Part shown: positions 1 through 41,759 of the stretch, in pieces
Layout of the letters: every line of letters starts with the position of its first letter
Position numbering within the stretch: position 1 is the stretch's first letter
Source: Erysipelotrichaceae bacterium
GTDB taxonomy: Bacteria > Bacillota_I > Bacilli_A > Erysipelotrichales > Erysipelotrichaceae
Assembly: GCA_029101345.1 (NCBI GenBank)
Contig: JAQXQU010000130.1
Coordinates: forward strand, 1-41,759
Direction: 5' to 3'
DNA length: 41,759 nt
The notes under the pieces: model-generated
What the model was told of the DNA's origin: nothing
The model's input: the letters and a program-made list of their open reading frames with translations, nothing else
Database searches by the model: none
Translations under genes and position numbers: made by a program

Positions 1-864
1 TTCATGAACAGCTCTTGCTGTATTGATGCCTTCAGTAGTCTTGGTATTATTAGCCAAAAACTCCTTGGCACTATCGGCCTTGCCAATCGCCAGACCCGCT
101 TGGAAGTTGCGGGAATGAACAGATGAACAGGTAACAATCAGATCACCAACACCATTTAGTCCTAAGAAGGTCTCTGGCTTGCCACCAAAAAACATGCCAA
201 ATCTCGTCATTTCCGCCAAGCCTCTAGTCATAAGAGCTGCCCTGGCATTGTCTCCTTGCCCTAAACCGCATAGAGTACCCGAAGCAATGGCCATGACATT
301 CTTGATAGCAGCTGCAATTTCGGCACCAACAACATCATTATTGCGATAGACGCGGAAATAGTCATTCGCAAACAGTTCCTGAATGACTTCAGCACTTTCA
401 TCATTTTCACAAACGGCGTTGACTAGCGTTAACAAACGCAGGATAACTTCTTCAGCATGGGATGGGCCAATCAGTGAGATGACATCAATAGCTCTGTCAC
501 CAACGAAATCCCTGATCATCACCGACAGCCTTTCATCATTCTTTGGATAAAAGCCCTTGGCTACATTGATGACATAGACCTTCTTGACAAGGATATCCTT
601 TAGCTGATTTAGAACGCTCTCCATTGCCATGACTGGTACAGCCAATAGGATGACATCTACATCCTTTAGGACATTGATATCAGTTGTGGCTTTGATATTC
701 CTATTGATATCACATGAGAAATAGCGGCTGTTCTTATGCAACTCGTTGATTTCATTTACTTCTGTGGGCTGATTGCCATACATGATGACATCTCTGCCAT
801 TATCACAAAGCACCTGAGCTAGAGCTGTACCCCAGCTGCCTGTACCACATACACCTATTTTCAT
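1..864 (-). CDS. gpsA: Glycerol-3-phosphate dehydrogenase [NAD(P)+], C-terminus cut by window
   Basis: My own translation of the minus strand from ATG 864 runs open for 288 codons to base 1, so the last ~45 residues of a ~330-residue family lie outside. The enzyme reduces dihydroxyacetone phosphate to sn-glycerol-3-phosphate for phospholipid synthesis in the cytosol. The N-terminus MKIGVCGTGSWGTALA is the Rossmann GxGxxG fold; LLAVPV, SLIGPSHAEEV, the catalytic-lysine region AAIKNVMAIA and GLNGVGDLIVTCSS are family signatures. The ATG overlaps the der stop by 4 bases (ATGA), so the two are translationally coupled. The der-gpsA order is common in Bacillota. The identification is close to certain. 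Confidence 0.96.
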   Translation of the reverse strand, partial: MKIGVCGTGSWGTALAQVLCDNGRDVIMYGNQPTEVNEINELHKNSRYFSCDINRNIKATTDINVLKDVDVILLAVPVMAMESVLNQLKDILVKKVYVINVAKGFYPKNDERLSVMIRDFVGDRAIDVISLIGPSHAEEVILRLLTLVNAVCENDESAEVIQELFANDYFRVYRNNDVVGAEIAAAIKNVMAIASGTLCGLGQGDNARAALMTRGLAEMTRFGMFFGGKPETFLGLNGVGDLIVTCSSVHSRNFQAGLAIGKADSAKEFLANNTKTTEGINTARAVHE

Positions 865-2174
865 CCTTCTTCCCTCTTTCTGGCAATTATCTGGATAGGT
901 ACTCCTTCAAAGCCAAAAGCTTCACGCAATTTGTTTTCAATATAACGCTTATATGAGAAATGAAGCAGTTCTGGATCATTGACAAATAAGACAATAACGC
1001 AAGGGGCTGTCTGCACTTGTGATGCATAATAGATCTTCAAACGCTTGCCATTGAATGACTTGGCAGGATTAGCCAGCTGGGCATCGAGAATGACTTCATT
1101 CAGGACATTGGTCTTGATACGCAGATTGACATTATCATAAACCATATCAATCATTGGCAATAATGTATTGACGCGCTTGTTTTCCTTGGCAGAAACAAAG
1201 GCAATTGGTGCATAGTCAAGATATGCAAACTGTTCACGGATCTCCTTTTCAATCCTAACCATCGTCTTCTCATCTTTTTCTACAAGATCCCACTTATTAT
1301 AGACAATGATCACACCCTTATGTGCTTCATGGGCCAAACCAGCCACATGCTTATCCTGTTCAATGATTCCTACACTGCCATCAATGACACAAAGGACGAC
1401 ATCAGCTCGATCGATGGCTGATTTAGCTCTTAGTACTGAGTATTTCTCAACATTCTCATAGATCTTGCCTCTTTTGCGAATGCCTGCTGTATCAATGACA
1501 ACATAATTCTTATCATTGGCCGTAAAGACTGTATCAATGGCATCGCGGGTTGTACCTTCAATATCTGATACAATGACGCGATCCTGTCGCAAAAAGGAAT
1601 TGGTCAATGATGACTTGCCAACATTTGGACGTCCAATGATGGCAAATCTGATCATGCCTTCATAATTTTCCTGCTTGCGATCAGGCATCAGTTCAACAGC
1701 CTTGTCAAGCATATCACCAATACCGATGCCATGAGCACCTGATAATGGGATAGGATCACCTAATCCTAGGGAATAGAATTCGTAAATGGCATCAAGCTTA
1801 GTGAAGTCATCAATCTTGTTTACACCTAAAATAATAGGCTTATTGGACTTGCGCAATAGCTTGGCAATGTATTGGTCATCATTTGTCATCCCTTCCTTGC
1901 CAGAGACAATGAACATAATGACATCAGCTTCCTCAATGGCAATATCTACCTGGGCTTTGATTTCCTTTTGGAAAGGCTGATCAGCCAATTGAATACCGCC
2001 AGTATCAATTAAACGATAATTACGGGATAGCCAATCACAATCACCATAGATACGGTCTCTGGTTACCCCTGGAGTATCTTCAACAATAGAAAGGCGCTTT
2101 TCAAGCATCCGGTTAAAAACTGTTGACTTGCCAACATTTGGCCTGCCAACAATGGCAATAACGCCATCTATCAT
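861..2174 (-). CDS. der: Ribosome biogenesis GTPase Der (EngA)
   Basis: An essential GTPase with two tandem G domains, needed for 50S ribosomal subunit assembly in the cytosol. The first P-loop GRPNVGKST is at residues 10-18 and the second, GRPNVGKSS, at 181-189. Each is followed by a DTGG or DTAG switch II and by NKID or NKWD base-recognition motifs. A C-terminal KH-like domain of about 100 residues completes the usual ~437 residues. The start has a near-perfect Shine-Dalgarno, AAGGAGGTGG. The gene follows cmk by 12 bases and overlaps gpsA by 4, so cmk-der-gpsA form one operon. Confidence 0.98.
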   Translation of the reverse strand: MIDGVIAIVGRPNVGKSTVFNRMLEKRLSIVEDTPGVTRDRIYGDCDWLSRNYRLIDTGGIQLADQPFQKEIKAQVDIAIEEADVIMFIVSGKEGMTNDDQYIAKLLRKSNKPIILGVNKIDDFTKLDAIYEFYSLGLGDPIPLSGAHGIGIGDMLDKAVELMPDRKQENYEGMIRFAIIGRPNVGKSSLTNSFLRQDRVIVSDIEGTTRDAIDTVFTANDKNYVVIDTAGIRKRGKIYENVEKYSVLRAKSAIDRADVVLCVIDGSVGIIEQDKHVAGLAHEAHKGVIIVYNKWDLVEKDEKTMVRIEKEIREQFAYLDYAPIAFVSAKENKRVNTLLPMIDMVYDNVNLRIKTNVLNEVILDAQLANPAKSFNGKRLKIYYASQVQTAPCVIVLFVNDPELLHFSYKRYIENKLREAFGFEGVPIQIIARKREEG

Positions 2175-2186
2175 ATTTCCACCTCC

Positions 2187-2843
2187 TTAACTATTCTTTT
2201 TGACTATTTCAATAATTGTATCTACAACTTCTTCAATGCTCATCTTTGAGCTATCGATCTCGATAGCATCATCTGCCTTTTTCAGTGGTGAGATTGTCCG
2301 ATGAGTATCCTGATAATCCCTCTTGATAATATCTTCCAGAATGGCATCATAATCAGCCGGAAGACCCTTTTCAAGATTCTGCTTGACTCTTCTTTTTGCA
2401 CGGTCTTCAGCTGAAGCAGTCAAAAAGATCTTGACCTTGGCATCCTTTAGAACAACAGTTCCGATATCACGGCCATCAACAATATAGCCCCCATCAGCAG
2501 CGATTCTTCTTTGCATTTCAACCAAGGCTTCTCTGACTTTGCCTAATTTGGAGACATCACTGGCACCCATGGACATCTCATTGGTCCTGATTTCATTTGA
2601 AATATCTTCACCATCCAGAAAGACCTTTCCATCTGGATGAATAACAAGTTTCATATTTTCAATCATCTTGGCAATAGCTTCTTCAGCATCAAATGGCAAG
2701 CCGCTCTTAAAAGCGCCATAGGCAACAGCCCGATACATGGCTCCTGTATCAAGATGGGTATAGCCAAGCCTTAATGCCAAAATATCAGAGATTGTGCTCT
2801 TGCCAGCAGCACTAGGTCCATCAATGGCAATATTAGGCCTCAT
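2187..2843 (-). CDS. cmk: Cytidylate kinase
   Basis: Phosphorylates CMP and dCMP with ATP in pyrimidine nucleotide recycling. The Walker A segment GPSAAGKST is close to the N-terminus. The CMP-binding segment DGRDIGTVV is central, and an Arg-rich lid (AEDRAKRRVKQN) follows. At 218 residues it has normal length. The ATG overlaps the stop of the upstream acidic-protein gene by one base (TAATG), and an AAAGGA ribosome-binding site lies inside that gene's end. The family often sits upstream of der, sometimes with an rpsA-like gene; no rpsA homologue is present here. Confidence 0.97.
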   Translation of the reverse strand: MRPNIAIDGPSAAGKSTISDILALRLGYTHLDTGAMYRAVAYGAFKSGLPFDAEEAIAKMIENMKLVIHPDGKVFLDGEDISNEIRTNEMSMGASDVSKLGKVREALVEMQRRIAADGGYIVDGRDIGTVVLKDAKVKIFLTASAEDRAKRRVKQNLEKGLPADYDAILEDIIKRDYQDTHRTISPLKKADDAIEIDSSKMSIEEVVDTIIEIVKKNS

Positions 2844-4930
2844 TAGATAATTCCTTTCGCAGCCAGGATATAGTAGACAATCAGTCCTAAGACAGCCAGA
2901 AGTACAACAATCAGAATACCGAGAATGACATTCAGGACCTTGTTTGGAGTTTCATCATCAATGACCTTCTCCTCCTCAACAGCAACATTCTTGGTAACAA
3001 CAAATGGAATTGTATCTTCAATTGTCTTGGCAATCTTTTCTTCTTTTTCAATTTCTGAAAGATTTTTGATTTCAACAACATCTTCCTGAAGATCAGCTTC
3101 TTCAGCAGCAATAGCCATTGCTGGATGTTCATTCTTTTCTTCCTTGACAGGCTTGAAATAATCTGCCAGGAAGTCAGGCATCTTGACTTCTTCACTTGCT
3201 GATCCTACAGCATGAATCATATCCATGCCTGATTCATTGACATGATTGCCATTATCGATCTCTTCCATCAGCTTTGAGATTTCCAGGGAAACAGTATTAG
3301 AGAATTCCTCATCATCTTCATCTTCATCCTGATTGTCAAAATAATCATTGACAAACGATGGAACAACAACTGCATCCTCATTTCTGTTTTCTTCTGTCTT
3401 TTCCAAAGCAACCGGTTCTGCATCCTCAATGGCTTCCACTTCTTCGGCAATCTCTTCCTCAACTGCTGGTTCTTCATTTAAAGGAGCTTCATTGATTTCC
3501 TCAACTGCAGTTTCAGAAGACTCCTGAGTATTATCCATTGTTTCAGCAGGTTCTTCTTCTAAAGGAGCTTCATCAGATTCTGCAGCCATTTCAGGTTCCT
3601 CAAAAATCTCTGGTTCTATAAGAGCAGCTTCTTCAGCAACCCCTTCCTCAACTGCTGGTTCTGATGCAACAGTTTCATTTGTTTCCTCCACTGCTTCCTC
3701 AGATGCTTCAACGGTTTCTTCAATTAGAGGTTCTAAAACTTCTGTCTCTTCTGCAGTTTCGGTTGGTTCTTCAACTGATTCCTCAACCGGTTCCTCATTT
3801 TCCTGAACTGGAGTTTCTTCTGCACTTTCATCTGAAGAAGGTTCCTCATTTGCTGCTACAGCGATCTCTTCGGCTTCCTGTACTTCTTCAGTTTCCACAG
3901 CTTCACTAAGAGGTTCTTCAACCACTGTTTCTTCGAAAGGTCTTTCTTCTTCAATGGCTACATCTTCAGCTTCCAAAGCAGAATCTGCTTCATTTTCATC
4001 AGCTGCTTCTTCAGCTGTTTCAATAGCAGCTGTTTCTTCCTGATTTTCAAATGCTTCAGGATGTCTTACTTCATCAACAATTTCACTTGTCAGTTCAGTG
4101 AATGTTGCAAGACCGGCTTCCTTATTGGCTTCTTCCACTTCTGTGATAATGCTTTCAACAACCGAATTGAAATCATCGGCAGTTTCTTCATCTGCTACTG
4201 CTTCCTCTTCCTTCTGATTGCCTTCATTATCAAGAGCGGTTGCCATTTCTCTTGCCTCATGGAGAATATCTTCTACGATTGGTGTAATAGGTTCTTCATC
4301 AGCTGCTTCTTCACAAGCAGAAGATGCTTCTTCCTTTTCTTCAACAGCCGGCTCTTCCATAGCTTCCGCATTAAGCTTATCAGTTGACAGTTCAGCAATA
4401 ATGTCACTTAGGACATCATTGACCGCTGATTCTTCTTCTGTCTTTGGCATAACTGGAACCACTTCCTCTGCTGGTTCCTCTTTCTTTTCCTCTTCCTGAA
4501 CATCACCAAAAATCATCATGAAGTCTTCAAGAGAAGGAATCTTTTCTTCGGCCACTGTTTCTTTCTGGATAGTTTCCGCATTTTCAGCTGGCTCTTCAAC
4601 ATGCTCAATCACAACTGGTTCAACTGCTAGCTCATCAGCAGGGGCAGTTTCTGGTTCTATCCTATTAACATCAAGCATCTTGAAGATGTCGCTGAATTCA
4701 TCGTTCAGGTCAAGGACCTTGATAGTTTCTGTTTCATTTGAATTTGATGAAGCAGGATTTGCTTCTGCAACTGGCACTTCTTCATTTTCAACAATTGGTG
4801 TCAATGTCTTTTCAATAGCTTTGAAACGCTCATCATATGCAGAAAGCTGTTCCGATTTTACTGATACAGTTCCATTTGCAAGTGCTTCTCTACGCTCAGC
4901 ATATTTCTGAGTACGCGTTAATCTAGCCAT
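2843..4930 (-). CDS. Glu-rich disordered protein with C-terminal membrane anchor, unknown function
   Basis: I do not recognise this 695-residue protein. The N-terminus is basic and probably helical (MARLTRTQKYAERREAL). About 600 very acidic residues follow, rich in Glu, Ala, Val and Pro and probably disordered. One membrane helix (VLNVILGILIVVLLAVLGL) ends the chain with a short tail, so it should be tail-anchored with the acidic part in the cytosol. The acidic part is broken by short hydrophobic clusters: DEFSDIFKMLD, SLEDFMMIFGD, NDVLSDIIAELS, FNSVVESIITEV, and a duplicated motif PSFVNDYF / PDFLADYF. The ATG at 4930 is preferred over a TTG 15 bases upstream because that TTG overlaps the Shine-Dalgarno TTGGAGG. 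It is first in the cmk-der-gpsA operon. A scaffold or division-related role is possible but unproven. Confidence 0.85.
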   Translation of the reverse strand: MARLTRTQKYAERREALANGTVSVKSEQLSAYDERFKAIEKTLTPIVENEEVPVAEANPASSNSNETETIKVLDLNDEFSDIFKMLDVNRIEPETAPADELAVEPVVIEHVEEPAENAETIQKETVAEEKIPSLEDFMMIFGDVQEEEKKEEPAEEVVPVMPKTEEESAVNDVLSDIIAELSTDKLNAEAMEEPAVEEKEEASSACEEAADEEPITPIVEDILHEAREMATALDNEGNQKEEEAVADEETADDFNSVVESIITEVEEANKEAGLATFTELTSEIVDEVRHPEAFENQEETAAIETAEEAADENEADSALEAEDVAIEEERPFEETVVEEPLSEAVETEEVQEAEEIAVAANEEPSSDESAEETPVQENEEPVEESVEEPTETAEETEVLEPLIEETVEASEEAVEETNETVASEPAVEEGVAEEAALIEPEIFEEPEMAAESDEAPLEEEPAETMDNTQESSETAVEEINEAPLNEEPAVEEEIAEEVEAIEDAEPVALEKTEENRNEDAVVVPSFVNDYFDNQDEDEDDEEFSNTVSLEISKLMEEIDNGNHVNESGMDMIHAVGSASEEVKMPDFLADYFKPVKEEKNEHPAMAIAAEEADLQEDVVEIKNLSEIEKEEKIAKTIEDTIPFVVTKNVAVEEEKVIDDETPNKVLNVILGILIVVLLAVLGLIVYYILAAKGII

Positions 4931-4962
4931 ACTAAAAACCTCCAATAAATATAGGTAATTGT

Positions 4963-4991
4963 ATTATAGCAAAGTCTCTGAAAAAACCCAA
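4963..4991 (-). promoter_or_regulatory. Promoter of the acidic-protein/cmk/der/gpsA operon
   Basis: On the minus strand TTGGGT (4986-4991), a 17-base spacer and TATAAT (4963-4968) precede a leader of about 26 nt with a GGAGG ribosome-binding site. The -10 is perfect and the -35 is weak. It is divergent from the sirtuin promoter. Confidence 0.6.
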
Positions 4992-5009
4992 ATACAAGGG
5001 CTTTAAGAG

Positions 5010-5015
5010 TATAAT
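5010..5015 (+). promoter_or_regulatory. -10 box of the sirtuin gene, predicted leaderless transcript
   Basis: TATAAT ends 6 nt before the ATG at 5022, so the expected start of transcription coincides with the start codon. No Shine-Dalgarno exists upstream of this ATG. The -35 region (CCCAAA at a 17-base spacing) is poor and overlaps the -35 of the divergent operon. Confidence 0.55.
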
Positions 5016-5021
5016 ATCAAT

Positions 5022-5744
5022 ATGATAGCAAGACTTCAAAATGCCATTGATAAGGCCAAACGCATTGTTTTCTTTTCTGGTGCTGGCATGTCAACTGCTT
5101 CAGGCATCCCGGATTTCAGATCAAGTACTGGTCTCTATAAGCAGAACTACCGCGCTGAAGAAATTCTCTCCCATTCCTTTTTCATGGAAAATCCCAAAGA
5201 GTTTTATGAATTCTATCGGGAAAAGATGATCTATGAAGATGCCAAGCCAAACTATGCCCATCAATTCATCAGTGAACTGCAAAACCAAAAGGAGGTAATT
5301 GTTGTTACCCAGAATATTGATGGGCTTCATCAGAAAGCTGGAAGCAAGATTGTTCATGAACTGCATGGCTCCATCCATCGCAACTATTGCATGAAATGCC
5401 ATAAGTTTCATCCCTTGGCAAGCATCACAAACAGCAATGGCATCCCCCATTGTTCCTGTGGTGGCACTATCAAGCCTGATGTTGTCCTTTATGAAGAAGG
5501 TCTTGATGGAAATACGATCGATAATGCCATCAACGCCATCAGCACCTGTGATCTGCTTGTCATCTGTGGAACTTCCTTAAGCGTCTATCCCGCCGCTTCC
5601 TTTGTCCGCTATTTCCGAGGTGATAATCTAGCCATCATCAATAAGTCCTCGACCCCTTATGATGAATACTGCAATATTGTCATTAACGATGATCTGGTTG
5701 AGACCTTCAGCAAACTGGAAATCATTGATAGTTCAAGGAGATGA
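5022..5744 (+). CDS. Sir2-family NAD+-dependent protein deacylase
   Basis: A cytosolic sirtuin that removes acyl groups from lysine using NAD+. The 240 residues carry the full set of motifs: GAGMSTASGIPDFRS (20-34), TQNIDGLHQKAG (96-107), catalytic His115 in ELHGS, and a four-Cys zinc site at Cys123, Cys126, Cys144 and Cys146. The last pair is spaced CxC rather than the common CxxC. CGTSLSVYPAA near the C-terminus binds NAD+. The ATG has no ribosome-binding site and sits 6 nt after a TATAAT box. The next gene begins two bases after this stop, so the two form an operon. Residue motifs for desuccinylase activity were not assessed, so the acyl preference is unknown. Confidence 0.93.
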   Translation: MIARLQNAIDKAKRIVFFSGAGMSTASGIPDFRSSTGLYKQNYRAEEILSHSFFMENPKEFYEFYREKMIYEDAKPNYAHQFISELQNQKEVIVVTQNIDGLHQKAGSKIVHELHGSIHRNYCMKCHKFHPLASITNSNGIPHCSCGGTIKPDVVLYEEGLDGNTIDNAINAISTCDLLVICGTSLSVYPAASFVRYFRGDNLAIINKSSTPYDEYCNIVINDDLVETFSKLEIIDSSRR

Positions 5745-5745
5745 C

Positions 5746-6624
5746 ATGGACATTAGCCAATATTTCATCAAAGGTGATATCAAAGGTGCTATCACCTATA
5801 TGTCAAAGAATAATGAATTCAAAGATATCCTCCCCCACTATCAAGCCTTATTTGAAAGAGAAGAATATCTTATTTATCCAATAGCTTCCATTCTTAATGA
5901 AAGCCTTCTGCAATATCAGATCTACTTTCATGACATCTTCTATAAGGGCATCCCTGAAGAGGAAGCTTCCAGGAAACTGCTTTCCAGCCTCTATCAGCTG
6001 ATGGATGCTACAGACGAGGATAGTCTAGTAAACAAGCTAAAAGAAGCCTTCAAGAAAGAAGGCTACAAGAGCCAATTTGGCAAAACCCAAGGCTTTTATG
6101 GCCCTTATATTTGGAAGGAAACAGTACCAGCCATTTATCATGTTGACCTGATTGATTCAAGCGCTGATTATAAAGTCAATATCCTCAAAGGCTTCATCTT
6201 CAAGGGCTGGATGAATTATCTGACTTTTGGAAGATTTGGCACCAGAGGCTGGGCATCAGCCGATGGGACGATCAACTGCATTGAAGATGCCTATGACTTT
6301 GAAAGCGAAAAGTTCAAGGTTTCCCTACTTAAACATGAAGCCCAGCATGCAGTTGATATGAAGCTATTCCCTAAGATCACAGCAACCGAGCTTGAATACA
6401 GAGCCAAGCTTATAGAGCTCTATTTCACAAGCAATCCTCACTTGCTGAATGACTTCATAATGGCCGCCAAAACGGACAATCCCCATGATTCCCATGGTCT
6501 AGCCTCAGCTAAAATCAAAAGGGAGTTCGCTTCCATTGATACCAGCAGCATTTCTTCCATTCACAACAAAGCCCTTGCACTATTTGAAACAAGCACAAGG
6601 GAAATGAAAGAAAAATACCTATAG
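5746..6624 (+). CDS. Putative HExxH zinc metallopeptidase-like protein
   Basis: A 292-residue soluble protein that I do not recognise as a named family. There is no signal peptide or membrane segment. The chain contains HEAQH at residues 197-201, matching the HExxH zincin consensus, followed by Glu-rich TELEYRAKLIELY (214-226). Glu215, Glu217 or Glu224 could be a third zinc ligand, as in gluzincins. The start at 5746 is chosen because AAGGAGA (5736-5742) lies just upstream; longer versions would run into the sirtuin gene. It is co-transcribed with the sirtuin and is followed by a strong terminator. Peptidase activity is inferred from one motif only. Confidence 0.75.
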   Translation: MDISQYFIKGDIKGAITYMSKNNEFKDILPHYQALFEREEYLIYPIASILNESLLQYQIYFHDIFYKGIPEEEASRKLLSSLYQLMDATDEDSLVNKLKEAFKKEGYKSQFGKTQGFYGPYIWKETVPAIYHVDLIDSSADYKVNILKGFIFKGWMNYLTFGRFGTRGWASADGTINCIEDAYDFESEKFKVSLLKHEAQHAVDMKLFPKITATELEYRAKLIELYFTSNPHLLNDFIMAAKTDNPHDSHGLASAKIKREFASIDTSSISSIHNKALALFETSTREMKEKYL

Positions 6625-6635
6625 AAACAATCATC

Positions 6636-6667
6636 AGCCATAGCAGTTTCTGCTATGGCTTTTCTTT
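6636..6667 (+). terminator. Terminator of sirtuin-zincin operon
   Basis: A perfect 11-bp stem AGCCATAGCAG / CTGCTATGGCT with a TTT loop is followed by TTTCTTT. Confidence 0.9.
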
Positions 6668-6723
6668 AATTGCCATAAGTCCATAAGTTGACAAGCCAGC
6701 AGCAATGTAGATGAATATCGTTC

Positions 6724-6748
6724 AAAAGGCGTCATCAGACACCTTTTT
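6724..6748 (-). terminator. Terminator of hflX-eamA unit
   Basis: On the minus strand AAAAGGTGTC, loop TGAT and GACGCCTTTT form a stem with one G-T pair. It lies 25 bases after the transporter stop and faces the plus-strand terminator of the convergent operon. Confidence 0.7.
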
Positions 6749-6772
6749 GCCAGAGATTTCCTATCAAATGCC

Positions 6773-7615
6773 TTAAAGCTGAGCCAAAATGACAGCTACG
6801 AACATCACAAGACAGCCAAGAAGTTCCTTGGGACCAGTTACTTCATGTAAAACAAGAAAGCCAAATAATAATGAGAAGGCTGATTCCAATGACATGATAA
6901 TGGAGGCGACTGTTGGTTCAACATCCCTTTGGCCAATTGTCTGAAAAGTATAAGCCAAACCAGTTGACATGACACCAAGATAAAGAATGGAAACCATTGA
7001 ATTGCTTAGGGCTTCCAAGCTTATAGTATCAAAGAAAAAAGCCATGACCATTGACGTCAGACCAGCAACCAAAAACTGAAAGAAGGATAGAATGACCGGT
7101 TCTACCTTAGTGGAATAGATATCAATATAGATGATCTGGAATGAGAAAAGACCGGCACAAGCTATCAGAAAGAAGTCATTGAAATCAAAGTTCAGGTCTG
7201 ACAAACCACAGATGAGGTATAGTCCAAAGAAGGACATGATCAAGGCAATGATGACATTCCTGCTGATTCTCTTATGAAAGAAGAGAAAGTTGAAGATTGG
7301 TACCAGAATGATATATTGGGCTGTTATAAAGCCAGCATGACCTGAATTGGCTTTGATCAGGGCATATTGCTGGCAGTTGGTTGCCAAAAAGAGAAAGAAG
7401 CCGGTGACAAGACCACCTTTGATGGCTTCCTTGATATTATAATTTCTTTTGATAAAGAGAAATGGGCTTATAACCAGAGCACCTAAGAGAAATCTTGTGC
7501 CATTGATTGTGAAAGTACCCAAGTCCCCTGTTGCCTTGCGTTGGAAGACAAAGGCCAAACCCCAGATGATCGATGCCACAAATAGCACAATTTTTCCAAA
7601 TAGACTTTTCGACAT
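6773..7615 (-). CDS. EamA/DMT-superfamily transporter
   Basis: A 280-residue polytopic membrane protein of the drug/metabolite transporter superfamily, with about ten hydrophobic helices in two EamA repeats. Recognisable segments are the N-terminal IVLFVASIIWGLAFVFQRKA, GHAGFITAQYIILVPIF, and the second-repeat end ASIIMSLESAFSLLFGFLVL. The substrate cannot be predicted; members export amino acids, metabolites or drugs. The ATG at 7615 is preferred over a GTG six bases upstream because AGGAG lies 5 bases before the ATG and overlaps the GTG. That ribosome-binding site overlaps the hflX stop, which implies co-translation with hflX. Confidence 0.9.
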   Translation of the reverse strand: MSKSLFGKIVLFVASIIWGLAFVFQRKATGDLGTFTINGTRFLLGALVISPFLFIKRNYNIKEAIKGGLVTGFFLFLATNCQQYALIKANSGHAGFITAQYIILVPIFNFLFFHKRISRNVIIALIMSFFGLYLICGLSDLNFDFNDFFLIACAGLFSFQIIYIDIYSTKVEPVILSFFQFLVAGLTSMVMAFFFDTISLEALSNSMVSILYLGVMSTGLAYTFQTIGQRDVEPTVASIIMSLESAFSLLFGFLVLHEVTGPKELLGCLVMFVAVILAQL

Positions 7616-7623
7616 ATGCACTC

Positions 7624-8841
7624 CTAAAGATTATTGCAAAGCGACAGAAGATCTTTTTCAGCGCCTGCTACCTCATATAATGTACCCTCTTCAAGATGTT
7701 CAATCAAGGAAAAATCAAGAAAACTCGCATAACGATCCAGGAGATAAAGTTTCTGATAAGGTATCAGGACCTGCTTTTGGCAGTCTCTTGGATATAGCAG
7801 GGAAACAGTTTCCTGCAATAGCATATCAATGCCAATATTCTCAAGACAGGATATCAGAAGACCTTCAGGCTTATTATCTTTCATCAGATCGCATTTGTTA
7901 TAGACTTCAAGAATTGGAATTTCATCAGCACCAATTCGCTTTAAAGTCGAAAGGGTTATTTCCCTTTGGTTTTCATAGTTGGAATTGGAACAGTCCAGCA
8001 CATGAAGCAGCAGATCAGCTTCCTTTACAGCTTCCAAGGTTGATGAAAAGGCCTCAATCAATTCATGTGGCAGATCTGAAACAAAGCCAACAGTATCAAA
8101 TAACAGGAAATCATAGTTCTTATAGCTGATATTGCGAACAGCAGTATCCAAAGTAGCAAATAGCTGATCTTTGGCATAAACGCTTTTTTCAGTGCGGTCA
8201 TTTTCCAATAATAGGCGATTCATCAGTGATGACTTGCCGGCATTGGTATAGCCAACAAGTGCTACCTTCTTCTTGTTTGAGCGATTGCGCTTACGCCCTT
8301 GTTCTTCCCGACGGTCCTTAAGACTATCAAGTTCCTTTTTCAATTCACCAATGCGTCTTTCCATTTGCCTTGAAATGATTTCCACTCGGTTTTCACCGGC
8401 ACCTCTGTTATTGACACCACCACGCATCCGGTCACTGTCACCATCATCCCTTAGCATCTTGGGCAGATTATATTTTAATCTGGCCATTTCCGTTTGAATC
8501 AGGGCTTCTTTGGAATGGGCTCTTTGAGAAAAGATATCAAGAATCAAAGCTGTACGATCTATGACCCTAATATCCAGATAGTCTTCAAGATGATAGATGG
8601 TTGATGCACTAAGGCTGTTCATGAAGACTATCTCATCCGCTTTGGTCTCTGTTATGGCCACCTTGAGTTCTTCAAGCTTGCCTTTGCGAAAGCCGGTATT
8701 GGGGTCTAAGGAATTGGCAGTCTGGGAAATGGTCAAAACCACTTCAAGGCCTAAGGCTTGGCAGAGATTTCGGCATTCCTCCATCTTTTCATCAAAGTCA
8801 GCCGTTTTCTTTAGATTGATGCCTGCTAGTATTGCTTTCAT
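7624..8841 (-). CDS. hflX: Ribosome-associated GTPase HflX
   Basis: A 405-residue GTPase of the Obg-HflX group that binds 50S subunits and splits stalled ribosomes under stress. The N-terminal HflX domain contains the Gly-rich linker DRMRGGVNNRGAGENRVE (~138-155) and then a coiled coil. The G domain has the P-loop GYTNAGKSS (~197-205), a DTVGF switch II and NKCD. A TAAGGAG ribosome-binding site precedes the ATG. It is first in a two-gene unit with the EamA transporter. Confidence 0.96.
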   Translation of the reverse strand: MKAILAGINLKKTADFDEKMEECRNLCQALGLEVVLTISQTANSLDPNTGFRKGKLEELKVAITETKADEIVFMNSLSASTIYHLEDYLDIRVIDRTALILDIFSQRAHSKEALIQTEMARLKYNLPKMLRDDGDSDRMRGGVNNRGAGENRVEIISRQMERRIGELKKELDSLKDRREEQGRKRNRSNKKKVALVGYTNAGKSSLMNRLLLENDRTEKSVYAKDQLFATLDTAVRNISYKNYDFLLFDTVGFVSDLPHELIEAFSSTLEAVKEADLLLHVLDCSNSNYENQREITLSTLKRIGADEIPILEVYNKCDLMKDNKPEGLLISCLENIGIDMLLQETVSLLYPRDCQKQVLIPYQKLYLLDRYASFLDFSLIEHLEEGTLYEVAGAEKDLLSLCNNL

Positions 8842-8864
8842 AAGCGTTCTCCTTAATCCCTTGC

Positions 8865-8870
8865 ATTATA
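8865..8870 (-). promoter_or_regulatory. -10 box of hflX
   Basis: TATAAT on the minus strand lies 23 nt before the ATG, with a normal leader and AAGGAG site. The -35 region is weak (TTGTTT at 16-base spacing) and coincides with the ywaF terminator T-run. Confidence 0.5.
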
Positions 8871-8885
8871 GCCTATGGTGATGGC

Positions 8886-8912
8886 AAAACAAAAGCTCCT
8901 TTTTTAGGAGCT
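8886..8912 (-). terminator. Terminator overlapping the ywaF stop codon
   Basis: On the minus strand AGCTCCT, a five-A loop and AGGAGCT are followed by TTTTGTTTT. The ywaF stop TAA (8904-8906) begins at the end of the 5' arm. Confidence 0.8.
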
Positions 8913-9635
8913 ATGTCGGATTCTGCTCTTGATGATGATCGGCCCATACATGATCATTACCAGCAAGGCAATATAGACCGGGAAACCAGCTAGATGCGTG
9001 CCGGCAATATCATAGAACGGATAAAGCGGATTGCCTGGATCAACATACATCAGAAACATGAAGTTGGTATCAAGCAACAGGTTAATGCCAAGGGCAATGA
9101 CAGCCAGAACTGCCAAAATAGCAAAGCTCTTTGGCAATTGGCGAATATCCGGCTTGATGTCACCACGAACTAGCAACATGATAGGATACAGCATCAAAAG
9201 GATATGAATGCTGAAGGAATGCAGGTGCATGAAATTGAAAAGCGGAAGCTTCGTCCATGTTGGAAACAGCATTGCCATCATTGCGCCCGGAATGCCTACA
9301 GTATAAAGAAAGTTATCAACGGCCTTTGATGGACGATATGAATGATAGAGAATCAGAAAGATATTGACTGAGCATAAATGGAATGGCAGGTAGCAGAATT
9401 TATAACGGCCACCCACTGTGAGCCAGAACATCTTCCAGATTTCATCAAAGACAATGATGTAGGCAATGATCTTTCGGAAGCTCTTTGCCTTTTGTTCGTC
9501 AAGTCTTCGATAATAAAGCGAAACAAACGTGATGACCAGTATCCCCAAAGCCAGCCATGCCAGATGAAGTGGACCAAATAAATTGAAACCCAAGCCTTCC
9601 GGAATAGTTTCGACAGTATCGATAAAGTTATTCAT
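8904..9635 (-). CDS. ywaF: YwaF / TIGR02206-type membrane protein
   Basis: A 243-residue integral membrane protein with about seven hydrophobic helices. It resembles the YwaF (TIGR02206) family of uncharacterised Bacillota membrane proteins. Typical features are a helix near FNLFGPLHLAWLALGILVIT, conserved LPFHLCSVNIFL and LHSFSIHILLMLYPIM in the core, and GIPGAMMAMLFP. Its biochemical role is unknown. The ATG has no Shine-Dalgarno but lies exactly 6 nt after a TATTAT box with a good -35, so the mRNA is predicted to be leaderless. It follows the DUF1667 gene without an intervening terminator. Confidence 0.85.
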   Translation of the reverse strand: MNNFIDTVETIPEGLGFNLFGPLHLAWLALGILVITFVSLYYRRLDEQKAKSFRKIIAYIIVFDEIWKMFWLTVGGRYKFCYLPFHLCSVNIFLILYHSYRPSKAVDNFLYTVGIPGAMMAMLFPTWTKLPLFNFMHLHSFSIHILLMLYPIMLLVRGDIKPDIRQLPKSFAILAVLAVIALGINLLLDTNFMFLMYVDPGNPLYPFYDIAGTHLAGFPVYIALLVMIMYGPIIIKSRIRHSS

Positions 9636-9641
9636 GCATTA

Positions 9642-9671
9642 ATAATATGCCTGGATCTAGTTCTTTTTCAA
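9642..9671 (-). promoter_or_regulatory. Promoter of ywaF, predicted leaderless transcript
   Basis: On the minus strand TTGAAA (9666-9671), an 18-base spacer and TATTAT (9642-9647) are followed 6 nt later by the ATG. The -35 lies within the last codons of the upstream DUF1667 gene. Confidence 0.6.
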
Positions 9672-10019
9672 GGATTCCATATCTCTTGAGGCAATAATAT
9701 CAACGCCTAATCCCAGAATATCATGATAAACGACATCTCCATAGCTGACTGGAGCCTTTATTTCAACATCGGCCAAAACCTTTATTGCCTCTTTGATTTT
9801 ATCTTTAGGAAGCTGACCATCCGAAATGACCGGCAATACAGCATGAATGCCATTGCTGATACGGATTGTTGTTGTCAGAGTTCTTAAAGGATGGGTCAAT
9901 TCATTGATGGCATAGGTTCTTCCCCTTGGACAAAGGTTGCCCTCAACCTTGAAATCATCTCCCTCTTTTTGGATTTTCAAGCGACAGCCATTTGGACAAT
10001 TGATGCAGATCAGTTCCAT
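9657..10019 (-). CDS. DUF1667 small Cys-rich redox subunit
   Basis: A 120-residue protein of the DUF1667 family, found beside GlpA-like and FAD-dependent oxidoreductases. The N-terminus holds Cys5, Cys8, Cys12 and Cys30 (CxxCxxxC...C, ending GNLCPRGRTYA). This is like the Fe-S binding segment of molybdopterin oxidoreductases and suggests an iron-sulfur cluster. The start overlaps the stop of the preceding oxidoreductase by one base (TAATG), with GAGGTGG as ribosome-binding site. It is the last gene of the glpK operon. By position it may relay electrons for glycerol-3-phosphate oxidation; this is inferred. Confidence 0.88.
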   Translation of the reverse strand: MELICINCPNGCRLKIQKEGDDFKVEGNLCPRGRTYAINELTHPLRTLTTTIRISNGIHAVLPVISDGQLPKDKIKEAIKVLADVEIKAPVSYGDVVYHDILGLGVDIIASRDMESLKKN

Positions 10020-11257
10020 TATTCAACCACCTCCAAAACCAGTTCATCAGCAAACTTTTCAATGTCTTCCTTCTTTAGATTCAATTTGACCATCTCACTT
10101 GGAAGAAGAGCACTCTTTCTGATGACCTTTTCATAGCTGCCACTGCTTAGTTTCAGGGAAACATCATGATAGATATTGGAGACTCTGAAAGAAATTTCTA
10201 CATCCCTACCCTCTGCTAGATAGTGTGGCACCACATAGCCAATGCCCCTAGAGGCCTTTGTTTTGATACTCAAAGGGCGCTCATTGTGATTCAGGACATA
10301 ATCAGCGATATTCTCACCACATTTCTTCGCTTCCATAGCTACATAATCAACCAGATCATGGACATGCAAGGCATTGCCACAGGCAAAATAGCCAGGAATT
10401 GATGTCTGATACTGGTCATTGACTACTGGGCCCTTGCTAAAGCGATCAAGTTTGGCACCCATTTCATCAAGAAGACCTACATCTGGCAATAAGCCAACTG
10501 ACAAGAGCAGGCAATCGCATTCAATTTCCCTTTCTGAGCCTTTGATGACCTGTCTTTTTTCATCAACTTCAGCCAATGTTATGGATTTAAGACGAGGAAC
10601 ACCATGAACACTGACCACTGTATGGGAAAGATAGAGAGGAATATCAAAGTCTTCCAGGCATTGCTTGACATTTCTTGCCAAGCCATTGGAATATGGGCAG
10701 ATTTCGGCAACACCAATGACTTTGGCCCCTTCAAGAGTCATTCTTCGTGCCATGATCAGACCAATATCACCTGAACCCAGGATAAAGACCTTCTTTCCAA
10801 CCATAAAGCCCTTGATATTGGCATATTTCTGGGCACAGCCAGCTGTATAGACACCCTGGGTCCTTGCACCTTTCAAGGAGATAGCACCAGCACTTCTTTC
10901 CTTGGAACCAGCACAGATGGCAATGGCTTTGCCTCTGATAGTCTCATAGCCCTTCTTGGATTGAATCTTGACTTCATGATTAGCACTAGTCGCAATGACA
11001 ACTGTATTATAGGCAAATTCAATGCAAGGATTATCCTTGATTTGTCGGTAGCATTCAGTCGCAAATGATGGACCTGACAGTTCCTTATTGAAAGTATGAA
11101 GGCCAAAGCCATTGTGAATGCATTGCTGAAGTATACCGCCATATTCCTCATCCCGATCAATGATCAGAATCTTTCTTAAGCCCTTTTCATAAGCTCCTAA
11201 AGCTGCTGACATGCCAGCAGCTCCTGCTCCAATGACAATCAGATCATATTCTTTCAT
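10019..11257 (-). CDS. FAD/NAD(P)-dependent oxidoreductase (GlpB-like partner)
   Basis: A 412-residue pyridine nucleotide-disulfide oxidoreductase-type flavoprotein. The N-terminal FAD site is DLIVIGAGAAGMSAALGAYEKG. The second dinucleotide fold is VFILGSGDIGLIMARR near residue 170, and VNDQYQTSIPGYFACGNAL is the C-terminal FAD contact. After HNGFGLHTF the family's redox CxxC is absent, so it is not a disulfide reductase. The ATG follows the upstream stop directly, with AAGGAGG 8 bases before it. Together with its neighbours it forms the three-part complex often placed beside glpK in anaerobic Bacillota, likely moving electrons from glycerol-3-phosphate to NAD or another acceptor. The acceptor is unknown. 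Confidence 0.9.
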   Translation of the reverse strand: MKEYDLIVIGAGAAGMSAALGAYEKGLRKILIIDRDEEYGGILQQCIHNGFGLHTFNKELSGPSFATECYRQIKDNPCIEFAYNTVVIATSANHEVKIQSKKGYETIRGKAIAICAGSKERSAGAISLKGARTQGVYTAGCAQKYANIKGFMVGKKVFILGSGDIGLIMARRMTLEGAKVIGVAEICPYSNGLARNVKQCLEDFDIPLYLSHTVVSVHGVPRLKSITLAEVDEKRQVIKGSEREIECDCLLLSVGLLPDVGLLDEMGAKLDRFSKGPVVNDQYQTSIPGYFACGNALHVHDLVDYVAMEAKKCGENIADYVLNHNERPLSIKTKASRGIGYVVPHYLAEGRDVEISFRVSNIYHDVSLKLSSGSYEKVIRKSALLPSEMVKLNLKKEDIEKFADELVLEVVE

Positions 11258-12679
11258 CTAGAGATCCTCCTTGAGCTTCATTAAGGCAATTTCGGAACCT
11301 GGACCTTCCCTTAAGACTTTTTCCTTTGGAATGCCTAGTTCCTTGGCAAGTATTTCCAGGATCTGCGGTTCACAGAAACCTCCTTGGCAACCGCCCATGC
11401 CTGGTCGGCATCTTCTTTTGACGCCAATGATCGATCTAGCACCTAATGGACGATTGATGACATCCTTGACTTCCCCTAGTGATATCTTCTCACAGCGGCA
11501 GACAACATATCCAAAATCCGGGTTTTCCTTGATCAGATGATTTTTTTCCTCATCAGTCAGCTTGGCCATGATCAAAGGCTTTCTTCTTCTTTTGAATTCT
11601 GTTTTCAGTTCATATTGGTCATGCAGCAGTTCTTCAACAACATATTTGGCAATAGCAGGTGCTGCTGTTAAGCCTGGTGATTCAATGCAGGAGACATGGA
11701 TAAAGCCCTTGACCTTTTCATCTTCCTTGATAATGAAATCATGATTGGAACCGGTTGGCCTAAGGCCTGCGAAATTCCTGATGACATTCTGATAAGGAAT
11801 ATTCTTCATAGTTCGAGCAAGCTTTTCCTTAACGCTGTAGAGATCATCGGTAGTCTCATCATCATCCTTGTCATCAACAAATTCCGCTGTTGGTCCTAGC
11901 AAGGTGTTGCCATGAATGGTTGGCACGGCCAAAACGCCTTTGCCCTTATTGCTAGGCACAGGATAGATGATTGCATTTGTAAAATAGCCCTTATGGTCAA
12001 GAACATAGTATTCACCCTTACGTGCTCTAATACTATAGGTATCAATACCCAGCATTCCTGCAATTTCATCAGCTCTGACACCTGCACAGTCAATAACATA
12101 GCGGCTTAAGTATTCACCACAATCTGTCTTGACAACAAAATGGTCATCTTCCTTTTTGATGGCCATGACTTCTTCATTGAAATGGACATCAACATCATTC
12201 ATTTTCGCTTCTTCAAGCGCAGCATAGCAGACCTCCCAAGGGGTAATGATGCCTGTTGTTGGAAGATAGAGCCCCATAGTAATCTCATCTGCGACATTAG
12301 GTTCCCTTTTTCTGACTTCATCACCACTTAACAGTGCACATTCAATAGCCCTTTTCCTCGCCTGCTCAAATAAGCCCCAAAGGGTCTTTTCCTCCTCTTC
12401 CCCACTAGCGACAACAAAAGCACCAATTCTTTTGAAATCAACCTGCAATTCCTGGCAATAATCTTCGTACATCCGATTGCCTAAGAGATTGAATTTGGCC
12501 TTTAGTGTTCCTTCCTTTGGATCATGGCCAGAATGGATGATAGCTGAATTGGCACCACTGGCTCCAAGGGCCGCATCCGCTCTTTTTTCCAGAACCAGTA
12601 CTTCACATTTTCTTTTTGCTAAAAGGTGGGCAATAGTACAGCCGCTAATGCCAGCACCAATAATAATCACATCTTTCAT
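11258..12679 (-). CDS. Glycerol-3-phosphate dehydrogenase-like flavoprotein with BFD-type [2Fe-2S] domain
   Basis: A 473-residue DAO-family oxidoreductase. The N-terminus MKDVIIIGAGISGCTIAHLL is an FAD fold; the core holds GASGANSAIIHSGHD and FAGLRPTGSNHDFII. The C-terminal ~90 residues carry CRCEKIS...RRCRPGMGGCQGGFC, a bacterioferritin-associated-ferredoxin-like four-Cys cluster site, as in GlpA. The probable reaction is oxidation of glycerol-3-phosphate to dihydroxyacetone phosphate, supported by glpK directly upstream; a 2-hydroxyglutarate oxidase (LhgO-like) is the main alternative. I start at ATG 12679, which overlaps the glpK stop (TGATG). A longer in-frame version would run 36 bases into glpK and adds no conserved residues. 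Confidence 0.9.
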   Translation of the reverse strand: MKDVIIIGAGISGCTIAHLLAKRKCEVLVLEKRADAALGASGANSAIIHSGHDPKEGTLKAKFNLLGNRMYEDYCQELQVDFKRIGAFVVASGEEEEKTLWGLFEQARKRAIECALLSGDEVRKREPNVADEITMGLYLPTTGIITPWEVCYAALEEAKMNDVDVHFNEEVMAIKKEDDHFVVKTDCGEYLSRYVIDCAGVRADEIAGMLGIDTYSIRARKGEYYVLDHKGYFTNAIIYPVPSNKGKGVLAVPTIHGNTLLGPTAEFVDDKDDDETTDDLYSVKEKLARTMKNIPYQNVIRNFAGLRPTGSNHDFIIKEDEKVKGFIHVSCIESPGLTAAPAIAKYVVEELLHDQYELKTEFKRRRKPLIMAKLTDEEKNHLIKENPDFGYVVCRCEKISLGEVKDVINRPLGARSIIGVKRRCRPGMGGCQGGFCEPQILEILAKELGIPKEKVLREGPGSEIALMKLKEDL

Positions 12680-14148
12680 CAGTATTCCATGCACCCCTTG
12701 ACAGCCTTCTTCCACTGGCTGTATTTTTCATCAACTTCCCTTTCTTCCATCTTTGGCTCAAAAACATCACGATCCTTTTCCGCAAAGTCTTCCTCTTGAT
12801 AGAAACCGCAAGCCAGTCCTGCCAATCTGGCAGCACCAAGAGCTGTCATTTCCGCAAAGCTGTTGCGAATGACATCAATGCCGAGAATATCAGATTGAAA
12901 TTGCAATAGGAAGTCATTCATGCTGGCACCACCGTCAACCTTCAGTGCCTTGATCTTTTCACCTAAGTCATCTTCCATGACATTAATCAGATCCTTTGAC
13001 TGATATGCCATCGCCTCTAGTGCCGCCCTTGCCAGATGATTGCGATTGGTACCTCTGGTAATGCCAAAGATTGCACCTCGGCATTCATTATTCCAATATG
13101 GGGCACCAAGACCAGTAAAGGCCGGCACAATGATGACACCATCTGTTGATGGCACTTTCATTGCCATCTCATATGTATCGCTGGCCTTGTCAAATAGTCT
13201 CAGACCATCCCTTAGCCATTGGATCAAGGATCCGGAAATGAAGATCGAACCTTCAAGGGCATAGGTAGTATGGCCATTTATCTTCCAGGCCACTGTTGAT
13301 AAAAGGCCATTCCTTGAAATAATCGGCTGATCACCGGTATTCATCAATAGGAAGCCGCCTGTACCATAAGTATTCTTGATGGAGCCCCGCTTGAAACAGG
13401 ACTGACCAAACAAAGCCGACTGCTGATCACCAACCAATGAACAGATTTCCACTTCTTCATTGAAGAAATGGACTTTATCAACCATTCCCAAATGACCAGA
13501 TGTCTCAACAATCTCTGGCAGGATATATTCAGGAATATCAAATAGTTCCAATAGTTCATGATCCCAGGAAAGGGTATGGATATTAAATAGCATGGTTCTT
13601 GAAGCATTGGTGACATCAGTAATGTGTTTCTTGCCAACAGTCAGCTTCCAGACGAGCCAGGTATCAATTGTGCCAAAGAGAATATCGGGGTTGTCCTTGA
13701 CTCCTTCAACATTATCAAAGATCCATTTGATCTTGCTGAAAGAGAAATAGGGATCAAGCACAAGACCTGTTCTTTCCCGAATGAATTCCTCTTTGCCTGA
13801 TTCCTTATAATAATTGACAATATCAGAAGTCTGCCTTGATTGCCAGACAATGGCATGGTAGACAGGAAGCCCTGTTTTCTTATCCCAGAGGACTGTCGTT
13901 TCCCTTTGGTTGGTAATGCCTAAGGAAATCACTTCTGATGGCTTGAATTCGCCTCCTTCAAAGAGTTCTGCCAGAACTGCCAAGGTTGAAAGCCAGATTT
14001 CATTGGCATCCTGTTCAACCCAGCCTGGCTTAGGGAAATAGTTCTTGAATTCCCGCTGTGCTGTCTTGACTATCTGCTGATTCCTATCAAAAAGAATAGC
14101 TCTTGTACTCGTAGTGCCTTGATCTATTGCAATTATGTATTTTTTCAT
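12679..14148 (-). CDS. glpK: Glycerol kinase
   Basis: Phosphorylates glycerol with ATP to sn-glycerol-3-phosphate. At 489 residues it is a typical FGGY kinase: DQGTTSTRAILFDR at residues ~9-22, the glycerol-binding GITNQRETTVLWD, GDQQSALFGQ, and NTYGTGGFLLMNTG for ATP. It contains the block KVHFFNEEVEICSLVGDQQ, but I see no clear HPr-phosphorylated His site. AGAGGAAGGA precedes the ATG, and a TATAAT lies 26 bases upstream of it. It heads the four-gene glpK operon. No glpF glycerol facilitator is present in the window. Confidence 0.97.
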   Translation of the reverse strand: MKKYIIAIDQGTTSTRAILFDRNQQIVKTAQREFKNYFPKPGWVEQDANEIWLSTLAVLAELFEGGEFKPSEVISLGITNQRETTVLWDKKTGLPVYHAIVWQSRQTSDIVNYYKESGKEEFIRERTGLVLDPYFSFSKIKWIFDNVEGVKDNPDILFGTIDTWLVWKLTVGKKHITDVTNASRTMLFNIHTLSWDHELLELFDIPEYILPEIVETSGHLGMVDKVHFFNEEVEICSLVGDQQSALFGQSCFKRGSIKNTYGTGGFLLMNTGDQPIISRNGLLSTVAWKINGHTTYALEGSIFISGSLIQWLRDGLRLFDKASDTYEMAMKVPSTDGVIIVPAFTGLGAPYWNNECRGAIFGITRGTNRNHLARAALEAMAYQSKDLINVMEDDLGEKIKALKVDGGASMNDFLLQFQSDILGIDVIRNSFAEMTALGAARLAGLACGFYQEEDFAEKDRDVFEPKMEEREVDEKYSQWKKAVKGCMEY

Positions 14149-14174
14149 TGGAAAATATCCTTCCTCTATTAATT

Positions 14175-14180
14175 ATTATA
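14175..14180 (-). promoter_or_regulatory. -10 box of the glpK operon
   Basis: A minus-strand TATAAT gives a ~20 nt leader with a good ribosome-binding site. No convincing -35 is seen, so an activator is possible. No cre-like site was found close to it. Confidence 0.5.
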
Positions 14181-14225
14181 GTAAAAAAGAGACTGGCTCA
14201 CTAGCTAAACAACAGATAATAATGC

Positions 14226-14254
14226 TTGAAATATACCCAATATAGGTATATTAT
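14226..14254 (+). promoter_or_regulatory. csoR-copA promoter
   Basis: TTGAAA (14226-14231), a 17-base spacer and TATTAT (14249-14254) predict transcription from about 14261. This leaves a short leader before the csoR ATG at 14288. Both core boxes overlap or flank the two inverted repeats described as CsoR operators. Confidence 0.7.
14231..14251 (+). promoter_or_regulatory. Candidate CsoR operator 1 (between -35 and -10)
   Basis: A perfect inverted repeat ATATACC-N7-GGTATAT, centred on 14241. It fills the promoter spacer. Its ATACC / GGTAT half-sites match the pseudo-palindromic GC-tract operators known for CsoR repressors. Confidence 0.65.
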
Positions 14255-14258
14255 TTAG

Positions 14259-14275
14259 ATACCCATGGAGGGTAT
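14259..14275 (+). promoter_or_regulatory. Candidate CsoR operator 2 (start-of-transcription region)
   Basis: A perfect inverted repeat ATACCC-N5-GGGTAT, which contains the same ATACC-N7-GGTAT core as operator 1. It is centred on 14267, 26 bases from the first, and covers the predicted +1. Confidence 0.65.
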
Positions 14276-14287
14276 ATGGAGGCTTAT

Positions 14288-14578
14288 ATGAATGATTGTT
14301 GCAAAATGACAAATCGCAATGAAGAAGAAAAAAAGAAACTGATCAATCGCCTTAACCGCATTGAAGGTCAGATCAGAGGAATCAGAGGCATGATTGAAAA
14401 GGATGCCTATTGCAATGATATTCTCATCCAATCAGCCGCTGCCAGTGCTGCTATCAATGCCTTTAATAAGGAACTGTTATGCAGCCATATCAAAAACTGT
14501 GTTACAAGGGATATTAGAAATGGTGATGATCAGGTCATTGATGAGCTGATGGAAACCTTATATAAATTGATGAAGTAG
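14288..14578 (+). CDS. csoR: CsoR-family copper-sensing repressor
   Basis: A 96-residue all-helical DNA-binding repressor (DUF156/CsoR family) that releases DNA when it binds Cu(I). The ligand set Cys42, His67 and Cys71 (in DAYCND and LLCSHIKNC) fits the Cys-His-Cys site of true copper sensors; a formaldehyde or persulfide sensor would differ at the His or third position. The N-terminus has extra Cys4-Cys5. ATG 14288 is chosen over ATG 14276 because GGAGG (14278-14282) is 5 bases before it and overlaps the earlier codon. It is followed after 6 bases by copA and is probably autoregulated through the two operators upstream. Confidence 0.93.
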   Translation: MNDCCKMTNRNEEEKKKLINRLNRIEGQIRGIRGMIEKDAYCNDILIQSAAASAAINAFNKELLCSHIKNCVTRDIRNGDDQVIDELMETLYKLMK

Positions 14579-14584
14579 GTGAAT

Positions 14585-17035
14585 ATGAAACAATATGATA
14601 TCAAAGGCATGAGCTGTGCAGCTTGTGCCAGTCGCATTGAAAAAGCTATAAGCGGGCTTGATGGCATCGAGCAATGCAGTGTCAACCTTCTGACCAATTC
14701 AATGGCCATTGAGGGAAATGCCAGTGATGATGAAATCATCAGAGCAGTTGAAAAAGCTGGTTATGGTGCATCTATCAAAGGAGAAAGAAACAAGAAGAAT
14801 AAAATAGCTGATGATGATACCAAAGCAATCAGAAACCGTCTAATCATCTCCCTTGTCCTGCTTGCAATCCTCATGTATATATCCATGGGACATATGATGC
14901 TAAAGCTGCCACTTCCAGCCTTTATTGGTGATAACCTCATCGCTCTTGGGATTTTGCAGATGCTGCTATCGATAGCTGTCATGGTTATCAACCAGCATTT
15001 CTTTACAAGCGGCTTCAAGTCATTGTTCAACAAAGCACCAAATATGGATAGCCTGATAGCCCTTGGTTCTTCAGCCGCTTTCATTTATTCAACGATTGCC
15101 CTGTTTCTATTAAGTGATGCCATTGTCAAAGGTGACAGCATGAAGGCCATGGAATACTATCATGAATTCTATTTTGAATCGGCCGCAACCATTCTTGCCC
15201 TGATAACTGTTGGCAAGATGCTGGAATCAAGATCCAAAGGCCAAACTGCCAATGCCCTAAAGAGCTTGATGGATTTGGCACCTAAGACTGCCATCATACT
15301 AAAAGATGGCAAAGAAATCGAAGTCAAGATTGAAGATGTCAGAATCAATGATATCTTTGTCCTTTATCCAGGCCAAGCTGTTCCGGTTGATGGTGTTATC
15401 ATCAAAGGAAGCAGTGCCCTGGATGAATCATCACTGACTGGTGAAAGCATACCTGCCAACAAAAAGGAAGGTGATAGCGTCTATAGTGGCACCATCAATA
15501 CTTCCAGTTTTCTGACTTGCAAAGCCAATAAGATTGGTGAAGATACTACACTTTCAACAATCATCAGGATGGTTGAGGATGCTTCAGCATCAAAAGCGCC
15601 AATCGCCAAGATTGCCGACAAGGTCTCAGGAATCTTTGTCCCTCTTGTCATCACCATTGCCATCATCACAACCATTGCCCATTTAATGCTCGGCAACGGC
15701 ATGGGCCAGGCATTGGCTAGGGGCATCAGTGTTCTTGTCATCAGCTGTCCTTGTTCTCTAGGACTTGCTACTCCAGTTGCCATCATGGTTGCTACTGGTG
15801 TTGGAGCCAAGAACGGCATTCTGTTCAAAAGTGCCCAGGCCATGGAAGAATGTGGCAAAGCCAAAACTGTTGTCCTTGACAAAACCGGTACTATTACCAA
15901 AGGTGAGCCAACAGTTACTGATGTCATTGCCGAAAACAATGCTGAAAATAGCTTATTGACCCTGGCCTATAGTATTGAAAAAGGCAGCGAACACCCACTA
16001 GCCAAAGCCATTGTCAAAAAGGCCAAGGAGGATAACATCAGTGCTTATGAGGCTGAAGATCTTCTGATACTTCCAGGAAATGGACTTCTTTGCAAGATCA
16101 AGGACAAGGAAATGCTTGCCGGAAGTCTCAATTTCATCAAGGAAAAGGTGGAAATCGATGCCAGAACCATTGCCAAAGCAAAAGAATTGGCAAGTGAAGG
16201 CAAGACCCCTTTGTTCTTTGCCTATGATCATAAGCTGCTTGGGATTATTGCTGTCGCTGATACGATCAAGGAAGATAGTCCAAAGGCTATCAAGGAATTA
16301 AAGGACATGGGCATCAAAGTTGTCATGTTAACAGGCGATAATGAAACAACTGCCAAAGCCATTGCTAAAAAAGCCGGTGTTGATGAAGTCATTGCCGGAG
16401 TTCTTCCAAGTGGCAAGCAAGACGCTATTATCAAATACCAGAATGACGGCAAAGTCATCATGGTTGGTGATGGCATCAACGATGCCATTGCATTGACTAG
16501 AGCCGATATCGGCGTTGCCATTGGTGCAGGCGCCGATGTAGCTATTGAAGCGGCGGATGTTGTCTTAATGAAGAGTTCGCTTCTTGATGTACCGGCTGCT
16601 ATCAGGCTCAGCAGAAATGCTTTAAGGAACATTCATCAAAATCTCTTCTGGGCTTTCTTCTACAACATCATTGGTATCCCGCTGGCCGCTGGCCTCTTTG
16701 GTCTCAAGCTCAATCCGATGTTTGCAGCCCTGGCCATGAGCTTGTCAAGCTTCTTTGTTGTATCCAATGCCCTGAGACTTAATCTTATGAAAATCCATGA
16801 TAATCAGAAAAAGGAGGAAATAAAAATGAAAAAGACTTTGATTATTGAAGGAATGATGTGCGGCCATTGCGAAGCCCATGTCAAAAAGGCCCTCCTAGGC
16901 CTTGATGGCGTAACAGATGCGGAAGTCAGCCACCAGAAAGGCGAAGCTGTCATCACTTTGAACAAGGACATCCCTGATGCCTTGCTGAAGAAGGCGATTG
17001 AGGATGAAGGCTATAGCCTAAAGGATATCCGCTAG
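14585..17035 (+). CDS. copA: Copper-exporting P1B-type ATPase with N- and C-terminal HMA domains
   Basis: An 816-residue Cu(I) efflux pump in the membrane. Domains in order are: N-terminal HMA domain with GMSCAAC (Cys11, Cys14); eight membrane helices; actuator TGES; membrane metal site CPC (388-390); phosphorylation motif DKTGT at Asp432; SEHP; GDGIND (628-633); and helices 7-8 with YN and MSLSS. The hinge reads GDGINDAIA, with Ile where the family normally has Pro. A second HMA domain with GMMCGHC (Cys759, Cys762) follows a short Lys/Glu-rich linker from residue 748. ATG 14585 is preferred to GTG 14579. It is controlled by the csoR promoter and ends at a bidirectional pair of terminators. 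Confidence 0.95.
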   Translation: MKQYDIKGMSCAACASRIEKAISGLDGIEQCSVNLLTNSMAIEGNASDDEIIRAVEKAGYGASIKGERNKKNKIADDDTKAIRNRLIISLVLLAILMYISMGHMMLKLPLPAFIGDNLIALGILQMLLSIAVMVINQHFFTSGFKSLFNKAPNMDSLIALGSSAAFIYSTIALFLLSDAIVKGDSMKAMEYYHEFYFESAATILALITVGKMLESRSKGQTANALKSLMDLAPKTAIILKDGKEIEVKIEDVRINDIFVLYPGQAVPVDGVIIKGSSALDESSLTGESIPANKKEGDSVYSGTINTSSFLTCKANKIGEDTTLSTIIRMVEDASASKAPIAKIADKVSGIFVPLVITIAIITTIAHLMLGNGMGQALARGISVLVISCPCSLGLATPVAIMVATGVGAKNGILFKSAQAMEECGKAKTVVLDKTGTITKGEPTVTDVIAENNAENSLLTLAYSIEKGSEHPLAKAIVKKAKEDNISAYEAEDLLILPGNGLLCKIKDKEMLAGSLNFIKEKVEIDARTIAKAKELASEGKTPLFFAYDHKLLGIIAVADTIKEDSPKAIKELKDMGIKVVMLTGDNETTAKAIAKKAGVDEVIAGVLPSGKQDAIIKYQNDGKVIMVGDGINDAIALTRADIGVAIGAGADVAIEAADVVLMKSSLLDVPAAIRLSRNALRNIHQNLFWAFFYNIIGIPLAAGLFGLKLNPMFAALAMSLSSFFVVSNALRLNLMKIHDNQKKEEIKMKKTLIIEGMMCGHCEAHVKKALLGLDGVTDAEVSHQKGEAVITLNKDIPDALLKKAIEDEGYSLKDIR
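16826..17035 (+). CDS. copZ: CopZ-like copper chaperone, likely internal translation start within copA
   Basis: The C-terminal HMA domain of copA has its own ATG at 16826, preceded by AAGGAGG (16811-16817) at an 8-base spacing. Internal initiation would give a 69-residue protein beginning MKKTLIIEGMMCGHC, the exact length and layout of free CopZ chaperones. It is in the same frame as copA, with no stop between. Either the stop of an ancestral copA was lost so both fused and free forms are made, or the site is a relic. C-terminal HMA extensions are known in Bacillota CopA proteins; the separate product is my inference. Confidence 0.55.
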   Translation: MKKTLIIEGMMCGHCEAHVKKALLGLDGVTDAEVSHQKGEAVITLNKDIPDALLKKAIEDEGYSLKDIR

Positions 17036-17043
17036 GCATCAGA

Positions 17044-17070
17044 AAGGAATCCATGAAGGATTCCTTTTTT
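17044..17070 (+). terminator. Terminator of csoR-copA
   Basis: AGGAATCC, loop ATGAA and GGATTCCT are followed by a T6 tract, 10 bases after the copA stop. Confidence 0.85.
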
Positions 17071-17075
17071 CATGC

Positions 17076-17103
17076 AAACAAAAAGTCCCAAGCAAATGGG
17101 ACT
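17076..17103 (-). terminator. Terminator of ruvX-pepF
   Basis: On the minus strand AGTCCCA, a six-base loop and TGGGACT are followed by TTTTGTTTG. It lies 9 bases after the pepF stop and faces the copA terminator. Confidence 0.85.
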
Positions 17104-17111
17104 TGAGGGCA

Positions 17112-18911
17112 CTAGAGGCCAAGTTCATCAGTCAGCTTCGCGATTTCATCGATCAGCGAGCCAATGTATTCAATGGTGCTTTCAAGCGTCCTGAGATCAA
17201 AGACATCCACACCCAGCAGTTCGCCAACCTGCTTGGGATCAAGTGTGCAGCCGCTCTTCAGGAACCTCATCCAGCCATCGATGGCAGTGCTGTCGTTTTC
17301 AAGGCGCAAGGCCATCTGGGTACCAAGTGAAAGCCCTGCTGAATACTGGTAGGGATATAAGCCCATATAGTAGTGCGGCTGGCGCATCCAGGTCAGTTCT
17401 GCCCCTTCGTTAATCTCCACAGCATCACCCCAGAACTTCTCCAGGGTCTCTCTGAAGATCCTTGACAGCATTGGCGCATTGACGCTTCCGCCCTTGTCGA
17501 TTATGCGGTAGACTTCACGCTGGTAGTAGGCTTCAAGGAAGTGGGTGACGAAGTTGTGGTAATAGGTCTTGGATACGATGTTTGACAGTATCCAACGTCT
17601 GAAGCGCTTGTCATCGCTGTTCTTGAAGAGATGGCTGGCCATGATGATCTCATTGGTGGTGCTTGGACCCTCGCCAAAGAAGCTGTGGGGTTGGGCATCA
17701 AAGATCTCGTGTTCCTTGTCTGACAGCATGGCATTCATGCAGTGGCCAAGTTCATGAGCTAAAGTAAAGACATCAGCCATCTTGTTATTCCAATTCAAAA
17801 GCACATAGCAGTTCTTATGAGGAACAAAACAGCAGAAGCCGCCAGTTGACTTGCCAAGATTATTGGCAAAATCCACCCATCTTTCAGCATAAGCCCGATC
17901 AATGCCTTTGCCATATTCCTCACCTAAAATGGTTAAGCCTTCCTTGATATAATCCTTGGACTTTTCAATTGTTACAGAAGGATCATAGTCTGGATCATCA
18001 GAAATCTTCAAATCAGCATAAGTCATCTTATCAAGCTTATGAATGCGCTGTTTCAATTTGGCATATTTGCGCATATGCGGAGCTAATTTCTCCATGATAG
18101 TATCAATATGGCCATCATAATATGCACAATCAATTTCCTGTGAATAGAGGAGATAATCAAAGACACTGTCAAACCCACGTATTTTTGCCATCTGCTTTTC
18201 CATCTGAACCTGGCAGTTATAGTTTACGGCTGTCGTATTCTCATATTCCTTGATCTTCTGATAGAAGCTCTTGAAAGCCGCCCTTCTTACTTCGGCATTC
18301 TTTTCATATTCATAATTGTCTTCAAATAATGAATAAGCCAGAGGATATGATTTGCCATTTGCTTCAAAACTGTCAAATCTGATATCAGCTAATTTGCAGG
18401 TGTTATAAATGTTGTAGAAGCTATTCAAGGTATTTGATAAAGCTGAAAGCACTTCTTCATTGTCCTTGGATAAACGATGAGGCTTCTGTCTTAAAAGATT
18501 ACGCAAATAGCCCTTGTTGTCCTTGCTTTGATCAATTGCTTCAGCAATGATCTTTTCATCAAGGGAAAGGATTTCTGAATCAATAAAGGCTAAACGGGCT
18601 GCTACATCAGCCAAAAGAGCATTAACCTTTTCATTCAGTTCCTTGGCTTTGGCATCATAATAGTCAACAGAAACGCTTAAGTCGGTATAACAGGAAACCC
18701 AAGTGGTCTTCAATGCTATTTCCCGATAAGCATCAAGACAGTCATTGATGTCTTTAGCATTGGCAATCTTTCCTTCATATTTGGCCTTTATTTCATTAGC
18801 CAACTTATCAAGTGCCGCCATATCAGCTAAAGCCATTTCATCATTGTCATAAATAAGCGAGAGATCCCAGGTCAATTCAACCGGTACATCCTTGCGGTAT
18901 TTCAGCTCCAT
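17112..18911 (-). CDS. pepF: Oligoendopeptidase F, M3 family zinc peptidase
   Basis: A cytosolic zinc peptidase of 599 residues that trims oligopeptides, the usual size for PepF (M3B). The active site is VFTLAHELGHCMNAML, with the HExxH zinc motif. About 28 residues later FFGEGPSTTNEIIMAS supplies the third ligand Glu. The ATG at 18911 is chosen over ATG 18917 because AAGGAG is 8 bases from it but only 2 from the earlier one. The 3' ~650 bases are much richer in G+C than the 5' part, with the switch next to the active-site codons, which suggests a mosaic gene. Confidence 0.95.
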   Translation of the reverse strand: MELKYRKDVPVELTWDLSLIYDNDEMALADMAALDKLANEIKAKYEGKIANAKDINDCLDAYREIALKTTWVSCYTDLSVSVDYYDAKAKELNEKVNALLADVAARLAFIDSEILSLDEKIIAEAIDQSKDNKGYLRNLLRQKPHRLSKDNEEVLSALSNTLNSFYNIYNTCKLADIRFDSFEANGKSYPLAYSLFEDNYEYEKNAEVRRAAFKSFYQKIKEYENTTAVNYNCQVQMEKQMAKIRGFDSVFDYLLYSQEIDCAYYDGHIDTIMEKLAPHMRKYAKLKQRIHKLDKMTYADLKISDDPDYDPSVTIEKSKDYIKEGLTILGEEYGKGIDRAYAERWVDFANNLGKSTGGFCCFVPHKNCYVLLNWNNKMADVFTLAHELGHCMNAMLSDKEHEIFDAQPHSFFGEGPSTTNEIIMASHLFKNSDDKRFRRWILSNIVSKTYYHNFVTHFLEAYYQREVYRIIDKGGSVNAPMLSRIFRETLEKFWGDAVEINEGAELTWMRQPHYYMGLYPYQYSAGLSLGTQMALRLENDSTAIDGWMRFLKSGCTLDPKQVGELLGVDVFDLRTLESTIEYIGSLIDEIAKLTDELGL

Positions 18912-18913
18912 TA

Positions 18914-19330
18914 TCATTTCTCCTTATGTGCATCCAAATAATATTGCAGTATTCTGATTGCGGCCTGCTGGTCAATGATCTTCTTGCGTTTCTTGCGTGA
19001 AACATCCATGGCTATCAGAAAATCCAATGAATCCCTGGTTGTTCTTCTTTCATCCTGCAAGACTACTTTAATTCCTGATTCCATCTCCAAAACCCGGCCA
19101 AATTCCTCACAGAGCTGAGCTCTTTCTCCTGCATCACCATTTTCAAGAAGCGGGTAGCCAAGAACAATCAGATCAGGTTTTTCCTTTTCCAAAAAGATCA
19201 GCAGACGATCTAGACAGCTATCGTAATCATCAGGCTTAAAGCGCATAGTCTCAACAGCCTGGGCCAAATGGCCTGAGCTTCTGGCTATGCCACAAGTAAC
19301 ACTTCCTAGATCTAGACCGATATATTTCAT
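18914..19330 (-). CDS. ruvX: Putative Holliday junction resolvase / pre-16S rRNA nuclease YqgF
   Basis: A 138-residue RNase H-fold nuclease of the YqgF/RuvX family, involved in 16S rRNA 5' maturation and possibly in resolving Holliday junctions. The N-terminus MKYIGLDLGSVTCGIA carries the first catalytic Asp. VLGYPLLENGDAG and LQDERRTTRDS hold the remaining motifs, and KKRKKIIDQQAAIRILQYYLD ends the fold. The start at 19330 is supported by GAGGAGG upstream and by the family N-terminus; an upstream ATG at 19345 would overlap that site. Its stop lies within 3 bases of the pepF start, so they are co-transcribed. Confidence 0.94.
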   Translation of the reverse strand: MKYIGLDLGSVTCGIARSSGHLAQAVETMRFKPDDYDSCLDRLLIFLEKEKPDLIVLGYPLLENGDAGERAQLCEEFGRVLEMESGIKVVLQDERRTTRDSLDFLIAMDVSRKKRKKIIDQQAAIRILQYYLDAHKEK

Positions 19331-19358
19331 TTGCTGCCTCCTCAATCAAGATACAAAT

Positions 19359-19364
19359 ATTATA
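19359..19364 (-). promoter_or_regulatory. -10 box of ruvX-pepF
   Basis: A minus-strand TATAAT sits 28 bases before the ruvX ATG, with GAGGAGG between. The -35 is weak. It lies in the gap with the divergent propeller gene. Confidence 0.4.
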
Positions 19365-19391
19365 GCTGAATTTGCTAGAATAAAGACATAT

Positions 19392-20537
19392 ATGAAAAAG
19401 AACAAGAAAAAACGTCACTTGAAATATTCTGTCAAGAATACCATATTGATTATCCTGCTGCTAATCATCTTCTTTACCATTGGCTTTCTTCTATCAAGAA
19501 GGCAAATCAAAGACGAGACTGTCGTATTTAATAGTGATAAGGCTAATAAGCTTGTCTATACTGAACCTGTTTATCAGCGTTTTATTTCCTTTAGAGCTCT
19601 TGATGAGGGCTATGACATCTACAAGCCTAAAGGTTCAGGCTATCGCTATGGGCCATCAATGATCCGTAACGATGATGGATCAGTTGACCTCTGGGCAGTC
19701 TCTCCTGGCAATAATTCCACCATGTGGGACTATATTGTCTATCGTCATCTTGATAATAATGGCAACTGGTCAAAGGAAAAGACAGTTCTAAAGCCCACTG
19801 CCAACTCTGATGATTGCTATTCAACCTGTGATCCTGGTGTCATCTATTTCAATGGCTACTATTATCTGGGCTATACTTCAACCAGTGACAAAAGCGCTAA
19901 GACCAATCAGCTCTTTGTCGCAAGATCAGCTAATCCAGCAGGCCCTTATGAGAAATGGAATGGTGAAGGCTGGGGTGGCAAACCAAAACCGGTCATTCCT
20001 TATGAGGAGAATGATGGTGGCTGGGGTGCTGGTGAACCAAGCTTTGTCATCAAGGATGATACTCTTTACATCTATTATTCATATAACACTATCAATGGCA
20101 GTTATACCTGTGTCGCTACCGCTGATACATCAGATAACTGGCCTGCCACCATCAAGAGCAATCATCAGATTGTCTTTGTCAAAGACAAAGGACAGGATTC
20201 ATTTGATGTCGTCTATATTGATGAAATTGACAGTTTCTTAGCTGTTGCCCCAGCCTTTAGAATGACTGACAGTTCAGGTATCATTACCTATCAGTCTGAT
20301 GATGGCTTTGACTTCCATGAATGCGATACAGTCAAATACAACCTGACACCTTGCCTTCATAATATCGGTATCAGCAAGAATCCAAATGGCCATGTCTCCA
20401 TTGATAATGACCTTTGCCTCTCCTATGCCTATGCCTATTCCGCTAATAGCAAATGGGGTGTCTGGCCTCTTCACTTCCAAACCATTCGTTTAACATCATG
20501 GGAGGAAGCAGTCTATCCTGAACAAGAAAGCCAATAA
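19392..20537 (+). CDS. Membrane-anchored five-bladed beta-propeller (GH43-like) protein
   Basis: A 381-residue protein: basic N-terminus (MKKNKKKRHLKY), one signal-anchor helix (TILIILLLIIFFTIGFLL), then an extracellular domain of about 340 residues. Its repeated motifs are GYRYGPSMIRNDDGSVDLW, CDPGVIYFNGYYYLGYTS, WGAGEPSFVIKDDTLYIYYS and a late FLAVAPAFRM. They resemble the blades of glycosyl hydrolase clan F/J proteins (GH43, GH62, GH32). The acid residues in CDPG and GEPS could be catalytic, but I could not confirm the full triad, and a non-catalytic glycan-binding role is possible. The ATG has no ribosome-binding site; a TAGAAT box ends 10 bases before it. The gene is flanked by ruvX and tRNA-Leu, with no sugar-related neighbours. 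Confidence 0.78.
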   Translation: MKKNKKKRHLKYSVKNTILIILLLIIFFTIGFLLSRRQIKDETVVFNSDKANKLVYTEPVYQRFISFRALDEGYDIYKPKGSGYRYGPSMIRNDDGSVDLWAVSPGNNSTMWDYIVYRHLDNNGNWSKEKTVLKPTANSDDCYSTCDPGVIYFNGYYYLGYTSTSDKSAKTNQLFVARSANPAGPYEKWNGEGWGGKPKPVIPYEENDGGWGAGEPSFVIKDDTLYIYYSYNTINGSYTCVATADTSDNWPATIKSNHQIVFVKDKGQDSFDVVYIDEIDSFLAVAPAFRMTDSSGIITYQSDDGFDFHECDTVKYNLTPCLHNIGISKNPNGHVSIDNDLCLSYAYAYSANSKWGVWPLHFQTIRLTSWEEAVYPEQESQ

Positions 20538-20551
20538 GAGGCTTTCTTTTC
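20525..20551 (+). terminator. Terminator with the propeller-gene stop codon in its loop
   Basis: AGAAAGCC, a seven-base loop containing the TAA stop (20535-20537), and GGCTTTCT are followed by TTTCTT. Confidence 0.75.
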
Positions 20552-20593
20552 TTATATAAACAAAAAAGAACCATCTGGTTCTTATTCAGCAAA

Positions 20594-20676
20594 TGGTCCG
20601 GGCGAAGGGACTCGAACCCCCACGGTCACCCACTAGATCCTAAGTCTAGCGCGTCTGCCAATTTCGCCACGCCCGG
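20594..20676 (-). tRNA. tRNA-Leu (anticodon UAG)
   Basis: An 83-nt type II tRNA with encoded CCA. The acceptor stem is CCGGGCG / CGCCCGG with A73. The anticodon stem is CTAGA / TCTAG around loop CTTAGGA, giving UAG, which reads CUN Leu codons. A long variable arm (around GGTGACC) and the T loop TTCGAGT are present. The T stem has two G-U pairs. The D arm sequence TGGCGAAATTGGCAGACGC is typical of Leu tRNAs. Confidence 0.96.
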
Positions 20677-20687
20677 AATGCTTTATT

Positions 20688-20716
20688 ATAATAAAACAAT
20701 TCGGTGGAAATTGCAA
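20688..20716 (-). promoter_or_regulatory. tRNA-Leu promoter, overlapping the coaX promoter
   Basis: On the minus strand TTGCAA (20711-20716), a 17-base spacer and TATTAT (20688-20693) lie just upstream of the tRNA. An overlapping TATAAT (20685-20690) is an alternative -10 with a longer spacer. The -35 sits inside the spacer of the divergent coaX promoter. Confidence 0.55.
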
Positions 20717-20733
20717 CGATAAAATACTATAAT
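20705..20733 (+). promoter_or_regulatory. coaX promoter, predicted leaderless transcript
   Basis: TGGAAA (20705-20710), a 17-base spacer and TATAAT (20728-20733) are followed 6 nt later by the coaX ATG. There is no ribosome-binding site. Confidence 0.6.
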
Positions 20734-20739
20734 AGTGAC

Positions 20740-21501
20740 ATGCTACTGACGTTAGATATCGGAAACAGCAATATTAAGCTGGCATTATTTGAAAAGGAAA
20801 AGCAGATTTCCTTTGCCAGATTTGAAACAAAACAGGACAACTACAAGTCACTGATCATGTCCTTTATCTTCAAAGCGGGACTAAGAGCCGATGACATCAA
20901 AGGAGTCATGGTAGCTTCTGTTGTCCCTGAAGTCTATGCTCAAATAAAGGAAGGACTTGTTTCAATCATTGATTCCAATAAGATCCATGAAATCAAAGGC
21001 ACTAATGACTACGGCATCACTCTTGGTGATGAAAACGCTGAAGTCGTCGGTGCTGATCTGATTGCCCTCTGTGCTTATGCTTATAGCAAATACCATCGTG
21101 ATATTATTGCCATCTCCTTTGGCACCTGTTCAGTTCTCTGCCATGTTACAAAGGATGGCGTCTTCAAACATTGCATCATTGCTCCTGGCTTCTATAAGCT
21201 AGCCGAAGCAATTTTTGGAAGTGCTGCTCAGCTTGAAGCCTTTAACCTTGAAAAGCTTGACCACTTTGCCGGCATTAATACCAAGGAAGCCCTTAATATT
21301 GGCATTTATGATGGTTATCTTGGCATGATTGAACATCTTTTGCAGGGTATGATTTCCGAACTTGAAGGCAAACCATATGTTGTAGCATCAGGTGGAGCAG
21401 GAAAACTGATTGTTCCTTATCTTTCATCGATTGATGAATATGAACCGGATATGATTACCAATGCCCTTAATCATCTATATAGGAGGTTGAAAAATGACTA
21501 A
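20740..21501 (+). CDS. coaX: Type III pantothenate kinase
   Basis: A 253-residue cytosolic kinase for the first step of coenzyme A synthesis, pantothenate to 4'-phosphopantothenate. The N-terminus MLLTLDIGNSNIKLALFE is the ASKHA phosphate-binding motif. IKGVMVASVVPEV, GADLIALCAYAY and a catalytic Asp in this region are typical. The family SFGT and APGF motifs (AISFGTCSVL, IIAPGFYKL) and VVASGGAGKLI are present, although the usual DxGTA reads SFGTC. ATG 20740 starts the conserved domain; a longer form would contain the promoter. It overlaps maf by 8 bases. Confidence 0.93.
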   Translation: MLLTLDIGNSNIKLALFEKEKQISFARFETKQDNYKSLIMSFIFKAGLRADDIKGVMVASVVPEVYAQIKEGLVSIIDSNKIHEIKGTNDYGITLGDENAEVVGADLIALCAYAYSKYHRDIIAISFGTCSVLCHVTKDGVFKHCIIAPGFYKLAEAIFGSAAQLEAFNLEKLDHFAGINTKEALNIGIYDGYLGMIEHLLQGMISELEGKPYVVASGGAGKLIVPYLSSIDEYEPDMITNALNHLYRRLKND

Positions 21502-22054
21502 ACTGATTTTAGCAAGCAAATCCCCAAGAAGACAGCAGTTGATGAAGTCTCTTGGTTACCCATTTGAAATAGAAGTCCAGGACACAAATGAAGAGATCAA
21601 TACCCATTCCTCATTAAGAAAGGAAGTGGAAATCCTCTCCTATCGTAAAGCCAAGGCTGTCTATAAGAACCATACTGATGCAATTGTCATTGGCGCTGAT
21701 ACATTGGTCACTATCAATCATGAAGTCTTAGGCAAACCTGCAAATGAAGAAGTTGCCAAGGAAATGCTCAAAAAGCTCAGCGGCAATGTTCATGAAGTCA
21801 TTACCGGTGTAACAATTCTTTATCCTGATGGAAGTGAAGAATCTTTCTCTTCCGTTTCCAAGGTAACATTTGATATAATGAGTGACGAGGAAATTGATGA
21901 ATATGTCATCACCAAGGAACCGATGGACAAAGCTGGCGCCTATGCCATCCAGGGAATTGGTGCTAAATTCATCAAGAAAATCGAAGGCGACTATTATGCT
22001 ATCATGGGATTGCCAATCCATAGCATCTATAAGCGCATCAAAAAGTATTTCTAA
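21494..22054 (+). CDS. maf: Maf-type nucleoside triphosphate pyrophosphatase
   Basis: A 186-residue housecleaning enzyme that hydrolyses dTTP/UTP or modified pyrimidine triphosphates to the monophosphate. The N-terminal LASKSPRRQQLMKSLG, the central VIGADTLV, LGKPANEE and the C-terminal DKAGAYAIQGIGAKFIKKI are family signatures. The ATG has AGGAGG 7 bases upstream within coaX, so coaX-maf are coupled. A hairpin and then tRNA-Thr follow directly. Confidence 0.95.
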   Translation: MTKLILASKSPRRQQLMKSLGYPFEIEVQDTNEEINTHSSLRKEVEILSYRKAKAVYKNHTDAIVIGADTLVTINHEVLGKPANEEVAKEMLKKLSGNVHEVITGVTILYPDGSEESFSSVSKVTFDIMSDEEIDEYVITKEPMDKAGAYAIQGIGAKFIKKIEGDYYAIMGLPIHSIYKRIKKYF

Positions 22055-22075
22055 AGATGAACCTCTAGTTCATCT
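22055..22075 (+). other. Hairpin between maf and tRNA-Thr
   Basis: AGATGAAC, loop CTCTA and GTTCATCT form a perfect 8-bp stem, starting at the maf stop and ending 3 bases before the tRNA. There is no T-run, so it is more likely a processing or stabilising structure than a terminator. Confidence 0.55.
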
Positions 22076-22078
22076 TCT

Positions 22079-22152
22079 GCCGTCTTAGTAAAGTGGTATT
22101 ACGCAGCAATGGTAATGCTGAATCGCGAGTCCGATTCTCGCAGATGGCACCA
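22079..22152 (+). tRNA. tRNA-Thr (anticodon GGU), unusual T loop
   Basis: A 74-nt tRNA with encoded CCA. The acceptor stem GCCGTCT / AGATGGC has one G-U pair and A73. The D arm is GTAA-AGTGGTA-TTAC, keeping the GG pair. The anticodon arm CAGCA-ATGGTAA-TGCTG gives GGU. The T arm is GCGAG-TCCGATT-CTCGC, where position 55 is C rather than the near-universal U. No separate promoter is visible after maf, so it is probably cut from the coaX-maf transcript. A terminator follows 9 bases later. Confidence 0.88.
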
Positions 22153-22161
22153 TTAGAAAAC

Positions 22162-22191
22162 AAAACGGCTTTTGGCCGTTTTTTTCTTTTT
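22162..22191 (+). terminator. Terminator of coaX-maf-tRNA-Thr unit
   Basis: AAAACGGC, a short TTTT loop and GGCCGTTT are followed by a long T tract. Confidence 0.85.
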
Positions 22192-22261
22192 TCCTATCAT
22201 GTGCTTTAGCATGATGAATTGTCTTGGCTTTGCCAACAATATTGGAATATCAGCAGATGAT

Positions 22262-22287
22262 AATAAAAAGCAGGATTTCCTGCTTTT
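22262..22287 (-). terminator. Terminator of hslO-dusB-nudix
   Basis: The palindrome AAAAGCAGGA-TT-TCCTGCTTTT lies a few bases after the Nudix stop on the minus strand; a T-rich tract (TTTTTATTA) follows. Confidence 0.8.
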
Positions 22288-22289
22288 GC

Positions 22290-22868
22290 TTATAGTTTGT
22301 GCATCTTCAGATATTCATTGGTCTTATCAATAAGCTTGGCATAGATATTTTTCTTAAACCATTCTTCTGATGATCTGACCATCACCTCATCATTGCTAAA
22401 CCAAGCAACACCACTGTTTTCATCTTCCTTGATAACAAGCTTCTCGCTATCATCGGCCTCTAAAAGATATGTGACATTCAGATGAAGGTGGGTTGGGACA
22501 TATTCCCCTCTTTTCAGATGCGAGTCAACTGATAGAACTTCAATTGAATAGATTTCTTCTGATAATGGCTTGATATTCCCAATGCCGCTTTCTTCCTTAG
22601 CTTCCTTGATGGCTACTTTCAGACAATCGCTTTCACCATCATTATGGCCACCAAGCCAGGCCCAGGAATCATAAATCTTATGATAGGCCATTAAGACCTT
22701 GTCATGTGCATGGTTCAAAATCCAGCAGCTTGAGGTAATGTGGGCAATCCTATTTGTACGTTCAAGAATATCACCATAGTTGGCAAGAAAGTGCAGAATG
22801 ATCTCCTTGTCTGATGCTTCTTGCTGATTATAGGGCTGATAATCATTGATCTCTTTGAGCAAATTCAT
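22290..22868 (-). CDS. Nudix hydrolase
   Basis: A 192-residue Nudix-fold hydrolase; members cleave nucleoside diphosphates linked to another group. The box region is WLGGHNDGESDCLKVAIKEA then KEESGI, close to Gx5Ex7REUxEExGU, with Lys in place of Arg and possibly one extra residue in the spacer. The N-terminal ~60 residues (HITSSCWILNHAHDKVLMAYH) form the first beta strands. The substrate is unknown. The start overlaps the dusB 3' end by 26 bases, so it depends on dusB translation. Confidence 0.88.
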   Translation of the reverse strand: MNLLKEINDYQPYNQQEASDKEIILHFLANYGDILERTNRIAHITSSCWILNHAHDKVLMAYHKIYDSWAWLGGHNDGESDCLKVAIKEAKEESGIGNIKPLSEEIYSIEVLSVDSHLKRGEYVPTHLHLNVTYLLEADDSEKLVIKEDENSGVAWFSNDEVMVRSSEEWFKKNIYAKLIDKTNEYLKMHKL

Positions 22869-23832
22869 TCAGTACCTCCAGATATTCAAAAAGCAGTTTC
22901 TCTAATTCATCATAGGTATCCAATTTGATCATCAGATTCTTATACCTGGTAGACATATACATGCCGGCAATATAATGAGGAGCCAAACCTCTCATCTCTC
23001 TAATAGCCATCTTCTCACCCTTGAGAAGAATCAGCTTTTTGGCATGATCAAGACAGGCTTCGATCTTCTCGATCGGGCTTACCTGATAGTTTTCCTTGCC
23101 TTTATTGTAATTGTCAATTTCCTTGATCAGGAAAGGATTGCCAATGACACCTCTAGCTATCATGATGCCATCAACATCACACTCATTCTTCATTCTGACA
23201 TAATCATCAACACTGCGGACATCACCATTGCCAATGACTGGAATCTTCAGATGCTGCTTGAGCTCCTTGATATAATCCCAATTGGCATGCCCTTCATACA
23301 TCTGTGTTCTGGTCCGGCCATGAAGAGCAATGGCACTGACACCAATCTCTTCCAGTTTCATTGATAAGGACAGGAAGTTGATGTGCTGCAAATCAAAGCC
23401 CAGACGCATCTTGACTGTAACTGGTTTCTTAACATTATCAATGATTTCCCTGACTACCGCTACCGCATGTTCTTCATCCTTCATCATTGCCGAACCGGCA
23501 CCAGTCTTGATGACCTTATTAACAGGACAGCCCATATTGATATCAATGATATCTGCTGTTGTCTTTTGGTCAACATATTTAGCTGCATAGACCATGGAGT
23601 CAATGCTTGAACCAAAGATCTGCATTGCCACAGGATGATAGCTGTCATCAATTTCCATCATCTTCAGTGTCTTCTCGTTGGCATAATAGATGGCCTTGTC
23701 TGATAACATCTCTGTACAGGTCAGACCTGCCCCATTTTCATAACAGACCTCCCGGAAGGCCCCATTGGTAATGCCGGCCATTGGTCCAATGAAGATATCA
23801 TTCTTTAATTCAACATTACCGATTTTTAGCAT
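22843..23832 (-). CDS. dusB: tRNA dihydrouridine synthase
   Basis: A 329-residue FMN enzyme that reduces uridines in the tRNA D loop with NADPH. The N-terminus has GPMAGITNGAFREVC; NMGCPVNKVIKTGAGSAMM contains the catalytic Cys; KMRLGFD and ALHGRTRTQMYEG hold FMN and RNA contacts; VIGNGDVRS and IMIARGVIGNPFLI complete the TIM barrel. The start overlaps the hslO stop by 17 bases with no strong ribosome-binding site, so coupling is likely. hslO-dusB after ftsH is a conserved Bacillota order. Confidence 0.96.
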   Translation of the reverse strand: MLKIGNVELKNDIFIGPMAGITNGAFREVCYENGAGLTCTEMLSDKAIYYANEKTLKMMEIDDSYHPVAMQIFGSSIDSMVYAAKYVDQKTTADIIDINMGCPVNKVIKTGAGSAMMKDEEHAVAVVREIIDNVKKPVTVKMRLGFDLQHINFLSLSMKLEEIGVSAIALHGRTRTQMYEGHANWDYIKELKQHLKIPVIGNGDVRSVDDYVRMKNECDVDGIMIARGVIGNPFLIKEIDNYNKGKENYQVSPIEKIEACLDHAKKLILLKGEKMAIREMRGLAPHYIAGMYMSTRYKNLMIKLDTYDELEKLLFEYLEVLNEFAQRDQ

Positions 23833-24703
23833 ATTTCAATAGCTTGTCCATATCTTTCTTTGAATAATGATAGCGGGAATTGCAGAATTCGCAACGCACT
23901 TCAATATCCTCTTTTTCTGCATCAAGAGCCAATTCTTCCAGATCACTTTTCGGCAGAGTCAGAAAATTTCTTAGGAAACGTTCACGGCTGCAATCACAAT
24001 GATAACGCACTTCCCTTTCTTCCAATATCTGCAGGTCTTCAAACATTCCTTTTAAGTGCATTTCAAGGTCATCACTTTCCAGTAACATCGAAGAAATTGG
24101 TTTTAGCTTCCTAGCCAATTCTTCCAGATAGACTATATCCTCTTCCAAAGCATCAGGCATGACTTCAATAATCAAAGCTCCAGCACTCAGACAGGAATAG
24201 TCCTTATCAACCAGAACACCAGTCGAGACAATTGTTGGCCTTTGCTCAGAAACACTGAAATAGTAGGCAAAATCATCACCGATTTCACCTGTTTGCAAAG
24301 CAACCTGACTGGTATAGTTCTGACGCATATCAAGGTCCTTGGTTACTTTAAGATAGCCTTCATTACCTACAGCCAGACCAACTGCCAGCTTATTATTGGA
24401 ATTGTATTTGAGATAGATTTCGTTATCGCCAACAAAGCCTTTGACATCACCATTGTTCTGAGCTACCGCCATAATAGTGCCGATTGGACCATTGCCGTTG
24501 ATAGTCACTGTGACGGTTTCATTTTCCCCTTTTAACATCAACCCCATCAAGGCTGTAACTGATAAGGTCCTGCCCAAAGCTGCTAATGATGTAGGATAAA
24601 GATCATGTTTTTTTCTGGCATCTTCCACGAGCTTCTTAGCATTTAAAATATAAATCCGGACATGTTCATTTAATGCCGTTGCTATAATAGTACGATTTTC
24701 CAT
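23816..24703 (-). CDS. hslO: Redox-regulated chaperone Hsp33
   Basis: A 295-residue chaperone holdase switched on by oxidation. The C-terminal zinc centre is visible as CDCSRERF and CEFCNSRYHY, the CxC and CxxC cysteines that form disulfides under stress. The N-terminal domain starts MENRTIIATALNEHVRIYI. ATG 24703 is the only start compatible with the family; an upstream extension would lie inside ftsH in another frame. There is no ribosome-binding site: a TACTAT box ends 6 nt before the ATG, directly after the ftsH terminator. Confidence 0.95.
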   Translation of the reverse strand: MENRTIIATALNEHVRIYILNAKKLVEDARKKHDLYPTSLAALGRTLSVTALMGLMLKGENETVTVTINGNGPIGTIMAVAQNNGDVKGFVGDNEIYLKYNSNNKLAVGLAVGNEGYLKVTKDLDMRQNYTSQVALQTGEIGDDFAYYFSVSEQRPTIVSTGVLVDKDYSCLSAGALIIEVMPDALEEDIVYLEELARKLKPISSMLLESDDLEMHLKGMFEDLQILEEREVRYHCDCSRERFLRNFLTLPKSDLEELALDAEKEDIEVRCEFCNSRYHYSKKDMDKLLKYAKNR

Positions 24704-24709
24704 GAGACA

Positions 24710-24718
24710 ATAGTAACA
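24710..24718 (-). promoter_or_regulatory. Extended -10 promoter of hslO, predicted leaderless transcript
   Basis: On the minus strand TGTTACTAT, an extended -10 (TGn plus TACTAT), is followed after 6 nt by the hslO ATG. It sits between the ftsH terminator and hslO, with the -35 region overlapping the terminator T-run. Confidence 0.6.
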
Positions 24719-24724
24719 CATGCC

Positions 24725-24752
24725 AAATAAAAAGGTAAGTCTATGACTTACC
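24725..24752 (-). terminator. Terminator with the ftsH stop codon inside
   Basis: On the minus strand GGTAAGTC, loop ATA and GACTTACC are followed by TTTTTATTT. The ftsH stop TAG (24741-24743) spans the loop. Confidence 0.85.
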
Positions 24753-26753
24753 TTCCTCATCTGTCTCTTTCTTGCGACGTCTGCGCCGTGGTTTTGGAGT
24801 TTCTTCAGCACTAGCCGCTTCACTTTCATTGCTTTCAACAAGCTTTTCTTCAACAGGATCAGCCGCATTGATATCAATGACCTTCTCTTCCTCATTGAGG
24901 TTGACAAGAACACCATCCTTCAATTCATGTGTTCCATTCAATAGGCCTTCTATTTCTTCGGCTGTCAGTGTTTCAACCGCAATCAAAGCTTCAGCAATCT
25001 TCACAAGTTCCTCCCGATGATCAGAGATGATTCTCTTGGCATAATCATGGCAGTAATCAATGATCTTGCGAACTTCAATATCGATTTCATAGGCAACCTG
25101 TGCAGAAGCATTGGATTGTGATGCATAGTCTCTTCCTAAGAAGACAGAACCAGAACCGCTATCATATTGAACAGGTCCTAATTCTGACATGCCATAGGCT
25201 GTGACCATATCCTTGGCAATTCTTGTTGCCGATTGGATATCACCACTGGCGCCAGTTGTAATATCATCAAAGAAGACTTCTTCAGCAGCACGACCACCCA
25301 TATAGGAAGTGATGGTATCGATTAGTTCCTTGCGGGAATTGAGGATGCGTTCCTTCCTTGGAGTAATCAGGTTGTAGCCACCGGCTGAACCTCTTGGAAT
25401 AATTGTAACTTTCTGGACAATTGCGCCATCAGGCAGATTAAGACCGACAATGGCATGCCCGGCTTCATGGTAAGCAACCAGTTTCTTGGTGTGTTCATCA
25501 TAAGTGCGGGACTTCTTGGCTGGACCCATCATGACACGGTCAATTGCTTCATCAAGCTGTTCCAGCCTGATTTCCGTTTTATTTTCCCTGACCGTCAAAA
25601 TGGCAGCTTCATTCAGAACATTTTCAAGATCTGCACCTGAAAAGCCAGGTGTTCTTCTTGCCAAAGCAGCCAGATCAATATCACTTGATAGCTTCTTATT
25701 GCGAGCATGAACCTTTAGTATAGCCTCACGTCCCTTGACATCAGGAAGTGAAACAGTTATCTGGCGATCAAAACGGCCAGGTCTCAATAGGGCAGGGTCT
25801 AAGACATCTGGTCGATTGGTAGCGGCAATGACAATAACACCACTATTGTCACTCATGCCATCCATTTCAACCAGCATCTGGTTCAAAGTCTGTTCTCTTT
25901 CATCGTGGCCGCCACCAAAGCCAGCACCTCTTTGACGACCAACTGCATCGATTTCATCAATGAAAATCATACATGGTGCTGTCTGCTTGGCTTTCTTGAA
26001 CATATCGCGGACACGGCTGGCACCAACACCAACAAACATTTCAACAAAGTCAGAACCGGAAATGGAATAGAATGGGACATTGGCTTCACCAGCTACCGCT
26101 TTTGCCAGCAAGGTCTTACCGGTTCCTGGTGGACCAACCATGATAATGCCCTTTGGAATCCGAGCACCCATCTTGGCAAACTTGCGTGGTGATTTCAGAT
26201 AATCAATGATTTCGGCCATTTCCTCTTTTTCTTCATCACAGCCAGCAACATCAGAGAAGCGGACACGGATGTTATCTTCCAGACGTGCTCTTGATTTCGA
26301 GAAGTCAAAGGCCTGCTTATTGGCATTATTAGCTGTCATCTTGGTAATGAAGAAGAAGCCAAATGCCGCAAAAAGAACCAAAGGAATAATAGTTGAAAGA
26401 ACATCAACCCAGATTGATTTGGCATTGGAGTCAACTATTTCAAAAGAATCTATATCCTTCAGCTCTTCCAAAAGAGTTGCGGATGAGCTTTCGGTATTGG
26501 GAATGACAGTTGTAAACTGCGCCTTGGTACCATCTTCCTTTTCGTAAACACCGGAGACGGTAATGGTGTTGTAATTGACAGCCGCTTTGGCTTCAATTAC
26601 CTGATTCTGGCTGACAATAGCAGTGAATTGCGTATAGTTCAGCTGTGTTGTGCCTTTGCCCATTGTACCTGTAAACAGCATCATGACTAAGAATGCCGAA
26701 ACAACAAAATAAGGCATAAAGCTAATGGTTTTTCTGTTATTTGGATTGTTCAT
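24741..26753 (-). CDS. ftsH: ATP-dependent zinc metalloprotease FtsH
   Basis: A 670-residue membrane AAA+ protease that degrades misfolded membrane proteins and short-lived regulators. Two membrane helices (near residues 12-27 and 110-136) flank an external domain. Then follow Walker A GPPGTGKT, Walker [12 protein letters not shown], the Arg-rich second region of homology, and the zinc motif HEAGH with its downstream Asp ligand. The Glu/Arg/Lys-rich tail ([11 protein letters not shown]) is disordered. Its ribosome-binding site AAGGAG is formed by the last codons of hpt. The gene ends in a terminator hairpin. Confidence 0.98.
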
Positions 26754-26757
26754 TTAT

Positions 26758-27297
26758 CTACTCCTTGTAACATTCTTCCTTTAATACGCCAATATAAGGA
26801 AGATTACGATATTTCTGATTGAAATCAAGTCCATAACCGACAACAAATTCATTAGGAACTTCAAAACCAACATATTCACCTTCAATTTGAACTTTTCTTC
26901 TTGAAGGCTTGTCAAGAAGAGTCGCAATTCTGACATCACTTGCGCCCTTTTTGTACATCAGTTCCTTGACAGATGTCAAAGTCTTGCCTGTATCAATAAT
27001 ATCTTCAACAATCAGTACCTTTCGACCAACAATCGAACGGTCCAAATCCTTGACAATTCGAACATCGCCTTCTGATTCAGTTCCGACATAGCTGGAAACA
27101 TCCATGAAGTCGATTTCAATATCAAGTCTTATCTGCTTGATGAGTTCAGCCATAAATGGCACTGAACCCTTCAAAAGCCCGACAACCACCGGTTCTTCTT
27201 CCGCATAATCATCAGTAATCATTTTGCCCATCTCCTTGGTTCTGGCAATGATTTCCTCTTCTGTAATCAGAACTTTTCCAATATCTTTATGTATCAT
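26758..27297 (-). CDS. hpt: Hypoxanthine phosphoribosyltransferase
   Basis: A 179-residue purine salvage enzyme that joins hypoxanthine or guanine to PRPP. VGLLKGSVPFMAEL binds pyrophosphate, and VLIVEDIIDTGKTL is the PRPP-binding motif with its acidic pair. FEVPNEFVVGYGLDFNQKYRNLP is the C-terminal purine-binding signature. GGAGG precedes the ATG. It lies 19 bases after tilS and 4 bases before ftsH; in B. subtilis, TilS and HprT also regulate ftsH expression, and the same may hold here. Confidence 0.97.
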   Translation of the reverse strand: MIHKDIGKVLITEEEIIARTKEMGKMITDDYAEEEPVVVGLLKGSVPFMAELIKQIRLDIEIDFMDVSSYVGTESEGDVRIVKDLDRSIVGRKVLIVEDIIDTGKTLTSVKELMYKKGASDVRIATLLDKPSRRKVQIEGEYVGFEVPNEFVVGYGLDFNQKYRNLPYIGVLKEECYKE

Positions 27298-27316
27298 GTG
27301 AAGACCTCCGATGTTC

Positions 27317-28498
27317 TTATAATTTTATCATAAACAGATTATGTTTAATAGAGTAATGATCAACGTCACATCCGAGCCCTGGGACCAGAATAATCTTATT
27401 GGCAGAACTGAGCATCACCGGATATGATAGTCGTTCAAGCTTGGGGATTTTTTTGTCAATGAAGAAGCGACTTAGTTTCTTGGTGCCATATTTCATTCTG
27501 ATTTCATCATCAGCTCTGGCATTTCTGATAATAAGCGGAAAATCCTCAGCCTTAAGACTGACACCTTCAAAGCTGCTGCCCTTTTTGGCTAAGCGGAAAT
27601 GCTGGTGCTTGAGAGTCTTGATGCTATCAATCACTATTTCATAGTCTTCAGGCCTATCACCTGTCTGCAGATAGCCGTATTCCTTGACCAGGAGCTTATC
27701 ACCAATTGTCATCATGAAATCATCAGCATCCCGAAGCTGTCTTTTGATTTCCAGAAGATGGCTTTTTGATAGCCGTTCATTTAGAAATTCACATAAAAGC
27801 TCCTCAAGATAGGGATACGATAATAGTTTATCAAGAGACAAGCGCTTTTGCTTGCCAATAAAGTGCTTAATATCCTTTAGAATCAAGGCTTTTTCCTGAT
27901 TCCTGGCTTTGATTTCATCTAGAAGCTTTTGACGCTTGTTCTCAGTAAGCAACAGCTGATGGCGTACGCGGTTTCTTTCATAGATTTCCAGCTCATTTGA
28001 TTCATCAAGGCCATATTCGATGCCCTTTTCCTTGCAATATGCAACAAGTTCACTCTTTCTTTTCTTCAAAAGAGGCCGAATGACAGTCAGACCATCAATG
28101 ATATTTCTTCTTCTTAAGCCATAATAGGAAGGAACGAGATTCTTTTCCTTTTGCATAACATAGGTCTCAAGCAAATCGTCCTGATGATGGGCGACTAGAA
28201 CCCCATCAAGCTTTCTCTCTTTGACGATCTTATTAAAGTAGGCATATCTTTCCCTGCGGGCCTGATCCTGAAAATTCCCAGCCTGATATTTGCCACCATC
28301 AAGAACATGCAGCTCCAGGTGATATTTTGCGCAATAGTCTTCGACAATCCACTGGTCACGCATTGCTGTTGGGCGCTTGTGGTAATTGACATGGGCCACT
28401 TCAGGATTTAACCCTTTGTTTCTAACCAAATCCAAAAGGGCCATTGAATCTGGCCCTCCTGATACGGCTACGAGATATTTTCCTTTTAGGTATTGCAT
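27317..28498 (-). CDS. tilS: tRNA(Ile)-lysidine synthetase
   Basis: A 393-residue ATP-dependent ligase that attaches lysine to C34 of tRNA-Ile(CAU) so that it reads AUA. The N-type ATP pyrophosphatase motif SGGPDS is at residues ~14-19, followed by HVNYHKRP, HHQDDLLETY and a central Arg-rich tRNA-binding part; the C-terminal domain ends with RFFIDKKIPKLER. It overlaps ychF by one base (TAATG). A partly degenerate middle domain is normal for short TilS proteins. Confidence 0.95.
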   Translation of the reverse strand: MQYLKGKYLVAVSGGPDSMALLDLVRNKGLNPEVAHVNYHKRPTAMRDQWIVEDYCAKYHLELHVLDGGKYQAGNFQDQARRERYAYFNKIVKERKLDGVLVAHHQDDLLETYVMQKEKNLVPSYYGLRRRNIIDGLTVIRPLLKKRKSELVAYCKEKGIEYGLDESNELEIYERNRVRHQLLLTENKRQKLLDEIKARNQEKALILKDIKHFIGKQKRLSLDKLLSYPYLEELLCEFLNERLSKSHLLEIKRQLRDADDFMMTIGDKLLVKEYGYLQTGDRPEDYEIVIDSIKTLKHQHFRLAKKGSSFEGVSLKAEDFPLIIRNARADDEIRMKYGTKKLSRFFIDKKIPKLERLSYPVMLSSANKIILVPGLGCDVDHYSIKHNLFMIKL

Positions 28499-29601
28499 TA
28501 GACATTGAAACGGAAATGCATGATATCGCCATCCTTAGGCAGATAATCCTTGCCTTCAAGACGCAGTTTTCCGTTTTCCTTGAGTTTAGCTTCTGTCTTA
28601 TATTCCATGATATCCTCATAGGAATAGACTTCGGCTTTGATAAAGCCTTTTTCGAAATCGGAGTGAATGACACCAGCACAATTTGGAGCAGTCATGCCAT
28701 CCTTGAAAGTCCAGCCACGGCATTCATCCTTGCCTACTGTAAAGAAGGTCTTAAGGCCTAAGGTCTTATAAGCCTTGAGAATCAGTTCATCAAGACCCGA
28801 TCTTTCAATGCCAAGCTCATTAAGAAAGGCCAGCTTTTCATCCTTTGGCAAATCCGAAAGCTCTTCTTCAATCTGAGCAGAAATTGCAACAACTTCAGAG
28901 CCTTCCTTCTGAGCCAATTCCCTGACTCGCACATAATTTGGATTGTTTTCCGGTGTATTGATCTCATCATCCTTAAGATTGGCAATATAGATGACTGGCT
29001 TTAAAGTCAGGAAATTGAAATTCTTAAGATAAGCTCTTTCATCATCAGCAAAATCATAGGAACGAAGAACATCGCCCTTCTTAAGACAGTCTTTGACCTT
29101 AGTCAGAACATTATATTCCCTGATAGCATCCTTATCCTTGGAAGACAGAGCCTTCTTTTCAACTTTGCCAATTCTGTTTTCACATGTTGCATAGTCAGCC
29201 ATAATCAGTTCCATATTGATGATATCAATATCTTCAATTGGATCAATGCGGTTATAGACATGCTGGATGTCATCATCTTCAAAGCATCTGACTACATGAC
29301 AGATAGCGTCTGTCTCTCTGATGTTAGCCAGGAACTTATTGCCAAGGCCTTCACCATTGGAGGCACCTTTGACAAGCCCTGCAATATCAGTAAATTCAAA
29401 AGTCGTAAAGATTGTACGCTGTGGTTCAAAGAGCTCGCTTAATCTGATCAGTCTTTCATCCTTGACTTCAACAACACCAACATTGGGCTCGATAGTCGCA
29501 AATGGATAGTTGGCTGCTTCGACACGGCTATTGGTAATGGCATTGAACAATGTTGACTTGCCGACATTTGGCAGTCCGACAATACCGGCTGTTAAACTCA
29601 T
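28498..29601 (-). CDS. ychF: Redox-responsive ATPase/GTPase YchF (OLA1 family)
   Basis: A 367-residue Obg-related P-loop protein that binds ribosomes and hydrolyses ATP. GLPNVGKSTLFNAIT is at ~8-22, then a switch II DIAGLVKGAS. The YchF-specific base-recognition site is NLKD in place of NKxD. A TGS domain (FFTVGKDECRGWTFKDG, YEDIMEY) fills the C-terminal quarter. GAGGTGA precedes the ATG. It is the first gene of the ychF-tilS-hpt-ftsH unit. Confidence 0.97.
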   Translation of the reverse strand: MSLTAGIVGLPNVGKSTLFNAITNSRVEAANYPFATIEPNVGVVEVKDERLIRLSELFEPQRTIFTTFEFTDIAGLVKGASNGEGLGNKFLANIRETDAICHVVRCFEDDDIQHVYNRIDPIEDIDIINMELIMADYATCENRIGKVEKKALSSKDKDAIREYNVLTKVKDCLKKGDVLRSYDFADDERAYLKNFNFLTLKPVIYIANLKDDEINTPENNPNYVRVRELAQKEGSEVVAISAQIEEELSDLPKDEKLAFLNELGIERSGLDELILKAYKTLGLKTFFTVGKDECRGWTFKDGMTAPNCAGVIHSDFEKGFIKAEVYSYEDIMEYKTEAKLKENGKLRLEGKDYLPKDGDIMHFRFNV

Positions 29602-29636
29602 ATTTTCACCTCAATAACGAATATTCATTCCAAACT

Positions 29637-29642
29637 ATAGTA
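29637..29642 (-). promoter_or_regulatory. Probable -10 box of ychF
   Basis: Minus-strand TACTAT (overlapping TATACT) lies 35 bases before the ychF ATG and gives a ~30 nt leader with GAGGTGA. The -35 is not clear. Confidence 0.35.
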
Positions 29643-29659
29643 TATACAAAAAGCTGTAA

Positions 29660-29717
29660 ATAAACAAAAAAGCTGATGACCAGTCAGCTTTTTTGCTTGA
29701 ATTAGAAGATTCTCAAT
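29660..29717 (-). ncRNA. Candidate small RNA transcription unit
   Basis: A good promoter (29724-29752) points into about 23 unstructured bases followed by a strong terminator (29666-29694), with no ORF. The predicted transcript is ~58 nt. It may instead be a short leader of ychF. Confidence 0.3.
29666..29694 (-). terminator. Strong terminator downstream of the candidate small RNA
   Basis: AAAAAAGCTGA, loop TGACCAG and TCAGCTTTTTT form an 11-bp stem with T-runs on both strands, so it can act in either direction. The prmC operon already has its own terminator upstream. Confidence 0.8.
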
Positions 29718-29723
29718 GAAAAA

Positions 29724-29752
29724 ATTATCACTATCTATATATAACCATGCAA
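29724..29752 (-). promoter_or_regulatory. Orphan promoter upstream of a terminator
   Basis: On the minus strand TTGCAT (29747-29752), exactly 17 bases, and GATAAT (29724-29729). The first ORF downstream is ychF, beyond a terminator. Confidence 0.45.
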
Positions 29753-29784
29753 TTGTGACAGTTTCGTGAAATATAGGATAAAAA

Positions 29785-29798
29785 TGTAAACGCTACCA
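29785..29798. promoter_or_regulatory. cre-like site
   Basis: TGTAAACGCTACCA fits the CcpA box TGWAANCGNTNWCA except at one W position. It lies about 33 bases upstream of the orphan promoter and overlaps the T-run of the prmC terminator. A chance match is possible. Confidence 0.3.
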
Positions 29799-29823
29799 AA
29801 AAAACCTAGGCTTACCTAGGTTT
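29795..29823 (-). terminator. Terminator with the prmC stop codon in its loop
   Basis: On the minus strand AAACCTAGG, loop TAAG and CCTAGGTTT run into a T7 tract. The prmC stop TAA (29812-29814) forms the loop. Confidence 0.9.
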
Positions 29824-30663
29824 CAAGATGATTCTCATCATGCGATCATTGTGGCCAAGGTCCTTGAAGACCTCAATCTGTGCATCCGGGAAATGCTCAC
29901 GTGCCAGCCTTGTGAGATTATCCCTTTGGTCATAGCCCATCTCAAAGAAAATCAGGCCATCTTCCTTGACCAGTTTCTTGGCATCAGCTAGAATCATGCG
30001 ATAAAACTTGAGACCATCATCGCCCCCAAACAAAGCGACATGAGGTTCATAATCAACCACACTGCTTTCAAGCTTTTCATCAGCTTTGATATATGGTGGA
30101 TTGGATACCAGAACATCAAGTTTCAGACCAGCTTCTAGCATCGGTTCACACATTGAACCCTGATAGAAATGAATATCAGCTTCATTAAGAAGAGCATTCT
30201 CCCTAGCTACTTTCAAGGCATCAGAAGAGATATCAGACGCATGGACTTCAAAGCGTGGTTCTTCCTTCTTAAGGGCAATGGCAATAGCGCCAGAACCGGT
30301 GCCTATATCACCAACCACAAGCTTATCAGCCTTGATTTCATCTGTAGTAGCTAAAATCAGACCAATCAGTTCTTCCGTTTCGTAGCGTGGTATCAAGACA
30401 TCCTTTCCAACTTTGAGCTTATAGCCAAAGAAATAGGAATAGCCAAGAACATAATTCATCGGCTCATGATCAAGGATGCGCTGAACACCTGCATGAAAAC
30501 GTTCTTCAATGATTGCCAAGGCTTCATTGTCCTTTTCCAGATAGAGATCAACATCATGTTCGTTGCATAATTCAAACAGATAAGCCCTTAAGGTTTCTCG
30601 GCTGACATCGGCCTCTTCGCATTCCCGATAATAGGAATGCAGCAGTTTATTATAGGTGCTCAT
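29812..30663 (-). CDS. prmC: Release factor N5-glutamine methyltransferase
   Basis: A 283-residue SAM methyltransferase that methylates the Gln of the GGQ motif in release factors. An N-terminal helical domain binds the factor. VGDIGTGSGAIAIALKKE is the SAM motif and VSNPPYIK the NPPY catalytic motif. The ATG lies 14 bases inside prfA, its substrate's gene, and the usual prfA-prmC pair is kept. Its stop codon forms the loop of the terminator. Confidence 0.97.
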   Translation of the reverse strand: MSTYNKLLHSYYRECEEADVSRETLRAYLFELCNEHDVDLYLEKDNEALAIIEERFHAGVQRILDHEPMNYVLGYSYFFGYKLKVGKDVLIPRYETEELIGLILATTDEIKADKLVVGDIGTGSGAIAIALKKEEPRFEVHASDISSDALKVARENALLNEADIHFYQGSMCEPMLEAGLKLDVLVSNPPYIKADEKLESSVVDYEPHVALFGGDDGLKFYRMILADAKKLVKEDGLIFFEMGYDQRDNLTRLAREHFPDAQIEVFKDLGHNDRMMRIILKPR

Positions 30664-31726
30664 TTAAAAGCTTCTCTTTGTCATCATTAGCTAATAAGGC
30701 ATCGATGACATCACCAAGTTTGCCTTCCATGATGCGGTCAAGCTGATTGATAGTCAAGCCGATGCGATGATCAGAAACGCGGTTCTGTGGGTAGTTGTAG
30801 GTTCTGATCTTTTCTGAACGATCACCAGTTCCAATCTTGGATCTTCTGATAGCACCAGCTTCTGCTTCCTTTTGTTCCTTATAGTATTGGTAAACACGGG
30901 AACGGATAATACGCAATGCTGTCTCCCTATTGGACATCTGGGATCTTCCATCCTGGCAGTTGACGCTAATTCCTGTTGGCTTATGAGTGACACGGACAGC
31001 AGAATCGGTCTTGTTGATATGCTGACCACCAGCACCTGAAGCACGATGGGTTTCAATTTCCAAATCGGAATCAGGGATTTCAATATCCTCATCTTCAACA
31101 TCCGGGAAGACAATAACAGTAGCTGTTGAAGTATGGACACGGCCCTGGGTTTCCGTCTTAGGAACACGCTGGACGCGATGAGCACCACTTTCAAATTTGA
31201 AATAGCGATAAGCATCCTGGCCCTTGACGGCAAATGATATCAAAGCATAGCCACCTGCTTCAGATTCTGATGATTCCATGACTTCAACCTTAAAGCCTTT
31301 TGATTCAGCATAATAGCTGTACATCCTGAATAAGTCACCAGCAAAGATATTTCCTTCATCACCACCAGCTGCACCTCTGATTTCAACCAGACAGTCATAG
31401 GAGTCTTCAGGGTCTCTTGGAAGCAGGAGCTGTTCAATATGCTTATCAAGCTCCGCAAGTCCTTGCTTGGCTTCATCAAGTTCCAAAGCAGCCATTTCCC
31501 TGATTTCTTCATCGTCATCATCAACCATCATTGATGCTTCCTCAATGGCATTATTAAGACGCTTGTATTCCTGATAGGCTTCATAGGCACCCTTTAAAGA
31601 TGCCTGTTCCTTTGATAGCTTGGTATAGGTTTTGACATTGGAAACATTCTCATCTATTAGCATTAAATCGCCAATTTCCAGATATCTCTTTTCAATTTCC
31701 TGTAATTTCTGTATTCTTGCGTCCAT
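30650..31726 (-). CDS. prfA: Peptide chain release factor 1
   Basis: A 358-residue class I release factor that reads UAA and UAG. GAGGQHINKTDSAVR, with the catalytic GGQ, is near residue 231. The stop-codon recognition element is RVPKTETQGRVHTS; the P-x-T tripeptide marks RF1 rather than RF2. The C-terminal Arg/Gln-rich helix is normal. The start has TTGGAGAG. It lies between tdk and prmC, the same order as in other Bacillota. Confidence 0.97.
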   Translation of the reverse strand: MDARIQKLQEIEKRYLEIGDLMLIDENVSNVKTYTKLSKEQASLKGAYEAYQEYKRLNNAIEEASMMVDDDDEEIREMAALELDEAKQGLAELDKHIEQLLLPRDPEDSYDCLVEIRGAAGGDEGNIFAGDLFRMYSYYAESKGFKVEVMESSESEAGGYALISFAVKGQDAYRYFKFESGAHRVQRVPKTETQGRVHTSTATVIVFPDVEDEDIEIPDSDLEIETHRASGAGGQHINKTDSAVRVTHKPTGISVNCQDGRSQMSNRETALRIIRSRVYQYYKEQKEAEAGAIRRSKIGTGDRSEKIRTYNYPQNRVSDHRIGLTINQLDRIMEGKLGDVIDALLANDDKEKLLNEHL

Positions 31727-31727
31727 C

Positions 31728-32324
31728 TTATCTCTCCAATCTTGCTGGCTTGCCTAAGACCTTATGACAATGGCGGCATCTGGCTTCATAGCTCTCAGCA
31801 GCACCAACCATGATAATTGGATCATCCCACTTGGCAGGCTCACCATTGATAATACGCTGGGTTCTGGTTGCTGGACCGCCACAGGAATTGCAGACAGCAG
31901 TCAGCTTGGTACAGAATTCAGCCTGGGTGATGAGCTTAGGCATTGGTCCAAATGGTTCACCTCTGAAATCAGTATCAAGGCCAGCTGCCATGACTCTGAT
32001 TCCCCGATCCGCTAAGATATTGGCTATTTCACAGATTTCATCGCCAAAGAACTGCACTTCATCAATGGCAACAACCTGGGTATTATCCTTGACCATCTCC
32101 AATATTTCCGAGGCCTTGGAAATGACATGGCTTTCAACGAAAGAACCAGCATGTGATACTACTTTGGTTTCTGAATAGCGGTTGTCAATAACCGGCTTGA
32201 AGACCATGATATTCTTCTTGGCAAATTCCAGAACCTTGATTCTTCTGATCAGTTCTTCTGTCTTGCCGGCAAACATGCAACCAGTGATGGTTTCAACCCA
32301 ACCATCCTTATACATCTGATACAT
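31728..32324 (-). CDS. tdk: Thymidine kinase (type II)
   Basis: A 198-residue kinase that salvages thymidine to dTMP. The P-loop [15 protein letters not shown] is at ~16-30, AIDEVQFF holds the catalytic Glu, and CNSCGG with CRHCHK forms the zinc lasso. [13 protein letters not shown] is the substrate lid region. The start is the first of two ATGs and has AAAGGAG 9 bases upstream. tdk-prfA-prmC overlap or abut within 2 bases, so they form one operon. Confidence 0.97.
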
Positions 32325-32349
32325 CAGCTATTTCTCCTTTGCAAACTAT

Positions 32350-32379
32350 AAAAAATAAGGGATGCAACCCTTATTTTTT
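32350..32379 (-). terminator. Terminator containing the rpmE stop codon
   Basis: AAAAAATAAGGG, a six-base loop and CCCTTATTTTTT form a 12-bp stem. The rpmE stop (32371-32373) is in the 5' arm on the minus strand. It could work in both directions. Confidence 0.85.
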
Positions 32380-32580
32380 AAGACCATATTTCTTATTGAA
32401 TTTTTCAATTCTTCCGGCTGCAGCTGCGAATCTCTGTCTACCAGTATAGAATGGGTGGCAGTTTGAACATGTATCAACCTTGATTCCGTCTGTCTTAGTA
32501 GAACCAGTTTCAAATGTAGCACCACAACCTGTGCAAGTGACAGTTACTGTCTGATATTTAGGATGAATTCCGTTTTTCAT
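32371..32580 (-). CDS. rpmE: Ribosomal protein bL31, zinc-binding form
   Basis: A 69-residue large-subunit protein. Four Cys in CTGC and CSNC form the zinc ribbon of the C+ type, so it is the zinc-dependent paralogue. [10 protein letters not shown] is the family signature. ATG 32580 is chosen because MKNGIHPKY is the conserved N-terminus and AGGGAGAA lies upstream; an ATG 15 bases earlier has no such site. It has its own promoter and a leader hairpin, and ends in a terminator. Confidence 0.97.
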
Positions 32581-32596
32581 TTCTTCTCCCTTCATG

Positions 32597-32621
32597 CCTT
32601 GGGTATCCTATCAACCCAAAG
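32597..32621 (-). promoter_or_regulatory. Leader hairpin of rpmE, possible L31 autoregulatory structure
   Basis: On the minus strand CTTTGGGT, a nine-base loop (TGATAGGAT) and ACCCAAGG form an 8-bp stem in the ~50 nt 5' leader, 16 bases before the ATG. Ribosomal-protein leader structures for L31 are known in several bacterial groups; whether this belongs to one was not tested. Confidence 0.45.
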
Positions 32622-32638
32622 AAAGTATTTGCCTAATC

Positions 32639-32667
32639 ATATTAACAGATTAGCTCTCTTTTGTAAA
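32639..32667 (-). promoter_or_regulatory. rpmE promoter
   Basis: On the minus strand TTTACA (32662-32667), 17 bases, and TAATAT (32639-32644). It begins 6 bases after the murA stop. Confidence 0.65.
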
Positions 32668-32673
32668 CTCAAA

Positions 32674-33921
32674 TTAGTCAATATCAGCACCTAAAGCCCT
32701 TAATTTATTGACAATTGAATCATAGCCTCGATAAATATGATAAGCATCATGAATAATTGTCTCACCTTCAGCCGCCAAACCGGCAATGACCAGTGCTGCC
32801 CCACAACGCAGATCAGTTGCAGTGACTTCACTTCCCTTTAAGCTTTCAACACCATGGATCAATGACTTGCCTGCTGGCAAGACTTTGATATCTGCACCCA
32901 TCTTGTTTAATTCATGGCAATGCTTGAATCTTTCCGAATAGATGGTTTCCGTGACCTTGCTATCACCCTTGGCAATAGCCATAAGGGCTGTAAGCGGTTG
33001 TTGCAAATCAGTCGCAAATCCTGGGAAAGGCTGGGTTTTGATATCAACAGCACGAATGGTTTTTGATGAATAGACATCGACAAAATCACTGCCAGTCTCA
33101 AGATCAACACCCATTTCCTCAAGCTTTAGCAGCAATGATTCAATATGCTGAGGAATGACATTATTGATGCGGACATGTTCGCCCATCATAGCAGCCGCAA
33201 TGATATAGGTACCGGCTTCGATGCGGTCAGGAATGATGTCATGCAAACAGCCCTTAAGCCTGCTGACACCATCGATGGTAATCTCAGATGTGCCTGCACC
33301 ACGGACCTTGGCACCCATCTTGTTCAGCATTGAGGAAAGATCAATGATTTCCGGTTCCTTGGCGGCATTTTGAATGACTGTCCGGCCTTTGGCGAAAGTA
33401 GCTGCCAACATGATATTGATAGTTGCACCAACTGAGGCAATATCAAGATAGATATCGTTGCCAACAAGTTCCTTGGCACTGATATCAATGATGCCTTCCT
33501 TGATGACAATTGATGCTCCAAGCTTCTCAAAGCCCTTAAGATGCAGATCAATAGGTCGAGGACCGAGATTGCAGCCACCTGGCATCAACATGCGGACATG
33601 CTTGAAACGACCTAAAAGAGCACCCATGAAATAATAGGAAGCTCTGAGCCTGCCAACTGTTTCATCAACCAAGTCAACATTGGCAATTGATGTTGGATCA
33701 ATGACCAATGAATCGCCATTTTCCACAACTCCGACCCCGAGCTTGGACAACAGCTTAATCAATGCCTTGATATCTTCAATATTTGGTACATCATATAGTT
33801 TTACTATTTCGGAAGCCATGACTACTGCAGGCAGAATGGCTACTGCTGCATTCTTGGAAGATGATATTCTGACTTCACCATTAAGTGGCTTTCCACCACG
33901 AATCCTGATTGCTTCGTTCAT
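32674..33921 (-). CDS. murA: UDP-N-acetylglucosamine 1-carboxyvinyltransferase
   Basis: A 415-residue enzyme for the first committed step of peptidoglycan synthesis (UDP-GlcNAc plus PEP). SSSKNAAVAILPA holds the conserved Lys-Asn. The loop GGCNLGPRPIDLH has the catalytic Cys117, so it should be fosfomycin-sensitive by that residue. RIEAGTYIIAAAM and PGFATDLQQPL are further signatures. A GAGGT ribosome-binding site precedes the ATG. It is monocistronic, between the SH3b gene and rpmE. Confidence 0.97.
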   Translation of the reverse strand: MNEAIRIRGGKPLNGEVRISSSKNAAVAILPAVVMASEIVKLYDVPNIEDIKALIKLLSKLGVGVVENGDSLVIDPTSIANVDLVDETVGRLRASYYFMGALLGRFKHVRMLMPGGCNLGPRPIDLHLKGFEKLGASIVIKEGIIDISAKELVGNDIYLDIASVGATINIMLAATFAKGRTVIQNAAKEPEIIDLSSMLNKMGAKVRGAGTSEITIDGVSRLKGCLHDIIPDRIEAGTYIIAAAMMGEHVRINNVIPQHIESLLLKLEEMGVDLETGSDFVDVYSSKTIRAVDIKTQPFPGFATDLQQPLTALMAIAKGDSKVTETIYSERFKHCHELNKMGADIKVLPAGKSLIHGVESLKGSEVTATDLRCGAALVIAGLAAEGETIIHDAYHIYRGYDSIVNKLRALGADID

Positions 33922-33944
33922 TTTTAACCTCGTTTTGCAAAAAC

Positions 33945-33953
33945 ATCATAGCA
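33945..33953 (-). promoter_or_regulatory. Extended -10 promoter of murA
   Basis: Minus-strand TGCTATGAT (TGn plus TATGAT), with a short leader carrying GAGGT. The -35 region overlaps the upstream terminator. Confidence 0.45.
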
Positions 33954-33954
33954 T

Positions 33955-33982
33955 AAAAAGCATCGCCAAATGCGATACTTTT
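33955..33982 (-). terminator. Terminator of SH3b gene
   Basis: On the minus strand AAAGTATCGC, loop ATTTG and GCGATGCTTT (one G-T pair) are followed by TTATGC. It begins 2 bases after the stop. Confidence 0.75.
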
Positions 33983-33983
33983 G

Positions 33984-34694
33984 CTATTTGCTAGGAGTGC
34001 AGAAATCTTCACCCTGATATCTGATGGCAATCCAGGCACCATCACCAATGCGTCCCCAGATATCTTCACCATTGGTCTTGGTCTCATGGACAATGATTGT
34101 TGAGCCCTGGTTGACAAATAGACTGCTGCCCTGGTCATCAATGACTTGCTGGAGTGCACTAGAGAGAGTGCTTAGATTATCATATGGATCATAGCTGACA
34201 CCAGGACCCTTTCTGATGCGGACACCATAGCTGGCTTCAACATAATAGCGGCTGCCATTAGCATTATCGCCTGTGCCATTGTCCACCACTGGCTTCTTAT
34301 AGCTTTCAAGCTCACTGTTTAGTCGAGCGATTTCTGCTTCATAAGCAGCTTTTTGCGTTTCAGCTGTCTTGACATAGGATTCATATTCATTGGTCTTGAG
34401 CTTGAGCTCATTGGACTTGTTGACATTGGATATAAGCAAAATAATGCTCAAAATGGCAAAAGCCACTGCAAAGAAAGACATGAACAAGGCAACATTCAGT
34501 CTCTTCTTCTTTTTCCTTATAGGCTTGACTGGTTCTTCCTTGATAGCTTCGACCTTTTGTTCTTCTTCAATATCCTTAACCATTTCACTGACCAGTTTTC
34601 TTTCTTCAGTTACTGGCTCGCTTTTGCCACTTTGTCCAATAAATGAAGGAATTTCAACAGTGTTCTGAGTTTCATATGGATTCTTTTTAGGCAT
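33984..34694 (-). CDS. Membrane-anchored SH3b-domain protein
   Basis: A 236-residue protein of unknown role. The cytosolic N-terminus (~75 residues) is charged and Glu/Lys-rich. One membrane helix (LNVALFMSFFAVAFAILSIILLI) is followed by a short coiled coil (ELKLKTNEYESYVKTAETQK) and an extracellular SH3-like domain with RYYVEASYGVRIRKGPGVSYD and WGRIGDGAWIAIRY, typical of bacterial SH3 domains that bind wall peptides. ATG 34694 has GGAGG 8 bases upstream. It is a single-gene unit, and a wall-sensing or anchoring role is likely but unproven. Confidence 0.85.
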   Translation of the reverse strand: MPKKNPYETQNTVEIPSFIGQSGKSEPVTEERKLVSEMVKDIEEEQKVEAIKEEPVKPIRKKKKRLNVALFMSFFAVAFAILSIILLISNVNKSNELKLKTNEYESYVKTAETQKAAYEAEIARLNSELESYKKPVVDNGTGDNANGSRYYVEASYGVRIRKGPGVSYDPYDNLSTLSSALQQVIDDQGSSLFVNQGSTIIVHETKTNGEDIWGRIGDGAWIAIRYQGEDFCTPSK

Positions 34695-34717
34695 TTTCCT
34701 AACCTCCAAACATATAT

Positions 34718-34723
34718 ATTATA
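34718..34723 (-). promoter_or_regulatory. -10 box of the SH3b gene
   Basis: Minus-strand TATAAT, 24 bases before the ATG. The -35 region is T-rich without a clear match. Confidence 0.5.
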
Positions 34724-34741
34724 CATTAATATCAAAGGCAA

Positions 34742-34769
34742 GCAAAAAGGAAGATTATTCATCTTCCTT
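34742..34769 (-). terminator. Terminator with the acidic-protein stop codon in it
   Basis: On the minus strand AAGGAAGAT, a five-base loop and ATCTTCCTT lead to TTTTTG. The stop TAA (34755-34757) spans the loop edge. Confidence 0.85.
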
Positions 34770-36461
34770 GACAATTACACGATAGCCTTCATAGTCTCCG
34801 CCAAGGCCCTTAGCCAGGTTGGAGATTTCAAAGATATTTGAGAGGATCTTGCCATCTGTATTGTTATGTTCCTTGAAGGTATCAACCATCATCTTGCGTT
34901 CATCAACATTGACAGTATAGTTGTTGGCTAGAACATTTTCAACAAAGGAACGCAGATTCTCAAGATTTGTAAAGAGCAGGCGATGAAGGATGATCACCTT
35001 CTTATCAAGCGGATAAGTCAGGGCAATTGGTTCCTTGAGATCATAGACTGATCTGATAAAGCTTCTTGAAAGATGAGGATACATAGCAGCAATCGATTCA
35101 TAGATATCATCAATGGTCTGTATCTTCTGCTTTTCCTCTTCTTCCTTAGCCAGCTTCTGTTTGAGTTCCTCAATCAGATCACTGACATATTCCTGTTCTA
35201 CTTCCTTGACCTTTTCTTCTTCCTGAACTTCTGATGGCTCTTGCGCAGGTTCTTCGGTGTCTTCGGGAAATCGCCTATCTTGAGCATTCTCCTTGCTGGC
35301 ATCATATTCTGCTCCAGCTTCAAGCGCCTCAATGATTTCTTCTTCAACACTCTTATCTTCATTTTCAGCAGTCGAATCTGACTCATCTGCTTCATCTTCA
35401 GACACAGGTTCTTCAGCTGTCTTTTCCAAAGCCTCTTCTTCAATATCTGTCTTTGTTTCATCATGATCGAAGATATCATCAAAGACACTGCTTACTTCTG
35501 AAAGCAGATCATCAAGTGATTCGGTTTCTTCAACAGCTTCTTCCTCGCAAGGCTCTTCAGCCTTATCTGTAGCCTTAGGTTCTTCGGATGTTTCAGTTTC
35601 TTCTTCAGCAACTGCCTTGGCATCTTCTGCTTCAATTGATGTTTCGGCCTGTTCGATTTCATCAAGAATATTTTCAAGCTCATCAGCTGCATTTTCAGCC
35701 AAAGGCTCTTCTCCATTGCCATCAGCTTCCAAACCATCAGAGGCTTCTTCCAAACCATCGGTTTCTTCTTCCTGGGCGGTTTCTTCCTCTTTCAGCAGTT
35801 CTTCATTGTCATTAACAAACTGTTCAAGTGAAGACAATTCCTGCAAATACTTCTCAATGGCATCATTCTGATCCATCAAAGCATTAAGGGCATCAACATA
35901 GAGTTCTGGAGCTTTGGCATCATTATCAAATTCAGCTGTCTTTTCAGTTAGCTGTTCCTGCAATTCCTTAAGGAGGGAATCAACCATTTCAGCATCATTG
36001 GCAGACTGCTGGCCATCATCTTCATGTTCCACTATTTCATTGAATAGAGCATCAATTTCTTCGCTGTCAACATCATTTGGTTTAACTTCTTGGAGCAGCT
36101 CACCTGCATTTTCTTCAAAAATGCCTGCTTCTTCAGCCGCTTTGGAGATGATATTGATGAATTCCTCGTTTTCTTCAGACTTTTCTTCTTTGATAACGCC
36201 GTTAAGCAATTCAGAATTCTTCTCATCATTGATGAAATCCCTGAAAGCAGCACTGCCAGTCTTCATCAGAGTCTCCACTGTACTGTTCATGACACCAATG
36301 GAAGATTCCAGGCGGGCATTCATCTCTGTTCTCAGCTTTTCAAGTTCGTTATCATTTAGACTTCTTAAATATTGTCCGACTTCATCATTGTTAAATTGAT
36401 CATTTAAATATTCAACAGCCGATGACACAAATCCAAGCAATACGATATTTTGCAATTTCAT
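34755..36461 (-). CDS. Large acidic disordered protein with folded C-terminal domain, unknown function
   Basis: I do not recognise this 568-residue protein. Residues 1-90 look helical, starting with a short hydrophobic stretch (IVLLGFVSSAVEYL) that may contact the membrane. Residues ~95-430 are Glu/Ala-rich and probably disordered, with repeated hydrophobic short motifs such as EIDALFNEIVEH, EMVDSLLKELQEQL, ELENILDEIEQAE and LDDLLSEVSSVFDDIFDH. A coiled stretch (IEELKQKLAKEEEEKQK) leads to a folded C-terminal ~120 residues with SIAAMYPHLSRSFIRSVYDL and VIILHRLLF. It overlaps the methyltransferase stop by 4 bases (ATGA), so it is the last gene of the pgcA-trmR unit. A scaffold role is speculative. 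Confidence 0.82.
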   Translation of the reverse strand: MKLQNIVLLGFVSSAVEYLNDQFNNDEVGQYLRSLNDNELEKLRTEMNARLESSIGVMNSTVETLMKTGSAAFRDFINDEKNSELLNGVIKEEKSEENEEFINIISKAAEEAGIFEENAGELLQEVKPNDVDSEEIDALFNEIVEHEDDGQQSANDAEMVDSLLKELQEQLTEKTAEFDNDAKAPELYVDALNALMDQNDAIEKYLQELSSLEQFVNDNEELLKEEETAQEEETDGLEEASDGLEADGNGEEPLAENAADELENILDEIEQAETSIEAEDAKAVAEEETETSEEPKATDKAEEPCEEEAVEETESLDDLLSEVSSVFDDIFDHDETKTDIEEEALEKTAEEPVSEDEADESDSTAENEDKSVEEEIIEALEAGAEYDASKENAQDRRFPEDTEEPAQEPSEVQEEEKVKEVEQEYVSDLIEELKQKLAKEEEEKQKIQTIDDIYESIAAMYPHLSRSFIRSVYDLKEPIALTYPLDKKVIILHRLLFTNLENLRSFVENVLANNYTVNVDERKMMVDTFKEHNNTDGKILSNIFEISNLAKGLGGDYEGYRVIVKEDE

Positions 36462-37039
36462 GTGTTACGCCTCCGTAGCAAGAGGATACCATCCCCTACA
36501 TTATCATAAAAAATTATATCAAAACGATTATCTTTCTGCACAGTTTCCCTGAATCTATTGATTTTTCTCACCAAAGACCTGGTATTTCTGTTTCCTATCT
36601 TTTCCACCTCATAAATCAGTCCATGAAAAACCATGTTATCAAAGACCATTGCCCCTTCATCCTTGAGGTTTGGCAGAAACTGCTCCAGATACCTCGGATA
36701 TTGGGCTTTGGCCGCATCGACAAAGATGAGATCGTACATCTTGGTGGTGCGATATTCCTCAATAGGACCAAAATGAACAGATATCTGTTCACTTAGTCCT
36801 TGATTGATGATATTATTGATAGCCTGATCATACATCTTCTGATCTTTCTCCAAGGTATCAATATGAATATCCCGGGAAATCATGGCCATCTGACTGCTGG
36901 AGTAGCCCACTGCTGTTCCTAATTCAAGAATACTCTTGACATCATTATCCCTGATATAGGACAAAAGGAACGCCAATCCACCATCCTTGATGATGGGGAC
37001 CTTATCAGCCAGGGCTTTTTCCTTAATGGAATAATCCAT
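36458..37039 (-). CDS. trmR: SAM-dependent O-methyltransferase, TrmR-like
   Basis: A 193-residue class I methyltransferase of the O-MT family. ILELGTAVGYSSSQMAM is the SAM-binding motif, DTLEKD the following acidic strand, and LIFVDAAKAQYPRYLEQF the catalytic metal region. GAMVFDNMVFHG is typical of this group. The closest known relative type is B. subtilis TrmR (YrrM), which methylates 5-hydroxyuridine of tRNA; assignment to that reaction is by family. The ATG overlaps the pgcA stop by one base (TAATG), and it overlaps the next gene by 4. Confidence 0.85.
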   Translation of the reverse strand: MDYSIKEKALADKVPIIKDGGLAFLLSYIRDNDVKSILELGTAVGYSSSQMAMISRDIHIDTLEKDQKMYDQAINNIINQGLSEQISVHFGPIEEYRTTKMYDLIFVDAAKAQYPRYLEQFLPNLKDEGAMVFDNMVFHGLIYEVEKIGNRNTRSLVRKINRFRETVQKDNRFDIIFYDNVGDGILLLRRRNT

Positions 37040-38715
37040 TATCTGACAACTTCAGATACGATCTTCTTGAATTCTTCAGCCTTGGCAATGGCTTTTTCAT
37101 AGCTGTCAGCCTTGGTTGAGAGGTAGACTTTGCACTTTGGTTCAGTGCCTGAAGGTCTGATGGCAATGAATGAACCATCAGATAGGTAGTACTTGAGGAC
37201 ATCGGATATATCATGTTTCCTGAAATCAGTGACCTTGTCACCTTCATAGGACTTCTGAAGCTTGTAGTCTTCAATCTTCAAAATGTCATAGCCCGGGATG
37301 ACCAGTGGGTTGTTTCTGATTGTTGACATGATTTCCTGCAAACGCTGAGCACCAGAAGCACCTGGCAGTGTTACAGAGAACTGGGTGTCATAATAAGCAC
37401 CAACTTTGGCAAAAATATCTTCCAAAGCATCAACCAAAGTCATGCCCATTTGACGATAATATGCACACTCTTCCGCTAACATAAGACAAGCCTGGGTTGC
37501 ATCCTTGTCTCTGACAAATGGGGCAATCAGGGAACCATATGATTCTTCATAGCCAAAGACATAGGTCTTTTCATGGTTCTTTTCATAGGTTCTGACCTTA
37601 TCGCCAATGTATTTGAAACCAGTCAAAGTCTTTTCACAATCAACGCCATGATATCTGGCAACTGCTTCACCAATATCAGAAGTGACGATGGTATTGAACA
37701 TGCATGGATTATGTTCCTTGATGCCAAGTTCTTCTTTGGCTCTTAGAATATATTCCAGAAGCAAAGCTCCAGTCTGATTGCCATTTAAAATGCGATATTC
37801 ACCATGATGCTTGACACCAACACCCATGCGGTCACCATCAGGGTCACAAACCAGCAATAGTTCAGCATCAATTTCCTTGGCCAAAGCCAGGACGCCTTCA
37901 TAAGCACCAGCTTCTTCCGGATTTGGCGTTTTGGTATTGGAGAAGGCAGGATCAGGATTCTTCTGGCTTTCTACTTCGACAACATCATAGCCAGCAGCCT
38001 TTAGTGTTGTCATGACTGGGATATATGATGTGCCATGTTCTGGCGAATAGGCAATGCGGAAGTCCTTCTTCAGATCCTTGTTCAGTCTGATGGAAAGAAC
38101 AGCCTCATGATATGCCTTATCGACTTCGTCATTGATATAGACAACAAGGTTCTTATCATAGTCAGCCTTAGGTGCAATTGACAGGATATCATCAAGCTGA
38201 TCAATTTCCTTGATGACAGCATCAGCCATTTCCGGAATCAGCTGACAGCCAGTATCATCATAGAGCTTATAGCCATTATATTCCTTGGGGTTGTGGGATG
38301 CTGTAATCATGATGCCGCCATCACACTTCAAATAGCGCACAGCAAATGATAATTCAGGAGTAGGCCTTAAGGAGTCAAAGACATAGGCCTTGATGCCATT
38401 TGAAGCCAAAAGAGCAGCTGAATCAATGGCAAATTCATAGGAATTGAAACGGTTGTCATAGCCAATAGCTACACTTTTCTTGCCATTTCTGTTGAGATAG
38501 TTGGCAAAGCCCTGAGTAGCCTTGCGGACAGTGACAATGTTAAGGCGATTAGGTCCAACACCCATCAGACCACGCATGCCAGCTGTCTGGAATTTGACAT
38601 CAGTATAGAAAGCATCTTCAATTTCCTTTTCTGTCAGATTGTCCAATTCCTTTCTTAATGATTCTGGAAGGTTTGGATGGTTCTTCCACATTTCATATTT
38701 TTCTAGATAATTCAT
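37039..38715 (-). CDS. pgcA: Phosphoglucomutase / phosphomannomutase family (PgcA-like)
   Basis: A 558-residue alpha-D-phosphohexomutase interconverting glucose-1-phosphate and glucose-6-phosphate, feeding UDP-glucose for wall and glycolipid synthesis. The catalytic serine loop TASHNPKEYNGYK is near residue ~140, the metal loop is DPDGDRMGV, the sugar-binding loop GYEESYGS, and the phosphate-binding loop RPSGTEPKCKVYL. AGAGGGGATA precedes the ATG. It sits just after the HPr terminator and may use read-through, as no clear promoter was seen in the 20 bases between. Confidence 0.95.
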   Translation of the reverse strand: MNYLEKYEMWKNHPNLPESLRKELDNLTEKEIEDAFYTDVKFQTAGMRGLMGVGPNRLNIVTVRKATQGFANYLNRNGKKSVAIGYDNRFNSYEFAIDSAALLASNGIKAYVFDSLRPTPELSFAVRYLKCDGGIMITASHNPKEYNGYKLYDDTGCQLIPEMADAVIKEIDQLDDILSIAPKADYDKNLVVYINDEVDKAYHEAVLSIRLNKDLKKDFRIAYSPEHGTSYIPVMTTLKAAGYDVVEVESQKNPDPAFSNTKTPNPEEAGAYEGVLALAKEIDAELLLVCDPDGDRMGVGVKHHGEYRILNGNQTGALLLEYILRAKEELGIKEHNPCMFNTIVTSDIGEAVARYHGVDCEKTLTGFKYIGDKVRTYEKNHEKTYVFGYEESYGSLIAPFVRDKDATQACLMLAEECAYYRQMGMTLVDALEDIFAKVGAYYDTQFSVTLPGASGAQRLQEIMSTIRNNPLVIPGYDILKIEDYKLQKSYEGDKVTDFRKHDISDVLKYYLSDGSFIAIRPSGTEPKCKVYLSTKADSYEKAIAKAEEFKKIVSEVVR

Positions 38716-38734
38716 TTTTATCCCCTCTTTTGAT

Positions 38735-38763
38735 AAAAAATGAGGGAGACACTGTCCCCCTCA
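38735..38763 (-). terminator. Terminator of ptsH
   Basis: On the minus strand TGAGGGGGAC, loop AGT and GTCTCCCTCA (one G-T pair) are followed by T6. It lies just before pgcA. Confidence 0.8.
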
Positions 38764-38781
38764 CTTAATTTTACTAGGTTA

Positions 38782-39048
38782 TTAAGCAATGACCTTTTGA
38801 TTTCTCAGTGTTTCTTCGATGGTAGCAGCAGCTTCTTCTTCGTCGGCACCCTCGCAAGAAATAACGATTTCTGACTGAGTTGGAATGCCAAGAGACATTA
38901 CTCCCATAATAGACTTCATGCTAACGCTTCTGCCTTTGAATGAAACGTTGACGTTGCATTTGAATTTGCTGGCAGCATTAACTGCAACAGTAGCTGGACG
39001 AGCATGCAAGCCAACTGGGTCGATAACAACAACGCTAAACTCCTTCAT
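38782..39048 (-). CDS. ptsH: Phosphocarrier protein HPr
   Basis: An 88-residue phosphotransferase-system carrier. GLHARPATVAV holds catalytic His15. GRSVSMKSIMGVMSLGI holds the regulatory Ser of Bacillota HPr (Ser46 position), the target of HPr kinase, which implies CcpA-type catabolite control. ATG 39048 follows GGAGG by 10 bases and begins MKEFSVVV; an upstream in-frame start lies before the Shine-Dalgarno and is unlikely. It has its own promoter and terminator; ptsI is not adjacent. Confidence 0.97.
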   Translation of the reverse strand: MKEFSVVVIDPVGLHARPATVAVNAASKFKCNVNVSFKGRSVSMKSIMGVMSLGIPTQSEIVISCEGADEEEAAATIEETLRNQKVIA

Positions 39049-39077
39049 GTCTTTTAGTCCTCCTTTATACAATATCT

Positions 39078-39106
39078 ATTTTAGTATGCGCTTTCACTTT
39101 TATCAA
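39078..39106 (-). promoter_or_regulatory. ptsH promoter
   Basis: Minus-strand TTGATA (39101-39106), 17 bases, and TAAAAT (39078-39083). It lies directly after the rlmH stop. The leader is about 24 nt. Confidence 0.7.
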
Positions 39107-39109
39107 GAA

Positions 39110-39568
39110 TTACTTGTGATAAGTTTCATGATTGAGAATCTTGAAGCAGCGATAGATCTGCTCCAAGAGAATGAGCCTTGTCATCTGATGTGTAAAGGTC
39201 AAATCAGATAATTTGATGCGTTCATTGCTGCGCTCAACAAGGCAATCAGCCAAGCCCAGAGAACCACCAATGACAAAGGTCAGCTTGGAATGATGGACAA
39301 AGAGCTTGTCGATTTTATTGCTCAAGGAAATTGAATCAGTCATCTGGCCATGAAGATCCAGCAGAATGACATATTCATCACTGCCGATTTTCTCATAGAC
39401 CCTTCTACCTTCCCTTTCCTTGACCATTCTTTCATCACTGGTGATAGGCTCATCCTTGACTTCAATGATTTGGATCTTATGGTAGCTGTTGATGCGCTTC
39501 TCATAATCCTTGATCAGGGCATCAAGATGCTTGTCCTTGATCGTGCCAACAGCAATGATCTTAATCAT
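39110..39568 (-). CDS. rlmH: 23S rRNA (pseudouridine1915-N3)-methyltransferase
   Basis: A 152-residue SPOUT-fold methyltransferase acting on assembled 70S ribosomes. MIKIIAVGTIKDKHLD is the family start, VILLDLHG is central, and FVIGGSLGL with LTFTHQMTRLILLEQIYRCFKI forms the SAM knot and C-terminus. ATG 39568 overlaps the protease stop by 8 bases; a longer in-frame form would add 18 non-conserved residues. An htrA-like gene immediately upstream of rlmH is a common Bacillota arrangement. Confidence 0.96.
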   Translation of the reverse strand: MIKIIAVGTIKDKHLDALIKDYEKRINSYHKIQIIEVKDEPITSDERMVKEREGRRVYEKIGSDEYVILLDLHGQMTDSISLSNKIDKLFVHHSKLTFVIGGSLGLADCLVERSNERIKLSDLTFTHQMTRLILLEQIYRCFKILNHETYHK

Positions 39569-40607
39569 GGGCGATGCCTGAGAGGCTGATGGTCTCATTA
39601 TCCCGCAGGATCTTGAAATCAAAGGTCTCAGCCCCGCTATATAAGACCTTCAATAGATCTGTATTGCTATGAAGGATGACATCATTGATGGAAAGGATGA
39701 TGTCACGCTCCTTAATGCCATAGAGGGCAGCTCTTGAAGATGCTGTCATCTTCTCGACATAAAGCCCTTCAATCTCGTCAATTCTGATTGATAAAGAAGA
39801 TCTCTGATATGTTGGCATTTGCGATAAAAATGACCCTTTAATGCCTAAATTGACCTTTTTATTATCAGTATCATTGATGATGTTTTCGATGATATAGGAA
39901 GCTTCATCAATGGGGAAGGCATAAATGTTCTCATTGTCCTTGGCCATGGTGACAATGCCTACAACATCACCATTCATATTAAAGAGCGGTGCTCCTGAAT
40001 AGCCTTTCTGAAGTGACGCAGTCAACTGGATCAAAGAAGAATAGTATTCCTGATAGTAGTCTTCAATCATGATGGAATTAAGAATGGTCCTTAGCCGATA
40101 GGAAACCATTCCTAACTCAACTGAATTGGCTGTATCAGCTGTACCTTTGGTGCCAATGGCAATCAGGAATTCACCAGCCTTTAAGGTTTCAGAGTTTCCT
40201 TTGGCAATTGTTGGCATCTCATAAGGACTGCTCAGCACCAAAACAGCCAGGTCACTATAAGGATCATAACCGATTATTTCCGATGTTACCCGATAGTTGT
40301 TGTTGAAAATGACATCAACACGCATTGCCCCGGCTACTCCATGATAGGAAGTGACAACATAGACATCGCTGCCAATCTGACTATAGGCAAAACCAGATGA
40401 GATATTGCCATCAGCAGAAATGGCACAGACAGCATTGCGGTTTTCCTCAACAATTTTGGTAAAGTCAGTGGATATGCCATCAACTTCAACTGTGACCAGA
40501 TCACTATCACTGTATTGGCTGTTCTTGATGATTGATAGTTCAGATGTCAGAAAAATGTTCCATGCCAGCAAAAGCAGCACAAGGATTGTCAATATCTTAT
40601 TGGTCAT
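39561..40607 (-). CDS. HtrA/DegP-like membrane-anchored serine protease with PDZ domain
   Basis: A 348-residue trypsin-like protease. A signal anchor (ILTILVLLLLAWNIFL) puts the rest outside the cell. The catalytic triad is visible as His89 (TSYHGVAG), Asp119 (YSDLAVL) and Ser204 in GYSGAP, where HtrA proteins normally have GNSGGP. The C-terminal ~90 residues form a PDZ domain (IEGLYVEKMTASSRAALYG, DIILSINDVIL). ATG 40607 has AGGAGG 4 bases before it and lies just after the wall peptidase stop. It is likely an envelope quality-control protease. Confidence 0.9.
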   Translation of the reverse strand: MTNKILTILVLLLLAWNIFLTSELSIIKNSQYSDSDLVTVEVDGISTDFTKIVEENRNAVCAISADGNISSGFAYSQIGSDVYVVTSYHGVAGAMRVDVIFNNNYRVTSEIIGYDPYSDLAVLVLSSPYEMPTIAKGNSETLKAGEFLIAIGTKGTADTANSVELGMVSYRLRTILNSIMIEDYYQEYYSSLIQLTASLQKGYSGAPLFNMNGDVVGIVTMAKDNENIYAFPIDEASYIIENIINDTDNKKVNLGIKGSFLSQMPTYQRSSLSIRIDEIEGLYVEKMTASSRAALYGIKERDIILSINDVILHSNTDLLKVLYSGAETFDFKILRDNETISLSGIAHD

Positions 40608-40615
40608 TTTTCCTC

Positions 40616-41759
40616 CTAGCACCCCATATAGATGCACGGGTCGACTTTAACATCATTGACCCTGATTTCAAAATGCACATGTGGTCCAGTCGCAAAGCCA
40701 GTCATGCCAATTTGACCAATGACCTGACCTCTTACTACTGTCTGTCCTTCTTCAACAAAGGCTGGAACATTGAAGTGGCCATAATAGGTCTTGAAGCCAT
40801 TGTTATGGTCAATGATTACATAGTTGCCAGATATGTCATCATAGGATTTTCTGATGACTGTGCCACTATCAGCCGCATAGACATCACCGAAGTAATCATA
40901 AAGGTTCTGCAGGTCAATGGCCTGATGGCCAGGATAGCAGCCCCAGCGGCAGGTGATGAAGACTCTTTCGATTGGCCAAATGAAATTACCGGTACCAACA
41001 TCACCATAATAGCTCTTGGAACCAATGGCAATGACACCCTGAACCGGTTCCAAGGTCACAATTGATGACAATTCCTTACCTGATTGGAGTTCACCATTGA
41101 TCCAGACTTCTTCATATAGGACATTCTTGCTGCCCTTGGCTTCCTGGACCTTGATTCTGGTCTGTCCTGCCTCCAGTTCCTTGTCTTCTTCATAGATTGG
41201 GTTTTCTGGATTGATAAGTTCATAGGACAGCTTCTCCTTCTTGACTGTAACAGTCAATGGGGATGTGAAATAGGTGACATTGAGCCTCGTTCCTGGGGCG
41301 AGAATCTGATCGGTGCTCTTGATGACATCAGGATTAAGGGTCTTCAATGTCTCTGGTCGCATATCACGGAAACGGAAACCGACACCTTGCAGAGTATCGC
41401 CTTCCTGAACGGTATAGTAGACTCTTTCCTCATTACGGCCATAACAGAGATAATTGTAAATTTCACCTACATCCGTAAAGATTTCCTCGGGATAGACAAC
41501 TGCATCAGAATAGTCAATCTTTTCAGCAATTGATATGGACATGTCGACTGAGGTGTTGATGACTGTTGGATCAGAGATCTTTTCACCATTTCGCAGTGAA
41601 GCAAGTGACTCTTCAGAGATGAAGTTCAAAAGAAAACTGTCACGAGCTTCATAGAAATCATCAATTGATTTGACATAGATGATATCAAAGATGCCCTCAT
41701 CAGTTGAAAAATCAACTTCAATGGCCTTGATGCCCAAGTAGTGATTGTCCTTGAGATAG
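40616..41759 (-). CDS. LysM / G5 / M23 peptidoglycan peptidase, N-terminus outside window
   Basis: The frame is open to the last base of the window, so the start is missing; 381 residues are seen. A LysM domain (YYTVQEGDTLQGVGFRF) is followed by a G5 domain (TSPLTVTVKKEKLSYELI to VLYEEVWING) and a C-terminal M23 zinc peptidase with HQAIDL (first His and Asp) and GPHVHFEIR (HxH). GYVIIDHNN-like segments and YYGHFN support the LytM fold. It should be exported and cut stem-peptide cross-links during growth. It is upstream of the HtrA-like gene, separated by 8 bases. Confidence 0.92.
   Translation of the reverse strand, partial: YLKDNHYLGIKAIEVDFSTDEGIFDIIYVKSIDDFYEARDSFLLNFISEESLASLRNGEKISDPTVINTSVDMSISIAEKIDYSDAVVYPEEIFTDVGEIYNYLCYGRNEERVYYTVQEGDTLQGVGFRFRDMRPETLKTLNPDVIKSTDQILAPGTRLNVTYFTSPLTVTVKKEKLSYELINPENPIYEEDKELEAGQTRIKVQEAKGSKNVLYEEVWINGELQSGKELSSIVTLEPVQGVIAIGSKSYYGDVGTGNFIWPIERVFITCRWGCYPGHQAIDLQNLYDYFGDVYAADSGTVIRKSYDDISGNYVIIDHNNGFKTYYGHFNVPAFVEEGQTVVRGQVIGQIGMTGFATGPHVHFEIRVNDVKVDPCIYMGC

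Follow-up and report, generated by a model that had tools for sequence, protein, structure and literature searches.

A probably gluzincin-like metalloenzyme of an unnamed, patchily distributed family lies behind a core sirtuin gene in an Erysipelotrichaceae genome

The stretch of DNA analysed here, referred to as the window (41,759 nt), belongs to Erysipelotrichaceae bacterium (GCA_029101345.1, contig JAQXQU010000130.1) and carries two adjacent plus-strand ORFs: a sirtuin gene (5022..5744, 240 aa, with PF02146 and NF001752 matches) and a HExxH gene (5746..6624, 292 aa), which encodes a probable single-domain gluzincin-like metalloenzyme of an unnamed family. The sirtuin TGA (5742-5744) and the next ATG (5746) are separated by one base, exactly as the original prediction had it, and a Shine-Dalgarno-like AAGGAGA for the HExxH gene was recognized by eye inside the last sirtuin codons (5735..5741, plus strand). 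The single shared promoter that had been proposed came out weaker than claimed: a TATAAT -10-like box was seen by eye six bases before the sirtuin ATG (5010..5015, plus strand), but with no clear -35, and it was absent from the list of the promoter scan. On the plus strand, that scan placed a promoter-like site just upstream of the HExxH gene, within the end of the sirtuin gene (5698-5725), in a set of sites whose overall number was at chance level (10 found vs. 8.4 expected, sd 2.8). The spacing between TATAAT and the sirtuin ATG (5010-5022), together with the missing Shine-Dalgarno (by eye), suggests that the sirtuin message may be leaderless. In 28/29 relatives from the genus, no more than 30 bases separate a loose -10-like pattern from the sirtuin start, a count that carries no chance control.

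Downstream of the HExxH gene, the scan listed a terminator-like hairpin of 11 pairs (6636..6660), in a region (4000-8000) where nine such sites were found against 3.5 in shuffles (sd 2.4). The hairpin agrees with the common strong terminator that had been predicted, but it was listed on both strands and may therefore end the convergent EamA gene (6773-7621, minus strand) as well. Production of the two genes together had been stated as a fact; the layout, from which it is deduced, fits, and co-transcription is likely. The G+C content of the HExxH gene was ordinary (0.408 vs. 0.421 for the window), which does not point to a recent foreign source; around the gene there were only weak repeats and no clear flanking ones. 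Two further minus-strand genes were recorded in the window. One (2843-4945) encodes an acidic protein of 700 aa with a C-terminal stretch that looks hydrophobic by eye; it has no Pfam match, and pieces of it matched upstream of the sirtuin in 23/29 genus loci when the low-complexity filter was off. The product of the other (8904-9635) strongly matches the TMEM164 family (PF14808, E = 5.2e-42), a name known from eukaryotes.

The sirtuin matched PF02146 (E = 7.3e-51; 173.1 bits vs. a cut-off of 24) and NF001752 (324.2 bits vs. a cut-off of 221), and its best match among PDB sequences was 1yc5 (E = 3.5e-46), which we take to be Sir2Tm. Sirtuins share a motif set consisting of GAGxS, TQNID, the active-site His and four zinc Cys, and all of these were present in the alignment with 1yc5 (gagmstasgipdfr, tqnidglhqkag, elhgs, yCmkC and hCsC). 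Judged from its sequence, the window gene is complete and its predicted product is an ordinary NAD-dependent protein deacylase, Sir2Tm-like. Compared with bacterial sirtuins (PF02146, NF001752 and 1yc5-like), it has the same NAD and zinc motifs and the same active-site His, and nothing about it is unusual except its downstream neighbour.

That neighbour had been described as belonging to no nameable family, and the searches bore this out: at a threshold of E 10, Pfam, NCBIfam, PADLOC, PHROGs and the PDB sequences all lacked a match to the window HExxH protein. A PDB profile search with the family returned unrelated rows only (best E = 0.0027, a RecA fusion, outside the HExxH part). The seven aligned members gave weak and mutually different Pfam rows (best E = 0.026) and no match in NCBIfam or PADLOC. 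In the open-licence literature, the string HEAQH occurred only in an air-quality context.

The predicted position of HEAQH, residues 197-201, was confirmed in the 292-aa translation (codons at 6334..6348, plus strand). This putative metal-binding and catalytic motif was invariant in the six full-length members and in a truncated phage copy (L016), which keeps the other invariant residues too. The full-length members (n = 6) are 292-324 aa long, with ATG starts chosen by the analyst; identity to the window protein was 29-31% for four of them and 61% for one. Their alignment (A3) had 46 invariant positions, among them H197, E198, A199, Q200, H201, D204, L216-L222 (LEYRAKL), E224 and H250, as well as YGPYIW (Y118-W123). 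Glu217, within LEYRAKL (codon 6394..6396, plus strand), is a putative third metal ligand, separated from His201 by 15 residues and placed, in the model, on the helix that follows the HExxH helix; His250 (codon 6493..6495, plus strand) is a candidate catalytic or second-shell residue.

Because HExxH turns up 2,040 times when the window protein is shuffled 100,000 times, the motif by itself is modest evidence, whereas its invariance in all six full-length members is strong evidence. The frequency of the motif in shuffles, the lack of a curated family match and the negative Foldseek result described below would all suit an incidental HExxH in a protein that is not a metal enzyme; that explanation is nonetheless highly improbable, as it sits badly with the invariance of both His, the Glu, D204, E217 and H250 at about 30% identity and with the zincins that lead the structural comparison. 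The second gene represents a real family, small, patchy, unnamed and probably catalytic.

One copy of the HExxH gene was present in its own genome. The family-level search gave matches in 4/272 genomes, namely the window genome, two others at 61% (G182) and 57% (G239) identity, and G083. The match in G083 (L004) was rejected as false (E = 8.5e-4, 29% over query residues 47-141, HExxH not covered), the long ORF at that locus being presumably a sugar-kinase-like protein. In G239 the contig ends before the HExxH (L003), and this locus was excluded from the motif counts. A search of genome contigs returned two loci (L005 and L006; 32-33% identity), both from Bacillota. At the level of the order 3/294 genomes matched, all of them found before; the phylum gave 2/392, adding G362, and the order to which G650, the source of L005, belongs gave 3/90, adding G684. 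G362 lies in the class of the window genome and apparently also in the order of G650, which would agree with the window genome being from Bacillota. A match in G696 at identical contig number and coordinates was counted as the same genome as G362. Further sets (1/3, 1/49 and 1/398, the last being the phylum of G651) each returned a relative already found. The genome sets overlap and their counts were not summed; L007, L009-L012, L014 and L015 are repeats of loci already counted.

Plasmid and phage records searched by tblastn with the window HExxH protein yielded no relatives, and viral contigs yielded one, on a contig (L016) whose terminase, portal and head-protease genes mark it as that of a tailed phage. 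There the family member (L016:3-737) lies directly upstream of the terminase large-subunit gene. Between the terminase and portal genes of the same contig, a second protein with its own HExxH (L016:2642-3436, LTHEISHLCLH) was observed, with no Pfam or PHROGs match and no similarity to the window protein (best E = 0.32). The patchy distribution and the copy in a tailed-phage contig indicate that the HExxH gene is probably mobile between genomes.

The original prediction joined the two genes in a functional pair, with a joint pathway such as processing of acylated proteins or stress response; one form of it would be deacylation and then proteolysis of the same substrates. Such a pathway would agree with the one-base gap, the ribosome-binding site in the sirtuin end and the common terminator, and one lineage may own a functional operon that others lack, one genome of the species having been searched. 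However, 35/36 genus genomes gave a sirtuin match, which in G115 and G128 was a partial gene at a contig end, whereas outside the window genome no genus member (0/35) gave a match to the HExxH gene; 34 of these 35 have a sirtuin match. From 36 regions with a close sirtuin, 29 genus loci other than that of the window were returned, and tblastn of the window proteins on them detected the sirtuin, with the HExxH protein absent. Other genes follow the sirtuin in all the loci with readable downstream sequence (28 of the 29; L041 has 89 bases there); we take these to be flavoprotein-like and convergent (n = 15), glycerol-kinase-like and convergent (n = 6), nucleotidyltransferase-like and co-directional (n = 4), or other (n = 3). 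The slot just downstream of the genus sirtuins (L018-L046) is thus variable, with at least five gene kinds as judged from sequence starts.

In the opposite direction, no sirtuin was detected in the seven other neighbourhoods of HExxH genes (tblastn, E 1e-3; 3.6 to 19.9 kb each, with upstream DNA only for L048, downstream only for L016 and less than 0.8 kb downstream for L047), while the queries recovered the window's own genes as a positive control. Within the data searched, the adjacency of the sirtuin and HExxH genes was seen only in this genome, an outcome named in advance as refuting the pair. On the genus and neighbourhood surveys, a joint sirtuin-peptidase pathway is rejected as a conserved feature, and as an explanation of the pair it is very unlikely. 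No relative examined adjoins a sirtuin, which makes the two genes look like neighbours by chance and not like parts of one pathway. A search of the open-licence literature on a sirtuin and a metalloprotease in one operon or gene neighbourhood led only to work on polymorphic toxins.

No partner recurred among the HExxH loci that were read. The neighbours were Maf, BlaI-type regulator and SPFH genes at L002, an MFS transporter at L003, an ADP-ribosylglycohydrolase at L005 (with a terminator-like hairpin between the genes, by eye), and a CitMHS permease and a repeat protein at L013. At L006 (4117-4965 and 4962-5924) the start of the HExxH relative overlaps the end of Nmad3, a nucleotide-modification gene, by four bases, and an APH-type kinase comes next. 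The member at L008/L049 was accompanied by a protein with a below-cut-off HTH match, by ABC-transporter genes and by a phage-integrase-family tyrosine recombinase about 2.7 kb away.

Some of these surroundings raise the possibility that phages or islands carry the family as a mobile accessory gene with a part in phage-host conflict, like the zincin ArdC, which acts in anti-restriction. The position of the phage copy immediately before the terminase, portal and head-protease genes, the overlap with Nmad3, the nearby recombinase and the patchy distribution are all compatible with that role, and ArdC, named as antirestriction in a PDB title, appeared among the rows of the VIA structural comparison for both models, although at a low Z (4.0-4.2). 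It is an unlikely role all the same: PADLOC matched none of the members (0/7), no neighbour is shared among the loci read, the window copy is surrounded by Der/EngA-, cytidylate kinase- and HflX-like genes, and the L002 copy lies beside the Maf, BlaI-type and SPFH genes.

Structure models were obtained for the window protein (built from four sequences; pLDDT 81.9, pTM 0.74) and, with similar scores, for the L005 protein (pLDDT 82.9, pTM 0.76). The window model begins with a helical N-terminal part and continues with a small sheet, a HEAQH-bearing helix (188-207) and an E217-bearing helix (213-227). In both models the small sheet is followed by a helix that bears the HExxH and then by one that bears the conserved Glu, an arrangement expected of a zincin of the gluzincin kind. 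Foldseek against the PDB gave no significant match (best E = 0.49 for the window model and 0.57 for the L005 model), and against viral structures the window model gave nothing better than E = 0.33. In the VIA comparison, the top seven rows for the window model were all DPP III, including 5yfd (Z 10.2, rmsd 3.9, 178 aligned) and 6eom (Z 8.7, rmsd 4.8, 246 aligned), and so were the top three for the L005 model (Z 8.4-8.5; 5yfd with Z 8.5, rmsd 6.0, 249 aligned), on a scale where best Z values of 7-8 are common without a clear match, run higher for mostly helical models and can reflect a common arrangement. M1 aminopeptidases came next (Z about 6-7; 6-6.6 for the window model), level with unrelated eIF2/eIF2B entries in the window model (Z 6.0-6.6), and unrelated Cmr-subunit entries came within about 1 of DPP III in the L005 model (Z 7.3-7.5). 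Rows for anthrax lethal factor and Certhrax were found for the window model at Z 3.8-4.5.

Since Foldseek was negative, unrelated VIA rows were close and Z values of 7-8 are common, the likeness to DPP III is only suggestive and is treated as a lead; what the models support is a zincin-type, gluzincin-like core. For the expected zincin fold the outcome was mixed, with zincins leading the VIA rows for two models and Foldseek lacking a significant match, whereas the description of the protein as metalloenzyme-like and outside the named families is upheld by the conservation and by both models. A single-domain gluzincin-like metalloenzyme is the best reading of the modelled protein, and a probable one.

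Taken as a whole, we propose, with a probability of roughly 0.6, that the HExxH gene belongs to a mobile family of cytosolic, gluzincin-like hydrolases and is a chance neighbour of a core sirtuin gene. Its product would be one of a small group of single-domain metalloenzymes that has no family name, probably cytosolic, as no hydrophobic N terminus was seen by eye, with a fold closest to the catalytic portion of gluzincins, where DPP III (M49) ranks ahead of the M1 aminopeptidases. The metal, most likely zinc, would be bound by His197, His201 and Glu217; Glu198 would activate water as general base and His250 may aid catalysis, so that the likely reaction would be the hydrolytic cleavage of a peptide bond or another amide bond like it. 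The most economical mechanism would be that of a zinc hydrolase in which E198 is the general base, and hydrolysis is on balance favoured. The patchiness and the phage-contig copy suggest a gene that moves between genomes and that, in this lineage, would have landed in the variable slot behind the core sirtuin gene, where its protein is probably translated from the sirtuin message; no conserved functional link between the two proteins would be implied. The bolder idea of an undescribed mobile family in Bacillota and at least one phage, with a minimal single-domain DPP III-like fold and either exopeptidase activity or non-proteolytic iron chemistry, is doubtful. The lead offered by the locus is the enzyme family and not the sirtuin pair, since the sirtuin link, as tested, stops at this genome.

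Among known enzymes, M1 aminopeptidases, which are gluzincins, combine HExxH with a Glu on the following helix. The HExxH family has the same layout (Z about 6-7 in the comparison above), but no Pfam match. Two papers give the DPP III motifs as HExxGH, or the pentapeptides HEISH/HELMH in short bacterial forms, followed by a second motif, EExRAE/D, EECKAD or EEAKAD (PMC5805324, PMC9820243). The second Glu of that motif binds zinc (PMC5805324); it is numbered 442 and 412 in different sections of this source, from which the exact spacing was not taken. The short DPP III of C. abyssi has 558 aa and two domains (PMC5805324). Like bacterial members of DPP III (M49, PF03571), the HEAQH family has a pentapeptide HExxH, and its LEYRAK keeps the E-x-[RK]-A core, but without the flanking acidic residues of EExRAE/D; it is also far from DPP III in size (292-324 aa vs. 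at least 558 aa and two domains) and in sequence (8-17% identity in the structural rows). No PF03571 row appeared at E 10 for the window protein or the seven members, in searches where few matches above about 0.1 pass the HMMER filters. Neither the window's own genome nor the 398 genomes of the phylum of G651 yielded an M49 gene, with a control search that matched 1/14 named genomes.

A conserved His-His-Glu site of this kind may also serve oxidation. PolE is a structural homologue of DPP III with a HExxHxnE motif, yet it is an iron- and pterin-dependent oxidase, which uses Fe2+, O2 and tetrahydrobiopterin to desaturate isoleucine; mutants in the motif that were soluble had no activity (PMC12614342). 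Since PolE, although DPP III-like, is an oxidase, peptidase activity is not implied by the HExxH site. A preprint describes alpha-ketoglutarate HExxH enzymes, one of them belonging to a kind formerly annotated as metallopeptidase (PMC12636437). The HExxH protein could by analogy be an Fe(II)-dependent oxidase or oxygenase like either of these, and for the L005 model SnPolE was indeed among the VIA rows (Z 7.0, rmsd 5.8, 238 aligned of a 370-residue chain); for the window model, however, it was absent from the best 50 rows. This assignment is improbable, given also that no curated oxygenase family was matched and that no natural-product gene cluster was seen in the neighbourhoods, which are partly annotated.

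The differences from PolE and DUF6421 point the same way. DUF6421 is characterized by HE/DxxHx(21-23)E and lacks conservation of the catalytic His of DPP III (PMC12614342), whereas the HExxH family shares the His-His-Glu site, with Z 7.0 for one of two models, but has 15 residues between H201 and E217, which the DUF6421/PolE motif does not accommodate, keeps an invariant later His (H250) and has no Pfam match. If real, the family would add to the DPP III-like fold a small, free-standing relative with the core ligands and without the second domain; as both zinc peptidases and an iron oxidase (PolE) have been described on this fold, it would help to study how a single scaffold is committed to hydrolysis or to oxidation.
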